DNA of 64,000 nucleotides. Source: Cyanobacteriota bacterium SRBZ.bins.94.201705. Its GTDB lineage: Bacteria > Cyanobacteriota > Cyanobacteriia > Cyanobacteriales > Cyanobacteriaceae. The notes under the pieces are model-generated. The model searched no databases. It saw only the letters and a program-made list of their open reading frames with translations, and had not been told where the DNA came from. Of this stretch, positions 1 through 64,000 are shown piece after piece. A program made the translations under genes and the position numbers. Position 1 is the stretch's first letter, and every line of letters starts with the position of its first letter. The stretch is taken from assembly GCA_030549855.1 (NCBI GenBank), contig JAUQQP010000005.1, forward strand, positions 1-64,000. Reading direction: 5' to 3'.

Positions 1-452
1 TCTGGGATATAGATTTCCCCACAGTAAAGAATTATTAAGTCCCTACGACCATAACTAGTATAGTCTTCTGCAATCAAATCAAAGCGCTAGAAAACTGTAT
101 ATTACACAGGCTAAGTAATCCTCGTAATTGGCTATTTGGTTTTTTCTCTTTCCAGTAGGCAAAAAGACTTTGGACTATGGTTTCAAACTGTCCCAGGTTA
201 GTAGTCTTGAGATAGCCTTCGTCGGGACTTTTTTACAGTAGGGTATCCTGCCTGGAATAAAAGGTTTTCTGGCCTTATCTGGTAAATCTCAAAAGCCTTT
301 CTGTTGCTGAAAGGGGGTGCCTGTCTCAAACCAGTGGGACTTGGATTCTCTTTTGTCAAGATAAAGTAGTAGGTCAAGGGGGTTGTAAACTGGCTACCCC
401 AACTGTAGCTATTGTACCATTGTTTTATGTCCTCTAGATTTTCCCCTTTCAA
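1..452 (-). pseudogene. Decayed AAA-ATPase-like / PD-(D/E)XK nuclease-fold gene, C-terminal part
   Basis: Reading leftward, the stretch 452-198 begins with LEDIKQWYNSYSW, which resembles the IKxWYNGYSW motif of the AAA-ATPase-like family (PF09820), and continues to ENLLFQAGYPTVK, the usual LLFQTGYLTIK segment. The frame is then lost. Further on, in other frames of the same strand, RKNQIANYEDYLACVIYSF and then IAEDYTSYGRRDLIIL can be read. These match the C-terminal PD-(D/E)XK part of such proteins (PF08011: YEGYYASVFYAYL, then EDxTNxGRxDL). At least two frameshifts and one in-frame stop separate the pieces, and the N-terminal ATPase half is missing upstream of 452. I read it as a dead accessory gene that continues past the left edge. 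Family identity is from recalled motifs, not from a search. Confidence 0.7.
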
Positions 453-728
453 AGGACTTTGTCCTGGCTGATGTCATTAAGCTGGTTTAAGCCGGAAAAT
501 ATAGACACTTTACAGTAGCACCAAACCCCGCCTCCCTTTTTCTAAGATTTCAGTTGCCCTTTCTCCTTAGAGTCTGTTTCTGTATTTTTGTCTTCTGTAC
601 TACCTATTGCTTTCTTTGTTGTTCCCACTGTTTATGGCTAAGAATTTTAAATATTTATTCCCTTCTTCGAACCCACCCTTTATACTCTATTTGTAAGTCA
701 GGTTTCTCTATTAAATTGGAGCGCCAGC
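453..728. other. Non-coding stretch upstream of rmlD
   Basis: This stretch is T-rich on the plus strand and I see no recognisable coding sequence in it. A short inverted repeat (GCTGGTTTAAGCC, about 481-493) lies just past the truncated 5' end of the AAA-like remnant. The rmlD start is preceded by TTGGAGCGCC. No good sigma-70 hexamer pair is evident. Confidence 0.4.
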
Positions 729-1598
729 ATGAAAATAATTTTATTTGGCTGCGAAGGACAGGTAGGGAAGGAAATGAGGCATCTGTTTCAATATTCACCT
801 GATTTTTACCCTATAAATCGCCAGAAAGTTGACCTAAATTTAGAACAAAAAATAAGGGAATGTATAGGAGAAATTAAGCCAGATATTGTAATAAATGCCG
901 CGGCTTATACGGCAGTAGATAAGGCAGAATCTGAACCAGAATTAGCTCTACAGATTAACGGCATTGCCCCAAAAATAATGGCAGAGGAAACGGAAAAAAT
1001 AAGGGCAAAGTTTATCCACATTTCTACAGATTATGTGTTTGACGGCAGGGCCAATAAACCCTACTTGGAAACAGATAAAACTAACCCTCTGGGGGTATAT
1101 GGGAAAACTAAACTACAAGGGGAGGAAAATATAAGGGCAATTAGCAGTAACTTTGTCATTATAAGAACTGCTTGGGTTTATGGCAAATATGGTAAGAGTA
1201 ATTTTGTCAAAACTATGCTAAAATTGGGGCAAGAAAGGGAGACAATTAGAGTAGTAATGGATCAAACCGGCTGTCCCACTCTAGCAGAAAACATAGCTAA
1301 GGTGATAAAAAAAATAATAGAAACCCGAGGCAAGGATTCGCAACAGGAAATATATCACCTAACAGATTTGGGAGTGTGTAGCTGGTATGATTTTGCTGTA
1401 AATATAATTAAAAATGCCCACCAAAAAGGATATGATTTAAGGGTAAAGGAAGTATTGCCTATTTTGACAGAAGAATACCCGACACCGGCAAAACGTCCGG
1501 CTTATTCGGTGTTAAATACCAGCAAAATAAGAAGAGAATACGATTTGACTCTGCCTTACTGGTTGGAAAGTCTGGAGAGATATTTTTACAGTCTATAA
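729..1598 (+). CDS. rmlD: dTDP-4-dehydrorhamnose reductase (RmlD/RfbD)
   Basis: This 289-residue extended SDR enzyme reduces dTDP-4-dehydro-L-rhamnose to dTDP-L-rhamnose with NAD(P)H, the last step of rhamnose donor synthesis for cell-surface polysaccharide. The nucleotide-binding glycine motif GCEGQVG is at residues 7-13, the STDYVFDG block at 99-106, and the catalytic YxxxK (YGKTK) at 124-128. Length is normal for the family. The start is supported by GGAGC nine bases upstream. The other rml genes are not adjacent, so the gene stands alone next to the broken AAA-like gene. It converges on bvdR with a 230-base gap. Confident in family and product. Confidence 0.93.
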   Translation: MKIILFGCEGQVGKEMRHLFQYSPDFYPINRQKVDLNLEQKIRECIGEIKPDIVINAAAYTAVDKAESEPELALQINGIAPKIMAEETEKIRAKFIHISTDYVFDGRANKPYLETDKTNPLGVYGKTKLQGEENIRAISSNFVIIRTAWVYGKYGKSNFVKTMLKLGQERETIRVVMDQTGCPTLAENIAKVIKKIIETRGKDSQQEIYHLTDLGVCSWYDFAVNIIKNAHQKGYDLRVKEVLPILTEEYPTPAKRPAYSVLNTSKIRREYDLTLPYWLESLERYFYSL

Positions 1599-1828
1599 GA
1601 GTGTATGTTGGCTTATGAAAGAAAGGCAGAAAAGACAACACCACCCAATCCCTGTAATTGCCCGAAAAAACATGGTTTAAGTATAAACAAGTGCCAGGTA
1701 TATTTCGATGAATTAAAACTATAAATAAATAGCAATCAAACCATCTGCCTCCTGGAATTGGGGGTGGCCATTTCGTCAAGCCTTTTGGGGGAGGGAAGAA
1801 TAAAAAAGCTGAACAATTTTGGAGACTT

Positions 1829-2797
1829 TTAGGGAAGGAAGACTAGACTTTTGGTTTGATCAGCCTTTTGGATGGCTTCTGCTACTTTGAGGGCATAAAT
1901 ACTAGCCTCTGGGGTAAAATAGAGAGGCTTACCCTGAGTGAGGTAGTCAATGACGGCTTCTGTATCCTTATAGAATAAACCACGTCTACCAGCTACCTCG
2001 ATTTCCGTCTCTTCACTGCCACGGATGATTTTGCCCTTTTCTCCCTCAAATTTTAATGTACCCCTGTTGCCATAAATTTCTAAAACCCTCTCGCTACTTT
2101 TAAACTCATCCCCCTTGCCTAAGGTTAGACAAACCAAAATTCCGTTTTTGAAGGAAAGTTGTGCCTGACAATAACAGGAAGAAAAATAACCCGGGTGAGG
2201 ACTATCCCAAAAACGACTATAACAGGTTACCGAGTCTACCTTGCCAAACAAGTCAGTAAAACGGGTAATGCGGGAGACTGCGGCGATGAAGGGATACCCA
2301 TAACAGGAGTAGTTAAAAGTCCAATTGGGGGTTAATTGGCTTTTAAGGGTAATGGTACTATAGCGGGCCAAAAAGGGTTCGCCTATTTCTGGTAAGTATT
2401 TTTTAATAGCTTGATGTACTCCCCCCAAAATTTCAATATGTTCTACATGAAGTAGTTTGTTGCGACTACGGGCAAGTTGCAGCAACTCGTCGGCTTCTTG
2501 GGGGTATATAGTGAGGGGGTATTCCACTATAACATGTTTGTCGGCTTGCAGTGCTGCCCTGACTATTGTTCCATGCTCTTTGTTTACATTAGAAATACAA
2601 ACCAAGTCGATGGTGGTGTCTTCAATCAAATCCTGCCAACTGGAAACATAGGGGATGCCATAGGTTTTACTGAAGGACATGGTTTTGGCGGGGGTGTTGC
2701 CTGCCACTGCCACTATTGTAGTAAAAGGATGTTGCAGAAATGATTCAGCTCGTCGCTGGGCGGCATAACCGGTGCCTACTAGGCCTACTCTTAGCAT
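1829..2797 (-). CDS. bvdR: Biliverdin reductase, Gfo/Idh/MocA family (BvdR)
   Basis: This 322-residue protein has an N-terminal Rossmann fold (VGTGYAAQRR, residues 7-16) and a Gfo/Idh/MocA C-terminal domain. Several blocks agree with the Synechocystis BvdR as I recall it: the GTGYAAQRRAE start, KLLHVEHIE, GGVHQAI, ARYST, SRITRFTDLFG, RFWD, RRGLF, and DTEAVIDYLTQGKPLY. Cyanobacterial BvdR reduces biliverdin IXalpha to bilirubin with NADPH and is reported to influence phycobilisome content. A generic sugar oxidoreductase is the alternative, but the family-specific blocks favour BvdR. It is transcribed away from the Hpt gene across a 112-base gap. The ATG start opens directly with the Rossmann strand. 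Confidence 0.85.
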   Translation of the reverse strand: MLRVGLVGTGYAAQRRAESFLQHPFTTIVAVAGNTPAKTMSFSKTYGIPYVSSWQDLIEDTTIDLVCISNVNKEHGTIVRAALQADKHVIVEYPLTIYPQEADELLQLARSRNKLLHVEHIEILGGVHQAIKKYLPEIGEPFLARYSTITLKSQLTPNWTFNYSCYGYPFIAAVSRITRFTDLFGKVDSVTCYSRFWDSPHPGYFSSCYCQAQLSFKNGILVCLTLGKGDEFKSSERVLEIYGNRGTLKFEGEKGKIIRGSEETEIEVAGRRGLFYKDTEAVIDYLTQGKPLYFTPEASIYALKVAEAIQKADQTKSLVFLP

Positions 2798-2909
2798 CTA
2801 TTGTCCTTTTCCGTTAATGGCTAGGGGAATTATAACACTAGTTTTCTGACCTGTCTTTAGGGGTATATACTAAAAGTGAGGCCATGGCAATAGTTGAGGA
2901 GAAGAAATT

Positions 2910-3896
2910 ATGGACGGTGGCAATAACGAGAAGATAGTGGGTTATTTTATAGAAGAGGCAAGGGAACATCTGGAGACTATAGAAAAGGGGATTTTGGAGT
3001 TGGAATTGGCAGTAGAAGACAAAGAGAGGATAAATGAGCTATTTCGGGCAGCACACTCCATCAAAGGGGGGGCAGCCATGCTCAACTTTACGGCCATTCA
3101 GAAGGCAGCACACCGTTTGGAGGATGCCTTTAAAATCCTAAGAGATCAACCCATTCAGCCCGACTCCACCCTCGAAAGTCTTTTTTTGAAGGCCTATGAC
3201 ATTCTACAGGATTTGATTGAACGACTGCAAGGCCCCTTTGGCTTATCACCGGAGGAAGGGGAACAAATCATGAAAGAGGCTGAACCCCGTTTTGTGGAAC
3301 TACTCAATTATATCGAACAATTGGCCACTGGGGATGTGCCTCCTCCCACTACAGAAAAACTTACCCTGACTTCTGTTACTGCCGCCAAGGCAGCCTCCAA
3401 TCCCGTCACTGCTACCTCCCGGTCACATACGTCTCAGACAGAAGTCCCACAAGAGGCTTCTCCAGCAGAAGAGAAGGTAACTGTTAGGGTAAGACAGATT
3501 TTACAACAAATGTTGGCCATATTCAAACAGGAGCCTACCCCCAACAACCGTCAACAGTTACAAAACTTGTGTGACAAACTGGCCCAATTGGCACCAGGGG
3601 AGAGTGGCTGGCAGAATCTCATCCGATGTGCCAAACAAGCCATTGCTAATCCTAAACACTCCTATCGTCTGTTGGCGCCAGTGGTTATCAAGGAAATCAA
3701 ACTAGCGGGGGATTGTTTAGATGTGGGCAAAGGCTCAGAAATCATCCCCTCTCAGGGGTTGGAACAACTGGCCTATTCTAAGTTACCACAGGTATTGGTC
3801 ACTGTGGACCCGGTTATTGCCGCCGATACCCTTTCTAAGGTGTTTACTAAGGAACAAATAGCCAAACTGGTCAGCCTATTACAAGCCCACAGTTAG
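2910..3896 (+). CDS. Hpt-domain phosphotransfer protein
   Basis: This 328-residue protein has a histidine phosphotransfer domain at residues 1-120. The RAAHSIKGGAAML motif places the phosphorylated histidine at His49. Residues 145-175 are low-complexity linker rich in Thr, Ala and Ser. The remaining 150 residues are helical and match no domain I recognise. Hpt proteins relay phosphate between hybrid kinases and response regulators, but no kinase or receiver gene is adjacent, so it is an orphan. The start is supported by GAGGAG eight bases upstream. Its stop overlaps the stop of the convergent acyltransferase gene by four bases (TTAG). Confidence 0.85.
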   Translation: MDGGNNEKIVGYFIEEAREHLETIEKGILELELAVEDKERINELFRAAHSIKGGAAMLNFTAIQKAAHRLEDAFKILRDQPIQPDSTLESLFLKAYDILQDLIERLQGPFGLSPEEGEQIMKEAEPRFVELLNYIEQLATGDVPPPTTEKLTLTSVTAAKAASNPVTATSRSHTSQTEVPQEASPAEEKVTVRVRQILQQMLAIFKQEPTPNNRQQLQNLCDKLAQLAPGESGWQNLIRCAKQAIANPKHSYRLLAPVVIKEIKLAGDCLDVGKGSEIIPSQGLEQLAYSKLPQVLVTVDPVIAADTLSKVFTKEQIAKLVSLLQAHS

Positions 3897-4741
3897 TCTT
3901 CCTGATACAATCTGTCTAATTCTGCCTGCATCCTATTTACTACCAGCTCGTAACACTCTTGTACATAGTCTCGCTTCTTACTAACAGACTCCCCATAGCG
4001 GGGGAAATAAATGGGTGGACAAACACGGGTGGTAATTTGTACTGGCAGGGGTATATTGGGCAATGGCCCCACTGCCAACCCCCATGGCAATCCCAGGTAT
4101 ATGGGGAAAACCCGTGGTTCTTCTTGTATTGCCCATGGTATTATCTCCTTCAATTCTTTATATATATCCGCAATTACAAAAAGACTATCATGAGCGCCCT
4201 TGGAGATGAGGGGGATGATGGGCAGATGGTATTTCAGGGCCAGTTTCACAAAACCCTTACGCCCCATGAATTTGATTTTTGTCCTTTCCCAGTGGGGGCG
4301 AAATACGTCCTCACCGCCGCCGGGGTATACTAGGATGCTGGCCCCTTTTTCGATGGCAGCCATAGCCATAGAGGGGTGGGCGCGGATGGCACCAGTTTTA
4401 GCGGCTATTTTTGCCACCTGGGGGTATATGTCCCAGATTAGGGGGTGCATTAGGCCATAGGCCAGTCTTTCCACGCCAAAAAAGCGAAACCAGTCGTAGA
4501 TCATCATTATCATGTCGGGGGCAGCCAATCCCCCATTATGTGAGCCTACCAATAATACTTGTCCTTCGGGGATATTTTCCCAGCCGCTAGTTTTTACCCT
4601 AAAATAGTACTCATATAAAAACCCCCAAAGGGGCATTAATTTTTCTATCACTTTTGGGTCTCTTTCTGTCAACGACCACCCCGATGCCCTATTTTTACCT
4701 ACTTCTATTCCGTTAATTTCTTCCAGGAATATACCCATCAT
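3893..4741 (-). CDS. Lysophospholipid acyltransferase family protein
   Basis: This 282-residue protein carries an LPLAT-type acyltransferase core. The catalytic His block is SHNGGLAAPD (residues 67-76), an SHNGG variant in which the Asp is farther away than in the HX4D of PlsC. It is followed by GAIRAHP and the substrate-binding block ILVYPGGGEDVFRP. This variant is seen in bacterial proteins related to diacylglycerol acyltransferases and hemolysin-type acyltransferases, so the acceptor may not be lysophosphatidate. There is no transmembrane span. It is the last gene of the leftward block and shares its final bases with the Hpt gene. The fold is certain; the substrate is not. Confidence 0.85.
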   Translation of the reverse strand: MMGIFLEEINGIEVGKNRASGWSLTERDPKVIEKLMPLWGFLYEYYFRVKTSGWENIPEGQVLLVGSHNGGLAAPDMIMMIYDWFRFFGVERLAYGLMHPLIWDIYPQVAKIAAKTGAIRAHPSMAMAAIEKGASILVYPGGGEDVFRPHWERTKIKFMGRKGFVKLALKYHLPIIPLISKGAHDSLFVIADIYKELKEIIPWAIQEEPRVFPIYLGLPWGLAVGPLPNIPLPVQITTRVCPPIYFPRYGESVSKKRDYVQECYELVVNRMQAELDRLYQED

Positions 4742-4799
4742 TTTTGCTAATTTGCTATGACTATTATCTCCACTGTTGCTTCTGATTATAATTTCCTGC

Positions 4800-5270
4800 T
4801 TATTCTAATCTTTCCCACTGAGAGAAGGTAGCTGCTTGGCCACAAAACTCTCCTTTTTCGTCTATTAGATTCCAAAGAGTGATGTCTTTTATGTGGTATT
4901 TTTTGCCGGTTTTGGATATTCTAATGCCTTCAAAGTTGGACACAAAGCCTTTCTCCACCGTTTGTTGCAATAATCTTTCCCTTTCTTCCCTTAAAAGAGG
5001 CTCGGTGGTAGTGCGGGAGGGGGTTTTAAGCAATTCCTCCCAATTCATTTCCCATAATTGAAGTCCTTTTTTGTTGGCGTAATTGTACAGAGGGTCTGGG
5101 TCATTATTGTGGGAGAAAACTACAAAGTTGGCGTGGAATAAATTTTCTGAATCTTTTAGGGCATCTCCGCTGCGTTGTATTAATTCTTTTCCTAGAAATT
5201 TTCTGTAGCTGTCTAGGATAATCTGGACCCATTTTACTACTTGTGGTTGTCGCCAAATCTCCTGGTACAT
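4800..5270 (-). CDS. MEKHLA-domain protein (PAS-like sensor domain)
   Basis: This 156-residue protein matches the MEKHLA domain (PF08670), a PAS-like fold otherwise known from the C-terminus of plant HD-ZIP III factors and from stand-alone bacterial and cyanobacterial proteins. Recognisable blocks are FSHNNDPDPLYNYAN, LQLWEMNWEELLKTPSR, ERLLQQTVEKGF and RISKTGKKYHI. It has no output domain, so it probably acts through a partner or binds a small ligand. A TATAAT lies on the minus strand at 5293-5288, only about 17 bases before the ATG, which would give a very short leader. The ligand is unknown. Confidence 0.85.
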   Translation of the reverse strand: MYQEIWRQPQVVKWVQIILDSYRKFLGKELIQRSGDALKDSENLFHANFVVFSHNNDPDPLYNYANKKGLQLWEMNWEELLKTPSRTTTEPLLREERERLLQQTVEKGFVSNFEGIRISKTGKKYHIKDITLWNLIDEKGEFCGQAATFSQWERLE

Positions 5271-5320
5271 TTCTGGTATCCAGCTGGATTATAGCTACCA
5301 TATTTTAACACATTACCTCC

Positions 5321-5749
5321 TCACCTGTCACCAATTTGGGCGAAATAGTTAGCCCCAAAAATTGCCTCAGGATGGACATAAAATTTGAACTCCAGGATGT
5401 TAAAAAATGGATCTTGTAAAAAGAAGGTATAGTGTTCAGTAATTTGGCCAGGAAAACGAATTTTTGGAGGCTGATAAAAGGGTATATTAAACTTTTCACA
5501 ACGAGATAATAGGGCCTCCCAGTGAGATTTTTCTGGAAAAATAATACCAAAATGACGGGGATAAATACCCAGAGGCGGTGATAATTCTTCCTTAGTAATA
5601 TGCCCTACTAGTTGGTGCCCATAGAAGTTAAAAATAATGGCATGCTGGTTGACTCTGCCTATCTCACAGCCCAGGAGGTTACCATAAAACCGTTTTGCCT
5701 CTTCAATGTCAGTAATAGGGATAGCTAAATGAAAGACATAATTACTCAT
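5321..5749 (-). CDS. VOC-family (glyoxalase-like) metal-dependent protein
   Basis: This 142-residue protein has two beta-alpha-beta-beta-beta modules of the vicinal oxygen chelate fold. The N-terminal strand begins FHLAIPITDIEEAKRFYGN with His7 as a likely metal ligand. The second module ends FFLQDPFFNILEFKFY, where the final Glu is the usual ligand. VOC proteins include glyoxalases, dioxygenases and resistance proteins, and the sequence alone does not say which. It lies 95 bases downstream of acnB on the same strand and 50 bases upstream of the MEKHLA gene. Confidence 0.85.
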   Translation of the reverse strand: MSNYVFHLAIPITDIEEAKRFYGNLLGCEIGRVNQHAIIFNFYGHQLVGHITKEELSPPLGIYPRHFGIIFPEKSHWEALLSRCEKFNIPFYQPPKIRFPGQITEHYTFFLQDPFFNILEFKFYVHPEAIFGANYFAQIGDR

Positions 5750-5844
5750 ATTTTTCTCCAGATGGTACTGATAAATAAACTGTTTTTGAGAGGTGAGGGG
5801 GGGAAAAACTCCCCCTAGAGGTAGCAGTGTGCCTGGCAGGAATT

Positions 5845-8454
5845 TTACAGTTTTATTTCTTCTAATTTGGGCATTTTTTCAGGAGGGATAATGCGGCCTT
5901 CATCTTCAAATCCCTCAATTTCATGGAAGTTTAAATAGCGATACAATTCGCCGCGGAAGGGGTCAATTTTCTCCCTCACAATGTCCATATACTCCTCAAC
6001 AGTGGGGATTCGGCCAAGGAGGGCACAAACGGCGGCTAGTTCAGCTGAACCAAGATAAACCCTAGCGCCTTTGCCCATGCGGTTGTCGAAGTTGCGGGTG
6101 GAGGTGGAGAAGACAGTGGCATAATCTTGGACACGGGCTTGATTGCCCATACACAGAGAACACCCAGGTATTTCGGTCCGGGCACCGGCGGCGGCAAAAA
6201 TGCTGTATACCCCTTCGTTGCGCAACTGCTGCTCATCCATGCGGGTGGGGGGACATATCCACAACACGGTTTTTACCCTGCCTGCCCCTTCTAGAATCTT
6301 GGCGGCGGCCCTATAGTGTCCTATGTTTGTCATACAAGAGCCTATAAATACCTCGTCGATTTTGTCACCAGCGCACTCGCTTAAAAGTTTGACGTTGTCT
6401 GGATCATTGGGGGCAGCTACAATAGGCTCTTTGATTTGATTCAGGTCGATTTCGATAATATCAGCATATTCAGCATCCTCATCAGCCGACAGGAGGGTAG
6501 GATTAGCCAGCCACTGCTCCATTTTGGCAATGCGACGGAGGAGAGTGCGAGCGTCTTGATACCCCCTGGCTATCATGTTTTTCAACAGACTGATATTGGA
6601 GCGTAAGAATTCTGCCACCGTCTCCTCACTCAGTTTAATGGTACAGGCAGCACAGGAACGTTCGGCAGTGGCGTCTGTTAACTCAAAGGCTTGTTCCACC
6701 TTCAAGTTGGGCAACCCCTCAATTTCCATTATCCGGCCATTGAAGACGTTGATCTTATTCTCCTTGCCCACTGTCAATTTGCCCTGTTGAATAGCTACCC
6801 AGGGGATGGCATTGACAATATCACGGAGGGTGATGCCCGGTTGTATCTCTCCCTTAAACCGGACTAACACCGACTCAGGCATATCTATAGGCATTGAGCC
6901 CAAGGCGGCGGCAAAGGCCACTAAACCTGAGCCTGCGGGGAAGGAGATACCCAGGGGGAAACGGGTGTGGGAATCTGCCCCAGTGCCCACTGTATCAGGC
7001 AGTAACATGCGATTCAACCAGGAGTGGATAATCCCATCGCCGGGGCGCAACACTACACCCCCTCTGCTGGCAAAGAAGTCGGGCAACTCCTTATGGACTT
7101 TGATGTCTACCGGTTTGGGATAGGCGGCGGTATGACAGAATGACTGCAACACCAAGTCGGCACTGAATCCCAGACAGGCCAATTCCTTCAACTCATCCCG
7201 GGTCATGGGTCCGGTTGTATCCTGAGATCCTACGGTCGTAACTACGGGTTCACAGGCAGTACCAGGACGGACGCCCTTAACCCCACAGGCCCTTCCTACA
7301 ATTTTCTGGGCTAGAGTGAATCCTTTGCCGGTATCTGGAGGGGGCGTTGGTCTTACAAACAAGTTACTAGGTTCTAGTCCTAGAGTCTGACGGGCTTTGT
7401 CGGTAAGGCCTCTGCCGATCAACAGGGGGATACGGCCACCAGCCCGGACTTCGTCTAGGAGAGTAACAGGTTTAAGGGTAAAGGTGGTGAGCAGTTCGTC
7501 TTTGTCGTTAGTGATTTTGCCTTCGTAGGGGTAGATGTTAATGACATCGCCGGTGTTTAGCCGGGTGACATCACACTCGATGGGCATGGCGCCAGCATCC
7601 TCAGCGGTATTGAAGAAGATAGGGGCTATTTTGCCGCCCAGAATGTAGCCGCCAGCTCTCTTGTTAGGTACAAAGGGTATATCATGGCCTATATGCCACA
7701 GGAGGGAGTTTATGGCTGATTTACGAGAAGAACCTGTTCCTACTACATCCCCTACATAGGCAACCGGGTAGCCTTTTTGTTTCAGCTGGGCGATGGTCTC
7801 CAGTGCCCCCGGGAATCTAAACTCCAACATGGACAGGGCATGGAGGGGAATATCCGGACGGGTGGTAGCATGGATAGCCGGTGACAAATCGTCTGTATTG
7901 GTTTCCCCAGGCACTTTGAATACGGTTACAGTGATTTTCTCTGGCACTTTTGGCCTAGAAGTAAACCAATCTCCTGCCGCCCAACTGTCCAACACCTGTT
8001 TAGCATGGGGGTTATGGGAAGCCAATTCCACCACATCATGGAAGGCATCAAACACCAACAGGGTTTTGGACAGGGCTGCTGCTGCCTCTGCCGCTATGGT
8101 AGAATCTGGCGACTGTAACAGGTCTATGAGGGATTGTACATTGTAACCCCCCATCATTGTCCCCAACAACCTTACCGCTTCCTGGGGGGATATTACAGGA
8201 CAATTTACCTCTCCCTTAGCAATAGCAGTCAAAAACCCCGCCTTCACATAGGCTGCCTCATCCACCCCCACTGGTACCCTATGGACAAGCAGTGTTAACA
8301 ATTCCTCTTTCAATTCCTCTGGCGGGTTTAACAGGTCGTCACACAATTGCGATACCTGCTTAGCATTTAATGGCAATGGGGGGATACCCAGACGAGCCCT
8401 TTCTGCTACGTGTTGATGATATTCTGCCAACCAGTTCATCTTATTTTTGCTCAC
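5845..8454 (-). CDS. acnB: Bifunctional aconitate hydratase 2 / 2-methylisocitrate dehydratase (AcnB)
   Basis: This 869-residue protein interconverts citrate and isocitrate through cis-aconitate in the cytoplasm. It has the AcnB order: an N-terminal HEAT-like helical domain (1-155), the swivel domain early in the chain (TNTDDLSPA near 190), then the three catalytic domains. The [4Fe-4S] ligands appear as Cys707 (GSCMTN) and Cys765/Cys768 (CSLCMGN). The predicted start is GTG at 8454; ATG at 8439 is possible and would remove five residues. It sits 55 bases downstream of the DUF6930 gene, which itself is 49 bases downstream of cimA, so the three are probably cotranscribed. Confidence 0.96.
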
Positions 8455-8509
8455 CCGTTGTGTATTTCATATTTCTAGCATATCAGGAACATGAGCACTA
8501 TATCTTACA

Positions 8510-10210
8510 CTACTTATCAACGCGGGTGTAAAACAGATACAACAAATCCTTTGCCTGGGGATTACCACGGGAAGAGCCTCTGGCGCCCATTGCTACCACT
8601 ACACCGCAATAGCCATCGAATTTAGCCACCCTTTTCCGCCACCGTTGGAGGAAATTAGCCTGTTTTGGAAACCACTCCAGGACATAAAAATCCCCCTTAG
8701 TGGTTTGTATTATGCCCACAACCTCATTAGGGAATTTCGAGGGAGCAAACATCACCCGTGCGATGCCCCTTTCCGCCTCCAGACGGGACAACAACTCTTT
8801 AGCCTTAGGTTTAGTAGTTTGGAGAATAACTACAGGGAAAGGAGTGGTAGCAGCTTGGTTGTGAAGTCTGGCAACGGTTTCCGCAGACAGTGGACAACAA
8901 TAACTAGTCTCCGTATATGACACATTGTGGAGACGGGAAAGAAGTAAACTGGGGATAGTATCCAAAAGGACAATAGTATCATAGGGAAGCAGGTCATACT
9001 TAAGGACTTTACCCTTCCCCTTGCCGGAGGATGACAAACCTTCCCCCCTAGCAGAGGACAAGTCTTCCTCCCCACCACCCTCCTCTGGGGCGGAATAAGC
9101 CTGGACGATTTTAGAATCCACCTCCTCCTGGATACGCTCTACAAACCCCTCCAACTCGCAGGTCAAATCTGGCACAGTGGAAACGGAAACCTGGCAGCTG
9201 GAATCATTCTTATCAGGGGATGGGACAACATATTCGGCCTGGACAAGTTTTATAGATTCACCAGCCAAATCATCCTCGTGTTGCTCAATAAAAGAAGCCA
9301 AGGCAGACAAGGCAGCATAGATAGGGAAAATCTCCTCATCATCCTTCAAAGGCCGAATCCCTTCATAGGGGTGGATGCTGCCAAAAACTATGGACACCTT
9401 TTCTCCCTGACACTCCGATTTCCACACCGTAGAGGAAGAAGGATAGGAAGAAAAAGGGGGAGAACAGTTAAAATTCACAAACCAGCAGTCCTGTTGTAAG
9501 AAAATAGACTCCAACTCCTCCTCATCTTGGGAAGAATTATACCTAGTCAGGGCCAAATAAGCTATTGCTTCCCGAAACTGTTTTAAAGAATCCAGGCTGC
9601 GATACAACACAATCCCCCTTTCTTCCCCCATCATCCCCAAGACACAGACATACAAGGAATCGACATGCCAGCGGCTGATGTCGACGCGGAGGATTTCGTC
9701 TTCAGACAATAACAGCCAGGGTTGTAACTGCCAGAGGGAACAAGCCAAATTTCCCAACTTACTCAACAGGTGGGGGGAGAGACGGGATGCATTTTGCAAC
9801 TCACTAGTTTGGAAATTGAACCAAAGTTCGTCCAAAAGAGGCAATTGGGGGCGATAGTCCACCTCTATGTCCAGATTTTGCAACACCCCTCGTAAGAAGA
9901 ATTGTAATTCCCTATCCTTGACTACGATTTTTTTGGGGCGTCCTGGTTTAGCCGGGTTATGAGGGTTTTCAATAGCCTTAAGCAAAACCCTTACCACCGC
10001 CTCCTTCCCCGCACTAGCCTTAACAATGTCCATGGCGCGCACCAGACCATCCGACCCGTCCAACCATATAATACAATCACTCTTCTGGCTGGGGGAAAGA
10101 GGGGTAGAAGCTATCAAATCCTCTACAGGAAGACGACCCCCCTCCCACACATGGGGGATAAGGGGAAGACGTTGTAATCTCTGTCTAGTGCATTCAGGTA
10201 AAGAGGTCAT
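8510..10210 (-). CDS. DUF6930-type conserved cyanobacterial protein
   Basis: This 566-residue protein has no enzyme motif I recognise. The N-terminal half contains the block GRPKKIVVKDRELQFFLRGV and the region I associate with the cyanobacterial DUF6930 domain. An acidic, Ser/Gly-rich linker (about 390-420) follows. A C-terminal block of about 140 residues (DLLPYDTIVLLDTIPS to the end) looks like a second alpha/beta domain. There is no signal peptide or membrane span. Its place between cimA and acnB with gaps of about 50 bases on both sides makes a metabolic or regulatory role possible, but nothing in the sequence proves one. Confidence 0.75.
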   Translation of the reverse strand: MTSLPECTRQRLQRLPLIPHVWEGGRLPVEDLIASTPLSPSQKSDCIIWLDGSDGLVRAMDIVKASAGKEAVVRVLLKAIENPHNPAKPGRPKKIVVKDRELQFFLRGVLQNLDIEVDYRPQLPLLDELWFNFQTSELQNASRLSPHLLSKLGNLACSLWQLQPWLLLSEDEILRVDISRWHVDSLYVCVLGMMGEERGIVLYRSLDSLKQFREAIAYLALTRYNSSQDEEELESIFLQQDCWFVNFNCSPPFSSYPSSSTVWKSECQGEKVSIVFGSIHPYEGIRPLKDDEEIFPIYAALSALASFIEQHEDDLAGESIKLVQAEYVVPSPDKNDSSCQVSVSTVPDLTCELEGFVERIQEEVDSKIVQAYSAPEEGGGEEDLSSARGEGLSSSGKGKGKVLKYDLLPYDTIVLLDTIPSLLLSRLHNVSYTETSYCCPLSAETVARLHNQAATTPFPVVILQTTKPKAKELLSRLEAERGIARVMFAPSKFPNEVVGIIQTTKGDFYVLEWFPKQANFLQRWRKRVAKFDGYCGVVVAMGARGSSRGNPQAKDLLYLFYTRVDK

Positions 10211-10259
10211 AGTTCAAAAAAATAATAACAATACAACCGAGGAAAAAAATAACAGGATA

Positions 10260-11897
10260 TTACAAGGCGGGTTGTGGGCTACCATGATGGATTACCCCAT
10301 GAGAAAGCAATAAACCATATTCAATTCCTTCCACCACCGCCTGATAAGAGGCAGTTATGATATTGGTAGAAACTCCCACGGTGGTCCAACTCTGTTCGCC
10401 GTTGCTGAATTCCACCAAAACCCTTGTCTTTGCGCTTGTCCCAGCGGAGGTATCCAAAATGCGGACTTTGTAGTCGGTAAGGTGGAACTGGCCTATTTCT
10501 GGATAAAATTGTGCCAGGGCCTTCCTCAAAGCATGATCCAAGGCTGATACTGGGCCGTTTCCCTCCGCCACTTCCAACAATTCCCTTCCATCTACCAACA
10601 CCTTGACGGTAGCTAAAGCGTCGCTGAAACAAGAGTTATCTTCTGGTACCAAAAAGCCACAGTGTACCTGAAACCCCCTGATAGTGAAAAAACTCCTCCT
10701 CAGCCCCAAACAAGACAGGATCAACAGGTCAAAACTAGCCTCTGCCCCTTCAAACTGATACCCCTCATATTCCAACTCCTTTAATCTGTGTAGTACCTCC
10801 CTCAGCCGAGGATCCTGTTTATCCAGACTCAACCCCAACTCCCTTGCCTTGGATATTACATTACTTAAGCCCGCTTGCTCCGAAATTACTATCCTTCTGG
10901 AATTGCCTACCTTTTCTGGTTCAATATGTTCGTATGTTACCGGATTACGGAGGACAGCGGACACGTGGACACCGCCCTTATGGGCAAAAGCCGACCTACC
11001 CACAAAGGGCGCATGGTCGTCTGGTGCCAAGTTTACAATCTCACTCACATAACGACTAGTAGCCGTCAGCTTTTCCAGTTGTCCCTCTTCCAAACACCTA
11101 TATCCTAGTTTCAATTGGAGATTAGGAATCAAAGTGCACAAATCCGCATTGCCACACCTCTCCCCATAGCCGTTAATAGTCCCCTGTACCATCGTCACCC
11201 CCGCCAACACTGCCGCCAGGGCGTTAGCCACTGCCATTCCACTATCATTATGAGTATGAATACCTAGCCCAATTTCCCGTTCTAGCAAGTCCCGGGAAAG
11301 TCTTGTCCTCACCTCATTGACGATAGAAGACACCTCATGGGGAAGACTGCCGCCATTAGTGTCACAGAATACCAGCCACCGAGCCCCTCCCGCTATAGCC
11401 GCCTTCAGGGTAGCTATGGCATAGTCCGGATTAGCCTTATAGCCGTCAAACCAGTGTTCCGCATCATAGATTACCTGGCGCCCCCTTTCCCTAAAAAAAG
11501 CCACAGTTTCCTCGATCATTGCCAGGTTTTCTTCTAAACTGGTTTGTAGTCCCTGAGTAACATGGAGATCCCAGGACTTGCCAAAGACAGTAACCCACTG
11601 GGTGGAAGCCTCCAAAACAGCCTGCAGCAAAGGATCCCGTTCGCATTTGCTCCCCGGACGACGAGTGGCACAGAAAGCCACCACTTCTGCCGAATTGGGA
11701 GGAAGGAGGCGCAACTGCCTGAACAACTCCACATCCTTAGGATTAGCACCCGGCCATCCCCCCTCGATGAAGGGAATGCCCATCTCATCCAGTTTGCGCA
11801 CAATCTTCAGTTTATCCGTCAAGGAAAGAGCAATCCCCTCCCTCTGCGCCCCATCTCTCAGGGTGGTGTCATATACCCAAATTCTTTTTTCCCTCAT
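10260..11897 (-). CDS. cimA: (R)-citramalate synthase (CimA)
   Basis: This 545-residue enzyme condenses pyruvate and acetyl-CoA to (R)-citramalate, the threonine-independent entry to isoleucine synthesis. The HMGL-like TIM barrel starts with VYDTTLRDGAQREGI (8-22). GGWPGANPKD supports CimA rather than 2-isopropylmalate synthase. The metal site GIHTHNDSGMAVAN is near 220, and the LeuA-type allosteric dimer domain occupies about 400-530. The ATG follows GAAGGGGG. It heads the leftward cimA-DUF6930-acnB cluster and is divergent from the gene at 12011. A long-chain homocitrate or isopropylmalate synthase is the alternative; the motifs favour CimA. Confidence 0.93.
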   Translation of the reverse strand: MREKRIWVYDTTLRDGAQREGIALSLTDKLKIVRKLDEMGIPFIEGGWPGANPKDVELFRQLRLLPPNSAEVVAFCATRRPGSKCERDPLLQAVLEASTQWVTVFGKSWDLHVTQGLQTSLEENLAMIEETVAFFRERGRQVIYDAEHWFDGYKANPDYAIATLKAAIAGGARWLVFCDTNGGSLPHEVSSIVNEVRTRLSRDLLEREIGLGIHTHNDSGMAVANALAAVLAGVTMVQGTINGYGERCGNADLCTLIPNLQLKLGYRCLEEGQLEKLTATSRYVSEIVNLAPDDHAPFVGRSAFAHKGGVHVSAVLRNPVTYEHIEPEKVGNSRRIVISEQAGLSNVISKARELGLSLDKQDPRLREVLHRLKELEYEGYQFEGAEASFDLLILSCLGLRRSFFTIRGFQVHCGFLVPEDNSCFSDALATVKVLVDGRELLEVAEGNGPVSALDHALRKALAQFYPEIGQFHLTDYKVRILDTSAGTSAKTRVLVEFSNGEQSWTTVGVSTNIITASYQAVVEGIEYGLLLSHGVIHHGSPQPAL

Positions 11898-12010
11898 CGC
11901 CCCCTTCTGCTTCTGGTCTCATAATTTATCTTAACTTAAAACTCTCTTCTGATTTCCTTCAAGGGGGGGTAAATGGGTTAGAATGGATAAAACCGAGTTA
12001 AACAATCAGC

Positions 12011-12538
12011 ATGGTCAGTTTATCTCAACAGGCAAACCGGGAGTTGTTCCATAGGCTAGTACGAAAGTACTTCAGCTCTGACTGTCTTTCGGAGGACAAT
12101 CCCCCACGGGTGGTAGATAGAAAAAAATTAAACCAGTTTGCCCGCCAATTCATCCGCCTCGAAAAGCTTCTCGCTGACGACTGTAGGGAAAAATTCCTCT
12201 GTCTCTATTTTATTGGTGTTATCCGTTTCCACCTGGAACAGTATCACGCTGCCTATCAGTGGCTGAAAAAGGCCATGGAACTTCGTCCCGACGAGGCCTA
12301 CGTCTTCATGGACATGTACGCCGGCTGTCTTTTCATCCTGAGGTGGCGTCAACACCGTTACCTAGAAGCCCGAGAAGAGGCTTTCAAGTATCTTTTTATG
12401 GGCATGACAGAGGCTGAAAGAAAAGCCGACTGGGACACCTATCACCGTCTTAAGGAGAAATTAGACCTGTTTTACGGAAAAAAGACCAATTTTTTGGATC
12501 TTGACCCGGAAAACCCCGATACTACCGACTCCCCCTAG
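12011..12538 (+). CDS. Conserved hypothetical protein with TPR-like helical repeats
   Basis: This 175-residue protein is mostly helical. The middle (residues 55-110: IGVIRFHLEQYHAAYQWLKK, then MELRPDEAYVFMD) has the spacing of a TPR hairpin. A basic N-terminus and an acidic C-terminal tail flank it. There is no signal peptide or catalytic motif. TPR-like proteins usually bind partners, but no partner can be named. It is followed by two hairpins of the AGACAAGCC family and converges on the GGDEF gene. Confidence 0.7.
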   Translation: MVSLSQQANRELFHRLVRKYFSSDCLSEDNPPRVVDRKKLNQFARQFIRLEKLLADDCREKFLCLYFIGVIRFHLEQYHAAYQWLKKAMELRPDEAYVFMDMYAGCLFILRWRQHRYLEAREEAFKYLFMGMTEAERKADWDTYHRLKEKLDLFYGKKTNFLDLDPENPDTTDSP

Positions 12539-12546
12539 TTTTCTTT

Positions 12547-12596
12547 GGTGAAAGACAAGCCTTCACCCTATAGGTAGAGACAAGCCCTATCTCTAC
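12547..12596. repeat. Two adjacent hairpins with AGACAAGCC loop
   Basis: The first hairpin is GGTGAA, loop AGACAAGCC, TTCACC (12547-12567). The second is GTAGAGA, loop CAAGCCCTA, TCTCTAC (12574-12596). Both contain AGACAAGCC at the apex. They fill the 57-base gap between two convergent stop codons and probably end both transcripts, although no T run follows. Similar units occur at 17505, 38373 and 55232. Confidence 0.75.
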
Positions 12597-13636
12597 TAAT
12601 CCCCATACCAGCGTTTGTAGGGAATCCCATTCTCATCCACCACCACATTGCGGCCAAGATTTTTTGCCCTATACAAGGCTTGGTCGCCCCTAATGATGGT
12701 ATCATTCAAAGTGGCATCCTCCTCACGAAAACAAGAAACCCCTATACTAACCGTCACCGCAATGGGATGAGAGTCAAATTCTAAATTCAGACTGGCTACT
12801 CCCTCCCTCAGTCTACAGGCTACCCTTACCGCTTCTTGTAACACTGTCCCTGGCAAGAGTATGATGAATTCTTCCCCCCCCCAGCGGGCTAGTATATCCT
12901 CTTGTCGTATCGTTTGCGCACAATAATTGGCCACCGACTTGATTATATAATCCCCCGCCGCATGTCCATAGGTGTCGTTTATTTTCTTGAAAAAGTCAAT
13001 ATCTAAAACCAGAATTGAAAATTGTCTTTTTTGTCTCTTTGCTAATTTAAATTCCCTCTCCGCTAGCTTACTAAAATGACGACGATTGGCTATACCAGTT
13101 AAATCATCAGTGGTGGCCAATTTCTCCAATTCCTTTAGGGCCTTTTTTAACTCGTCTCTGGTAAATTTTAAATCCAAATGGGTCTTTACCCTCGCTAGTA
13201 ACTCCTTAGGATGAAACGGTTTTGTTATGTAATCTACCGCCCCAATCTGAAAGGCTTGAAGTAGATTTTCCTTCTCCTCACTGGCAGTGATGAAAATTAT
13301 AGGAATATCCCTACATTTTGGGTTGCTTTTTATTTGCTCACATAACCTTAAACCGTCTATTTTCGGCATTACTAAATCCAACAAAATTAAATCAGGACTA
13401 TTACACTCTAAATACACCAAAGCTTCCTCCCCGTCTGCTATTATTTTCGTCCTATAACCCTCTGCCTGTAAAATATTTTCCAGTAAAGCCCTACTCAGCA
13501 AATTGTCATCCACTGCCAGAATCAAACAATTCTCAGGGTTATAGCTACTCATAGGCGTTTGTGCCTCTCCCTCTTCCTCTGCCAACATCCCCTCTCTAGG
13601 TTGACAGTCTTCAGATTTTGGTTTTTTAGAAGACAT
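12596..13636 (-). CDS. Response regulator with GGDEF diguanylate cyclase domain (PleD-like)
   Basis: This 346-residue protein has an acidic N-terminal extension (1-33), a receiver domain (about 37-155, phosphoacceptor Asp87 in LILLDLVMP, conserved Lys in DYITKPF), a coiled-coil linker (155-175) and a GGDEF domain (175-335). The active-site motif is GGEEF at 253-257, which is catalytically competent. The inhibitory I-site RxxD (RQED, 244-247) lies five residues before it, so product feedback by c-di-GMP is expected. It makes c-di-GMP from two GTP when phosphorylated. The cognate kinase is not adjacent. Confidence 0.93.
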   Translation of the reverse strand: MSSKKPKSEDCQPREGMLAEEEGEAQTPMSSYNPENCLILAVDDNLLSRALLENILQAEGYRTKIIADGEEALVYLECNSPDLILLDLVMPKIDGLRLCEQIKSNPKCRDIPIIFITASEEKENLLQAFQIGAVDYITKPFHPKELLARVKTHLDLKFTRDELKKALKELEKLATTDDLTGIANRRHFSKLAEREFKLAKRQKRQFSILVLDIDFFKKINDTYGHAAGDYIIKSVANYCAQTIRQEDILARWGGEEFIILLPGTVLQEAVRVACRLREGVASLNLEFDSHPIAVTVSIGVSCFREEDATLNDTIIRGDQALYRAKNLGRNVVVDENGIPYKRWYGD

Positions 13637-13858
13637 CCCTTCTAACCCCCTTCACTACAGCCTAGCATGGAAGAATAGAGCAGCCCATTATCTTTCTAAC
13701 TACATTTGTTTTTCTTCTTCTCTCTTGTCCCATATTTTATAGAACATGATATAGTAAGAATCAAAGATTATTAGTACTACAATTCATCGGTCATGACCGA
13801 ACTACAAACGAATATACCCTCTTACAAGAAAAACCCTCTCACCTTTGCCGGTACAATA
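13637..13858. other. Intergenic region between recF and the GGDEF gene, with a palindrome
   Basis: These 222 bases lie between two leftward genes. They contain a perfect 12-base palindrome CGGTCATGACCG at 13788-13799, which could be a protein-binding site or a weak terminator stem for recF. No T run follows it. The AT-rich remainder shows no ORF. Confidence 0.4.
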
Positions 13859-14998
13859 CTAGTATAATAGACATCCCTGTTCCACCTTGACAATTTGCGC
13901 TTCCTTTATTATCGAGTCACAGAAATAGTCAAGATGGGTGGTGGTTATAAAAGTTTGAAAACGACTACCAAGACAGTGTAACAGGTTGTTTTGTCGTTGT
14001 AAGTCTAACTCGGCCATCACATCATCTAACAACAACAATGGCGTCTGGCCTACTATCTGTTCAATTACTTGCAATTCTCCCAGTTTCAATGATAGCAACA
14101 GAGTTCTTTGTTGTCCACTAGAGCCATAATTTCTCACACTTTTACCATTAATAAAAAAGCCAATATCATCTCGATGTATCCCTACTAATGTTGCCCCCAG
14201 TTGTATTTCTGCCTCCCTTTTTAACTCCAACTTTTCCCTTATTTTCTCCTTTATTTTTTCCACGTCGTCTCTCTCTTCAAACTCCACATTCGGCTGATAT
14301 ATTATCTCCAGTTTTTCCCTATCATCACTCAATTTGTTATGCCAGAGTTGAGCTAGAGGTTTTAGTCTTTCTATCGCCCTTTTTCTCCTCCTCATAACCC
14401 GACAGGCATTCTCTGCCAATTTCTCCTCCCATATTTTCATCTCCAACATTTCTGACCTGGTTATCCCCCTATTTTTCCACAACTTTAAGAGACTATTTCT
14501 CTGTTTTAATACCTTATTATACTCCTTCAAAATTGCCGTGTATATTGGCTCTAATTGTAACAGTAAATTGTCAAGCCATTCCCTTCTGTATTCCGGGGCG
14601 TTTCTCACTAATTCAATATCCAGGCTAGAAAATAAGACAGTGTTTACTATCCCCAAAAAATCGAGATTACGCGACAACTTCTGTCCGTTTACCCACAATT
14701 CTCTTTTCCCCTTTACGGGAAGTCTTATCCTCAAATTATAGTCCCCATGATGGCCCTCAACTTCTGCACTAATTTCTGCATATCCCTGTTGATTATAAAC
14801 TAAATCTTGCTCCCGGCTGGTGCGATAACTCTTGAGGCTAGACAACAATTGTATCCCCTCTAATAAGTTTGACTTTCCCTGGGCATTGTCCCCTACTATT
14901 ATAACTTTTCTACTATCTAAACACAGTTCCGCTTCCCTATAATTCCGGAAATTATTTAAATTCAACCTCTTTAAAAACATTCCTTTGCCGTTTGACAA
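13859..14998 (-). CDS. recF: DNA replication and repair protein RecF
   Basis: This 379-residue SMC-like ATPase binds DNA at gaps and, with RecO and RecR, loads RecA in the cytoplasm. The Walker A motif is GDNAQGKSN (36-44). The ABC signature lies in GSSGQQRTLLLSLKLGE. The Walker B is LLLLDDVMAELD (321-332), followed by the switch TTTHLD. Length is normal. It is divergent from the pentapeptide-repeat gene and not near dnaA, dnaN or gyrB, as is common in cyanobacteria. Confidence 0.96.
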   Translation of the reverse strand: MSNGKGMFLKRLNLNNFRNYREAELCLDSRKVIIVGDNAQGKSNLLEGIQLLSSLKSYRTSREQDLVYNQQGYAEISAEVEGHHGDYNLRIRLPVKGKRELWVNGQKLSRNLDFLGIVNTVLFSSLDIELVRNAPEYRREWLDNLLLQLEPIYTAILKEYNKVLKQRNSLLKLWKNRGITRSEMLEMKIWEEKLAENACRVMRRRKRAIERLKPLAQLWHNKLSDDREKLEIIYQPNVEFEERDDVEKIKEKIREKLELKREAEIQLGATLVGIHRDDIGFFINGKSVRNYGSSGQQRTLLLSLKLGELQVIEQIVGQTPLLLLDDVMAELDLQRQNNLLHCLGSRFQTFITTTHLDYFCDSIIKEAQIVKVEQGCLLY

Positions 14999-15112
14999 AA
15001 CTTGCTTGCCTACCTTTTATCTAGTATATGTAAATTTTTGTTAAAAATTAAAATTTTCTGACAAAAGTATGGTATATAAACCCAAAGGGAAAAGGTTATA
15101 AAAAGATATATT

Positions 15113-15910
15113 ATGGGGAAAAAAAGAAGGATATTGACAGCATTATTGATTTTGATAAGCCTCGGAATCACAACTGTAATTAATACTCCCACTGCCCTGG
15201 CCTATGACAAGAAAGATGTGGAAAGAATAAGGGGGGGAAGTAAGTGCGTAAAATGTGATTTATCCTTCTATAATTTTAACAACAAAAGGTTCTCCCTGGA
15301 GGGGAAAAACCTGTTTAAGGCTAATCTGAATGGGGCCAAGTTGAAACAATTAAATTTAGCGAGGGTGAACTTAAAAAGGGCTAGTCTAATAGAAAGTAAC
15401 CTGAGTGGCAGTAACTTAACAAATAGCCATCTGGAAAGGGCGAATCTCTCCTTTAGCAAGCTGGTGAGGGCAGATTTAAGAGGGGGTAATTTCAGTAAGG
15501 CTAATTTTGAACATGCAGACTTAACCCTTGCTAACCTCAGTGATGAAGGAAAGAAAAATAAAAGCAATTTTGCTAGGGCTTCCTTTGTAGGTAGCAGACT
15601 AGTAAGGGCTAATATTGTCAATGCTAATCTTAAAAAGGCTAATTTCTATCAGGCAGATTTGAAAGGAAGTAATCTGGAAAAATCAAAACTGCAAAGGGCA
15701 AATCTGGCGGAGGCTAATCTGAGTCATGTTAATTTTAATAATGCGGACTTAAGAAGAACAAATCTAGTAGGTGCCTCTTTGACATACGCCAATCTCTCCC
15801 ATGCGGATTTGAGAAAAGCTAATCTGGAAAGGGCAAATCTGACGGGGGCAAACCTTGAAGACTGTAATCTACAAGGCGCCATCATGCCCGATGGTTCCAT
15901 TCATGAGTAA
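15113..15910 (+). CDS. Secreted pentapeptide-repeat protein
   Basis: This 265-residue protein starts with a signal peptide: basic MGKKRR, a hydrophobic stretch to about residue 25, and an Ala-x-Ala-like site before YDKKD (TALAYD). The mature part opens with a CVKC pair and then carries about 35 pentapeptide units of the A(D/N)Lxx type (for example ANLERANL, ADLRKANL) from about 65 to 260, predicting a right-handed quadrilateral beta-helix. A short basic break (DEGKKNK, about 142-150) interrupts the helix. The location is the periplasm or thylakoid lumen. The function is unknown, as for most cyanobacterial members. Confidence 0.88.
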   Translation: MGKKRRILTALLILISLGITTVINTPTALAYDKKDVERIRGGSKCVKCDLSFYNFNNKRFSLEGKNLFKANLNGAKLKQLNLARVNLKRASLIESNLSGSNLTNSHLERANLSFSKLVRADLRGGNFSKANFEHADLTLANLSDEGKKNKSNFARASFVGSRLVRANIVNANLKKANFYQADLKGSNLEKSKLQRANLAEANLSHVNFNNADLRRTNLVGASLTYANLSHADLRKANLERANLTGANLEDCNLQGAIMPDGSIHE

Positions 15911-15931
15911 AAGGGAGAATTTATATGGGCT

Positions 15932-16567
15932 TTAGCGGAGAAAATTCCCCACTAACCAAAGGGATAGTAGGGTGAATAATGTGGCAAAATTATCTGCCGC
16001 TAACCCCAACTGAAGTCCGGTATTTGCTATCAGGTGAAATAATAAGTATCCCAGGGTTATAGAGGCAATAAAGGCTATAAATGTAACGGCAACTGAACGC
16101 CAAAAAAGTCTGGTCTTATCAAAGAGAAATACAAAACAAGTTGCCACGCCTCCTGTCAACAAAAGTGGGAGATTTTCTCCTGTGGCCGAAAAAAATCCCC
16201 AGAATATTAAGACAAGAAAGATTAGGCCACTTATCAGTAGGCTTTTTGGAGAATTGGGCGCCCAGAAACCTCCAAGAGAAATGGGGAAATTGGGGACATT
16301 TATAGATTCAACAAGAGGGGGTATATTCCTATTCCTATTTTCTTGCATTTTTTCTGGGAAACGAATTTGATCAGGCACCTTTATTTTCCCCTCTTGTCTC
16401 AAACGTAGCCTCTGCATAATAATGGCATCATAGGCAATCTCAATGGACTCTAAAACCTGGGGATTATTGCTGTATTGTTCTTGTAGTCTTTTACGGGCGC
16501 GTTGTATTTCCTCGAAAGAGGCATCCTCCCTAACGCCCAACTGTTCGTAAGGATTCGAGTTGTTCAT
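15932..16567 (-). CDS. CPP1-like membrane protein with J-like domain
   Basis: This 211-residue protein begins MNNSNPYEQLGVREDASFEE, a J-like helix pair without the HPD motif, followed by about four membrane segments in the C-terminal 110 residues. This is the layout of CPP1-like proteins (PF11833), the cyanobacterial relatives of the plastid chaperone-like protein of protochlorophyllide oxidoreductase. I chose the ATG at 16567 because GGGAGGT lies 11 bases upstream and the family starts here. An upstream in-frame extension to 16738 reads like non-coding sequence. It converges on the pentapeptide gene with a 21-base gap. Confidence 0.85.
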   Translation of the reverse strand: MNNSNPYEQLGVREDASFEEIQRARKRLQEQYSNNPQVLESIEIAYDAIIMQRLRLRQEGKIKVPDQIRFPEKMQENRNRNIPPLVESINVPNFPISLGGFWAPNSPKSLLISGLIFLVLIFWGFFSATGENLPLLLTGGVATCFVFLFDKTRLFWRSVAVTFIAFIASITLGYLLFHLIANTGLQLGLAADNFATLFTLLSLWLVGNFLR

Positions 16568-16780
16568 ACTAGCCGTTACCTCCCTTGTGTTTCGACGTGA
16601 AACTGGATTAAGATCCATTATATTTGAATAGCCCCACGGCCTCTTGTGGTTAACAAATTGTTTACCAATAGGGCTAAATGTTGTAGGATAGGTAGTGGGT
16701 CTAATACTGTGGAAGGGAAGAACAAAAAAGCCATCCACTGCCGAATAGTGTTAGCAAGTAAATAGACTGTTTAACCCCCT

Positions 16781-17512
16781 ATGGAAACAACCTCGGCTAA
16801 GATTCTCGTGGTGGATGATGATGTACACATCGCCAACTTAATCAGTCGTTTCCTCAGGCAAAAAAAATACCAAATTGAATCGGCCAATGACGGGCAAACT
16901 GCCATAGAAATTTTCAAAAAATTCCAGCCGGATTTAGTAATCCTAGATATAAATCTGCCGGACACCCTCGGTTACAATCTCTGTGCCGAGATGCAGAAAA
17001 ACAGCGACGTATTTATTTTAATGCTAACTAGTCGGACTGATTTGGAAGACAAAAAAAAAGGTTTTCTCACTGGTGCCGACGACTATCTCACCAAACCCTT
17101 TGACCTGGAGGAGTTAGAATTTAGAGTACAAGCAATCCTGCGGCGGAGACGCAATATCCCTGTAAGACAAGCTAAGTCGGAAGTTTTGGATTTTGGCCAG
17201 TTGAGTATCAATCCCGTCACCAGAGAGGTAATAGTAAGAGGGGAATCGGTGGTGTTGACTGCCCTAGAATTTGACTTGTTATATTTTCTGGCAAGCAATC
17301 CCAATAGGGTTTGGACAAGGGAAGAATTGGTAGCACAAGTCTGGCAAAGTACACCCATGGGCGATAATAGAGTAGTAGATGTGCATATCGGCCAAATTCG
17401 TCGCAAAATAGAAGAAGATCCCTCCCGCCCTAAGTTTATTACCACCATTCGTGGTGTGGGTTATAAGTTCGATTATCCCAAGAAACAAGAGGATAACACC
17501 TCTGCCGGCTGA
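16781..17512 (+). CDS. OmpR/PhoB-family response regulator
   Basis: This 243-residue protein has a receiver domain (7-120; acidic pocket VDDD at 11-14, phosphoacceptor Asp56 in ILDINLP, Lys in DDYLTKPF) and a winged-helix DNA-binding domain (about 135-235: LTALEFDLLYFLASNP, RVVDVHIGQIRRKIE, RGVGYKF). It is a transcription factor activated by phosphorylation. It is not a clear match to RpaA or RpaB as I recall them, and no kinase gene is adjacent, so the target genes are unknown. Confidence 0.92.
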   Translation: METTSAKILVVDDDVHIANLISRFLRQKKYQIESANDGQTAIEIFKKFQPDLVILDINLPDTLGYNLCAEMQKNSDVFILMLTSRTDLEDKKKGFLTGADDYLTKPFDLEELEFRVQAILRRRRNIPVRQAKSEVLDFGQLSINPVTREVIVRGESVVLTALEFDLLYFLASNPNRVWTREELVAQVWQSTPMGDNRVVDVHIGQIRRKIEEDPSRPKFITTIRGVGYKFDYPKKQEDNTSAG

Positions 17513-17529
17513 AGACAAACCCCTACCGG
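17505..17529. repeat. Hairpin of the AGACAARCC family (variant)
   Basis: CCGG (17505-17508) and CCGG (17526-17529) enclose AGACAAACC at 17513-17521. The element overlaps the stop codon of the response regulator gene. It resembles the hairpins at 12547, 38373 and 55232 but with AAACC in place of AAGCC and a shorter stem. Confidence 0.45.
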
Positions 17530-17566
17530 TTATAATTTTAACTTTCAACCACCACCTTTGAGAAGA

Positions 17567-17577
17567 TATGGTATAAT
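17567..17577 (+). promoter_or_regulatory. Extended -10 promoter for rpsO
   Basis: TATAAT at 17572-17577 is preceded by TGG, giving the TGnTATAAT extended -10 form. No good -35 hexamer is at the right distance. The start codon of rpsO is 45 bases downstream, leaving a short leader. Confidence 0.55.
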
Positions 17578-17621
17578 CCTAGATTACAGTGTTTTGAGTT
17601 TTGTGTTGGGAAAAGGAAAAA

Positions 17622-17891
17622 ATGAGTCTGACCCAGGAACAAAAACAGGAGATAATTAACAAATATCAAATTCATGAGACTGATACCGGGTCGTCTCCTG
17701 TACAAATTGCCTTGTTGACGGAGAGGATTAATAGACTGACTGAACATTTGAAAAACAACAGGAAAGATTTCGCCTCCCGCCGGGGGTTAATGAAGCTGAT
17801 TGGGAAGAGAAAGGGCTTATTAGACTATCTGAAAAGGGAAAATCCACAACAATATCAACAATTAATTCAACAACTAAATATTCGGGGTTAA
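17622..17891 (+). CDS. rpsO: 30S ribosomal protein S15
   Basis: This 89-residue protein binds 16S rRNA early in small-subunit assembly. Family blocks: [15 protein letters not shown], then [18 protein letters not shown], then [16 protein letters not shown]. The ATG at 17622 follows AAAAGG and gives the standard N-terminus [12 protein letters not shown] 21 bases upstream adds seven residues not found in the family. The PAM68 gene starts 15 bases after its stop, so they form an operon. Confidence 0.97.
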
Positions 17892-17906
17892 ATTCCACTA
17901 GAGACC

Positions 17907-18389
17907 ATGTCATCTTCTACTAAAAATTCCTTGCCTTTTGAACCAAAAAGCAACAAAAAGAGGAAAACAGAGGGGAAAAAAGCCAGCAGCCCGACTAAAA
18001 ATCAAAGAGAAAATAGTGGGGCACAAGAGAGAAATAAATACCGATACAACCGCTTCACCTACGGCATTCCCGAGGTGGTAAGCAAGAGAATGGTGAGAAG
18101 AATGGCACTGTTTAGTGGAATTCCCACCACCATGGGGATTCTCTCTTTTTTCGTTTTTTATGCCCTAGTGTCCCAAGAATGGTTTAAAATACCCCATACG
18201 GCAGTTTTGGTGGTGACGTTGGGCTTGTTTGGCCTGGGGATGTTGGGACTTAGCTATGGGGTTTTTTCTGCCAGTTGGGATGAAGACAGAGTAGGCAGTT
18301 GGTGGGGATGGTCAGAATTTAAGCTCAATTTTGGCAGATTTGTGACAGCCTGGCGAGAACACCGTCAAAAAGCCACCAATAAGGACTAA
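17907..18389 (+). CDS. PAM68-family photosystem II assembly protein
   Basis: This 160-residue protein has a long, basic, Lys/Ser-rich N-terminus (1-55), the signature RFTYGIPEVVSKRMVRRMA, two membrane spans (about 75-95 and 103-123), and the YGVFSASWDEDRVGSWWGW block. PAM68 homologues help insert CP43/CP47 and assemble photosystem II in the thylakoid membrane. Linkage to rpsO is seen in other cyanobacteria (recalled). Cotranscription with S15 would tie photosystem biogenesis to translation capacity; this is inference. Confidence 0.92.
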   Translation: MSSSTKNSLPFEPKSNKKRKTEGKKASSPTKNQRENSGAQERNKYRYNRFTYGIPEVVSKRMVRRMALFSGIPTTMGILSFFVFYALVSQEWFKIPHTAVLVVTLGLFGLGMLGLSYGVFSASWDEDRVGSWWGWSEFKLNFGRFVTAWREHRQKATNKD

Positions 18390-18424
18390 TATAGTAAACA
18401 ATCGGCAAGAGGGGAAAAAGAAAT

Positions 18425-18456
18425 GTGGTGGAGTCGACGCCGGCTTCTACCACCGC
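18425..18456 (+). other. Hairpin in the DAHP synthase leader
   Basis: GGTGG and CCACC arms, extended by AG/CT with one bulged base, enclose a short GC-rich loop 60 bases before the start codon. No T run follows. It could be a terminator stem for the upstream operon or a leader structure. Confidence 0.3.
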
Positions 18457-18515
18457 CCCTTAACCCTTTAACCAGTATTAAAGCGGATTTAACTAGCTGA
18501 CAGAGGGAAGGTAAT

Positions 18516-19574
18516 ATGATTGTAGTAATGAAGGTGGGGACACCGGAAGAGGAAATAACCAGGGTGAGTGAGGAATTAGCCGGTTGGGGGTTAACACCAG
18601 AAAAGATTGTGGGCAAACACAAGGTGGTTATAGGCTTGGTGGGGGAAACGGCTACCCTCAATCCTGAACACATCCAGGAGATAAGTCCTTGGATTGAGAG
18701 TGTGTTGAGGGTGGAAAAGCCCTTCAAACGCGCCAGCCTCGAATTCCGTCATGGACAACCCAGTGAGGTGGTGGTGCCCACCCCCAATGGGGATGTGGTA
18801 TTCGGCATGGGGCATCCCGTAGTAGTAGTAGCTGGCCCCTGTTCGGTGGAAAATGAAGAAATGATCATCGAAACCGCTAAAAAAGTGAAACAGGCGGGGG
18901 CTAAACTGTTAAGGGGGGGCGCCTACAAACCCAGGACTTCTCCCTACTCCTTCCAAGGACATGGGGAAAGTGCTTTAGAATTACTAGCAGCCGCTAAAGA
19001 AGCCACCGGTTTGGGAGTAGTCACTGAGGTAATGGACGCCGCCGACTTGGACAAAATTGCCGAAGTGGCCGACATTCTTCAAATAGGCGCCAGAAACATG
19101 CAGAATTTCTCCTTGCTGAAGAAGGTGGGGCGACAACCTAAACCTGTACTCCTCAAACGGGGCATGTCTGCTACCATCACCGAATGGCTAATGGCGGCTG
19201 AATACATCCTCGCTGCCGGTAACCCCAATGTCATCCTCTGTGAGAGGGGCATTCGGGCCTTTGACTCCGAGTACGTTCGTAATGTCTTAGATTTATCTGT
19301 AATACCAGTGTTACGGTCGATTACCCACCTGCCCATTATGATCGACCCAAGTCATGGCACCGGCAAGGCAGAATTTGTACCAAGCATGGCTATGGCGGCG
19401 GTGGCGGCAGGGACTGATTCTCTGATGATAGAAGTACACCCCAACCCCTCCAAAGCCCTCTCTGATGGCCCTCAGTCTTTGACTCCACAAGCCTTTTCTG
19501 AATTGATGCAACAGTTGGCGGTAATCGGCAAAACCCTCAACCGTTGGGAAACCCCACAACCCGCCTATCTCTAG
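18516..19574 (+). CDS. aroF: 3-deoxy-7-phosphoheptulonate (DAHP) synthase
   Basis: This 352-residue protein catalyses the first shikimate-pathway step, joining phosphoenolpyruvate and erythrose 4-phosphate. Residues 1-70 form the ferredoxin-like domain ([14 protein letters not shown] start) of the AroAI-beta class, which can take part in allosteric control. The barrel carries [37 protein letters not shown] and [10 protein letters not shown]. The ATG follows GAGGGAAGG. Its stop overlaps the stop of the convergent ClC gene by four bases (CTAG). Confidence 0.95.
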
Positions 19575-22252
19575 GCTTTTGGCGGCAGCGCAATAATTAT
19601 CACTGTGGTATTTAACTTCTGGGCGAGTAACCAAGGGAGTGAACTTGCCCAGATTCTTTTTAAAAGACTTTCCCGAGAAGCCCCCACAATCAACAACTGA
19701 CAGGGATGAGTTTCCAGGGTGTTGGCTAAAGCCGGCATAATCTCCCCCTCCTCTTCAACAATTATTGGCAGCGTCTGAATAACTCCCTGGGGTAGTTTTT
19801 CTCGCAGGCGGGATTCAACCTGCTTTAGATAATCCCATTCCTCCTTATTCTCCTTGCCACAAAATACCCTGACCAGCCATAGAGGGGGCAATCGGCCACT
19901 ATATACCCCCATCAATGGGGGAATTAGACTTAACCCCCCCTTTATATTGGGCCCCCCTCCCACCGACACAAACACCTCACCTTCGCCATCAGCGTAGGGG
20001 TAACATTCTTTCCTCCCCCCTAGCTTCACTAATATAATTTTACAGTTGGCATATTTGAGCAGTTTGTCCACCAGTCGGCAAAAAACCACCTCATTTTCCC
20101 CCTCCGGTTGCCACCCCATCAGGAGAATATTTACAGGCTTTTTTCTGACTGTCTCTAGTATTACATCTGAACGTCTATGGGCTACTACAAGGCGAGTGTG
20201 GATGGGGATTTTCTCCCTCCTACCCATCCTCTCCAAAAGGTGCAGGCTGTGACGAGGGGTGCGACTGTCTACCTGGGCTTGGCGGGGAGGCTGATGGGAG
20301 GGCACTTTAATGATGTATAAACCCTCGATTTCATAGTTGTATTCCCTCGCCAAGGCGGCAGCAATTTTCCCTAAACCCCGCAAATGCCATTTCCTCTCAG
20401 ACCCAATTACCAGCAGTATACAACCTTTTACTTGACTGACAGGGGAGCGGGTCCTATATATGGTATAACTGGGGGAGAAAATCCTAGATATGTCCCCCTT
20501 TAACTGTTTGGCTTCTGCCCTAATAATATCACTACGGGTTATAATACCCACTAAACGCCCATTGTCCACCACTGGCAGTCTGGAAACCCCATAGCGGTTT
20601 AGTAAATACAGCACATCACTAAGACTAGTTTGTGTCTCCACCACTAGGGGGTTTTTTGTCATAATATCTCCCACATAAGCCTCTTGTTTGTCGGCATTAA
20701 TGCCCTCTAAATCCGACCGTGTCACTATGCCTACTACCCTTTCCCCCTCCACCACGGGGAAGCCACGATGATGGGAAGCTGCCATCTTCTCTAACAACTG
20801 TCCCACTGTCGTCTTTGGGGTGACGGTTTCTACCCGCCTCTGCATTACCTCCCCCGCAGTAAGGGAAAGCAGAAAACCACCCCACTCCTCCTCTGACTTC
20901 GTCTGCCACTGATAACCCTCTGGCGAATTTTTTTGTACTGTTTCGGCAAAATAGTGGGCAACGGCACAGCAAATCATCAAGGGCAAGACTAAATTAAAAT
21001 CCCCATTTAACTCGAAAATCATAATAATAGCCGTAACAGGCACCCTCACCACTGCCGTGAAAAAAGCGCCCATCCCCGCCAAGGCAAAGGTTGTAGTAGC
21101 AGAAGTGTGAGAAATATAGGCCTCTAAATCCCCTACCAGATAACCCAAAGATGAACCCATCACCAATGCCGGCGCAAACAACCCCCCAGGCGCCCCAGAG
21201 CCCGCCGCGATAATAGTTAGGACATAATGGGATATAAATACCAGGGCTATCTGTTGTGTATTCAACTCTCCCCGCACCAGCCAATCCGTTAAACCGGCAT
21301 TGTTTAGGAAAAAAGGGGGGAGAATTGCTACCCATATCCCGGAAATACAAGCCGCTATACTCACCCTTACAGACAAGGGCAATGGTAGTTTTTGATACCA
21401 TCTACTGCTGATGGCCACACTGCGATTAAATAAAGCCCCCAATATCCCCGCCACCATCCCCAGGAAAAGATAAAAAGGTATATCCCCCAAAGACACCTCT
21501 ACTGCCCTCTGGGAAACCATCTTTACACTGGCAGACCGGAACAACAAGGAAACCATTGCCCCAGTAAAAGAAGCCACAATAGCTATCTCCAGTGTCCAGT
21601 TGGAAACGTCTCTCATTAACTCCTCTGCTACAAACATAATACCGGCAAGAGGAGTATTAAAGCCCGCCGCCAAACCCGCCGCCGCCCCCGCCGCAATCAT
21701 CTGTCGACGGTGTTGGGGGGATGTAGGTACATGACGAGTTAACTCCCCTGCCAAAGCCGCACCGATATGCACAGTAGGCGCCCTCCTCCCTAACGTCAAC
21801 CCCGCCCCTAAAGCCAAAATCGTCCCCAAGATTTTTGTTATAGCTACATTAAACGACAAAGGTACTTGAGAAGGACGGGCAATGGCAGCCTTGATTTGGG
21901 GAATGCCACCGCCAGCAGCACTAGGACAAAAAGTCTCCACCAACCACCCAGCCAAGAATCCCCAAAACAAACCCCATACTGGTAAAATGGCAATGGCCCC
22001 CCAGTGAGATACCAGTCTTAAACGATAAGAGCCTAACAAGTTAATTCCCTCTTTTAGCAGCAAAGCCGCCAGGGCAGAGAAAACCCCAATCAGACAAGCC
22101 TCTATCAGGGCGTATCGTGGCGAAATCCCCTCCTTTGCCCATGAAACTGCGCCCCAGTGAGATAGTATTTTACGAAATGTAAAGCCCTTCACTGTACCCC
22201 AAGCTAGTAAAAGCAAAAATGGAAATAAGAAGAACAACCCCCCAATCCCCAC
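19571..22252 (-). CDS. ClC-family chloride channel with CBS pair and tandem Usp domains
   Basis: This 893-residue membrane protein has three parts: a ClC core (about 40-450), a CBS pair (about 470-590; [14 protein letters not shown], then [10 protein letters not shown]) and two UspA-like domains (about 605-893). Ion-pathway motifs: GGGIPQ (114-119), GRRAPTV (155-161) and [13 protein letters not shown]. The position of the gating glutamate of exchangers (GREGP) is Arg157, so H+-coupled exchange by the E. coli mechanism is not expected. The Usp and CBS domains suggest control by adenine nucleotides. It faces the PP2C gene across a 53-base divergent gap. Confidence 0.92.
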
Positions 22253-22305
22253 CCCCGCCCTTGCTCCTATAATAGGTGAATTAGTAAATAGTTGGAAATG
22301 TTCCT

Positions 22306-24081
22306 ATGCCCACCAGTACTGCAACCAACACCTATCAAGGGATTATATCCTGCCCCCTGGGTAAAACCCTTCGTATCCCCTTCCCTCCCCCCGGTGATGC
22401 CTCCCAACGATACACCCTGGTGACACCTCTGCCTCCCTCCTCCCTGTCCCCCTACGCCACAGTAGACAACCGTCAGTATTTTAGCATCCTTGTCCAAGAT
22501 ACTGACCCCGAGGCTAAGACTATTTTGGATCAGAATCTGGAAACTATTGATGATTTTGAAAAAGAAAGTCTAAAACAGGCTGGAATCCCAGAATTGGCCT
22601 TTATTTATCTTACCCTCGCAGAACATAGTCCTACCATACCAGAATTACTCGATGCCTGGCTAGACAAGGAGTCTGACCAAGAAATTGTCATCATTGGCCA
22701 TAATAGTGACGCCCAGTCTCTCAGTCAGTACTGGCAGCACTACCCCCCTAAGCCCCAACAGGTACTAGACCTGCTAAAATACATGACCAAGTTGTGGCGT
22801 GTCTTCAATAAACTCAATTGCCGCAACAGCCTATTGGTGCTGGAAAATCTCAGGACAGACAATGGTGAGACTCTCCTGTTAGACAGGGTTTATCTGGACG
22901 CCGCCAATAATCCCCCTTCCCTACGACAACTGGTACAAACTTGGGCCGATTTACTCCTAGATTTGGACGAGAAATACCAAACCTGGATTGAGGATTTGAT
23001 GACTAAAATCGAATCGGGAGTTATCGAATCCCCCAAACAACTACGGACAGAATTGGATGGCCTTTCTCAACAGTTGGAGGTGGAATCCTTCCTGGAAGAA
23101 GAATCTTTAAATATCTCCCCCGAAGAAGATGTTTTGAAAACAGTGGCTGAGGCTATGGGAGAAGAAGAGGCTGCCTCCGCCGAGGCCACCCGCGTCAACC
23201 TCCCTGAGGGGGATGATCAACCTACCCTTGTCCTCCCCATGCGTCTCCTCAGCGTCACAGATGCCGCCCTCAGTGACGTAGGCCGTCGTCGCAGCCACAA
23301 CGAAGACTATTTTGCTATGGAAACCTACATCCGTAAATCGGAAACCACTAAGGGCACATACCTCAACGCCAGGGGATTATACATTGTCTGTGACGGCATG
23401 GGAGGACATGCTAGTGGAGAAGTCGCTAGTGCCACCGCTGTACAATGTTTGACTACCTATTTTGAACAACACTGGCCGGAAAATCAATTGCCCTCCGAAG
23501 AAACCATCCGCAAAGGAATTTTAATGGCCAATGATACTATTTTCGCCCTCAATCAGGATAAAGGGCAAGTAGGGGCAGGGCGCATGGGCACCACTGTTGC
23601 TATGGTGCTGTTACAAGACACCAAGGTGGCTATCGCCCACGTAGGAGACACTCGTGTCTATAGGCTTACCAGGAAATGGGGGTTAGAACAGTTAACTCTG
23701 GACCACAGCGTAGCTCAAATGGAAATACAACAAGGAGTGGAACCAGATATAGCCTATGGCCGTGCCGACGCTCACCAGTTGACTCAAGCCTTAGGCCCAA
23801 GGGATAGTAATCATGTCCACCCGGAAATCCAATTTTTTGACCTCAAAGAAGACACTCTCTTTATCCTCTGCTCTGACGGCCTTTATGATAATAATCTGCT
23901 AGAAAATCACTGGGAAAAAACCCTCCTACCCCTCATTAGTTCCAGGGCTAGTTTAGACGAGGGAGTCTCCCAACTTATTGACTTGGGCAATCAAATCAAT
24001 GGCCATGACAATCTCACCTGTGTCCTTGTCCGCATCAAAGTCCAACCCAACCTAGAAGGCATGGCCGGTTTCTACCGCTAA
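22306..24081 (+). CDS. PP2C-family serine/threonine phosphatase with long N-terminal region
   Basis: This 591-residue protein has a C-terminal PPM/PP2C domain (about 315-585) with all metal-site motifs: SHNEDYF (330-336), VCDGMGGH, AHVGDTRVYR, CSDGLYD and GHDNLTC. The N-terminal 310 residues are specific to cyanobacterial homologues. They read like a degenerate, non-catalytic kinase-type or FHA-like module (LRTDNGETLLLDRVY), but I cannot assign it. The substrate is unknown. It is divergent from the ClC gene; no kinase gene is adjacent. Confidence 0.9.
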   Translation: MPTSTATNTYQGIISCPLGKTLRIPFPPPGDASQRYTLVTPLPPSSLSPYATVDNRQYFSILVQDTDPEAKTILDQNLETIDDFEKESLKQAGIPELAFIYLTLAEHSPTIPELLDAWLDKESDQEIVIIGHNSDAQSLSQYWQHYPPKPQQVLDLLKYMTKLWRVFNKLNCRNSLLVLENLRTDNGETLLLDRVYLDAANNPPSLRQLVQTWADLLLDLDEKYQTWIEDLMTKIESGVIESPKQLRTELDGLSQQLEVESFLEEESLNISPEEDVLKTVAEAMGEEEAASAEATRVNLPEGDDQPTLVLPMRLLSVTDAALSDVGRRRSHNEDYFAMETYIRKSETTKGTYLNARGLYIVCDGMGGHASGEVASATAVQCLTTYFEQHWPENQLPSEETIRKGILMANDTIFALNQDKGQVGAGRMGTTVAMVLLQDTKVAIAHVGDTRVYRLTRKWGLEQLTLDHSVAQMEIQQGVEPDIAYGRADAHQLTQALGPRDSNHVHPEIQFFDLKEDTLFILCSDGLYDNNLLENHWEKTLLPLISSRASLDEGVSQLIDLGNQINGHDNLTCVLVRIKVQPNLEGMAGFYR

Positions 24082-24168
24082 TTTTTATTTTTGGTCTTTT
24101 GTTTCTGCTTTTTTTTATTTAAAATTTATTTTTTTCGTATCCTTTTGATTCTAATTAGCAAGAAATAT

Positions 24169-25575
24169 ATGAAAACAGAGGATCTAACTGATTCTTCTGC
24201 TTTAAACCTGAAATATTTAATCAGAAAAAAAGAACTGTCTCCCCTGGAATTATTAGAAATTTATACTAGTAGGATAGAAAAATACGCGGAGACTCTGGGT
24301 TGTTTTGCCTACCTAGACATAGAAGGGGCATTGGCTAAAGCTAGAAGACAAACAGAAATACTGGGTAAAACAACAGACACCTCCACCCTGCCACCCTTTT
24401 TCGGCCTACCTACCGCTATCAAAGACTTATACGCCGTAGAGGGAATGCCCACCGGTTATGGTAACGCCTTCTTACAGGCTAAAAAACAAGTTGCCACCTA
24501 TTCGGAGGAAATCACCAAAAAACTAGAAGCCGCCGGTTTTATTATTATAGGCAAAACCACCACCTCGGAATTTGGTACCCTCCCCTATATCGAATCCCCC
24601 GGCTTACCCCCCTGTCGTAACCCCTGGAATCTAGAATACACCGCAGGGGGCTCATCTGGGGGGGCAGCCGCTGCCGTAGCCGCCAGTTTACTCCCCTTGG
24701 CACCAGCCTCCGATGGCGGTGGTTCCATTCGCGGCCCCGCCTTTTGTTGTGGTATAGTGGGTCTAAAACCATCCCGGGGGCGTATCTCTAATGCCCCAGC
24801 CGGCGAATACCCCGGCGGTATTGCTACTCATGGCTGTCTCACCCGCACCGTAGCCGATAGTGCCGCCCTTCTTGACATCCTCAGCGGTTATGTGCTAGGA
24901 GATCCTTACTGGTTACCTAACCCCCAAACTCCCTTTTTAGACTCCATCTTCTCACCCCCACCACCCCTCAAAATCGCCTTTACCACCTCCCTCTTACCCT
25001 CCCCCCCAGTCCATCCCTCCATAAAAAGCCAGGTAGAAGCCGTTGCCCGTATTTTGGAGAGGATGGGACATCAACTTATACCCATCTCCCCCGATTTTAC
25101 CCCCCTAGTTGAGCCCTTTAAACTCATCTGGCAATCCTCCCTTACCTCCCTGGCTGTCCCCCCTTCTATTCTCAGCCCCATGAATCAATGGTTGTTAGCT
25201 AACGCCCCTGATTTAGGCACTTATTTGAGGGCTTTGGCCCAAATGCATCAGATTTCTCGCCAAATACTCTCTCTTTTCCAAAATTTTGACATCTTACTCT
25301 TGCCAACTTACCTTTTCCCCCCAATCAAAATAGGCGCCTGGAGTCAAAAATCCCCAGAAGAAACCCTTTCTGAAATTATCCGTTGGATTAACCCCTGTCC
25401 CCCCTTTAACGCCACCGGACAGCCTGCCATTTCCCTTCCCACCGGCTTCACCGATGATGGCCTCCCTCTGGGCATCCAACTGGTTGCTAAACCCGCCCAC
25501 GAGGCCCTCCTCCTTCAACTGGCCCATCACCTAGAACTATCCCTCCCCAAAAAGCAAAGAACACCCCCATTCTAG
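24169..25575 (+). CDS. Amidase signature family protein
   Basis: This 468-residue hydrolase has the complete Ser-cisSer-Lys triad: Lys85 (AIKDLYAV), Ser162 in GGSSGG and Ser186 in DGGGSIRGPA. The spacing of 24 between the serines is the canonical value. It is an amidase or GatA paralogue; GatA itself is usually longer and closer to its family consensus, so this is probably a small-molecule amidase of unknown substrate. I place the start at ATG 24169. An in-frame TTG at 24091 adds a Phe-rich stretch in a T-rich spacer and is probably not used. Confidence 0.88.
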   Translation: MKTEDLTDSSALNLKYLIRKKELSPLELLEIYTSRIEKYAETLGCFAYLDIEGALAKARRQTEILGKTTDTSTLPPFFGLPTAIKDLYAVEGMPTGYGNAFLQAKKQVATYSEEITKKLEAAGFIIIGKTTTSEFGTLPYIESPGLPPCRNPWNLEYTAGGSSGGAAAAVAASLLPLAPASDGGGSIRGPAFCCGIVGLKPSRGRISNAPAGEYPGGIATHGCLTRTVADSAALLDILSGYVLGDPYWLPNPQTPFLDSIFSPPPPLKIAFTTSLLPSPPVHPSIKSQVEAVARILERMGHQLIPISPDFTPLVEPFKLIWQSSLTSLAVPPSILSPMNQWLLANAPDLGTYLRALAQMHQISRQILSLFQNFDILLLPTYLFPPIKIGAWSQKSPEETLSEIIRWINPCPPFNATGQPAISLPTGFTDDGLPLGIQLVAKPAHEALLLQLAHHLELSLPKKQRTPPF

Positions 25576-26086
25576 TTTCTACCTCCATCAAATCATATAT
25601 TTTTTTTTTTGTCAAGTCTTTTTTCTACTGTCACAACCCTTAGTCCCCAGTTGTTGACTGTCAAGTGGCAATTGTCAAAACTGCCTCTCTAAACTGCAAT
25701 TTCGCCCGTTATTACAACAGCAGAAAAAGCACAAATATTCCCCCATCCCAATAACAATTACCTTCTTCCCTTCATCTGGACCTGGCCCATTTGAATACAC
25801 TCCCTTTTCTCTGAAATTGTCTTAAATTTATAATCATTTTACCGGAACATCCTCTTCAGCTATTTCAGTATCTTATGATTAATTTACTGTTGTTAACCTG
25901 GATATATTATATACACCTTTTAAATTTTAGGCTATATTGCCTCCCTATTAATTCTGTTATTAATGCCATATTTTATTCCCAAGGCCATGTCCCAAACTAT
26001 TTTTTCCACCTATTCTCCCTAGGGTAAATTATGTTATCATTGATGACAGTCGCCGGCAACTTTTATTCTAAGTTACACGGCTTTTT
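25576..26086. other. AT-rich 511-base gap with TGTCA motifs
   Basis: No gene is seen. The left third holds a 12-base T run (about 25599-25611) and four TGTCA cores in 70 bases, including the perfect palindrome TTGACTGTCAA at 25654-25664. The rest is a pyrimidine-rich spacer. A TATGTTATCAT near 26029 could be the -10 region for the GT4 gene. Confidence 0.45.
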
Positions 26087-27397
26087 ATGGTAAGTGATAG
26101 TAAAAATTTGAGGGTGTTATTAGTTATTGAACAGTGTAATCCCCACCTTTCTTCTGTGCCTTTGGTAGGCTATCAATTATACCGGGAAATTAGCCAACTT
26201 GCCCATGTTACCCTTGTTACCCACCAGAGGAATAAAAAAGCCCTGGAACAACAAAAAGATATAGACCATACTAGGATTATATACATCAATGAAAGCCGAT
26301 TTATCAGCAAATACTATAAAATAGCCCGGGTTATATCCTCTAAACCAAAAGGAGGTATAAACTGGCCACTACTTCACACTCTTACCTATCCAGTATACGC
26401 GGAATTCAACAACAAGGTCTATAATCATTTCAGGCAAAGTGTTTTGGCTAAAAAATATGATATTGTCCACGGAATAACCCCCATGATGCCTAGATACCCC
26501 TTCAAAATAATAAAGGCATGTCTACAGTCTAAAACCCCCTTTATTCTTGGGCCGGTTAATGGAGGTGTGCCTTTCCCACCAGGCTTTTCTGATATAGCCA
26601 AGAGGGAAAATGCAAGTCTTAACTTTTTAAGGGATATAGGTAGATTTGTTATCCCTGGATATAGAGAAACCTACACAAAAGCTACCAAGATATTGGCAGG
26701 TTCTACTTATACCTTAAACCAGCTTAAAAATCTGTTTAATATTACTGATGAAAGAATAACTTTATTATACGAAAATGGAGTAAGTGAACATTTTTTTTAT
26801 ATACCTAGAAGCAGGAAGAAAGCAGAAGAAAAAATAAACCTACTGTTTGTGGGAAGACTTGTGCCCTATAAAGGTGCAGATATGGTAATTAGGGCAATTT
26901 CCCACTTGAAACCCGGCTGGAGAAAGCGAATTCATCTCACCATAGTAGGAGACGGGGAGGAAAAAAATTATCTCCAAAAATTAGCAAGGGAATTGGGACT
27001 AGAAGAAACAGTACAATTTACGGGATGGGTGTCACAGCCAGAAACCTTCCAGTTTTACAAAACCGCCGATATTTTCTGTTTTCCCTCCGTGAGAGAATTC
27101 GGAGGGGCAGTGGTGTTGGAAGCCATGGCCAGTGGGTTGCCCTGTATTGTAGTCAACAATGGCGGCATTGGGGAATATGTCACTGAAAAAACAGGCTTCA
27201 AAATCGAACCAATTTCTAGAAAATATGTAGTTCAACAATTGGCAGAGAAAATAGAATTTTTACTAGAAAATGAAGACATAAGACTAAAAATGTCTGAAAG
27301 TGCCATCATCAGGGCAAGAGAATTTACCTGGCCCAATAAAGCACAAAAAATCCTCCACCTCTACCACCAGGCAGTTAATTGTTACTCTCCAAAATAG
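26087..27397 (+). CDS. Glycosyltransferase family 4 protein
   Basis: This 436-residue GT-B protein has an N-terminal acceptor domain (about 8-220) and a C-terminal donor domain (INLLFVGRLVPYKGADMVIRA, TIVGDG, VQFTGWV). The retaining GT4 E-x7-E signature is in REFGGAVVLEAMASGLP. Members add sugars to exopolysaccharide or lipid-linked intermediates. No other polysaccharide gene is adjacent and the gene sits between a long AT-rich leader and a pseudogene, which fits an acquired or mobile segment. Donor and acceptor are unknown. Confidence 0.9.
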   Translation: MVSDSKNLRVLLVIEQCNPHLSSVPLVGYQLYREISQLAHVTLVTHQRNKKALEQQKDIDHTRIIYINESRFISKYYKIARVISSKPKGGINWPLLHTLTYPVYAEFNNKVYNHFRQSVLAKKYDIVHGITPMMPRYPFKIIKACLQSKTPFILGPVNGGVPFPPGFSDIAKRENASLNFLRDIGRFVIPGYRETYTKATKILAGSTYTLNQLKNLFNITDERITLLYENGVSEHFFYIPRSRKKAEEKINLLFVGRLVPYKGADMVIRAISHLKPGWRKRIHLTIVGDGEEKNYLQKLARELGLEETVQFTGWVSQPETFQFYKTADIFCFPSVREFGGAVVLEAMASGLPCIVVNNGGIGEYVTEKTGFKIEPISRKYVVQQLAEKIEFLLENEDIRLKMSESAIIRAREFTWPNKAQKILHLYHQAVNCYSPK

Positions 27398-27421
27398 CCT
27401 TTGGCCTACGGCGGAATTGAC

Positions 27422-27964
27422 TCATTGTTTTTCCAGCCAGCTTGTTAAGTATTCTAGGCTATTAAAGTCCAACAAATTCTACCCCTTTCTAGTGTTTCTA
27501 TATGTAAAGCCATCATCCTTGTTTTTAATTCTTCTAGGATTTCTCCCTTCGGGTAGACGAAGGAGAAGTTGTTTTCCTCTTCAATTCCCTGCCGCAACCC
27601 TTCTTGTCTTCCCAGTTGCAACCCTTCTTGTAATCCTTGTTGTCGAATTGGGGCAACTTTTTCCTGGAAAAGACTTCTCAATGTCTTGATTAATTCCTCC
27701 TCTGCTTTATCCCGTTTGCTTTTGTCTCTAGCTTCCAGTTTGGCCAACAAGCCATATATCAATTCTAGTACCTCTTCTCGGTGAGGGGAGGAAGAAGGCA
27801 ATTGTTGTGGCTGTCTTATAGCTTTGAGTTGTACTTTTCCCCCCTAAAAAAATCCTTAACCAAATAGTCTCCACCGGCAACTGATGGATGGCGATAATAC
27901 CTGTGTATAAAGGGTGGCAGAAAATACACTTCGGTTGTAAAAAAGCCCCAAATTGTTTTACCAT
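27422..27964 (-). pseudogene. Remnant of an Rpn/DUF4351-type cyanobacterial nuclease gene
   Basis: The C-terminal half of an Rpn-like (PD-(D/E)XK, putative transposase) protein can be read leftward in pieces. QLPVETIWLRIF lies near 27890-27860. The frame then shifts to SPHREEVLELIYGLLAKLEA and the Gln/Gly repeat QQGLQEGLQLGRQEGLRQG (27790-27580). A second shift leads to LLDFNSLEYLTSWLEKQ and a stop at 27422, the usual DUF4351-type end. At least two frameshifts are needed, the first at a run of seven T's. The N-terminal nuclease half is not recognisable upstream, so the gene is dead. Confidence 0.65.
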
Positions 27965-28344
27965 TTACCGGGGAATAGTAGATGTGATTATCCAAGGGAA
28001 AGCCAGACTTGCTATAAGACTTTCGTCTCTCCTTGCCTCTCTTGAAAGACTATTATGCAGTTGTATTAATTTTCCCAGACAGGGGCGGATTTGTTTTGCA
28101 CTCTTCACCGGATTGCGGTTTACTTCCAAAAAATTACAACCAAAGACTTCCCAACAGGCCCATACAAGAGGGAAGAGGTTTGCTAGGATAAGAGAGAATG
28201 TCCATCTCTTGTCTCTGGCTAGCAAGGGTTACCCCAGCCGTCATCTTTGGGGAAATTGACTCATCAGTTGGCATAGGGGAGATTTGATTATGACAATAAT
28301 TATCCCCTACAATCTCCTGTGGATGGATAACAAATAAGGTGGGA
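27965..28344. other. Non-coding stretch beside the Rpn remnant
   Basis: Open frames here (for example 27965-28225 on the minus strand) show no family resemblance. The stretch may be the decayed N-terminal part of the Rpn-like gene. I see no RNA gene or repeat in it. Confidence 0.3.
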
Positions 28345-28403
28345 GAAAATAATAAAAAACCCGCGGCTATCCGTCACAGAAATTGTGGCAGATAAACTGC
28401 GGG
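28345..28403 (-). terminator. Rho-independent terminator of the DUF3386 gene
   Basis: On the minus strand an imperfect hairpin runs from 28403 to 28360. It has an outer stem CCCGC/GCGGG, an inner stem TATC/GATA, then GCCACA/TGTGAC around an ATTTC loop. It is followed by TTTTTTATTATTTT (28359-28346). The stop codon of the leftward gene is 27 bases before it. Confidence 0.8.
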
Positions 28404-28429
28404 AAATCTAAGTATTTAATTCTGGATTT

Positions 28430-29071
28430 TTATGCCCCTAATACTATATTAGAAAAAGTGTATTCTGTCACTGAAGTTTTGCCATTCTCTTCCTTAGTTA
28501 TCTGACGATTTGTTAGGATATAGTAATCGCCAATTTTCTCAAATTTATCCCGAAAAACACTTCTTCCCCCCTTTTGTTCCCCGGTTTCTACGTCTGTGTA
28601 AACAGAATCATAAGCGAGAGATAAATAGCCTTTTTCTGTGTGCAAAACCTCAAAAGTGTTTATGGTAACATACAGGTTGCCAACCTTGCGGTAAACTAGA
28701 GTTACAACATTGTCTTTGACTTTGTATTTGTTACCAGCAGCGGCACCACCAACAAGAATTTCTACTGCCCCATCGGCATCAGTTTGGCCAAAGGAAAAGG
28801 TATTTTCTCCATGGGCCCTTTCAAAGCTATCATTTACCCGGTGAATGGTAATTTCCCACAATTGTTGCTCCATCCCCTTCTTGGCCGGCCCGTCCTCAAT
28901 ACCAAACACGCTATACTTAAGATCGGGGGTAATTTGACCTTTTCCAGTATAAGTGCCCTCTGGGGTTTTGAGGGTAATGTCGCAGGTATATCCAGGAAAA
29001 TTCTCATCCCAGACGTATCGATTCTCGTAGGCTTTGCGAAAAACCTCTTCTGCTGTAAGAGTCTGCGTCAT
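28430..29071 (-). CDS. DUF3386 family protein
   Basis: This 213-residue protein belongs to the cyanobacterial and plastid DUF3386 family. Recognised blocks: EEVFRKAYENRYVWDENFPG, WEITIHRVNDSFERAHGENT, FSFGQTDADGAVEI and GGRSVFRDKFEKIGDYYILT. It has no signal peptide. The ATG at 29071 is chosen because AGGAG lies seven bases upstream; an in-frame extension to 29251 would run through the divergent gene's start. The role is unknown. A strong terminator follows. Confidence 0.88.
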   Translation of the reverse strand: MTQTLTAEEVFRKAYENRYVWDENFPGYTCDITLKTPEGTYTGKGQITPDLKYSVFGIEDGPAKKGMEQQLWEITIHRVNDSFERAHGENTFSFGQTDADGAVEILVGGAAAGNKYKVKDNVVTLVYRKVGNLYVTINTFEVLHTEKGYLSLAYDSVYTDVETGEQKGGRSVFRDKFEKIGDYYILTNRQITKEENGKTSVTEYTFSNIVLGA

Positions 29072-29142
29072 ATATACTCCTATATGATACTGCCTTTCTA
29101 TCCGATTATAATTGTTTATCACTAAACGGTAATTAATGGTGC

Positions 29143-31899
29143 ATGGACTTAATAATATGTCATCAAAATGCCGATTTTGACGCCTTAGGGGCAGCGGTAG
29201 GCTTGACAAAACTCTACCCTGGGGCGAAGATATTACTGGTAGACGGGGCACATCCCTCCGTTACAAGATTTTTAAGTCTCCATCGGGATGAATTTCCTCT
29301 AGTAGAATTTCGCAGCGTTAACCCCCTCTTAATCCGCCGTCTCCTGGTAGTAGATACCCAGAAACTTCAACGGCTGGGCAAGGCACAACAGTGGCTACAA
29401 TTAGACAACATAGAATCAGTGGTTATCTATGACCACCACCTGGAGACGGAGGATGAAGGCCTAATCCCCAATTGTGACGGCAAAACCCCCAGTATAATCA
29501 AGTATACAGAAAAAGTGGGCGCCTGTACCACTATCGTTTGTGAACTTTTGCAACAAAAATCCCTCAGCCTCAACAGCATCGAAGCCACGGCCATGGCACT
29601 AGGAATACATGTGGATACAGGCTCACTTACTTTTGAACAAACCACAGCAAGGGATGCCTCGGCTTTAGCTTGGTTGATGAGTCAGGGTGTTAATCTAAGA
29701 GTATTGGCAGAATTTGTAGAGCCTACCATAGCACCAAATCTGAGAAAATTATTGCCTAGTGCCCTGAAAAATCTGGAGACTGTTACTGTCCACGGTTACA
29801 CTATCGGCTGGATACTGGTTTGTACCCCCCATTATATTCCTGGTTTGTCTACCTTCGTCAGCCGCATCCGTGATTTGAGCGATACTGATATTCTCATCTT
29901 TGGCCACTATTACGGCGCCAAGGGGGAAAAACCGGGAAAATTGGCTATAATCGGCCGCAGTAGCGGAGAAAGTGTCAATTTAGGCCAAATATTCCAGGAA
30001 TTCCAAGGAGGAGGGCATAAAAGTGCCGCTTCTATAACCCTGCGTTGTGATAACCCCGAGGAAGTCTTAGAGAGGATAGTCTCTCGCGTGAAACAGGCAA
30101 TACCTACCCCCCCCACCGCCAGGGATTTAATGTCTTACCCTGTGCGCACTATTTTACCAGATACCACCATAGCCGAAGCACAGCGAATACTCCTCAGATA
30201 TGGGCATTCGGGATTAGTAGTGGTAGACTCCCAACAACAACTGGTGGGGATTATCTCTCGTCGAGACATCGACTTGGCTTTACACCACGGTTTCGCCCAT
30301 GCCCCAGTGAAGGGCTATATGACGAGGAATGTCCATGTTATCCATCCTAATACCACTTTACCAGAAATAGAACAGTTAATGGTAGAAAATGACATCGGCA
30401 GACTGCCAGTGATGGAGGAGGGAAAACTAGTGGGTATTGTCACCCGCACCGATGTTTTGCGTCATCTCCACTCTTGTCACCCCCACTTAAAGCCTCTCCA
30501 CTTTTCCTCCAACAATCCCCCCCTGATTTCCTGTCTTCTCCCCTCCCTGCCTAATCAACCGTCTCCCCCACTCTGGCAACTCCTACAAGCCGCGGCAGAA
30601 TACGCCCAAAAACAGGGATGGCATCTGTATCTTGTCGGTGGTGCGGTTAGGGATTTCCTCCTCAGCGAAGATGAAGAGACTGTATATTTACAAGATATTG
30701 ACTTAGTAGTTGACGGTTATCACCAGGCAACAACCCCGGCTGCCGGTGTCCATTTGGCTAAAGCATTGAGAAAAATCTATCCTCAAGCCCGTCTGAGCAT
30801 CCATGGTGAGTTTCAAACAGCAGCTCTATTATGGCATAAGGATCCACAATTAGGGTCATTATGGGTAGATATTGCCACGGCGCGCACGGAATTCTATCCC
30901 TATCCTGCTGCTAATCCTCTTGTGGAATCTAGTTCTATCCGTCAAGACTTGTATAGGAGAGATTTTACCATAAATGCCTTGGCAGTGCGTCTTACCTCCC
31001 CCAATCCTGGTGAGTTGTTGGATTTTTTTGGTGGCGTCAGGGATTTACGTTTGAGGAGGATAAAAGTCTTACATCCCAACAGCTTTATTGAGGATCCTAC
31101 CAGAATATATCGAGCTGTGCGTTTCGCCACAAGACTCAATTTTACCATAGAAGAGGAGACTCGAAGGTACATGGATTATGCCATCCACTGCGGGGTTTTT
31201 GAAAGAGTTTCTCTAGAAAACAAACCACTCCCTGCCTTAACCACCCGTCTCCGCACAGAATTGCATTATATTCTCTCTGCCTCCTATTGGCAGCAAGCCT
31301 TGAAACTACTTCAGGAAATTGGTGCGTTGCGTTGCATTCACCGTCATTGCCAACTTACTCCCACTGTTTGGTGGCAACTCCGTTTTCTTGAGCGAATGTT
31401 AAAATTTTACCACCAGGTGCCCTCTTCTACCCCTATTTCTCCCTGGCTGCTACGTTTAGAGGTTATCCTGGCTAGTTTTCCTGAAGGGGTGAATGTAGCT
31501 GAAAGTCTACAACTGCCTCAAGACAGCATCCAGCGTCTTCGTTGTTTGCCAGCCGACAAGGAAACCATCCATAAAATTCTACCCACCTGTGAGAAGATAA
31601 GCGAAAAAGTTTTCTGTCTTGACAACTATCCTCCTCTTACTCTAATGCTAGTTGCCCTCCAAAGTGATAAACTCATTAGGCGTTGTATCTGGTATTATCT
31701 AATGCATTGGCGTCACCGGAAACCCCCCCTCAATGGCAACGACTTAAAACAGCTGGGTTACAAGCCTGGGAAGGCATTTAAACAAATGTTAGAGGAAATA
31801 CGCGCACTATTTTTAGACGGCGAAATCCAATCTCGTGAGGAAGCCATAGATTATCTCCTCAAAAAATATCCCCCGGTGAAAGACAAGACAAACCCCTAG
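29143..31899 (+). CDS. DHH-CBS-tRNA nucleotidyltransferase fusion
   Basis: This 918-residue protein has four parts. The first is a DHH/DHHA1 phosphoesterase (1-315; NADFDALGAAVG at 9-20, DHH in YDHHLE, GGGHKSAA). The second is a CBS pair (about 325-450). The third is a class II polymerase-beta-type nucleotidyltransferase (about 480-620; VGGAVRDFLL, DIDLVVDG, RDLYRRDFTINALA). The last is a tRNA-binding helical region. The same order is known in the Aquifex-type A-adding enzyme, so it probably adds the terminal A of tRNA CCA ends alongside a separate CC-adding enzyme. The DHH part may degrade small nucleotides. A single all-CCA enzyme is the alternative. Confidence 0.9.
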   Translation: MDLIICHQNADFDALGAAVGLTKLYPGAKILLVDGAHPSVTRFLSLHRDEFPLVEFRSVNPLLIRRLLVVDTQKLQRLGKAQQWLQLDNIESVVIYDHHLETEDEGLIPNCDGKTPSIIKYTEKVGACTTIVCELLQQKSLSLNSIEATAMALGIHVDTGSLTFEQTTARDASALAWLMSQGVNLRVLAEFVEPTIAPNLRKLLPSALKNLETVTVHGYTIGWILVCTPHYIPGLSTFVSRIRDLSDTDILIFGHYYGAKGEKPGKLAIIGRSSGESVNLGQIFQEFQGGGHKSAASITLRCDNPEEVLERIVSRVKQAIPTPPTARDLMSYPVRTILPDTTIAEAQRILLRYGHSGLVVVDSQQQLVGIISRRDIDLALHHGFAHAPVKGYMTRNVHVIHPNTTLPEIEQLMVENDIGRLPVMEEGKLVGIVTRTDVLRHLHSCHPHLKPLHFSSNNPPLISCLLPSLPNQPSPPLWQLLQAAAEYAQKQGWHLYLVGGAVRDFLLSEDEETVYLQDIDLVVDGYHQATTPAAGVHLAKALRKIYPQARLSIHGEFQTAALLWHKDPQLGSLWVDIATARTEFYPYPAANPLVESSSIRQDLYRRDFTINALAVRLTSPNPGELLDFFGGVRDLRLRRIKVLHPNSFIEDPTRIYRAVRFATRLNFTIEEETRRYMDYAIHCGVFERVSLENKPLPALTTRLRTELHYILSASYWQQALKLLQEIGALRCIHRHCQLTPTVWWQLRFLERMLKFYHQVPSSTPISPWLLRLEVILASFPEGVNVAESLQLPQDSIQRLRCLPADKETIHKILPTCEKISEKVFCLDNYPPLTLMLVALQSDKLIRRCIWYYLMHWRHRKPPLNGNDLKQLGYKPGKAFKQMLEEIRALFLDGEIQSREEAIDYLLKKYPPVKDKTNP

Positions 31900-31982
31900 T
31901 AACTAGTACAAGTTTATGATTGTTTACTACTTTTATGACCATGTTAATACGGGTTTATGACTATAAATTCCTATCACCTCTT

Positions 31983-32260
31983 CCCCAGCCATAGGGATAA
32001 ATTGGATATGTTACGCCATGATAGTTGAGAAATCTCCCTGCCGCACAGGAGAAAGACAATTGGCATTAGGAGTATCCCCCCTAAATTCTTGGAAACTGCC
32101 GGTGTAGCAAAAAAAAGTACTAACCCTCTCCTAAGGGGTGAATCTGATGTACTATAGCATGAGAAGTGAGAAGTCTTCTTACCGCATATGAAAAAGGCAA
32201 TTGGCATTAGGAATATTCCCCCTAAATCCTTAGAAACTGCCGTTGTGGCAGCAAAGGAAA
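31983..32260. repeat. Diverged tandem duplication, period about 141 bases
   Basis: Copy 1 (about 31983-32121) and copy 2 (about 32124-32260) align through most of their length. Both contain ATTGGCATTAGGA (32059 and 32200), CCCCCTAAAT plus CTT, GAAACTGCCG and a GCA/AAG-rich end. Copy 2 contains the start of the small ORF at 32188. The matching frame of copy 1 is closed, so the ORF's N-terminal region has been duplicated and one copy has decayed. Confidence 0.7.
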
Positions 32261-32463
32261 AGCTGCCGCCTCACAACATTTCTCCTGCCAGTAAAGTCAA
32301 ATACACCAACAGTGGTAGGCTTGCCTTTTGTTATTTTCTCCTCATTACCTCCACGGTGTTTGGCTTTGGGGGGTTTGGTTTTGGGCTAGGACTTCGTTAT
32401 ACTCATCTTTGGCATTCTAACATATTTTCCCCCAACAATTCCCTCAGCAACCATTCTCCCTAA
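32188..32463 (+). CDS. Small putative membrane protein
   Basis: This 91-residue protein has a basic N-terminal region (MKKAIGIRNIPPKSL) and a single membrane span (about 50-72: FCYFLLITSTVFGFGGFGFG) followed by LGLRYTHL. I do not recognise the family. The Gly/Phe-rich span is the best evidence for a real gene. No good ribosome binding site precedes the ATG, and the first third lies inside the tandem duplication, so the true start may be internal. Its end overlaps the convergent membrane-protein gene by 20 bases. Confidence 0.4.
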   Translation: MKKAIGIRNIPPKSLETAVVAAKEKLPPHNISPASKVKYTNSGRLAFCYFLLITSTVFGFGGFGFGLGLRYTHLWHSNIFSPNNSLSNHSP

Positions 32464-33790
32464 TTTCATGGCCATCCAGTTTTTCTATAGTTTGTTCTAG
32501 TATATCCCTTTCGGTGGTATACACTATATCCCCTGCCGTTAGGATTTTTTGTTTTCCATAGTTTCTGGCATATAGGATGAGGTTTTGTAATTGTGGGCTA
32601 TTTTGGAGGATATAGGCTTGTTTTTCCCTTTGTTGATTTCTTTGTATAATTCTCCGGTTGCGTCTTTGTAGCCACAAATAGCGAATTAGGGGGATGGCTA
32701 GATACCCTACGGCATAGGTTAGAAGAATCCCATAGATAGAATTTACAAAAGCGATAAACCCCCCCATTTGTCGCACCACTTCTGGGGTTAACAGGCTACC
32801 CAACATTAGGGCTAGAATAATATTAACCCCTCCTAACCCCAGGGCTGCCATTTTCTGCTGACTGGTTGCCATACTAAATTGCCAGAGGTTTTCCTTCAGA
32901 TAGGGTGGGATTTCGGTTTTTTCTCTTTCCGACGCCGTTACTTGTAATTCTGGGAAGTAGTAGATAATTTCACCCGTTTCGCTTACTTGAGGATAGCCAT
33001 TAAAGCGAATTAACACTGGCAGTATATAATCTCCACTCGTCTCGTTGCTAATATCAATGTTATCCAAATAGGGGGCTATTTGTTCTGCAATTATTGCCCC
33101 ATTGTTGTTTCTTATTACTGCTGCTATATACTGCCACCTTTTTTCTTCCAAATCCTTATTCGGATTGCCATCTCCAAACAGGAAGGAATAAATCGACTCT
33201 AGGAAATTTAGCCTGCTACTACCGCCTGATTCAATTTCCCTTCTTTTTTCGTAGAATCTCTCCTCATAATCTCCGGTAAATATCCAAAAGAAATCCGGCA
33301 TAATCCAAATCCTTGGCAGGAATACCATTCCTCCCCCCTCGCCTCTCTCACTATTTCCCCTGTTTTCATTATCCCTTCCCCCTCCGCTACTTATCCCTAT
33401 GATGATTACCGCTATTGCCAGCAACATTATTATTATGGAGGTTATCAATATAATCCCAAAAGAAATTCTAATCAGGTAGAATATAGTGTCCCATGCTTTT
33501 TTTAGCCATTTCTCCCACCGCAGTCGCCAGTATTTATTCCTCAGAATTGCCCTAAAATTTTGGGGAAACACATAGACAATATCCCCTGTTTCTGCTACCT
33601 GCAAATTCCCCTGGCTATCGGCGGCTAATTTCAATAATTCCTTTTCTGCCACCCTCAAATCCAATCCCAATCTTCCCGCCACATCTCCCACTGTCACCCT
33701 ATAATTTAACTCCTCTATTGACTCAATTAGTCTGCTGTTTACACTCATCTTCTCTTCTGCCTTGCCACTACTTTTGTTTTTTCCTCCCAT
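32444..33790 (-). CDS. Conserved cyanobacterial membrane protein of unknown function
   Basis: This 448-residue protein has an N-terminal winged-helix-like region (about 15-85: VTVGDVAGRLGLDLRVAEKE, then VAETGDIVYVFP). A membrane span follows (about 105-135: ISFGIILITSIIIMLLAI), then a long soluble part containing a second copy of the VSETGEIIYYFP motif. Two more membrane spans (about 318-385) and a third TAGDIVYTTERDILE motif follow. The threefold (E/A)TGDIVY(V/Y)FP element suggests repeated winged-helix modules on both sides of the membrane. The function is unknown. ATG at 33748 (MSVNSRL) is an alternative start. Confidence 0.75.
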   Translation of the reverse strand: MGGKNKSSGKAEEKMSVNSRLIESIEELNYRVTVGDVAGRLGLDLRVAEKELLKLAADSQGNLQVAETGDIVYVFPQNFRAILRNKYWRLRWEKWLKKAWDTIFYLIRISFGIILITSIIIMLLAIAVIIIGISSGGGRDNENRGNSERGEGGGMVFLPRIWIMPDFFWIFTGDYEERFYEKRREIESGGSSRLNFLESIYSFLFGDGNPNKDLEEKRWQYIAAVIRNNNGAIIAEQIAPYLDNIDISNETSGDYILPVLIRFNGYPQVSETGEIIYYFPELQVTASEREKTEIPPYLKENLWQFSMATSQQKMAALGLGGVNIILALMLGSLLTPEVVRQMGGFIAFVNSIYGILLTYAVGYLAIPLIRYLWLQRRNRRIIQRNQQREKQAYILQNSPQLQNLILYARNYGKQKILTAGDIVYTTERDILEQTIEKLDGHEIRENGC

Positions 33791-34051
33791 TTTAGTTCAA
33801 TCTCCTATCTCCCTTGACAATGGCATTTTTTCTTGTTATCCTGAAGACATAGAGTAGGATGGGGGGTTAGTGTTAGGAAAAAGGGATAGAGGGGGGCAGG
33901 TGTGGAGACTGCCAAGACACTGGGGTTGCCAGGAAAATAAACGGAAATAATTATCAAGAGAGAGGAAAGAGGGAGAGGAGGAATTTGCGTGAGGGACAGT
34001 TGTAGGGAATAATGGTCTATAAGTGGGAAGAGAGAAGAGGAAAAAAGAGAT
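33791..34051. other. Divergent intergenic region before pheS
   Basis: This G- and A-rich stretch between two divergent genes shows no ORF, clear promoter pair or hairpin with a T run. The T box leader known for some aminoacyl-tRNA synthetases was looked for by eye and not found. Confidence 0.35.
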
Positions 34052-35053
34052 ATGACAGAAATAAAAGAATTAGAGAGGGAATTGAGGAGTCTGGGAGAAA
34101 ATGCGGAGAAGGAAATAGAAGAGGCAGACAGCCTGGAGAAGTTGGAGGGGATAAGAGTAAGCTACTTGGGGAAAAAGGGGAAAATATCGGTAATAATGAA
34201 GGGAATGGGCAAGTTATCGCCGGAAGAGAGGCCTTACCTAGGGGCGATAGCCAATGAAATCAAGGAAAAAATACAAGAGAAACTAAAAAAACAACAGGAA
34301 ACAATCCAAGAGAGGGAAATAGAGAGGAGAATCAAGGAAGAAACCCTGGATGTGACAATGCCGGGGGTAAGTAGACAACTAGGAAGAATACACCCTATCC
34401 AAGGCACAATAGACAGAATTGTAGATATATTTGTCGGGATGGGGTATACGGTAGCAGAAGGGCCACAAATAGAAACAGACTACTACAATTTTACAGCCTT
34501 AAACACCCCCGAAGACCATCCGGCAAGGGATATGCAGGATACCTTCTACTTCGAGGATGGGACATTATTACGTACCCATACATCCTCAGTACAGATACGC
34601 TACATGGAGAAGCACAAACCCCCCATCAAAATTGTAGCACCAGGTAGGGTATACAGAAGAGATACAGTAGATGCCACCCATTCGGCGGTATTCCACCAGG
34701 TAGAAATCTTGGCAGTGGGGGAGGGGTTGACTTTTACTGACTTGAAGGGTACTATTAAAGAATTCCTCAGAAGGATGTTTGGGGAAGAGGTGCCTACGGT
34801 TTTCCGCGCCAGTTATTTCCCCTTTACTGAACCTTCTGCAGAGGTAGATGTAAAATGGCAGGGGAAATGGCTAGAAGTCCTTGGGTGTGGTATGGTAGAT
34901 CCTAATGTGTTAAAAGCCGTAGGATACGACCCAGAGAAATATACCGGCTTTGCTGCAGGATTGGGGGTAGAGCGTTTTGCCATGATTCTCCACAAAATAG
35001 ATGATATTCGTCGTCTTTATCAGAGTGACCTTCGTTTCCTGCGACAATTCTGA
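34052..35053 (+). CDS. pheS: Phenylalanine--tRNA ligase alpha subunit
   Basis: This 333-residue class IIc synthetase subunit charges tRNA-Phe as an alpha2beta2 tetramer with PheT. The N-terminal coiled-coil (1-90) leads to the class II catalytic domain. Motifs: [55 protein letters not shown] and [11 protein letters not shown]. The pheT gene is not adjacent, as is usual in cyanobacteria. An overlapping plus-strand frame from 34012 is a shadow. Confidence 0.96.
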
Positions 35054-35055
35054 GC

Positions 35056-35085
35056 TGAAATTTATCATCCTTTGAAATTTATCAT
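35056..35085. repeat. 13-base direct repeat after pheS
   Basis: TGAAATTTATCAT occurs at 35056-35068 and again at 35073-35085, then a T run follows. There is no hairpin. It could be a small binding site pair or replication slippage. Confidence 0.5.
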
Positions 35086-35201
35086 TTTTTTCCCAAGGGG
35101 GTATTACTGTTTCCTCCATTTTCCCTTTTTCTCCCTCTTTCTAGCAACAGTCTAATTTTCTTCTATCATTCTTTTCAGGATTTACTGTAAGGGGGGAGTC
35201 T

Positions 35202-36140
35202 GTGTTTTTTAGTGTAATTATACCAACTTACAATCGTCTTGAAATTCTCAAAAAATGTATCCAGGCTGTAGAGAATCAGGAGTTTGACGGAAATCTGATT
35301 ACTGGTTATGAGATAATAGTAGTGGACGATGGGTCTACTGACGATACGGTATCCTGGTTAGAAGCCGCAAAGACCTCGTTGCCACATGTGCGTCTTTTGT
35401 GTCAGAATCATCAAGGGGCAGCGGCTGCTAGAAATCTAGGTGTGGTTAATGCCAGGGGGGATTGGATTGTCTTTATAGACAGTGACTTGGTGGTTACCCC
35501 TTCTTTTCTCCAAAGTCACGCCCAAACCCTTGTTACTGTCCAAAAAAAACTGGGGCATGACCGTATTTTTACCTATGGCCTGGTTATAAACACCTGCAAC
35601 TTTGATAATCCTACCAGTGAACCTTTTAAAATCACAGACTTTTCTGCCGCCTATTTTGCTACTGGGAATGTGGCAATTGCCAAAAAGTGGCTAATCCAGG
35701 CGGGTTTATTTGACACCAGCTTCAGGGAATACGGTTGGGAAGACTTGGAATTAGGGGTAAGATTAAAGAGGCTGGGGTTGAAGTTGATTAAATGTCCTTC
35801 AGCAGTGGGTTATCACTGGCATCCTCCTTTTAACCTTCAACAAATCCCTCAGTTAATAGAAAAGGAGAGACAACGAGCCAAAATGGCACTACTATTCTAC
35901 CAAAAACATCCCACTTTTCAGGTGCGTATGATGATTCAAATGACTAGACTTCACCTCCTTCTGTGGGGAATTCTTTCCCTTGGCGGTATACTCAACGAAA
36001 ACACCCTTAAACCCCTTCTTCAGTGGCTTATCCGTCTTGGCAAACCACAACTGGCTTTAGAGATTGCCAGAGTCTTCCTCAATTGGTATTTTGTCCAAGA
36101 AGTATATCGTGCTTATCGTCCACTTCAGCTAAAACACTGA
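35202..36140 (+). CDS. Glycosyltransferase family 2 protein
   Basis: This 312-residue GT-A protein has the nucleotide-binding start FFSVIIPTYNRLEIL, DDGSTDD (about 46-52), the metal motif FIDSDLVV, and the acceptor block EYGWEDLELGVRLKRLG with the ED general-base pair. The C-terminal 80 residues are amphipathic helix without a clear membrane span. The start is GTG at 35202 with GGGGGGAG five bases upstream. It probably works on cell-envelope polysaccharide; donor and acceptor are unknown. Confidence 0.88.
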   Translation: MFFSVIIPTYNRLEILKKCIQAVENQEFDGNLITGYEIIVVDDGSTDDTVSWLEAAKTSLPHVRLLCQNHQGAAAARNLGVVNARGDWIVFIDSDLVVTPSFLQSHAQTLVTVQKKLGHDRIFTYGLVINTCNFDNPTSEPFKITDFSAAYFATGNVAIAKKWLIQAGLFDTSFREYGWEDLELGVRLKRLGLKLIKCPSAVGYHWHPPFNLQQIPQLIEKERQRAKMALLFYQKHPTFQVRMMIQMTRLHLLLWGILSLGGILNENTLKPLLQWLIRLGKPQLALEIARVFLNWYFVQEVYRAYRPLQLKH

Positions 36141-36176
36141 AACTGCAAAAAAAAATAAGCAAACAGAATTTATCCC

Positions 36177-36240
36177 TATAATACTCTTAGACGAAAATAA
36201 GCAAACTCAAATAACAAACATAGATAAAACAACAAGGAGG
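36177..36240 (+). promoter_or_regulatory. Promoter and ribosome binding site of the acidic coiled-coil gene
   Basis: TATAAT lies at 36177-36182 and a strong AAGGAGG at about 36233-36240, eight bases before the ATG. A 12-base direct repeat, AAAATAAGCAAA, flanks the -10. No clear -35 is present. Confidence 0.45.
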
Positions 36241-36248
36241 AAAGTTTA

Positions 36249-37817
36249 ATGGGTATACTATCATTCTTTATTGGACTTATTGTAGGTGTTGTTGCTGGCG
36301 GTGGCATAATATGGTACCGTAATAAGGATAAAAAGTCTCCCCAGGAGGTGGAGGCAGAAAAACAAAAAGCCTTGAGTGAGGCTGAACAAAATTTTGAAAC
36401 CCGAAAACAGGAATTAATAGCCTCTCTCCGGGAAGAATACGCCGCCGAAGCCAATCAGAGACTTGCTGATACACAACGACAACTGGAAGACTATCAGAAT
36501 CAACTCAGTGAATTACAAGCCAATAAGACCTATTTAGAATCACAAATAGAACAACTTTCTCAATTACAGACTCAATTACAGAATCGCATCAACGAATTGG
36601 AAACCCAACTGGCTAACACCCACAACCAATTAACTGAAAGTAACAATCGTTGTCTGGAATTAGAAAATACAATAGCACAGTTACAACAACAACTACAAAT
36701 ACAACAAGATCAATTCCAACTACAAATCACCCAGTTACAAGAATCCTTCCAGGCAGAAAGAGAGGAATATGAGTTACAAATACAAAACCTCAGGGAAACT
36801 ATTGCCTCTTCCAGTGCCTCTCCTGTAGAAGAAAGTACTACGCCTCCCCCCTCACCACCGCTGATGGAAGGAGATCCATATGCTTCTCAGACTACAGAAG
36901 AAATACTGGAAGAGACACCAACAAACGGCTTCCCGGAGGCACAGGCGCAATACATAGAAGAATTAGTAGAAGAGTCTCCTCAGCCATCTGCGGAATCTAC
37001 ACAGGAAGAAGAGGCATCTAGTTTTGCCATCGAAGCCAGTGAGGAGTCAGCCTCCGACTTCTCTTTCTCCCCCCCCATGCCGGAAACAGAAGAGGAAGCC
37101 TTTGAATTCGAGTCACCTACTACACCTCCTGCGGCAGAAGAAGAGGAATCCCCCTTTGAATTCGAGTCACCTGCTACACCTCCTGTGGCAGAAGAAGAGG
37201 AATCCCCCTTTGAATTCGAGTCACCTGCTACACCCCCTGTGGCAGAAGAAGAGGAATCCCCCTTTGAATTCGAGTCACCTACTACACCTCCTGTGGCAGA
37301 AGAAGAGGAAGCCTTTGAAATTGAATCGTCAACAGCAGAAGAATTGTCGGATAGAGGGGAAGGGGGTGAAGATGAATTGGAATTGTTTGCCTCAGAGTCA
37401 GAGGCTTCTGCGGCGGCTGAAAAGAGAGTGGAGGATGAATTGGATGAGGGGGATATTTTCTCTCGACGAGAGTCTACAACCTCCCCTGCCGAAGACGAAT
37501 CGGATGACTGGCTTTCTGATTCCCAACCTTCTGCTTCCTCCCAAGATGATGAATTGCTATTAGAGGAAACGGCTGATGATGAGGAATTTGACTTTGATTT
37601 TGAAGAGTCTTCCCAATCGCCTACTACTTCATCCTCCTCTGGAGAAGAAACACCCCCCGACTTGGTATTGGAAGACTCAGACGACGATGAATTTGAATTT
37701 CCCTTTGATGTAGATGAAAGTCAAAACAACAATAATGGACATTCACAGGAAGACTTGGATTTGGACAATTTGTTGGAAGACAAAGAAGACAAAGAAGACA
37801 AAGAGGAGGGGAAGTGA
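36249..37817 (+). CDS. Membrane-anchored coiled-coil protein with acidic repeats
   Basis: This 522-residue protein has an N-terminal membrane anchor (residues 3-24, FFIGLIVGVVAGGG), a coiled coil (about 35-195, Gln-rich heptads) and a long, strongly acidic low-complexity tail. The tail contains four copies of an 18-residue unit (FEFESPATPPVAEEEESP) at 285-355. It ends in KEDKEDKEEGK. The layout (anchor, rod, disordered acidic tail) fits a scaffold or envelope-spacing protein. I do not recognise the family. The next gene converges after 15 bases. Confidence 0.8.
   Translation: MGILSFFIGLIVGVVAGGGIIWYRNKDKKSPQEVEAEKQKALSEAEQNFETRKQELIASLREEYAAEANQRLADTQRQLEDYQNQLSELQANKTYLESQIEQLSQLQTQLQNRINELETQLANTHNQLTESNNRCLELENTIAQLQQQLQIQQDQFQLQITQLQESFQAEREEYELQIQNLRETIASSSASPVEESTTPPPSPPLMEGDPYASQTTEEILEETPTNGFPEAQAQYIEELVEESPQPSAESTQEEEASSFAIEASEESASDFSFSPPMPETEEEAFEFESPTTPPAAEEEESPFEFESPATPPVAEEEESPFEFESPATPPVAEEEESPFEFESPTTPPVAEEEEAFEIESSTAEELSDRGEGGEDELELFASESEASAAAEKRVEDELDEGDIFSRRESTTSPAEDESDDWLSDSQPSASSQDDELLLEETADDEEFDFDFEESSQSPTTSSSSGEETPPDLVLEDSDDDEFEFPFDVDESQNNNNGHSQEDLDLDNLLEDKEDKEDKEEGK
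37101..37313 (+). repeat. In-frame 54-base tandem repeat (4 units)
   Basis: Units start at 37101, 37155, 37209 and 37263, each beginning TTTGAATTCGAGTC. The first three are 54 bases and the last is 51. They are nearly identical at DNA level, which suggests recent expansion and possible copy-number variation between strains. All units keep the reading frame. Confidence 0.9.
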
Positions 37818-37832
37818 AAGGGAAAGGGTTTG

Positions 37833-38270
37833 CTAGGGAGAGGATTGGACAGTTGATAATCTCTTCCTGATTTTTAAACGATTGCGACTGTCTGGGAGAC
37901 GATCATAACTCAAATCGTCTGCTATCTTCTTTAAAATCTCAATGCCTCTCCCACTCTCTTTCCATTCTTCCTCCTCTTGTTGCGTTATTTTAATGGATTT
38001 GAGGTCAAAGGGGGAACCACAATCCCATATACTGATAGTAATTTCCTCTTGGTTTAGGTCTATTTCTATCTCTATTGGCGTGTCGATGGGTTTATCCTTG
38101 TGGGCGTGTTTCACTGCATTGGTAAACCCCTCAGCCAATGCCAATTGACACTCCAACCAGTCTCTTTGATCAATCCAGTTTTGCCTCATCTTATCAAATT
38201 GAGACAAAACCTCCTCCAGGCAATTTAGGTCACTCCTTACCTCGAAAAAAACCTTGTAACGGACTTTCAA
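37833..38270 (-). CDS. Anti-sigma-type ATPase (RsbW/SpoIIAB-like histidine-kinase fold)
   Basis: This protein of about 145 residues has the GHKL fold: N box in LALAEGFTNAVKHAHKD, G1 box WDCGSPFDL, and G2 box GRGIEIL. Such kinases bind sigma or partner proteins and phosphorylate an anti-sigma antagonist. No partner STAS gene is adjacent. Start choice: the open frame continues to a TTG at 38384, but that codon lies inside an AGACAAGCC hairpin and the extra residues look non-coding. TTG at 38270 follows AGGGA and matches the family's usual length, so I use it. The start is uncertain. Confidence 0.8.
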   Translation of the reverse strand: MKVRYKVFFEVRSDLNCLEEVLSQFDKMRQNWIDQRDWLECQLALAEGFTNAVKHAHKDKPIDTPIEIEIDLNQEEITISIWDCGSPFDLKSIKITQQEEEEWKESGRGIEILKKIADDLSYDRLPDSRNRLKIRKRLSTVQSSP

Positions 38271-38372
38271 AGCCAGCCAATCCCTATTACTCCTGTAATT
38301 ACCTATTTCTAATTTACACCAATTTCTGATAAAATCATTCCCCAATACCCGGGGAGAAGGATAGGCCCCCAA

Positions 38373-38394
38373 GGGTAGAGACAAGCCCTAACCC
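38373..38394. repeat. AGACAAGCC-loop hairpin
   Basis: GGGTAG, loop AGACAAGCC, CTAACCC with one bulged A. It lies in the divergent gap between the anti-sigma kinase and the alpha/beta hydrolase, so here it cannot be a simple end-of-gene terminator for either. Confidence 0.65.
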
Positions 38395-38412
38395 CTATTG
38401 CCCAATACCACT

Positions 38413-39345
38413 ATGACTAACACCCCTTCTCCTCTTTTTTACAGCTGGCTAAATTACAAGTGTGCCTACACTTGTTACAACCCAGACTCCACATCCAGTC
38501 ACGCTTTAGTTTTGATTCACCCCATAGGTGTCGGCTTATCAGGGGTTTTCTGGGTAAAATTTATCCAAAAGCTACAAGAATACTCCTTCCCTTTCCCCGT
38601 TTATAATCCTGATTTGTTAGGCTGTGGCGAGAGTGATTTGCCTCCAGTGGCCTATGACCCTAAAGATTGGGCATCTCAGCTGAATTATTTTATTAAAAAT
38701 GTGGTAAAAAAACCAGTTATTTTGGTCGTACAAGGTGGGTCTTTTCCTATTGCTGTTTACCTTTGTGCCGGTGATTTGAAATGCGACTTGGTTGAAGGTT
38801 TAGTCCTTTCTGGCCCCCCCGCTTGGAATGTTATTACTACTGCTGGAAATCTGAGAATTAGCCAGTTAATTTGGAATGGATTTTTTGACTCTTTCCTTGG
38901 GTTTCTTTTTTATCAGTATGCCAAAACTAGAGGTTTTATCGAATCTTTCTCCAAAAAACAACTATTTGCTAATCCAGATCAGGTCGACGACCAGTGGGTT
39001 TCTCTGTTGGAACAGGGGGCTAAAAATAACAAAAAACGCTATGCAGTCTTCTCCTTTCTGGCAGGATTTTGGCGGAAAAATTACGGAGATTTAATTAATA
39101 AAATTGAGGCTAAAACCTTGATTTTAATAGGAGAAAATGCTACAATAATAAGCAGAAATGCGGTAAAAGAGAGCCCAAAATATAAGCTGGATGTGTATAG
39201 CAAAAATCTTAAATATTCCCGGGGGAAAATAATAAAAGGGAAAAATGTTATCCCCTACGAATCCGCTGAGGAATTTGCCAAAGAAGTTATGAATTTTTGT
39301 CAGGAAAACTGGGGGAAAAGGCCAGAAAAAATCGGCAGAGGATAG
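38413..39345 (+). CDS. Alpha/beta-hydrolase-fold protein lacking the usual nucleophile
   Basis: This 310-residue protein has the hydrolase fold: oxyanion-hole region LVLIHPIGVGLSGVFW (HPIG), the strand YNPDLLGCGESD, and the nucleophile-elbow strand VILVVQGGSFPIAV. Where active members have G-x-S-x-G, this one reads V-Q-G-G-S, so the serine position appears to be glycine. It may be a non-hydrolytic member or use another mechanism. The ATG at 38413 is preferred over an in-frame TTG at 38398, which lies next to the hairpin repeat. Family firm; activity doubtful. Confidence 0.8.
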   Translation: MTNTPSPLFYSWLNYKCAYTCYNPDSTSSHALVLIHPIGVGLSGVFWVKFIQKLQEYSFPFPVYNPDLLGCGESDLPPVAYDPKDWASQLNYFIKNVVKKPVILVVQGGSFPIAVYLCAGDLKCDLVEGLVLSGPPAWNVITTAGNLRISQLIWNGFFDSFLGFLFYQYAKTRGFIESFSKKQLFANPDQVDDQWVSLLEQGAKNNKKRYAVFSFLAGFWRKNYGDLINKIEAKTLILIGENATIISRNAVKESPKYKLDVYSKNLKYSRGKIIKGKNVIPYESAEEFAKEVMNFCQENWGKRPEKIGRG

Positions 39346-39484
39346 AGGAGGGGAAGAAGGAAAAAAACAAGAGGGAAAAATAGAGTGCAAAAGAAGAAAA
39401 CTAGGGACACCCCCCAATGCCCCCCTGAACAGGTGCTATGATAAAACAAATAGTTCAAGGTTTATTGAGTTCGACAGAATCTAA

Positions 39485-40795
39485 ATGTTGCGGATAATCA
39501 CGGACTACGGTGAGGCACGACAAGAACTACAAAGAATTAGCGATCGCAATTATCACGAGCACATAGAAGAAAAATGGGCTTTGGTAAGGGAAATTATCGC
39601 TACAGTGAGAAAAGAGGGCGATCGGGCTGTCCTGGCTTATACCCAAAAATTTGATGGACAAGTAATCCCCCCCGAAAAATTGAAGGTAAGTGGCTCAGAA
39701 ATAGATGCCGCTTATCAACAAATTTCCCCCGACTTACTTAGTGCCATCAAACTGGCGGCCAAGAAAATTGAGGCTTTCCACCAACAGAGGGTGCCAAAAT
39801 CCTGGGTGCAATTCGCTGAGGATAATGTGGTGTTGGGACGACGCTATACCCCCGTGGATAGGGCGGGATTGTACATCCCCGGCGGTAGGGCTTCCTACCC
39901 CAGCACTGTCCTCATGAATGCCATCCCCGCCAAGGTGGCGCAGGTACCCCGCATCGTAATGGTAACACCCCCCGGCAAAGATGGGAAAATCAATCCCGCT
40001 GTCTTGGTGGCCGCCAGTGAAGCCGGCGTAACAGAAATCTACCGGGTGGGAGGCGCCCAGGCCATCGCCGCCCTGGCCTATGGCACCGAAACTATCCCCC
40101 GGGTAGATGTAATTACTGGGCCAGGTAATATATATGTAACCCTCGCTAAAAAGGAAGTTTATGGCCGGGTGGGCATTGACTCTCTGGCAGGGCCTAGTGA
40201 AGTACTTGTTATTGCAGACCATACTGCTAATCCCGTCTATGTGGCGGTGGATTTGCTGGCGCAAGCGGAACATGATCCCATGGCAGCGGCTATCCTCATC
40301 ACCACCTCCCCTAACCTAGCCCAACAAGTCCAGTCGGAGGTGGAAAAACAATTGGAACATCACCCCCGTCGCACCCTCACGGAAAAGGCTATTGCCCACT
40401 ACGGACTGATAATTGTAACGGAAAGTTTACAACAGGCCGCTGAACTGTCCAATCTGTTTGCCCCTGAACACCTGCAACTGGAGGTGGAATCCCCTTGGGA
40501 ACTCTTGGAACACATCCGTCACGCAGGAGCAATATTTATGGGCAGCTCCTCCCCCGAGGCAGTGGGAGACTATCTGGCTGGGCCTAACCACACCCTCCCA
40601 ACCTCCGGTGCTGCCCGTTACGCCTCTGCCCTGGGAGTTGAAACTTTTATGAAGTATTCTAGTCTAATAGAGTACACCCCCGTGGCCCTGCAAAAGGTAT
40701 CTAAGGCTATTGTGGACTTGGCAATGGCAGAGGGGTTGCCTTCCCATGCCGATTCGGTGAAATACAGAATTAAACCCCCAGAAAAAGATAATTAG
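39485..40795 (+). CDS. hisD: Histidinol dehydrogenase
   Basis: This 436-residue enzyme makes the last two oxidations of histidine synthesis, histidinol to histidine, with NAD+ and a catalytic Zn2+. Signature blocks: RYTPVDRAGLYIPGGRASYP, GPGNIYVTLAKKEVYG, GPSEVLVIAD, LLAQAEHDPMA, NLFAPEHLQL and GPNHTLPTSGAAR. Length is typical. The SDR gene starts five bases after its stop. A HIP1 octamer lies near the N-terminal codons (39540-39547). Confidence 0.97.
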   Translation: MLRIITDYGEARQELQRISDRNYHEHIEEKWALVREIIATVRKEGDRAVLAYTQKFDGQVIPPEKLKVSGSEIDAAYQQISPDLLSAIKLAAKKIEAFHQQRVPKSWVQFAEDNVVLGRRYTPVDRAGLYIPGGRASYPSTVLMNAIPAKVAQVPRIVMVTPPGKDGKINPAVLVAASEAGVTEIYRVGGAQAIAALAYGTETIPRVDVITGPGNIYVTLAKKEVYGRVGIDSLAGPSEVLVIADHTANPVYVAVDLLAQAEHDPMAAAILITTSPNLAQQVQSEVEKQLEHHPRRTLTEKAIAHYGLIIVTESLQQAAELSNLFAPEHLQLEVESPWELLEHIRHAGAIFMGSSSPEAVGDYLAGPNHTLPTSGAARYASALGVETFMKYSSLIEYTPVALQKVSKAIVDLAMAEGLPSHADSVKYRIKPPEKDN

Positions 40796-40800
40796 CACCC

Positions 40801-41553
40801 ATGTCTGGCAGGAATATTCTAATTATAGGGGGAAGCGGTGGTATTGGCTCTGGATTCGTCGCCCAATTACTACCTAGAGAAGATACCCGCCTGTTGTTTG
40901 CTACCTATCGCCCCTCTTCTTACCCCCCCAATCTGTCCCCACTTTTACAACAATTCCCGGAAAAATTCAACCTTCTCCCAGTAGACGTCACCCGGGAAGA
41001 GGATATAGAAAAAGCTGTTTTACAAATTAAAACAAAAGTAGATAAGCTCCATCTAGTAATAAATTGCGTGGGCATCCTCCATGAGGGGGATTTACAACCA
41101 GAAAAGAGTCTGAAACACATTAACCCCAAAAACCTCATGCGCTATTTTGAGGTGAATACCATCCCCACCGTGTTGTGGGCCAAACACCTACTCCCCCTCT
41201 TTAAACACCCGGAAAGGACTGTGTTTGCCATCCTCTCTGCTAAGGTGGGGAGTATAGAAGACAATCGCCTGGGGGGATGGTATGGTTATCGCGCTTCTAA
41301 GGCTGCCTTGAATATGCTTATTAAAAATATCGCTATAGAATACAATCGTGTTGCGGCCAATACCATTGTAGTGGCCCTCCACCCGGGCACCACCAATACC
41401 CGTCTGTCTGCCCCCTTTCAACACAGTGTGCCCCCAGAAAAACTCTTCTCTGTGGAGGAGGCCACCCGAAAACTACTGTCTATTATCGAGCAACTCACCA
41501 CCTCCTCCAATGGCCACTTCTATAGCTGGGATGGTAGTATTATCCCCTGGTAG
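40801..41553 (+). CDS. Short-chain dehydrogenase/reductase (CsgA-like)
   Basis: This 250-residue SDR has the cofactor motif GGSGGIG (about 9-15), NCVG (NAG variant), the catalytic Ser in ILSAKVGS and YxxxK in YRASK. The sequence is of the C-factor/CsgA-like group, whose substrates are not known in cyanobacteria. The five-base spacing after hisD implies cotranscription, but no link to histidine synthesis is established. It converges on the malic enzyme gene with six bases between stops. Confidence 0.88.
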   Translation: MSGRNILIIGGSGGIGSGFVAQLLPREDTRLLFATYRPSSYPPNLSPLLQQFPEKFNLLPVDVTREEDIEKAVLQIKTKVDKLHLVINCVGILHEGDLQPEKSLKHINPKNLMRYFEVNTIPTVLWAKHLLPLFKHPERTVFAILSAKVGSIEDNRLGGWYGYRASKAALNMLIKNIAIEYNRVAANTIVVALHPGTTNTRLSAPFQHSVPPEKLFSVEEATRKLLSIIEQLTTSSNGHFYSWDGSIIPW

Positions 41554-41559
41554 TCTTCC

Positions 41560-42957
41560 CTAAATCCTCGCTACCCCCGCCTCCCTTGCCGCTTGTTGTA
41601 CAGCTGCAGCTACAGTTGGTACTACACGAGGGTCAAACACAGAGGGAATAATATGTTCCCTGTCTAAAACACTGGGTGGGACAAGTCCAGCAATGGCTTT
41701 GGCAGCCTGCAGATACATGTCAGTGGTAAAGGCAATGGCACGACAGTCCAATGCCCCTCGAAATACCCCAGGAAAGGCTAACACGTTGTTAATCTGGTTG
41801 GGATAGTCACTCCTGCCAGTGGCTACCACCGCCGCTATGTCTTGGATTAATTCTGGCTGTACCTCGGGAATGGGATTGGCCATGGCAAATACTATGGGTT
41901 GGGCTGCCATGGTTTTTACCATCTCCGGGGTGAGGATGCCAGGGGCACTAACACCAATGAATACATCCGCCCCCACTAAGGCGTCTGCCAAACTCCCCTC
42001 CTGGGCTACGGCAAATGCCCGCTTCTCCTCATTTAAATCCGCCCTCCCCTTGCTGATAATCCCCCTGGAATCACATAAAATTATATTCTCACACTGGGCC
42101 TGTTGTAGCAGCCGGGCAATGGCAATACCCGCCGCACCCGCCCCGTTAATCACTACCTTGATTTTCGTCATCTCCTTGTCTACCAGCTTCAGGGAGTTAA
42201 TCAGTGCCGCCATGGTGACAATGGCTGTACCATGTTGATCGTCATGGAATATGGGCACGTCTAACTCCTCCTGTAGCCTCCTTTCTATTTCAAAGCACCT
42301 GGGCGCCGCAATATCCTCCAAATTCACTCCCCCAAACGCCGGGATTATATTCTTCACCGTTTGGATAATCTCCTCCGTCTCCTGGGTGGCAAGACAAATG
42401 GGAAAGGCATCTATATCCGCAAACTGCTTGAATAACATCGCCTTCCCCTCCATCACCGGTAACGCCGCCTCTGGGCCTAAATTTCCTAGTCCTAATACTG
42501 CACTGCCATCGGTTACAATTGCCACACTATTACCCTTGATGGTAAGGGAAAAGACTTTCTCCGGCGCCTCCTCAATGGCTTTACATATACGTCCCACCCC
42601 AGGGGTATAGGCCATGGCTAAGTCGGCACTGGAGGTGATGGCAATGCGGTTTTGGATGTGAATTTTCCCGCCCCGGTGCAGGTCAAAAGTGCGATCGCTT
42701 ACATGTAACACCTGCACGTCCTTCAAGGCTTTGATGGCCCTGACTATCTGTTCCGCATGTTCAGTACTAGATGCGTCAATTTGTAACTCCCTCTTGACGG
42801 TCTTCAGATTTCTCTCTATCAAGGAGATTTGTCCTAGATTCCCCCCTACCTCCGCTATCGCCCGGGTTACCTCCGCTAATGCCCCCGCCCGGTTTTTTAA
42901 CTCCAGGCGCACTGTTAAACTAAAACTAGGACTAGGAGTCAAACTCCACTCTCTCAT
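41560..42957 (-). CDS. NAD(P)-dependent malic enzyme with N-terminal ACT domain
   Basis: This 465-residue protein oxidatively decarboxylates malate to pyruvate and CO2. An ACT domain (about 12-88: [19 protein letters not shown]) precedes the malic enzyme core: [45 protein letters not shown], and the NAD-binding GAGAAG. It resembles the cyanobacterial malic enzyme (Synechocystis Slr0721, as recalled). The ACT domain implies allosteric control by an amino acid or similar ligand. It is divergent from cysH. A HIP1 octamer is at 42691. Confidence 0.92.
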
Positions 42958-43110
42958 TGTCTTCTTCCCTTTTGCTTAACGCATCTCTTGAATTTTACAA
43001 CCATCTGCCTCCCCCGAAGCAAATGGACCGTATGCTATATAATATTCACAGAAACCCATGCCTCCAGTTTCTACAATAATCCCATTACCTGCAACCACGA
43101 GGAAGGGCCT

Positions 43111-43872
43111 GTGTATCAAGTATCTGAAGTTAACAACTACCAACTGGATTTAGACCAAATTAACCAAAAACTCGCCAATGCTACCGCCAGTGAAATAGTC
43201 GTCTGGGCAAAAGAACAATTTGGCAAACACCTGGTAATGAGTACCAGTTTTGGTATTCAATCGGCGGTAATGTTGCATCTTGTTACCCAAATTATCCCTG
43301 ACATCCCCGTCATCTGGATAGACACCGGTTATTTGCCCAAGGAAACCTACCTGTTTGCCGAAGAATTGACCAAAAGACTCAATCTCAACCTCAAAGTGTA
43401 CCAGTCCGAGTTGAGTCCCGCACGCATGGAGGCTCTTTATGGTAGACTGTGGGAGAAGAAGGATCTAGAATCCCTCAATCTCTACGATCGTATTAGGAAA
43501 GTGGAGCCCATGCAGCGGGCATTGAGGGAATTAGGGGCTAAAGCCTGGTTGGCCGGTTTAAGACAAAGCCAAACAGAATTCAGACAAACCCTCAATTTTG
43601 TCAATAAACAGGGGGAACGTTATAAGATTTTACCTATTCTCCGCTGGACTTCTAAAGACGTCTACGAGTATCTGAAAAAATACGACTTACCCTACCACCC
43701 CTACTTTGAGAAGGGATATGTCACTGTGGGGGATTGGCATTCCAGTCGTCCCCTTAGTCCTAATGATACCCATGAAAGGGACACCCGTTTCCATGGTATC
43801 AAACAAGAGTGCGGCTTACACCTGCCCACTAGTTTCGAGGAAGCCCAAAGTCTCGATTCTAGCCAACTCTGA
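43111..43872 (+). CDS. cysH: Phosphoadenylyl-sulfate (PAPS) reductase
   Basis: This 253-residue enzyme reduces PAPS to sulfite with thioredoxin in assimilatory sulfate reduction. Motifs: [14 protein letters not shown] (PP-loop), [24 protein letters not shown] and the catalytic Cys234 in ECGLH near the C-terminus. The CCxxRKxxPL iron-sulfur motif of APS reductases is missing, which supports PAPS as substrate. I take GTG at 43111 as start because GAGGAAG lies ten bases upstream. An open frame back to 42988 adds residues not seen in the family. Confidence 0.93.
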
Positions 43873-43878
43873 TTGAGT

Positions 43879-45012
43879 CTACAACTGTACCCCCGCCAAA
43901 GCCTTTAATAGGGCTTCATTTTCCTCTCTGGTGCCAATGGAAACCCTTAATCCTCCCCCAGTGTGTCTGATATGTATTTTATCCCTTTTTAGCCGCTCCA
44001 TTACTAGTTGGTGTTTCTCGGGGTTGTTTTCTCCCCGCCAACGGAGGTAAAGGAAATTGGCACAACTTGGCCATACTTTAAACTGTTGATACTCCTTTAG
44101 GCTAGTCAAACTCTGGTAGACTCTTTCCCTTTCCCCTATGATTTCCCTCACCGACGGCAGTAGCAAGTGGCGGTTTTCCATCACCACCTGGGCGGCCAAT
44201 TGGGAAAAGGCGGGTAGATTATAGGGGAGTCTTATTTTTTCCAACGCTGTGATTACTAGAGGATGGCCGATGGCATACCCCACCCGATGAGATGCCAGAC
44301 GAAAGGCTTTAGAAAAGGTACGCAATATTAGCCAGTTAGGGTGATATGGCAATTGTGACACCAGCGTTTGTCCGCTAAACTCGTAGTAAGCCTCGTCTAT
44401 CACCACCAGAATATCCTCCGGCAAACCCCTTAGCCAATTGATTTCCTCCTCTGTCAAACAGTTACCAGTAGGGGAGTTGGGATGCACCACAAAAACCACC
44501 TTTATGGCAGGATAATTGTCTCCCGAAATTGCTTTATTAGCCTCATCTAAATCTATAGAAAAATCCCCCTCATTTCTCCCAACAGAAACCACATTTATCC
44601 CTAAACTTTTTGCCAGAATAGCATACATAGAGAAGGTGGGATTTGCTACCAAAATAGCTCCTCTGTTATTCAAACAAGTAGCAATCAATACCGAACGAAT
44701 TAACTCATCTGACCCGTTGCCAACAGAAATATTATCGCTCTTGAATAAACCTGTTTTTTTAGCCCCCTCATTTACGTATTCTGCCAGAAGTTTTTTCAAC
44801 GTCAAATGACTGCCATCGGGATAACGATTAGTCTCAATATAATCCTCGTAGCATGCCGCTAATTTTTCCTTTAACTCTTTGGGCAAATCATAGGGGCTTT
44901 CATTGGCATCTAGACGGACTAAATCCTTGGGGTTAGCCGGCAAGGGAGTGGGGTTGTAGGCTTCAAGTTTTAGTAAATCATCCCTCAAAAATGGCAATTT
45001 ATACTCACTCAT
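43879..45012 (-). CDS. hisC: Histidinol-phosphate aminotransferase
   Basis: This 377-residue fold-type I PLP enzyme transfers the amino group from glutamate to imidazole acetol phosphate. Blocks: DANESPYDLPKEL, NGSDELIRS, HPNSPTGN, VVIDEAYYEF, the PLP-lysine motif RTFSKAFRLASHRVGYA, and VSIGTREEN. Length fits HisC. It lies 37 bases downstream of glyQ on the same strand and converges on cysH with a six-base gap. A related aromatic aminotransferase is possible, but the motifs favour HisC. Confidence 0.9.
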   Translation of the reverse strand: MSEYKLPFLRDDLLKLEAYNPTPLPANPKDLVRLDANESPYDLPKELKEKLAACYEDYIETNRYPDGSHLTLKKLLAEYVNEGAKKTGLFKSDNISVGNGSDELIRSVLIATCLNNRGAILVANPTFSMYAILAKSLGINVVSVGRNEGDFSIDLDEANKAISGDNYPAIKVVFVVHPNSPTGNCLTEEEINWLRGLPEDILVVIDEAYYEFSGQTLVSQLPYHPNWLILRTFSKAFRLASHRVGYAIGHPLVITALEKIRLPYNLPAFSQLAAQVVMENRHLLLPSVREIIGERERVYQSLTSLKEYQQFKVWPSCANFLYLRWRGENNPEKHQLVMERLKRDKIHIRHTGGGLRVSIGTREENEALLKALAGVQL

Positions 45013-45049
45013 TTCTCTTAACTGTTGGGAGAATTTATAGATGGCATTT

Positions 45050-45958
45050 TTAGCAGCTAGCCGTTGAAACCGCGGCTACTTTATCACGATTCAAAAGAGG
45101 GAAATTCAGGGACTCCCTTTGGTTTAAATACAATTGGGCAACCTGACGCGCCAAATGACGAACACGGGCAATATAACGAGTCCTTTCTGCTACAGAAATA
45201 ACTCCCCTAGCCTCCAACAAATTAAAACAATGGGAGCACTTGAGAATATAATCCAAACTTGGGACAACTAGATTCTTTTCTATCAACTGTTTTGCCTCCT
45301 CTTCATACAAAGCAAAAAGTTTGAACAACAAGTCAGGATTGGAAGCCTCAAAATTGTAGGTACATTGTTCAATTTCCGCCTGGAGAAAAATATCCCCATA
45401 ACTAATTTGTTCATTCCACTTGATATCATAGATGCTATCTACATCTTGTAAATACATGGCCAATCTTTCTAAACCATAGGTGATTTCGATAGACACTGGC
45501 TTACAGTCAATGCCACCACACTGCTGGAAATAGGTAAACTGAGTAATCTCCATACCATCCAACCACACTTCCCAGCCTACTCCCCAGGCGCCCAAAGTAG
45601 GAGACTCCCAGTTATCCTCCACAAATCGAATATCATGGTCTTCAGGATGGATACCCAACGCCTTCAACGATTCCAAGTAAATATCCTGAATATTATCCGG
45701 AGAAGGCTTAATCAACACCTGATACTGGTAATAGTGTTGTACCCTGTTAGGATTTTCTCCATAACGCCCATCAGTCGGTCGTCTACAAGGTTCTATATAT
45801 GCTACAGCCCAAGGTTCAGGCCCAATGGCCCTTAGAAAGGTGTGGGGGCTCATAGTTGCCGCCCCTTTTTCTGTATCATAGGGTTGGCCTATCAGACAAT
45901 TTTGTTTACTCCAAAAATCATTCAAACAGGCTACAAGCTCTTGAAAGGTAAAAGTCAT
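45050..45958 (-). CDS. glyQ: Glycine--tRNA ligase alpha subunit
   Basis: This 302-residue catalytic subunit of the bacterial alpha2beta2 glycyl-tRNA synthetase carries [41 protein letters not shown] (class II motif 2 region), [37 protein letters not shown] and [13 protein letters not shown]. The beta subunit gene glyS is not adjacent. It is probably cotranscribed with hisC. Confidence 0.97.
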
Positions 45959-46081
45959 GCCTTCTCCCAGGTGAGACCCAAGCAGTTTTGATTATACTAC
46001 CCCCTGGCCGGAAAATCAATCTACTGCTTTCCCCTTGTCAGGGCGGAGAAAATTTGTTATAATTCATAACCGTCAGGGTTT

Positions 46082-46154
<73 letters not shown>

Positions 46155-46431
46155 TTGGGCTTTTGCTTTGAGTCCAAATTTTTTTTTGGCTAGCTGGCGA
46201 GAGGGACAAATACAAGATTGGGGCGGCGTCCAGTCGGCGGGCACTGTGTTAATTTTCTATATCTGGCCACCTCGGGGTGCTTACATGGTAGAGAGAGGGA
46301 TTCTGGTATCATTTAGGGGGATATAATCTGTGTACACTCCAGGAAAAAATCCTAGACAGTTTCACCTTAAATAGGGGAATTAATTAGAGGCATCAACACT
46401 GAGGAAATAGACGGCAGGGCACACCGGTTAA

Positions 46432-46557
46432 TTAAATTAAATAGTACTGGATAATTTCTCTCATAACCCAATTATTGTAACTGCCTTTGTTATCATTCTT
46501 GGCCTCGATTTTTGCCCCTGTGGTGATATTAATGTTATCTTCTTCCCCCCAGAACAT
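46432..46557 (-). CDS. Possible 41-residue peptide or protein remnant
   Basis: A short frame starts at ATG 46557 and ends at TAA 46432. The composition (hydrophilic middle AKIEAKNDNKGSYNNW, amphipathic end MREIIQYYL) looks protein-like compared with the surrounding spacer. There is no ribosome binding site and no recognised family, so it may be the end of a decayed gene or chance. Confidence 0.2.
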   Translation of the reverse strand: MFWGEEDNINITTGAKIEAKNDNKGSYNNWVMREIIQYYLI

Positions 46558-46865
46558 ATTTCTAATCCCTATATTTTTTTCTTAAAACCTATCTCATTTT
46601 CGCGTTTATGTATTTATCTGGTCTCTTATTTTTACCTTATCTTCTTCTCTTCCCCATTTTCCTCAGTTTATCGGCTTTTTATCCCATTGCTCATCATTCT
46701 CTTTATTTGCCAATATAAAGGAGAGAATGGATATAGTTTTTTAATAGTCCCAGGGGGATTTCAGTATAGTCACTGGTTTCTGGGAAATTTGCACAGCTGT
46801 GGCATATATTGGAGATTTTGTCAAGAGTAGGAGGAGGGGAAAGGAGGGAAATAAGAGTGACGGGG

Positions 46866-46889
46866 GAAAAATGGCCCCGCAGGGGGGCA
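46866..46889 (-). terminator. Terminator of clpB
   Basis: On the minus strand GCCCC, a CCTGC loop and GGGGC form a hairpin (46888-46874), followed by CATTTTTCCCCC. It begins about ten bases after the clpB stop codon. Confidence 0.65.
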
Positions 46890-46898
46890 GCTGTTGCG

Positions 46899-49499
46899 CT
46901 AGTTATGATGTTTGAGGATTAGTCTTTCGTCTTCCACGTCTACGTAAATAGTGTCACCCTCTTTGAATTCACCGCGGAGGATGGCTTTGGCGATGGCAGT
47001 TTCTAGATAACGTTGAATGGCACGTTTCAAGGGTCTGGCACCATATACCGGATCGTAGCCCACGTCGGCCAAAAAGTCAATGGCATTTTCAGACAGCTTC
47101 AAGGAGAGTTTTTGTTCAGCTAGACGGGATTGGAGACGATTTACCTGCAGTTGAACGATTTGACGCAATTGCTCCTTGTTGAGACCATGGAAAATGATAA
47201 TCTCGTCAATACGGTTGAGAAACTCTGGGCGGAAATTTGCCCGCATCGCCTCCATCACCCGGTTGCGCATCTGTTCGTATTTGCTCTCATCCCCTGCTAG
47301 GTCTAGAATATACTGAGACCCTATGTTACTGGTCATTATCACAATAGTATTAGTGAAGTCTACCGTGTGACCTTGGGAGTCGGTGAGGCGACCATCGTCC
47401 AGCAGTTGTAACATGATGTTGAAGACGTCCGGGTGGGCCTTTTCAATCTCATCGAAGAGGATAACAGAATAAGGACGACGACGAATAGCCTCTGTTAACT
47501 GTCCCCCCTCCTCGTAACCTACATACCCCGGTGGTGCGCCTATTAGACGAGATACGCTGTGTTTCTCCATGTATTCAGACATATCGATGCGCACCATGGC
47601 CTCCTCGGTGTCAAAGAGGATTTCTGCTAGGGCTTTGGCCAGTTCGGTTTTCCCCACACCAGTGGGCCCCAAAAAGATGAAACTAGCAGTAGGACGGTTA
47701 GGATCAGATAAACCGGCACGAGAGCGTTGAATAGCCTCCGCTACCGCCCTTACGGCATCGTCTTGGCCTATTACCCGTTTGTGGAGTTGCTCTTCTAGGT
47801 GTAACAGTTTTTCCTTTTCTGATTGTACCAGTTTGCTGACGGGAATACCAGTCCATTTGGAGATAATTTCGGCAATATCCGCTTCTGTCACCTCCTCCCG
47901 TAAGAGGGACTTGCCACTGGTCTGTTTCTCTGCTAAAATGGCCTGGGCGTCCTTCAATTGTCTTTGCAAGTCGGTGAGTCGGCCATAACGCAATTCCGCC
48001 GCCTTGTTGTAGTCGTAGTCTCTTTCTGCCTGTTGGATGGCCACGTTGACTCTTTCAATCTCTTCCCGAATGCTGCGAATTCTGTCAATAATCTCCCTTT
48101 CCGCCTGCCATTGAGCATTTAAGGCCGATTGTTGCCGTTTTAATTCCTCAATCTCTTTCTCTATCTTCTCCAGTCTTTCTAAAGAGGCGGGATCATTTTC
48201 TTTCTTCAGAGACAGTCTTTCCATCTCCAATTGCATGATTTTCCTGTCTACCTCGTCTAGGGCTTCCGGCTTGGAAGTGATTTCCATTTTCAGTTTCGCC
48301 GCCGCCTCGTCTATCAAGTCAATGGCCTTATCCGGCAGGAAACGCTCACTGATGTAACGATTAGATAATACAGCCGCAGCGACGAGGGCACTGTCGGAAA
48401 TCCTGACACCATGGTGGACTTCATAACGTTCCCGCAATCCCCGTAAAATGGAAATAGTATCCTCTACATTGGGTTCATCCACATACACCGGTTGGAAACG
48501 TCTTTCTAAGGCGGCGTCTTTTTCGATGTATTTGCGATACTCATCCAGGGTAGTAGCACCAATGCAACGCAACTCGCCACGGGCTAACATGGGTTTTAGT
48601 AGGTTGCCCGCATCCATGGCGCCTTGCGTAGCCCCAGCCCCTACAACCGTGTGAATCTCATCAATAAAGAGAATGATATTACCCCGGGATTCGGTTACTT
48701 CTTTTAAGACGGCTTTTAGTCTCTCCTCAAATTCCCCTCGATACTTGGCACCAGCTATCAACGCCCCCATATCCAGGGCAATTAGGGTACGATCTAATAG
48801 AGACTCTGGCACATCCCGGTTGACTATTCTTTGGGCTAAGCCTTCTACTATTGCCGTTTTACCTACCCCTGGTTCACCTATTAGTACAGGGTTGTTTTTT
48901 GTCCTTCTTGAAAGGATCTGTATAGTACGCCGTATCTCATCGTCTCTCCCAATAACAGGGTCCAGTTTACCAGCACGGGCCAAAGCTGTCAAGTCCCGCC
49001 CGTATTTTTCTAGAGACTGGTATTTGGCTTCTGGATTTTGATCTACCACTTTTTGACTCCCCCTTATTTCTTTAATTACTTTTCTTAGTTTATATTCATC
49101 CAAATCGAATTCTCTGAAAATATGTTTACCAAGGCGGTCATCTTGGCTGTAGGCTAGCATTATGTGTTCGATGGAGATGTATTCATCCCCAAATTCTTGA
49201 CGATACTTCTCGGCAAAATCTAATAACAAATCTAGACTTCTGCCTAGGTAAATCGAGTCGCCTACATTTTTAATTTTCGGCTGTCTTCGGATAAAATCGT
49301 CTACTCTGTCTCGAAAACGGGATACGTTTACATTAGCTTTGTTAAGAATATCTACCGCTAGTCCCTCCTGTTCAAGAAGGGATTTTAACAGGTGTTCAGT
49401 CTCTATTTGTTGATGTTGATTCTCTTTGGCAATGTCGGGAGTTTTTACTATTGCCTCCCAAGCTTTTTCCGTGAATTTTTGTGGGTTGGTAGGCTGCAT
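46899..49499 (-). CDS. clpB: ATP-dependent chaperone ClpB
   Basis: This 866-residue Hsp100 disaggregase works with DnaK to recover aggregated proteins. Order: N-domain (1-150, [16 protein letters not shown] start), AAA1 (Walker A GEPGVGKT near 208), the ClpB-specific middle coiled coil (about 405-530), AAA2 (Walker A GPTGVGKT near 609) and the C-terminal D2-small domain. The start is ATG. No CIRCE element (TTAGCACTC-N9-GAGTGCTAA) is present upstream. A TATAAT on the minus strand (49563-49558) may be its -10. Confidence 0.96.
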
Positions 49500-49698
49500 A
49501 ATTCCTGCTATAATGTCAACTGGTTGTGAGGGTTTAAATTTCTTCCCCTTAGTGGCTATTATAAATTCCCTTTATGGGCCAAAACATATGGGGAATCCCC
49601 CACTAGAAAGTGTGGATAACAGTGATTATTGGGTTTCTGTTTTTCTTGGCTGGGAGAAGGATAATTTTAACAAAAAGAAACAATTCCCCCGCCGGTTA

Positions 49699-51165
49699 CT
49701 AGCTGAAGTCGATTTTACCGGCTTCTATAATTTTCCACTCCTCATCACTTATTCTCTCCAGCTTAGCCGGTTTTAGTACCCTTATATCTTCCCCCAGGAT
49801 AACATCCGGAATGGGATTCGCTGTTTGGAATAATCCAGTGTATACTGCCGCTTCCAGTATTCCCCTGGAAAAGATTTTGAGACGATTAGGAAAAACATAA
49901 TAATTTCTAATGCCTACTGTTATACAAAAATCCCCCGTTATATTTGATTTGAAAAAGGCCTTCTTGTCGCCACTATCCCCACTTTTTGTTACTATGTCAA
50001 CCAACAGATAAGAAACTCTAGACAGCATTCGATAATCCTGGTTATACAAATCCAATAATTCTTTTTCCTCTTGACTGTAGGAGAGGACTTTTCCCTCGGT
50101 TTTAATTTGATTCTTTTTCTTGACAAATTGAGAAGTTATCTCCTTGAAACTCTCGTCAATCGCCCACTCCCTTTCTCTCCCATCGTCTTCTACTTTCTCT
50201 TTACTAACACCGGAAAAATGCTCAATATTAGACACCTTTGAAATACAGTATTTTATCATTTTTTCCAACAACAATTGCCTGGCATCTATTTCCTCCTTGG
50301 TCTTTTTAAACTCCTCTATAATGGCTCCTATTTTCGTTTTTATTTCTTCCAATTCATCGTGGTATTCTCTGTCATGGCGGTAGGGAATCAACTCACAATC
50401 TTCTCGTTTTGGCGGTGGGGTTAAAAAACTTGTATCTCCCTGCCATTTGCTAACTTTGGCTTCGTAATCTCTGATTTTATCTTCCAGTAATTCCTGCTTC
50501 TTAATCCATTCTTTTTGAAAGGATAATAACTTTTTATCTAGGAGGACTATTTTGTTGTTGGTTTCCCTTTCAACCTCTTCCTTAAAAGACTTCAAATCCT
50601 CTTGCCAATGATTGGTGTTTTGCCTGTTATCGGAGGGAATTTTTGTGGCAGAAGTGGGAAGGCTAGTAGTAAGAATGCCCTTGTTTTGTAGAAGCCACTG
50701 GTTACCGCTGGGGAGAATTTTCAAAACTGCCGGCTTATCTAGGTACAAATTTCCACCTTCTGTTGTTTTGAATCCTGGTGGTAAATCAAAGAGGAGATTG
50801 ATACTGTGTTTGTTATCCACCCTAATCCTTCTGAGGGGATTTAAGACGAGAAGATATTGTTTTTCTATAGGGTTGTCCAGTAGCAAAATCCAGTAGTTAC
50901 CAGAGGGGGAAATTTCTACAACTATTTGATTGGGGTTTTTGCCTCTGTAACTATCTGCGGTGAGAGAAACTGGGGTAGCATATTCCTCAAAAATCCTTGG
51001 TACATCGTTATATATGTCTACCAATTCCTCTAGGGGGATTTTAAGGGGTTTTGGGGGAGATAAACCGGCAGGAGGGGAAATGGTTTTTTGGGATTCTAGC
51101 TGTCTCAGTCGCGACTCCAATTGCTGGAGGTAAGTCCAAATTTGTGACAAGTCAGCCTCCTTCAT
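49699..51165 (-). CDS. Uncharacterised protein with two copies of one domain around a coiled coil
   Basis: This 488-residue cytoplasmic-looking protein has a short N-terminal coiled coil (LQQLESRLRQLESQK). Then come domain copy A (about 46-165: LVDIYNDVPRIFEEYATPV, SGNYWILLL, LLVLNPLRRIRV, LYLDKPAVLKILPSGNQWLL), a charged coiled-coil middle (195-350), and copy B (about 365-488: LLDLYNQDYRMLSRVSYLLV, TGDFCITVG, YYVFPNRLKIF, VLKPAKLERISDEEWKII). The two copies share the order xLYNxx, hydrophobic strand, Y(L/V)xPxxL(R/K)I, KPA, W. No catalytic motif is visible. The vWA lipoprotein gene lies nine bases upstream on the same strand, so the two are probably made together. Confidence 0.65.
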   Translation of the reverse strand: MKEADLSQIWTYLQQLESRLRQLESQKTISPPAGLSPPKPLKIPLEELVDIYNDVPRIFEEYATPVSLTADSYRGKNPNQIVVEISPSGNYWILLLDNPIEKQYLLVLNPLRRIRVDNKHSINLLFDLPPGFKTTEGGNLYLDKPAVLKILPSGNQWLLQNKGILTTSLPTSATKIPSDNRQNTNHWQEDLKSFKEEVERETNNKIVLLDKKLLSFQKEWIKKQELLEDKIRDYEAKVSKWQGDTSFLTPPPKREDCELIPYRHDREYHDELEEIKTKIGAIIEEFKKTKEEIDARQLLLEKMIKYCISKVSNIEHFSGVSKEKVEDDGREREWAIDESFKEITSQFVKKKNQIKTEGKVLSYSQEEKELLDLYNQDYRMLSRVSYLLVDIVTKSGDSGDKKAFFKSNITGDFCITVGIRNYYVFPNRLKIFSRGILEAAVYTGLFQTANPIPDVILGEDIRVLKPAKLERISDEEWKIIEAGKIDFS

Positions 51166-51174
51166 ACATACCCC

Positions 51175-52725
51175 CTATTTATTCTTCTGAATACCTATAC
51201 AAAAGCGCCCTATTACTACATCATTACTTCCGTTTTTCAGGGTTTCCAGACTGAGGGTTTTTAGTCTTTTCATAAATATGGACAAGTTCAGAGTTTTAGA
51301 GCCATCTGTACCACTATTGTCGCTCCAATTATACCACCAATCTAGGTCCTTGAGGTCATTAAGAATTAAGTCTGTCTCAAAGAGGTAGATTTGGGGTTGT
51401 GGGAGTTTCCTTATGTCGAGAGTAGCTACAAATTGCAAGTTTTGTTTATTGTCGTCTAGTTTCAAGTCACTAATGGTTAATGCCTGTTGGAGGGAGACAT
51501 TAGGGGTTTCGCGGAAATATTTTTTACCGGAGGTAGATACACTACCAGAAACTGTCTGGTTACCGGTGTCACTATTGGTTTCACTGGCTACACCGGGGGT
51601 GGGATTGAAGATATAAACCCTGGTTTTTGTCTTTAGATTTTCTTCGATAATTAGAAGAGTATTGTTGCTGTTTTGAGGAGTTGCTAGTTGGGGGAAAGGT
51701 GTGGAATACTTGATAGTAACTGTGGGCTTGTCATTGCTAATAATGTTAAGGAAATCATAGGCACTAGTTTTTTCATTTTCCGGGGAAACTACTACCTTGG
51801 CGTCAGATAAAGCAAAAACTCTTTCTATTTGCCCGTCTGTCGGTAATTGTGAGTTGTTTTGGATGTCAGCAAAACTCCCCAAATTTACTGGAGATTTGAG
51901 AATATTTTTACCGGGGAATATAAACATCTCACTGTATTGTTGTAAGTCGGGGGCGAGTCGTTTATACTCTTCAAAATAACGGGAAATCCTGTCAAATTTT
52001 CCTATAACAATGAGATAGAATGGACGATAGGTATCAGGATTGTTTTCATCACTGGCATATTTAAACTTAGCCTTACCGGTGAAGGGGTTGAAGACAATAC
52101 CATTAAATTGACTCTTAACACCAATAATGCCTATGGTATAATCCTGTCTACCTTGGGTGAAATAGTTTTTGTTAAGGGCTTCAATTAACTTACCTGGATC
52201 ATCCCCTTCTAAGTCAGTGACAATGATAGTGAGTTTTTCTCTTCCCTCGGCGGGGGGAATAATGGCTGATTGTATAGGACTAGTGATAGGCTGGTAGGTG
52301 GGGTCTTTGCTGTCGTAGAATATAGGGAGTTTAGAATCCTGACGGAATCTGGTGCGGGTTAGGGGTTGTGTTTCTCCGAGACGGTAGTATTCTATCCGAG
52401 TGTTGTTATCCTCAGTGATGCTAGTGGCGAGTATTTCCATCATTTTCACATAATTGCTGTTGGGTTTGGCGACGAATCCCAACATGGAGTCACTACCGTC
52501 TACGTAAATGGAAACATCTAGGGGTTGACTGAGGTTAGCTGTATCATTGGTGGTGGTAGCGGGGGTGAAGGGCATTGGACAGATAACCCTCTCTTCCATT
52601 TTGCCACAGCCAGGGAGGAGGGATAGACAGAGAAGAAGGGCAAGGAGGGGAAAACGAGGCTTATTTTTTCCCAGAAGGTTTACAATTGGGGGATAGGATG
52701 GAGATTTCCAGAGGCAAGGTGACAT
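51175..52725 (-). CDS. von Willebrand factor A-domain lipoprotein
   Basis: This 516-residue exported protein has an N-terminal hydrophobic segment and lipobox LLPGC (36-40), predicting lipidation at Cys40. The vWA fold follows with a complete MIDAS: DGSDS (76-80), a Thr in ITSPIQSAI and Asp in VTDLEGDD. The C-terminal 300 residues look like beta-sandwich modules (IYVDGSDSM start; later KPTVTIKYSTPFP and PQIYLFETDL). It would bind a partner through a metal ion at the membrane surface. It is nine bases upstream of the duplicated-domain gene and divergent from the radical-SAM gene. Not a family I can name. Confidence 0.75.
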   Translation of the reverse strand: MSPCLWKSPSYPPIVNLLGKNKPRFPLLALLLCLSLLPGCGKMEERVICPMPFTPATTTNDTANLSQPLDVSIYVDGSDSMLGFVAKPNSNYVKMMEILATSITEDNNTRIEYYRLGETQPLTRTRFRQDSKLPIFYDSKDPTYQPITSPIQSAIIPPAEGREKLTIIVTDLEGDDPGKLIEALNKNYFTQGRQDYTIGIIGVKSQFNGIVFNPFTGKAKFKYASDENNPDTYRPFYLIVIGKFDRISRYFEEYKRLAPDLQQYSEMFIFPGKNILKSPVNLGSFADIQNNSQLPTDGQIERVFALSDAKVVVSPENEKTSAYDFLNIISNDKPTVTIKYSTPFPQLATPQNSNNTLLIIEENLKTKTRVYIFNPTPGVASETNSDTGNQTVSGSVSTSGKKYFRETPNVSLQQALTISDLKLDDNKQNLQFVATLDIRKLPQPQIYLFETDLILNDLKDLDWWYNWSDNSGTDGSKTLNLSIFMKRLKTLSLETLKNGSNDVVIGRFCIGIQKNK

Positions 52726-52879
52726 TGGTGGACAACCCCTTGAGATAGGTTATAGTTCAAATAGAAGTATACAGCAACGAGAGAAGAGGGGGGGGACGGT
52801 TTCAAAGGGGCAACAATAATAATTCTAGGAAAAGTTCAATAGTTACAATGGAGGAAAACAGCTAGTCATTGAGGGGAGT

Positions 52880-53488
52880 ATGAAAGAGAAACCCGTATTG
52901 GATTTTATACCTCCAGACCATGTTAATATTATGGGTTATGTGGACGAGTCGGAGGTAAACGGGCCAGGACGTCGTGCGGTAGTATGGGTACAGGGGTGTA
53001 ATCGAGGATGTCCAGGTTGTTTTAATCCCCAGTCTTGGCCGTTTGAGCCTAATCAAATTGTTTCCATTTACGAGTTAGCGGCACAGATTTTAAGTAATCC
53101 TCGTAATGAAGGTGTTACATTTTCAGGGGGTGAACCTTTTTGGCAGGCGGAGGCGTTAGCAAAGTTAGCCAGGATATTGAAAGAGAAGGGGTTAAGTGTA
53201 ATGTCTTTTACAGGTTTTACCCTAGAACAACTACAATCGCCCCAGGCGCCACCCCACTCCCAGGATTTGTTATCTCAGTTGGACATACTCATTGATGGGC
53301 CTTACATTCAGTCTTTAGCCATCAACTCTCCTGATTCTTTGGTTTCTTCCAGTAACCAGAGGGTTCATGTATTCAACCCCGAGTTTAAGGATAAACTGAA
53401 TTGGGCCTCAGATCAAGTGGAAATTCATATTCTTAAGGATGGGACTAGGATTGTGACTGGTTTTTTGGGCTCATTGAATTTAATTTAG
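52880..53488 (+). CDS. Radical SAM protein of the single-cluster activase type (NrdG-like)
   Basis: This 202-residue protein binds one [4Fe-4S] cluster through CNRGCPGC (Cys40, Cys44, Cys47; CxxxCxxC) and has the glycine motif TFSGGEPFWQ for SAM binding. The fold and length match the anaerobic ribonucleotide reductase activase family, but no nrdD gene is adjacent and many stand-alone members have other unknown targets. The ATG follows GAGGGGAG. It is divergent from the vWA lipoprotein gene and its stop overlaps the stop of the GT-B gene by four bases. Confidence 0.85.
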   Translation: MKEKPVLDFIPPDHVNIMGYVDESEVNGPGRRAVVWVQGCNRGCPGCFNPQSWPFEPNQIVSIYELAAQILSNPRNEGVTFSGGEPFWQAEALAKLARILKEKGLSVMSFTGFTLEQLQSPQAPPHSQDLLSQLDILIDGPYIQSLAINSPDSLVSSSNQRVHVFNPEFKDKLNWASDQVEIHILKDGTRIVTGFLGSLNLI

Positions 53489-54570
53489 GCTAAATCTGCC
53501 AAAAATTGGACTATTTCCCTAGCAATATATTCTGCCCCCTGTTTATCGAGTTTTTTGTTGCTTTGGGGGGGCAGTACGTCTTTTTTCAAAAAATCCCAAT
53601 TGCCAGTGAAAAACTCCTGCCAGTCTATTATACGATGGTAGCTATATTGCCGGAGTCCCTCTAGGAGGATTTGTGCTTCGGCAAAGCCATGGCGGGTGAG
53701 GCTAATGATGGGTATGTCCAAACACATACTTTCGGCAAAGGTGCTAAAACCCGGCTTACATATCACTTTACCACACAGAGGCATAAAATCCACTGGACGT
53801 AGGCTTTTGTCTGTGACTTTTAACAGGTTGGGCAGGGGGGGGGCATTTTTATCAAAGGTGATGAATTGCCAGTCAGGGAAAAGGAAAAGATTGTGGTAGG
53901 GAATAGCTTCTAATCCCAAGCCACCGAAGGTGAGTAAAACAGTTTTTTCCCTATCCTTTATCAGATTAAAACGATGGCGTATTTCCTGTTGGGGATAACG
54001 GGGTTGACTGCCGATTAAGCCTACATCTTCCTTTACTGGGAAGGGTTGCATTTCTTCTGCCATAGGTAGACGAAACAGTCTGTTTACCTTGCCATAGTGA
54101 TTAGCTAACCAGTCTGCTATGGAGACGAATTCACCACCCCAACTGCGATAAATGAAATCCCAACCGAAATTACCTACCATCCAACAGGGAATATTTGCCT
54201 GGAAAGCCACCTCTGCCATCATAGCGGGGATGTCTGCCACTATGAGGTTTACCTTGTTGAGACGGACGAATTCTACCTCTTGTTGGACTATTGTTTTTTC
54301 CTTCTGCTGGTATTCTCTAAGACGGATAAGTGTACTAGCCAAATCCATGTTAAGACTGTCAGACTGTATTACTCCCACATCAAATGCCCTCACCCGGTGA
54401 ATAAAATCTCCTTGGATGTAGGCTTCTAAAAGCCATCTTGGGGCGGTGGTGGTAATTATCAAAAGTACCTCTGGGTTTATTTGTTTTATCCTATTAGCCA
54501 CGGATGCCATTCTCACTGCATGGCCGAAACCATGATTGGTTATTGCCAAGTACAAAACTGGTCTAGACAT
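53485..54570 (-). CDS. GT-B-fold glycosyltransferase (UDP-glycosyltransferase-like)
   Basis: This 361-residue protein begins LYLAITNHGFGHAVRMASVA, the acceptor-side motif of MGT/UGT-type and MurG-related enzymes, with a GFGH loop. The donor half has LLTFGGLGLEAI and the signature region VICKPGFSTFAESMCLDIPII (PGFST, E). The substrate is unknown; in cyanobacteria such enzymes modify lipids, carotenoids or wall precursors. There is no membrane segment. Confidence 0.82.
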   Translation of the reverse strand: MSRPVLYLAITNHGFGHAVRMASVANRIKQINPEVLLIITTTAPRWLLEAYIQGDFIHRVRAFDVGVIQSDSLNMDLASTLIRLREYQQKEKTIVQQEVEFVRLNKVNLIVADIPAMMAEVAFQANIPCWMVGNFGWDFIYRSWGGEFVSIADWLANHYGKVNRLFRLPMAEEMQPFPVKEDVGLIGSQPRYPQQEIRHRFNLIKDREKTVLLTFGGLGLEAIPYHNLFLFPDWQFITFDKNAPPLPNLLKVTDKSLRPVDFMPLCGKVICKPGFSTFAESMCLDIPIISLTRHGFAEAQILLEGLRQYSYHRIIDWQEFFTGNWDFLKKDVLPPQSNKKLDKQGAEYIAREIVQFLADLA

Positions 54571-54851
54571 GGTACTGTGTTTGTGGTTCCAGACTGCGAC
54601 AGAGTACGGGCTTTAATTATAAGTCTGTACAGTCCTCATCTTGCCCCTTGACAATTTTCTTTTTTCTTGTTAGCATGTTATTACAATCGGCGGCCGTCTC
54701 TGATTCACCCGTGGTGGTGGAGTGGGGCGGCTTGTTGTGTTTTGAGGGGGGATTCCAGTGGGGGGCAAAGGATGGAGGAAAAGAAGGAGGATTATTGCAC
54801 TTTCCGGCAGTGAATGGAAGTGGGAATCAGATAAGAAGGGCGGTTATTTTG

Positions 54852-55232
54852 ATGAAATTCTACAATTTTGAGCTAAACGGGCACAGCATGAGGGAATTGA
54901 TAGTAAAATGGACGAGGAGGTACCCTCATTCTTGGATTGCTTTAGCGGTGGCAGAGGCGATTTATCAGGGGAGGTTGAAGGCGGTTTCGGTGGAACAGAT
55001 ATTGAACAGTTGGATGAGAAGGGGGGGTGTGGCGCAAAGCTTTAATTGTGAGTTTTTGCGTTTGATTGAACCAGAGGTGGAAGAGGAGGAAGGGATGGAA
55101 GACTACAACAGTGTGCCCTTGTTGGGGATAGGGGGGAATAGTGTGCCTGTCCATGAGGCCACAAACCATGCGCCCGTGGAGGAGGATTTATCCCATTTTT
55201 TCCGCAAATTGAGGGGATTTGTGATGGGGTAG
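54852..55232 (+). CDS. Conserved hypothetical cyanobacterial protein
   Basis: This 126-residue protein has a well-structured first half (MKFYNFELNGHSMRELIVKW, then PHSWIALAVAEAIYQGRLKA and VSVEQILNSWMRRGG), which resembles short cyanobacterial proteins with the same blocks, followed by an acidic, Pro/Gly-rich tail. I place the start at ATG 54852 because the conserved part begins there. The frame is open upstream to 54648, adding a hydrophobic and Gly-rich 68-residue extension that could be real. The role is unknown. Confidence 0.6.
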   Translation: MKFYNFELNGHSMRELIVKWTRRYPHSWIALAVAEAIYQGRLKAVSVEQILNSWMRRGGVAQSFNCEFLRLIEPEVEEEEGMEDYNSVPLLGIGGNSVPVHEATNHAPVEEDLSHFFRKLRGFVMG

Positions 55233-55254
55233 GGATAGGGCTTGTCTGTGTCCC
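55232..55254. repeat. AGACAAGCC-loop hairpin (inverse orientation)
   Basis: GGGATA (55232-55237), loop GGGCTTGTCTG, TGTCCC (55249-55254), with one G-U pair. The loop contains GGCTTGTCT, the reverse complement of AGACAAGCC. It directly follows the stop codon of the preceding gene. Confidence 0.6.
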
Positions 55255-55303
55255 GGGATTTTATGTAAAAATAGTAAAACGGCAGTGAGAGACAGAAAGG
55301 TGT

Positions 55304-55561
55304 ATGGCGAGAAAACCAGACGAGTATTTGGTTCACATTCTTCTAAGTGGTGGCCACCGGGAGGAGGTGCGTTTTCCCAGTATACAGGATTTCCAGAAGT
55401 GGTACAGTGGGGAGTTAGTCCCCAAGGCGGATTCTAAGGATTTTATCAGTGTTCCTATTAAAACAATGCAGGGCGAATACATGGTAATACGCCCTTCGCA
55501 AGTGGTGGGAATAAGAATCGAACCGGTATTTTTTGGCAGTGTAGATCGGGAGGAGGTTTAA
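55304..55561 (+). CDS. Small conserved hypothetical protein
   Basis: This 85-residue protein is small, soluble and mixed alpha/beta (MARKPDEYLVHILLSGG, then EEVRFPSIQDFQKWYSG, then VPIKTMQGEYMVIRPSQVVGI). The even spread of charged and hydrophobic residues, a ribosome binding site (GAAAGG, seven bases upstream) and a unique frame support a real gene. I do not know the family. It converges on rpmB with a 21-base gap. Confidence 0.75.
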   Translation: MARKPDEYLVHILLSGGHREEVRFPSIQDFQKWYSGELVPKADSKDFISVPIKTMQGEYMVIRPSQVVGIRIEPVFFGSVDREEV

Positions 55562-55582
55562 GTCAAGCAAGTGGCAGGGATA

Positions 55583-55828
55583 CTATTTGCAGACGTGCTT
55601 GCTCAAGTCAATGCCTGCCTCTTTTGCCATGGCAGTTAGTCCCTTCTTGTCGAGGGTTTTGAGGGCCTTGGTAGAGAGACGCAATTTCACAAAACAGTTG
55701 CCCTCTGGCCACCAAATCCGTTTATACTGTAGGTTAACGTGTTGCAGTTTTTTGGTACGACGGTGGGAGTGAGAAACAGCGTAACCGTTATTGGCCCTTT
55801 TGCCTGTCAACTGGCAGACGCGACTCAT
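55583..55828 (-). CDS. rpmB: 50S ribosomal protein L28
   Basis: This 81-residue protein has L28 blocks: [22 protein letters not shown], then [16 protein letters not shown] and [18 protein letters not shown]. Length is typical. The ATG follows AGGAGG about seven bases upstream. It lies 84 bases downstream of the PPP phosphatase gene on the same strand. Confidence 0.96.
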
Positions 55829-55912
55829 GGTCTATCCTCCTGTGATGGGATAACAACAGCAAATTATAATTGTAGTCGGATTTTTCTCTGGGATGCAACT
55901 GAATACTTATTG

Positions 55913-56662
55913 TTACATAAGTAGTTGAGCGACGTTACGGGCAAACAAGTGGCGGCGGTTAATCTTGCGGGCAGCTTCCTCAAGGGGGAGACAACGGAAG
56001 TTATTGCCATGGCCGTCTACCTGGTAGACAAGGGAATTGTCTAAATCTAGGGCGGTGAGTCTGCCAAGATTTTGATAGTAGACGCCAGTGTCGATACCAA
56101 GCCAACCTTCTCCTTGGGCGATGTCTCCCGGTTTTAGGCCATTAAAGGTAAAGGTGATGGTATGTCCCACAACGATAGTCTTGTCAGGGAAGTAGGGTTT
56201 TTCGATAGAGTGGAACTGATGACGAATCCAACAGAATTGGGCTTGGGATTGTTGACTGAGGGGCAATGAGGGGTTAACGCCGGCATGGACTAACCAAAAA
56301 TCCCCCAAATCTATGTACAGGGGGAGGGTTTTAAACCATTCAATATGTTCAGGGGGTGGGACTTTTTGGCCGTAACTTGCCACTGTGGCATTACCGCCGT
56401 TACGCAACCAGGTTTGGAAGGCTATAGGATTTATGGTTTTACCTCCCAGGGCGTCCAGTAACATAATCTCATGGTTGCCCAGGATAGAATAATGACCATT
56501 TTCCTTCACAAATTCTACCACCTTAGCGGCCTCAGGCCCACGATCGATCAAGTCGCCGAGGAAGTAGAGGGTATCACTGGTGGAGGGGCTAATCTTGTCC
56601 AGGAGGGCACAAACCGCCCCATAGTGCCCATGAACATCCCCGAATACTATTCTTCTGCCCAT
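55913..56662 (-). CDS. PPP-family metallophosphoesterase
   Basis: This 249-residue protein has all motifs of the PPP/ApaH-type phosphatases: GDVHGHYGAV (8-17), LGDLIDRGPEA, LGNHEIMLLDALGG, LVHAGVNPS and VGHTITF. It would use two metal ions to dephosphorylate proteins or diadenosine polyphosphates; the sequence does not decide which. It is divergent from miaE across a 112-base gap. Confidence 0.9.
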   Translation of the reverse strand: MGRRIVFGDVHGHYGAVCALLDKISPSTSDTLYFLGDLIDRGPEAAKVVEFVKENGHYSILGNHEIMLLDALGGKTINPIAFQTWLRNGGNATVASYGQKVPPPEHIEWFKTLPLYIDLGDFWLVHAGVNPSLPLSQQSQAQFCWIRHQFHSIEKPYFPDKTIVVGHTITFTFNGLKPGDIAQGEGWLGIDTGVYYQNLGRLTALDLDNSLVYQVDGHGNNFRCLPLEEAARKINRRHLFARNVAQLLM

Positions 56663-56774
56663 TATTGTACTCTGTGCTAGTCCATGCCTATGGCTGCCAC
56701 TATATCTAGTCTAACAGATGTAGTTTGTTTTATTATATATTGGCGGCCCTTCGTTTGTTCTGTGACGGATACCC

Positions 56775-57368
56775 GTGTCAAACTACACCACCATCAAACT
56801 TCTGCGGCAACCCACTAACCCTCAATGGCTGGAGTTGGCCTTGGCGAATCTGGATACTATTCTGTTAGACCATTCTCACTGTGAGCGGAAGGCGGCTGGA
56901 GTGGCTGTAAACCTGATGTTCCGTTATCCTAGCCATAAAGATTTGATTTATCGTCTTACAGCCATTGCCAAGGAAGAATTAGAGCATTTTGAACAGGTGA
57001 ATCAGTGGTTAGAAAGGAGGGGGATAAGCCTAGCACCATTAAAACCAGCCCCCTATGGTGCCACGTTGAAACAGGCCATCCGTAAGGAGGAACCAGAAAG
57101 GATGTTGGATTCTTTGCTGGTGGCAGCGTTGATTGAGGCCAGATCCCATGAAAGACTGGGACTTTTGGCCCAACACTGTCCCGACGAGGAGTTGGCCAGG
57201 TTTTATAGGGGGTTAATGGCGTCGGAGGCAAGACACTATGGGGCCTATTGGCTGTTAGCCAGACAGTATTTCCCCCCGGAGATGGTATCAGCGAGATTGG
57301 AGGAATTAGCCCAGTTGGAAAGCGAAATCCTCTCACAACTGTACCCCGAACCGCGCATCCATAGCTAG
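56775..57368 (+). CDS. miaE: tRNA-(ms2io6A37) hydroxylase
   Basis: This 197-residue diiron, ferritin-like enzyme hydroxylates the isopentenyl group of ms2i6A37 in tRNA. Iron ligands sit in the helix pairs: the DHSHCERKAAGVAVNLM region, KEELEHFEQVNQWL (E..H), ALIEARSHERLGLLAQ and ASEARHYGAYWLLA. Length is close to the family. The start is GTG at 56775 with a weak ribosome binding site. Its stop overlaps the cphA stop by four bases (CTAG). Confidence 0.9.
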   Translation: MSNYTTIKLLRQPTNPQWLELALANLDTILLDHSHCERKAAGVAVNLMFRYPSHKDLIYRLTAIAKEELEHFEQVNQWLERRGISLAPLKPAPYGATLKQAIRKEEPERMLDSLLVAALIEARSHERLGLLAQHCPDEELARFYRGLMASEARHYGAYWLLARQYFPPEMVSARLEELAQLESEILSQLYPEPRIHS

Positions 57369-59986
57369 TCTGCTGCCTGGTATTTTTTGACAATTTTGAT
57401 AGCCCGGCTAACGCTTTCTGGGAAGACTACTACTAGGCCTCCGTCTTTGACTTTGCTAATGCCAGTTTCAATGGCCTCCGCCTCGTCCAAGACGACAATA
57501 TAGTCCTGGTGGGGATTTTCCGAGAGGATGCCATCTACAATTATGTCTGCCACCTCCCCTCTTTCCCTACCACGGGTGTCGTCATCCTCCTTGACAATAA
57601 TGTAGTCAAAAAGGCGGGCAGAAATGACTCCCAACTGTCTCAAATCCTCATCTCTTCTGTCGCCTGGCCCACCGATAACTCCCACCCTATCTCCCTTCCA
57701 GTTTTTGACAAAGTCCCCCACTGCCTCATAGCCTGCGGGGTTATGGGCATAGTCAATTAGTACGCTACAGTGTTTCAAGTCGAATAAATTCATGCGCCCG
57801 GGGGTTTGTTCGGCACTTGGCCTAAAAGTCCTAACACCTCGACGAATCAACTCAATGTCTACTCCCTTGACGAAGGCTGCCAAACAGGAGGCCAAGACAT
57901 TAGCAATCATGAAGGGGGCCATACCCTTGAGGGTGAGAGGGATATTTTCCACCCTTTCGATTCTCAAAGTCCATTGGCCTTCACAGATGGACACATAGCC
58001 GTTTTCATACACTGCCGCTATGCCATTGCGACGGAGGTGTTCTTGGATGATAGGATTGTCAGGGTTCATGGAAAAATAGGCAACTTTACCCTTGACATTT
58101 TTGGCCATTTGTGACACAAGAGGGTCATCGGCATTGAGGACAGCATAACCGTCCCCACTTACGGCCTCGGCCACCACGGCCTTAACCTTGGCCATTTGTT
58201 CGATGGTGTCAATGTCGCCTTGTCCCAGATGGTCAGCTGAGACATTTAAGACTACACCCACATCACAACGGTCAAAGGCCAAACCGGAGCGGAGGATACC
58301 CCCACGGGCACATTCTAACACGGCTATTTCCACGGTGGGGTCGCGGAGAATGACACCGGCGCTGACGGGGCCTGTATTATCGCCTTTTTCTACCAGGTGG
58401 GAGCCAATGTAAATGCCATCGGTGGTAGTGTAGCCGACTACTTTGCCCGTTTGACGGTAGATATGGGCGGTGAGACGGGTAGTAGTGGTTTTGCCATTGG
58501 TGCCAGTGATAGCAATAATGGGGATTCGGCTGGGGGTGCCTGGGGGGAAGAGCATGTCTAGGACAGGGGCAGCCACGTTGCGTGGTAGTCCTTGGCTAGG
58601 TGCCACATGCATTCTAAAGCCCGGTGCCGCATTGACTTCTATCACCACTCCCCCCACCTCCTTGAGGGGTTTGCTAATGTCGGGGGTGACCACATCTATG
58701 CCAGCTATGTCTAGGCCAATTAACTTAGCTATCCTTTCCGCCATCCAAACGTTTTCTGGGTGGATTTCATCAGTGCGGTCGATGGCAATACCCCCAGTGC
58801 TAAGATTAGCCGTAGCCCGTAGATAAGCTATTTCCCCTTCCTTAAGACGGGTTTGAAGGGTATAACCCTGTCTAGCCAACACCTTCAATACGGTATCATC
58901 CACGGTAATCTTGGTGAGGACATTGTCGTGTCCTTCGCCCCGGTTAGGATCTTGATTAGTTTTCTCAATTAACTCCTCAATGGTGGAATAACCATCGCCT
59001 ACCACATGGGCAGGCACCCTTTCCGCCACTGCCACTAACTTGCCATTGACTACCAGCAGCCGGTGATCTCTACCTTTGTAGTATTTTTCCACGAGGACAC
59101 TTCGGGTTTTGGAGGCGGCACTGGCCAGGTCATAGGCGGCTTCTGCCTCCTCTGGGGTTTGGACATCTACCGTAATACCCCGGCCATGATTGCCATCCAG
59201 GGGTTTAATAACCACGGGATAGCCCCCCACATCTTCTATGGCCTCTTCCAGTTCGTCCAAATAGTTTATTACTATTCCCTTTGGTACAGGAATGCCCGCC
59301 TCTGCCAGAATAGTTTTTGTCCCCTCTTTGTCACAGGCCAGTTCTACGGCGAGGATATTGGAGTAACTACTGAGGGTAGCCTGGATTCGCTTCTGATAGG
59401 CCCCATAGCCCAACTGGACCAGGGATCTAGCACTTAGTAGCATCCAGGGAATACCTCGGGCTTCGGCCTCCTTAACTATAGCCTCGGTGGAGGGGCCCAA
59501 AGCCGCATTAGCTTTTAAATCCCTCAAATCTGCCAAATCCTGGGCCAATTCTTCCGGGGGATAATAACCTTTTTCTACAATTGAGTTACAGATACGAACG
59601 GCGGCGCGGCCGGCATATCTCCCTGCTTCTTCGTATACGTACTCAAACACTACATTGTACACACCAGGGGCAGAGGTTTCCCGGGTGCGGCCAAAACCCA
59701 CTGGCATCCCCGCTAATTCTTGTAATTCTAGGGCGACGTGCTCCACTACATGCCCCAGATAGGTGCCCTCTTTGACTCTCTCCAGAAACCCCCCGCGGTA
59801 TTTCTTCGAGCATTGGTGTTCCACTAGACTGGGTAGAATTTTCACTAGGGCCTCATAGAAACCAGGAATTTCATTGGTGGGGGTGTTGGCCAAGTCTTCC
59901 AAGTCCAGGCGTAGCTGTATCAGCTTGTGTCTTTTGATGCTCCAGTAGTTGGGCCCTCTGAGTGTCAGTGTTCTGAGGATTCTCAT
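57365..59986 (-). CDS. cphA: Cyanophycin synthetase
   Basis: This 873-residue enzyme polymerises aspartate and arginine into multi-L-arginyl-poly-L-aspartate in the cytoplasm. An N-terminal domain (1-160) leads into an ATP-grasp domain (about 210-470: GGYPVVIKPLDGNHGRGI) that adds aspartate. A Mur-ligase-like domain follows (about 490-873: ITGTNGKTTTTRL, then ECARGGILRSGLAFDRCDVG and LIDYAHNPAGY) that adds arginine. It is typical in length and lies 77 bases downstream of cphB on the same strand, the classic cphBA order. Confidence 0.97.
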   Translation of the reverse strand: MRILRTLTLRGPNYWSIKRHKLIQLRLDLEDLANTPTNEIPGFYEALVKILPSLVEHQCSKKYRGGFLERVKEGTYLGHVVEHVALELQELAGMPVGFGRTRETSAPGVYNVVFEYVYEEAGRYAGRAAVRICNSIVEKGYYPPEELAQDLADLRDLKANAALGPSTEAIVKEAEARGIPWMLLSARSLVQLGYGAYQKRIQATLSSYSNILAVELACDKEGTKTILAEAGIPVPKGIVINYLDELEEAIEDVGGYPVVIKPLDGNHGRGITVDVQTPEEAEAAYDLASAASKTRSVLVEKYYKGRDHRLLVVNGKLVAVAERVPAHVVGDGYSTIEELIEKTNQDPNRGEGHDNVLTKITVDDTVLKVLARQGYTLQTRLKEGEIAYLRATANLSTGGIAIDRTDEIHPENVWMAERIAKLIGLDIAGIDVVTPDISKPLKEVGGVVIEVNAAPGFRMHVAPSQGLPRNVAAPVLDMLFPPGTPSRIPIIAITGTNGKTTTTRLTAHIYRQTGKVVGYTTTDGIYIGSHLVEKGDNTGPVSAGVILRDPTVEIAVLECARGGILRSGLAFDRCDVGVVLNVSADHLGQGDIDTIEQMAKVKAVVAEAVSGDGYAVLNADDPLVSQMAKNVKGKVAYFSMNPDNPIIQEHLRRNGIAAVYENGYVSICEGQWTLRIERVENIPLTLKGMAPFMIANVLASCLAAFVKGVDIELIRRGVRTFRPSAEQTPGRMNLFDLKHCSVLIDYAHNPAGYEAVGDFVKNWKGDRVGVIGGPGDRRDEDLRQLGVISARLFDYIIVKEDDDTRGRERGEVADIIVDGILSENPHQDYIVVLDEAEAIETGISKVKDGGLVVVFPESVSRAIKIVKKYQAAD

Positions 59987-60063
59987 CTGTTTTCTATTTA
60001 AGCTGCTCCCTCTTTACTAGTTTCTCTCTTTTGTGTTGTAGGTAACTGTTCAATTTGAACACT

Positions 60064-60882
60064 TTAGAGATAGTCTTGAGCAGGAATGGGGGTATGGGTT
60101 TTAAGGTTATAGCGGTCCCCATGGGCTAGAATATGAAGACGAAGGTTGTGAAGGGCAAGGGGGGCCTCCGCCGGTACCTTCCCTTGATTAGTGTGACTCA
60201 TAGCCTTGGCATCTACAATGGTCACCGTGCCCCTCCCCAACACCTCTATGTATTCCCCGTGGAAGAGGGCACAGGTGTCTTCGTCTATGCCCACCCCTAG
60301 TCTTTCTGGATGGCTGGAAATGGCACTGAGGAGTCTCGCCATGCGGTTACGATTGTGAAAGTGCTGATCTACAATGATTTCCGGGATAATCCCCAGCCCC
60401 ATGGCCATATCCACCAGGGCTCGATTGGGAGACTCGCCACTGCTGCCGCCGGCTATCATGTGGTGTCCCATCACCGCTGCCCCCGCACTAGTGCCTGCCA
60501 GGGTAATCTCCCCCAATTTTACCCTTTGACGTATCCTCTCCATCAGGGGCGTGTCTGCTAACAAGCCGCAGAGTCTTAGTTGGTCCCCTCCTGTCATAAA
60601 TATACCCGTACACTTTTCCACATACTCCTGATAGTCTGGATCCTCCCCCTGAAGACGATCCCTCACATCTAAGATCATAAGGTCTTTTACCCCCATGTCA
60701 CTGAAAATATTGGCATAACGCTCCCCTATAATGGTAGGCTCCCTAGAAGCGGAGGGAATAATGCCGATGATGGCCGCCTCCCCCCCCGCACAACGCCAGA
60801 AGGTGGTGAGAATCTCCTTGCCATGGACCTTGTCCTCTGCACCTCCTATTACTAGGATGGAATCTCGATAATATTGCCTCAT
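60064..60882 (-). CDS. cphB: Cyanophycinase
   Basis: This 272-residue serine exopeptidase of the S51 family cuts cyanophycin to beta-Asp-Arg dipeptides. The nucleophile is Ser132 in GTSAGAAVMG. The cyanophycinase block QHFHNRNRMARLL supports CphB over peptidase E. VIGGAEDKVHGKEIL marks the N-terminus. It is expressed with cphA so that storage and use of nitrogen are linked. Confidence 0.96.
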   Translation of the reverse strand: MRQYYRDSILVIGGAEDKVHGKEILTTFWRCAGGEAAIIGIIPSASREPTIIGERYANIFSDMGVKDLMILDVRDRLQGEDPDYQEYVEKCTGIFMTGGDQLRLCGLLADTPLMERIRQRVKLGEITLAGTSAGAAVMGHHMIAGGSSGESPNRALVDMAMGLGIIPEIIVDQHFHNRNRMARLLSAISSHPERLGVGIDEDTCALFHGEYIEVLGRGTVTIVDAKAMSHTNQGKVPAEAPLALHNLRLHILAHGDRYNLKTHTPIPAQDYL

Positions 60883-60938
60883 ATTGCTCTTTTATACCCC
60901 TGCTCTAGATTGGCCAGTAAGTTGCTGAGAGTACTGTG

Positions 60939-60963
60939 AGCGTACCATTATACGCTTTTTTTT
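60939..60963 (+). terminator. Hairpin with T run upstream of cphB (terminator or promoter overlap)
   Basis: On the plus strand AGCGTA, a CCATTA loop, TACGCT and then eight T's form a textbook terminator, but no plus-strand gene precedes it. On the minus strand the same bases contain TATAAT (60953-60948), the likely -10 of cphB about 65 bases upstream of its start. Both readings may hold. Confidence 0.6.
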
Positions 60964-61026
60964 GTCTGTACAGTTCATTGTTGACTTTCGCCACCACCGT
61001 AAGCCACAATTAAAACTGGAAATAAC

Positions 61027-61062
61027 TTAGGGGTTTATTATAGGCGCTGTAATTGCCCCTAA
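61027..61062 (+). promoter_or_regulatory. Inverted repeat upstream of trmD
   Basis: TTAGGGG (61027-61033) and CCCCTAA (61056-61062) are perfect complements around a 22-base loop that contains TAGGCGC. It lies 50 bases before the trmD start and could be a leader hairpin or operator. Confidence 0.45.
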
Positions 61063-61112
61063 ACTGTTAACTTTTTAACTAACCGTCCCTAAGTAGTGAC
61101 TCTTGTGGCGCA

Positions 61113-61820
61113 GTGCGAATCGACATCATTACCCTTTTTCCGGACTTCTTCACCTCCCCCCTTAGCTATGGCGTGATGGGCAAAGCCATCAAAAAAAACA
61201 TTGCCACCGTCAATCTCGTTAACCCCCGCGATTTTACCACAGACAAACACCGTCAAGTGGATGATGAGCCCTATGGGGGAGGCGCGGGGATGGTATTAAA
61301 ACCTGAGCCCATCTTCGCTGCAGTGGAATCCCTACCCGTAATCCAGCCAAGGGAAGTAATCTTGATGAGCCCTCAGGGGCAAACCCTTAATCAATCCCTT
61401 TTAAAGGAACTAGCCTATAATTATAAACAATTAGTTATCATCTGTGGCCACTATGAGGGAGTAGACGAAAGGGTACAACACCTAGTCACCAGGGAAATCT
61501 CTCTGGGAGACTTCGTTTTAACCTGTGGGGAAATTCCAGCCTTGGCTTTGATTAACGGTGTCATCCGACTCCTCCCCGGGGCAGTGGGGAAGGCTGAGTC
61601 TATCAGGGCAGATAGCTTTGAAGATGGACTGTTGGACTATCCCCATTACACCCGTCCAGCAGTTTTTAGGGGATGGGAGGTGCCTGCCGTCTTATTGTCG
61701 GGAAATCACCAGAAAATTGCCCAGTGGCGTCGGGAGAAACAACTAGAAATAACCCGGAAGAAACGACCGGATTTGTTGGCCAAATGGGAACAGGCTCAAA
61801 AGAGCAATAATAATAACTAG
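61113..61820 (+). CDS. trmD: tRNA (guanine-N1-)-methyltransferase TrmD
   Basis: This 235-residue SPOUT-fold enzyme makes m1G37 in tRNAs reading CNN codons. Motifs: MRIDIITLFPDFF, RQVDDEPYGGGAGMVLKPEP, the knot region IICGHYEGVDERV, SLGDFVLTCGE and YTRPAVFRGWEVP. The start is GTG at 61113, which begins exactly with the conserved sequence. It heads a trmD-ubiA-coaX run with gaps of 28 and 19 bases. Confidence 0.96.
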   Translation: MRIDIITLFPDFFTSPLSYGVMGKAIKKNIATVNLVNPRDFTTDKHRQVDDEPYGGGAGMVLKPEPIFAAVESLPVIQPREVILMSPQGQTLNQSLLKELAYNYKQLVIICGHYEGVDERVQHLVTREISLGDFVLTCGEIPALALINGVIRLLPGAVGKAESIRADSFEDGLLDYPHYTRPAVFRGWEVPAVLLSGNHQKIAQWRREKQLEITRKKRPDLLAKWEQAQKSNNNN

Positions 61821-61848
61821 ATCATGGTATCTTGTGGCGGCCATTGTC

Positions 61849-62718
61849 ATGTCTCAGACCCTTAACCCAACCCTTTTCAGTATAATCAAGCTACTACGCT
61901 GGGATAAACCGGCCGGAAGACTGATTTTGATGATTCCCGCCTTGTGGGCACTGTTTTTGGCGGCGGCGGGAAAACCTCCCCTCCCCCTCCTACTGGTTGT
62001 CATCCTGGGAAGTATAGCTACCAGTGCCGCGGGTTGTGTTATTAATGACCTATGGGACCGTGATATTGATGATAAGGTAGAAAGGACTAAAAGTCGACCC
62101 CTGGCTAACCGCAGCCTGTCAGTCCAAGTCGCCCTGGTTGTCTTTTTTGTCTTCCTGGCCATAGCCGCTATTTTGGCCTTTCTCCTCCCCCCCCTCAGCT
62201 TCTGGTTGTGTGTGGCGGCTGTACCCCTTATTGTCTGCTATCCCCTGGCCAAAAGGTTTTTCCCTGTGCCCCAGCTGGTATTGTCATTGGCTTGGGGATT
62301 TGCCGTTTTGATCAGCTGGACTGCCGTTAAACCCGAAATCTCCTTGGATACCTGGCTACTGTGGGCAGCTACAGTCACCTGGACTATGGGGTTTGATACT
62401 GTCTATGCCATGAGTGACAAAGAGGACGACCTAAAACTGGGCATCAACTCCAGTGCCATTTTCTTTGGCGATTGGGCAGCGGAGGCAGTAGGTCTATTTT
62501 TCGCTCTCACTGCGGGTTTATTGGCCTATCTTGGCCTTTTAAAAGGGTTTAACCTCTTTTTTGGGGTAAGCTGGCTTATTGCCGTAATTTTCTGGGTAGC
62601 ACAATATGTCCGTCTCCGCACAGAGGCAGGTGACAAGAGTAAATATGGGCGGATTTTCAGCGAGAATGTGTGGATTGGTTTTATTCTCCTGTTGGGAATG
62701 ATTTTAGGGCAAATATAG
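61849..62718 (+). CDS. ubiA: 4-hydroxybenzoate polyprenyltransferase (UbiA family)
   Basis: This 289-residue integral membrane prenyltransferase has about eight spans and the two Asp-rich motifs NDLWDRDIDDKVERTKSRPL and DTVYAMSDKEDDLKLGINSS. In cyanobacteria it joins 4-hydroxybenzoate to solanesyl diphosphate for plastoquinone. I take ATG 61849; an in-frame GTG at 61834 adds five residues. The enzyme opens directly with TLFSIIKLLRWDKPAGRLIL, typical of the family. Confidence 0.93.
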   Translation: MSQTLNPTLFSIIKLLRWDKPAGRLILMIPALWALFLAAAGKPPLPLLLVVILGSIATSAAGCVINDLWDRDIDDKVERTKSRPLANRSLSVQVALVVFFVFLAIAAILAFLLPPLSFWLCVAAVPLIVCYPLAKRFFPVPQLVLSLAWGFAVLISWTAVKPEISLDTWLLWAATVTWTMGFDTVYAMSDKEDDLKLGINSSAIFFGDWAAEAVGLFFALTAGLLAYLGLLKGFNLFFGVSWLIAVIFWVAQYVRLRTEAGDKSKYGRIFSENVWIGFILLLGMILGQI

Positions 62719-62737
62719 CATTTACCGGCAAGGGAAT

Positions 62738-63496
62738 ATGAAAGACTGGTTAGGTTTAATGATTGGCAATTCCCGTCTCCATTGGGGCTTGTTTCGCGAT
62801 AACCGTCTGGCTAAAACCTGGAATACCCTTCAGGCAGAATCCCTGGCGGAATTGAATACAGTGGTAGAAGATGAGGAGTTGAAGGAGTGTCTGCAAGCCC
62901 AAATTCCCCTCTATTTCGCCTCCGTAGTCCCCTCTGCTACCAAAATGTATTTATCTTTGCCACAAGCGAGAATTATTGACTGTAGTCTTATCCCCCTCAA
63001 AAATACTTATCCCAGTCTGGGAAGCGATCGCATTCTGACCCTGTGGGGAGGGGGGTGTAAGTATGGCTTCCCCTGTCTAGTAATAGATAGTGGCACAGCC
63101 TTAACCTTCTCCGGCGCCGACGCCCAAAGACGCTTTCAGGGAGGGGCAATTTTGCCGGGGGTAAGGCTACAACTACAGGCATTGTTTTTCCACACCGCCT
63201 CCCTCCCCGAAGTAGAAGTCATGGCAGACTTAACCCCCCGTTGGGCAACCAACACCCCCTGTGCCATTCAAAGTGGTGTCATCTACACTATCATTGCCGG
63301 CATCAGAGATTTCGCCGAAGACTGGTTGAAACGCTATCCTGCCAGTAAGATAATTTTTACTGGTGGCGATGCCCTTCTGTTGTCTCACTATTTCCGCCAT
63401 ATTTACCCCCATTTCCCAGCTGAATTGATTGTAGACCCCAATTTAATCTTTCTGGGTATGTGGGAGTATGTGTCTCTTTTGGATTGCCCCTGTTAA
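62738..63496 (+). CDS. coaX: Type III pantothenate kinase
   Basis: This 252-residue ASKHA-fold kinase phosphorylates pantothenate in the first step of coenzyme A synthesis. Motifs: MIGNSRLHWGLF (phosphate 1 region), SLGSDRILTLWGG (substrate/Asp region), LVIDSGTALTFSG, GGAILPGVRLQLQAL and IIFTGGDALLLS. Its stop overlaps the convergent CO2 hydration gene by four bases (TTAA). A HIP1 site is at 63024. Confidence 0.92.
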   Translation: MKDWLGLMIGNSRLHWGLFRDNRLAKTWNTLQAESLAELNTVVEDEELKECLQAQIPLYFASVVPSATKMYLSLPQARIIDCSLIPLKNTYPSLGSDRILTLWGGGCKYGFPCLVIDSGTALTFSGADAQRRFQGGAILPGVRLQLQALFFHTASLPEVEVMADLTPRWATNTPCAIQSGVIYTIIAGIRDFAEDWLKRYPASKIIFTGGDALLLSHYFRHIYPHFPAELIVDPNLIFLGMWEYVSLLDCPC

Positions 63497-64000
63497 CCCT
63501 CATTCCCCTTCCCCAGACGACTGCGAATAATAGTTCCTATGTTACTTTGATTTACATCTAGAATACGAGAAGTTAGAAAACGATTCATCCACTGCTCAAA
63601 ATACCTACGATTGGCCATCTTCTCCTCCGGCCTGTCAGTATCCAGGGGATAGGGCGCTAGTCCTATAATGGCAGCAGTGGTGACACAATACATAGACTTC
63701 TGGAAACTAATACAGATTTTCACCAGCAAGTCATTTTCCTTACGGGGAGTTTTACGGTAGTATTCCCGCAAATAGTCTGGGAGATAATGACGCATATCTT
63801 GCATCAATAGGGTAGGGGGAATGCCCGCACCTCCTATAGGAAGAGGATCAGCATACAGCGCCCCATAGTTGAATGACGCTTGATCTACAGGAATCTGATT
63901 AGCCTGGGCATTGTAAGAAACTGTACCAGGAAAAGGTGAGCCCCGGAAAAATACCGCCTCCACATAAGGCACCGCCACATCCATCAAAAAGGTCAAACCG
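63493..64000 (-). CDS. CO2 hydration protein (CupA/CupB, ChpY/ChpX type), C-terminal part
   Basis: This is the last 169 residues or so of a longer gene that continues beyond the right edge. Blocks VPYVEAVFFRGSPFPGTV, YGALYADPLPIGGAGIPPT, LLMQDMRHYLPDYLREYY, LLVKICISFQKSMYCVTTA and GLAPYPLDTDRPEE match the CO2 hydration proteins of the NDH-1 CO2-uptake complexes. Those sit on the thylakoid membrane and convert CO2 to bicarbonate. Whether it is the constitutive or the inducible form cannot be told from this part. An ndhD/ndhF pair would be expected beyond the edge. Confidence 0.92.
   Translation of the reverse strand, partial: GLTFLMDVAVPYVEAVFFRGSPFPGTVSYNAQANQIPVDQASFNYGALYADPLPIGGAGIPPTLLMQDMRHYLPDYLREYYRKTPRKENDLLVKICISFQKSMYCVTTAAIIGLAPYPLDTDRPEEKMANRRYFEQWMNRFLTSRILDVNQSNIGTIIRSRLGKGNEG

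Follow-up and report, generated by a model that had tools for sequence, protein, structure and literature searches.

Two adjacent genes in the window (the whole 64,000-nucleotide stretch of DNA that was analysed) encode a vWA-type lipoprotein and a partner protein that carries the same domain near each of its ends. Gene neighbourhoods and co-occurrence show that the pair belongs to a module of five gene families, namely the vWA lipoprotein, the four-transmembrane protein TM4 (~160 aa), the tubulin-like GTPase TUB (~500 aa), the actin-superfamily ATPase ASK (~1,090 aa) and the PD proteins, where "PD" is a name coined in this analysis for the duplicated domain of ~120 aa. The module is widespread in bacteria but almost undescribed. 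We consider it reasonably probable that the pair contributes two parts to a five-family trans-envelope complex, a lipoprotein outside the cytoplasm and a soluble adaptor, and that in this complex PD proteins would couple the lipoprotein to a scaffold of TUB and ASK.

The gene pair and its vWA-type lipoprotein

The pair comprises two open reading frames on the minus strand, separated by a gap of 9 bp. The upstream gene (51175-52725) encodes the lipoprotein of 516 aa and the downstream gene (49699-51165) encodes the partner of 488 aa, an arrangement that a sequence-only reading of the window had already given and that an open-reading-frame check recovers. Values of dN/dS against a congener (0.13 for the lipoprotein, 0.18 for the partner) indicate purifying selection on both genes. 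Pfam and NCBIfam give neither gene a family, which confirms the earlier statement that the pair has no assigned function.

The description of the lipoprotein draws on its reading frame, an alignment of 38 family members, an AlphaFold model and its co-occurrence with TUB. A predicted lipobox with the sequence LLPGC ends at Cys40 (52606-52608, minus strand). The cysteine is kept in 36 of 38 homologues and a lipobox-like motif in 35, and so the lipobox of the sequence-only reading holds. That reading had also described a complete DGSDS...T...D metal site, and this claim survives in part. The DxSxS motif of the putative MIDAS (D76-G-S-D-S80; 52486-52500, minus strand) is near-invariant, with D76 in 37, S or T at position 78 in 38, and S80 in 36 of the 38 homologues. 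A second loop of the site, T170-D171 (52213-52218, minus strand), is located at the end of a predicted strand (residues 163-170), and profile comparison lines it up with the TD motif of genuine VWA_2 domains. The threonine is found in 36/38 homologues, and D171, the acidic loop-3 residue that together with DxSxS marks a vWA domain, is found in 38/38. However, the alignment contains no conserved threonine column between F136 and T170. Because the loop-2 Thr is not conserved, the predicted MIDAS is not fully canonical.

The AlphaFold model of the lipoprotein (pLDDT 87, pTM 0.83) has strands alternating with helices and places the DxSxS motif behind the first strand. A comparison of the lipoprotein family with genuine VWA_2 domains by using hhalign yields a modest match (E 0.0033), where unrelated profiles give 0.26 and 0.63; the Pfam search does not recognise the window lipoprotein. 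The motif, the predicted topology and this modest match suggest that the protein carries a divergent vWA domain (aa ~60-275). The C-terminal half (aa 278-516; 51178-51894, minus strand) is beta-rich and might form an Ig-like sandwich, as judged by weak structural similarity (Foldseek E 3e-3 or worse). Alignments of this half with Ig sandwiches by using VIA-align reach Z scores of up to 5.1 over ~106 residues, a weak similarity that concerns the arrangement only. Among the matches listed when the whole lipoprotein was searched by fold (Foldseek, VIA-align), all are immunoglobulin sandwiches on aa 278-516 and none falls on the vWA part. The lipoprotein profile has no match among PDB sequences, and the window lipoprotein used as query against genome contigs finds no relative.

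The partner protein and its two PD domains

The partner (dN/dS as above) consists of a PD domain, a coiled-coil-like region and a second PD domain. The N-terminal copy spans aa 46-166 (50668-51030, minus strand) and the C-terminal copy aa 367-487 (49705-50067, minus strand). The sequence-only reading had proposed that one domain occurs at both ends of this product. An independent PD profile, built from 111 domain copies of other cyanobacteria and including no sequence of the window's family, finds both copies (E 9.3e-21 and 2.2e-10, respectively), as does the genome search (2.7e-26 and 2.1e-17). When the C-terminal part of the partner is shuffled, 0 of 2,000 shuffles match the profile. The two copies have just 22 of 111 residues in common, and for this reason plain BLAST misses the duplication, with no full-length match between them by blastp. 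The order of helices and strands is nonetheless similar in both copies of the partner model, which is moderately confident (pLDDT 72, pTM 0.36).

Between the PD copies, AlphaFold predicts a long helical, coiled-coil-like stretch at about aa 181-318 (50212-50625, minus strand), composed of helices 181-248 and 264-318 at moderate confidence. Hydropathy predicts no transmembrane segment in the partner, in keeping with the earlier proposal of a soluble protein with a duplicated domain. A structure search of the PDB with the partner model gives no meaningful match, and PD is without a recognised fold in that search; the PD profile likewise finds nothing meaningful among PDB sequences.

A module of five gene families

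Relatives of the lipoprotein are found in 19 of 60 related genomes, and most adjoin TM4, TUB and ASK genes followed by genes for PD proteins. TUB is present in 18 of the 60, all of which carry the lipoprotein (Fisher 2e-14), and the sole lipoprotein carrier that lacks TUB (1/19) is a 67%-complete assembly. PD domains occur in 20 of the 60 genomes, 17 of them shared with TUB (Fisher 5e-11). Thus PD tracks TUB, which rules out, for these 60 genomes, that PD is a domain spread indiscriminately among cyanobacterial proteins.

A scan of GTDB genomes provided 79 named TUB loci, and family counts were taken over L105-L168. These 64 loci include TM4 in 58, ASK in 62, the lipoprotein in 48 and PD in 47 cases, and all five families are present in 37. 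The loci are distributed among cyanobacteria, Poribacteria, Nitrospirae, KSB1, Acidobacteria, Aminicenantes and Ignavibacteria, and diverged forms of the module are found in Clostridia and Bacteroidota. The lipoprotein and TM4 genes point away from each other in 31 loci and in the same direction in 15.

The window's pair is a detached part of this module. The lipoprotein and its two-PD partner are on the window's contig (C38), TM4-TUB-ASK-PD-PD are on a second contig (C1), and a PD protein that ends in a transmembrane tail is on a third (C13). The pair and TUB are on separate contigs in congener G001 as well, whereas G004, G007, G008 and G012 have the pair and other module genes together. In the window, a ClpB-like chaperone gene (46899-49499) and a radical-SAM activase-like gene (Fer4_12; 52880-53488) flank the pair. 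Genes of the same clusters flank it in G001 (locus L075), and the site of the split is therefore stable.

The sequence-only reading took the pair for an independent two-part system, in which the lipoprotein is an adhesin or cargo site and the partner acts in the cytoplasm. The two genes are indeed conserved together, and are adjacent, in every lipoprotein-bearing genome of the window's family (G001, G002, G004, G007, G008, G012), although it is mainly within this family that a two-PD partner is immediately next to the lipoprotein. However, the lipoprotein tracks TUB almost perfectly and usually adjoins TM4-TUB-ASK, so that the two proteins are members of a bigger module, to which TM4, TUB, ASK and PD paralogues also belong. 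Moreover, linking a lipoprotein to a cytoplasmic protein takes something that crosses the membrane, a part that TM4 and bitopic PD proteins could play. A self-sufficient pair is therefore very improbable.

The two large proteins of the module carry, as judged from conserved motifs, the nucleotide-binding signatures of the tubulin and actin superfamilies. All 23 aligned TUB members match Pfam Tubulin_2 at E 0.01 or better, and 10 of the 23 match Tubulin. The TUB of the window's genome passes the curated Tubulin_2 cut-off (28.6 vs 27 bits), and several other TUBs score below it. Invariant columns of TUB correspond to the glycine loops and aspartates of the tubulin superfamily (GG-G, D-D and FGGTGA loops); the TUB profile has no match among PDB sequences. 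ASK contains the phosphate-1 motif DFGTS and the phosphate-2 motif DIGGGTSD, by which it is classed with the actin superfamily. Its matches to actin, MreB and FtsA are weak, with FtsA or MreB below cut-off in up to 8 of 19 members and a PDB actin at E 1.7e-4. TM4 mostly has four hydrophobic segments. A contractile injection system was suggested by gene sizes resembling those of tube and sheath genes, and was excluded because the ~160-aa product is a membrane protein and that of ~500 aa matches Tubulin_2.

PD proteins have several layouts: zinc ribbon-coiled coil-PD; signal peptide-ectodomain-TM-coiled coil-PD; multi-PD; PD-WD40; and PD-FGE-sulfatase fusions. The PD proteins that close module loci include fusions with WD40 propellers and one fusion with an FGE-sulfatase domain (L064:8911-11031, L106:19176-20954, L117:20040-21512, L122:18494-20506, L113:19693-21486). 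The target of the module may be set by this variable end of the locus. Some loci have a second, PD-fused copy of ASK beside the standard one (L070:7949-10879, L064:2642-5686, L117:16928-19912), which is suggestive of ASK-ASK pairs. The module also occurs on plasmids, of Gloeothece PCC 7822 (L083, NC_014503.1, typed by MOB as mobilizable) and of Picosynechococcus (L084, NZ_CP014003.1), and plasmid carriage suggests a route for its patchy spread.

Function and relation to known systems

Within the proposed trans-envelope complex, TUB and ASK would form an NTP-driven scaffold beneath the plasma membrane, to which PD proteins could bind as adaptors. Bitopic PD proteins and TM4 would span the membrane and couple this scaffold to the lipoprotein, whose vWA domain might bind an envelope ligand outside through its metal site. 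The window's partner, with a PD domain at each end, could cross-link two cytoplasmic sites. A broader and more tentative proposal is that the module amounts to a cytoskeletal machine spanning the envelope that has so far gone unnoticed, kept in lineages that range from cyanobacteria to several uncultured phyla, in which tubulin-like and actin-like NTPases are run together and are tied to a surface vWA lipoprotein by PD, a new duplicable adaptor, and by bitopic coiled-coil proteins. Genes that are split or listed singly as "hypothetical" in many cyanobacteria prove to be members of one module, in which tubulin- and actin-superfamily proteins come together in a context other than cell division.

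The combination of a constant core and variable associates might instead indicate a conflict or self-recognition system, in which an NTPase/vWA core serves variable PD-tagged effectors and PD is an effector-associated recruitment domain. The module is patchily distributed (about 18/60 relatives), has copies on plasmids, and varies from locus to locus in the number of PD paralogues, some of which are fused to WD40 or FGE-sulfatase domains. In these respects it resembles the NTP-dependent systems of Kaur et al. 2020, which have a constant NTPase core, vWA proteins and variable associates that include WD40- or FGE-type modules; tubulin, HSP70 and vWA genes are also found in such GTPase-centric conflict systems (PMC7159879). 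However, a TRAFAC double-GTPase and GAP1 are the defining parts of those systems (PMC7159879) and are not seen in the module core, and ASK has actin-like motifs and is not a full HSP70. No P-loop GTPase matches the module core proteins that were scanned, Pfam finds no nuclease, protease or TRAFAC GTPase domain in the core proteins, and models of anti-phage defence match by generic coiled-coil similarity only. Homologues in Synechocystis, moreover, have a phenotype in motility and photosynthesis. On this evidence a role in conflict is unlikely.

Experimental data are available for the Synechocystis counterpart. In Synechocystis salina the locus has the order lipoprotein-TM4-TUB-ASK, then a gene for a 357-aa protein (signal, TM, coiled coil), then PD, and its TUB and ASK match Tubulin_2 and FtsA. 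This is the order and these are the domains of Sll0445 and Sll0446 in strain PCC 6803, where Sll0445 has a Tubulin_2, Sll0446 an FtsA and Sll0447 a DivIC domain (PMC9880817). By analogy with the S. salina gene order, sll0443 presumably encodes the lipoprotein. Interruption of sll0445, sll0446 or sll0447 in each case impairs phototaxis and alters photosystem II fluorescence, and the three proteins co-fractionate with pilus assembly proteins and photosystems (PMC9880817). These phenotypes concern TUB, ASK and the next gene, and not the lipoprotein or the two-PD partner. The genes sll0443-sll0449 are one predicted transcription unit with a CRP site (PMC2633013), whereas the module in the window's genome is split over contigs. 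Upstream of the module, no candidate CRP site scores better than shuffles, and the site is not conserved. The lipoprotein and the PD domain go unnamed in both PMC9880817 and PMC2633013, and neither paper remarks on how widely the genes are conserved. The module provides a structural frame for the unexplained phototaxis and photosystem phenotypes of the sll0445-sll0447 mutants, with the lipoprotein, TM4 and PD proteins as candidate partners.

These data raise the possibility that the module is a dedicated type IV pilus accessory, which would place pili or control them during phototaxis and whose lipoprotein would contact the pilus machinery. The phototaxis defect and the co-fractionation with pilus assembly proteins are consistent with such a role. 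Levels of sll0443-0445 and sll0448 are also raised in a lexA mutant (PMC4759255). Sll0445 and Sll0446 are deregulated alongside other motility proteins in a comFB mutant. Among the relatives, all 60 genomes have PilT-like genes, with or without the module, so that presence or absence of PilT is uninformative there, and the module is missing from most of these PilT-bearing genomes. The module also reaches beyond genomes with PilT: in two of its carriers, Sphaerospermopsis kisseleviana NIES-73 and one Poribacteria chromosome, nothing matches PilT above the cut-off. Because most PilT-bearing relatives lack the module and these two carriers have it, a pilus-specific role does not fit, and we judge it quite improbable. 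For the trans-envelope complex, occurrence in genomes without PilT implies that the phototactic motility that the homologues would support in Synechocystis is probably just one output of a general envelope-organising function.

The sequence-only reading had nominated the pair as part of an undescribed system. This remains correct in that Pfam and NCBIfam offer no function, but a phototaxis phenotype is published for the counterparts of TUB, ASK and the next gene (PMC9880817), and the prediction of a related tubulin-family/vWA system dates from 2010. That system, a predicted membrane-remodelling system centred on FtsZl1, is described in the main text of Makarova and Koonin 2010 as patchy over bacteria, and there, as here, a tubulin-superfamily protein is encoded with a vWA protein and membrane proteins (PMC2875224). 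According to the same text, most FtsZl1-linked vWA proteins retain the MIDAS (PMC2875224). The module shares a Tubulin_2-type GTPase and a linked vWA protein with DxSxS and D conserved (48/64 TUB loci). However, the architecture given for FtsZl1, an FtsZ-like domain followed by an extended coiled coil and a helical C-terminal domain, is not that of the ~500-aa TUB. The main text of PMC2875224 also mentions no actin-superfamily ATPase or PD domain, and its supplementary gene lists may include ASK or PD unnamed.

Long Tubulin_2 proteins of ~1,100 aa are encoded by separate genes in 32 of the 60 relatives and score 295-382 bits, against 20-35 bits for TUB. From their length and Pfam match, we infer that these are the FtsZl1 family. 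Because TUB is shorter, scores about ten times lower and occurs with a long protein in only a minority of its carriers, it appears to represent a branch apart from FtsZl1. A long protein is present in 5 of 18 TUB carriers and in 27 of 42 other genomes (p 0.012); the long FtsZl1-type tubulins and the short TUB module thus tend not to share a genome, as though one could stand in for the other.
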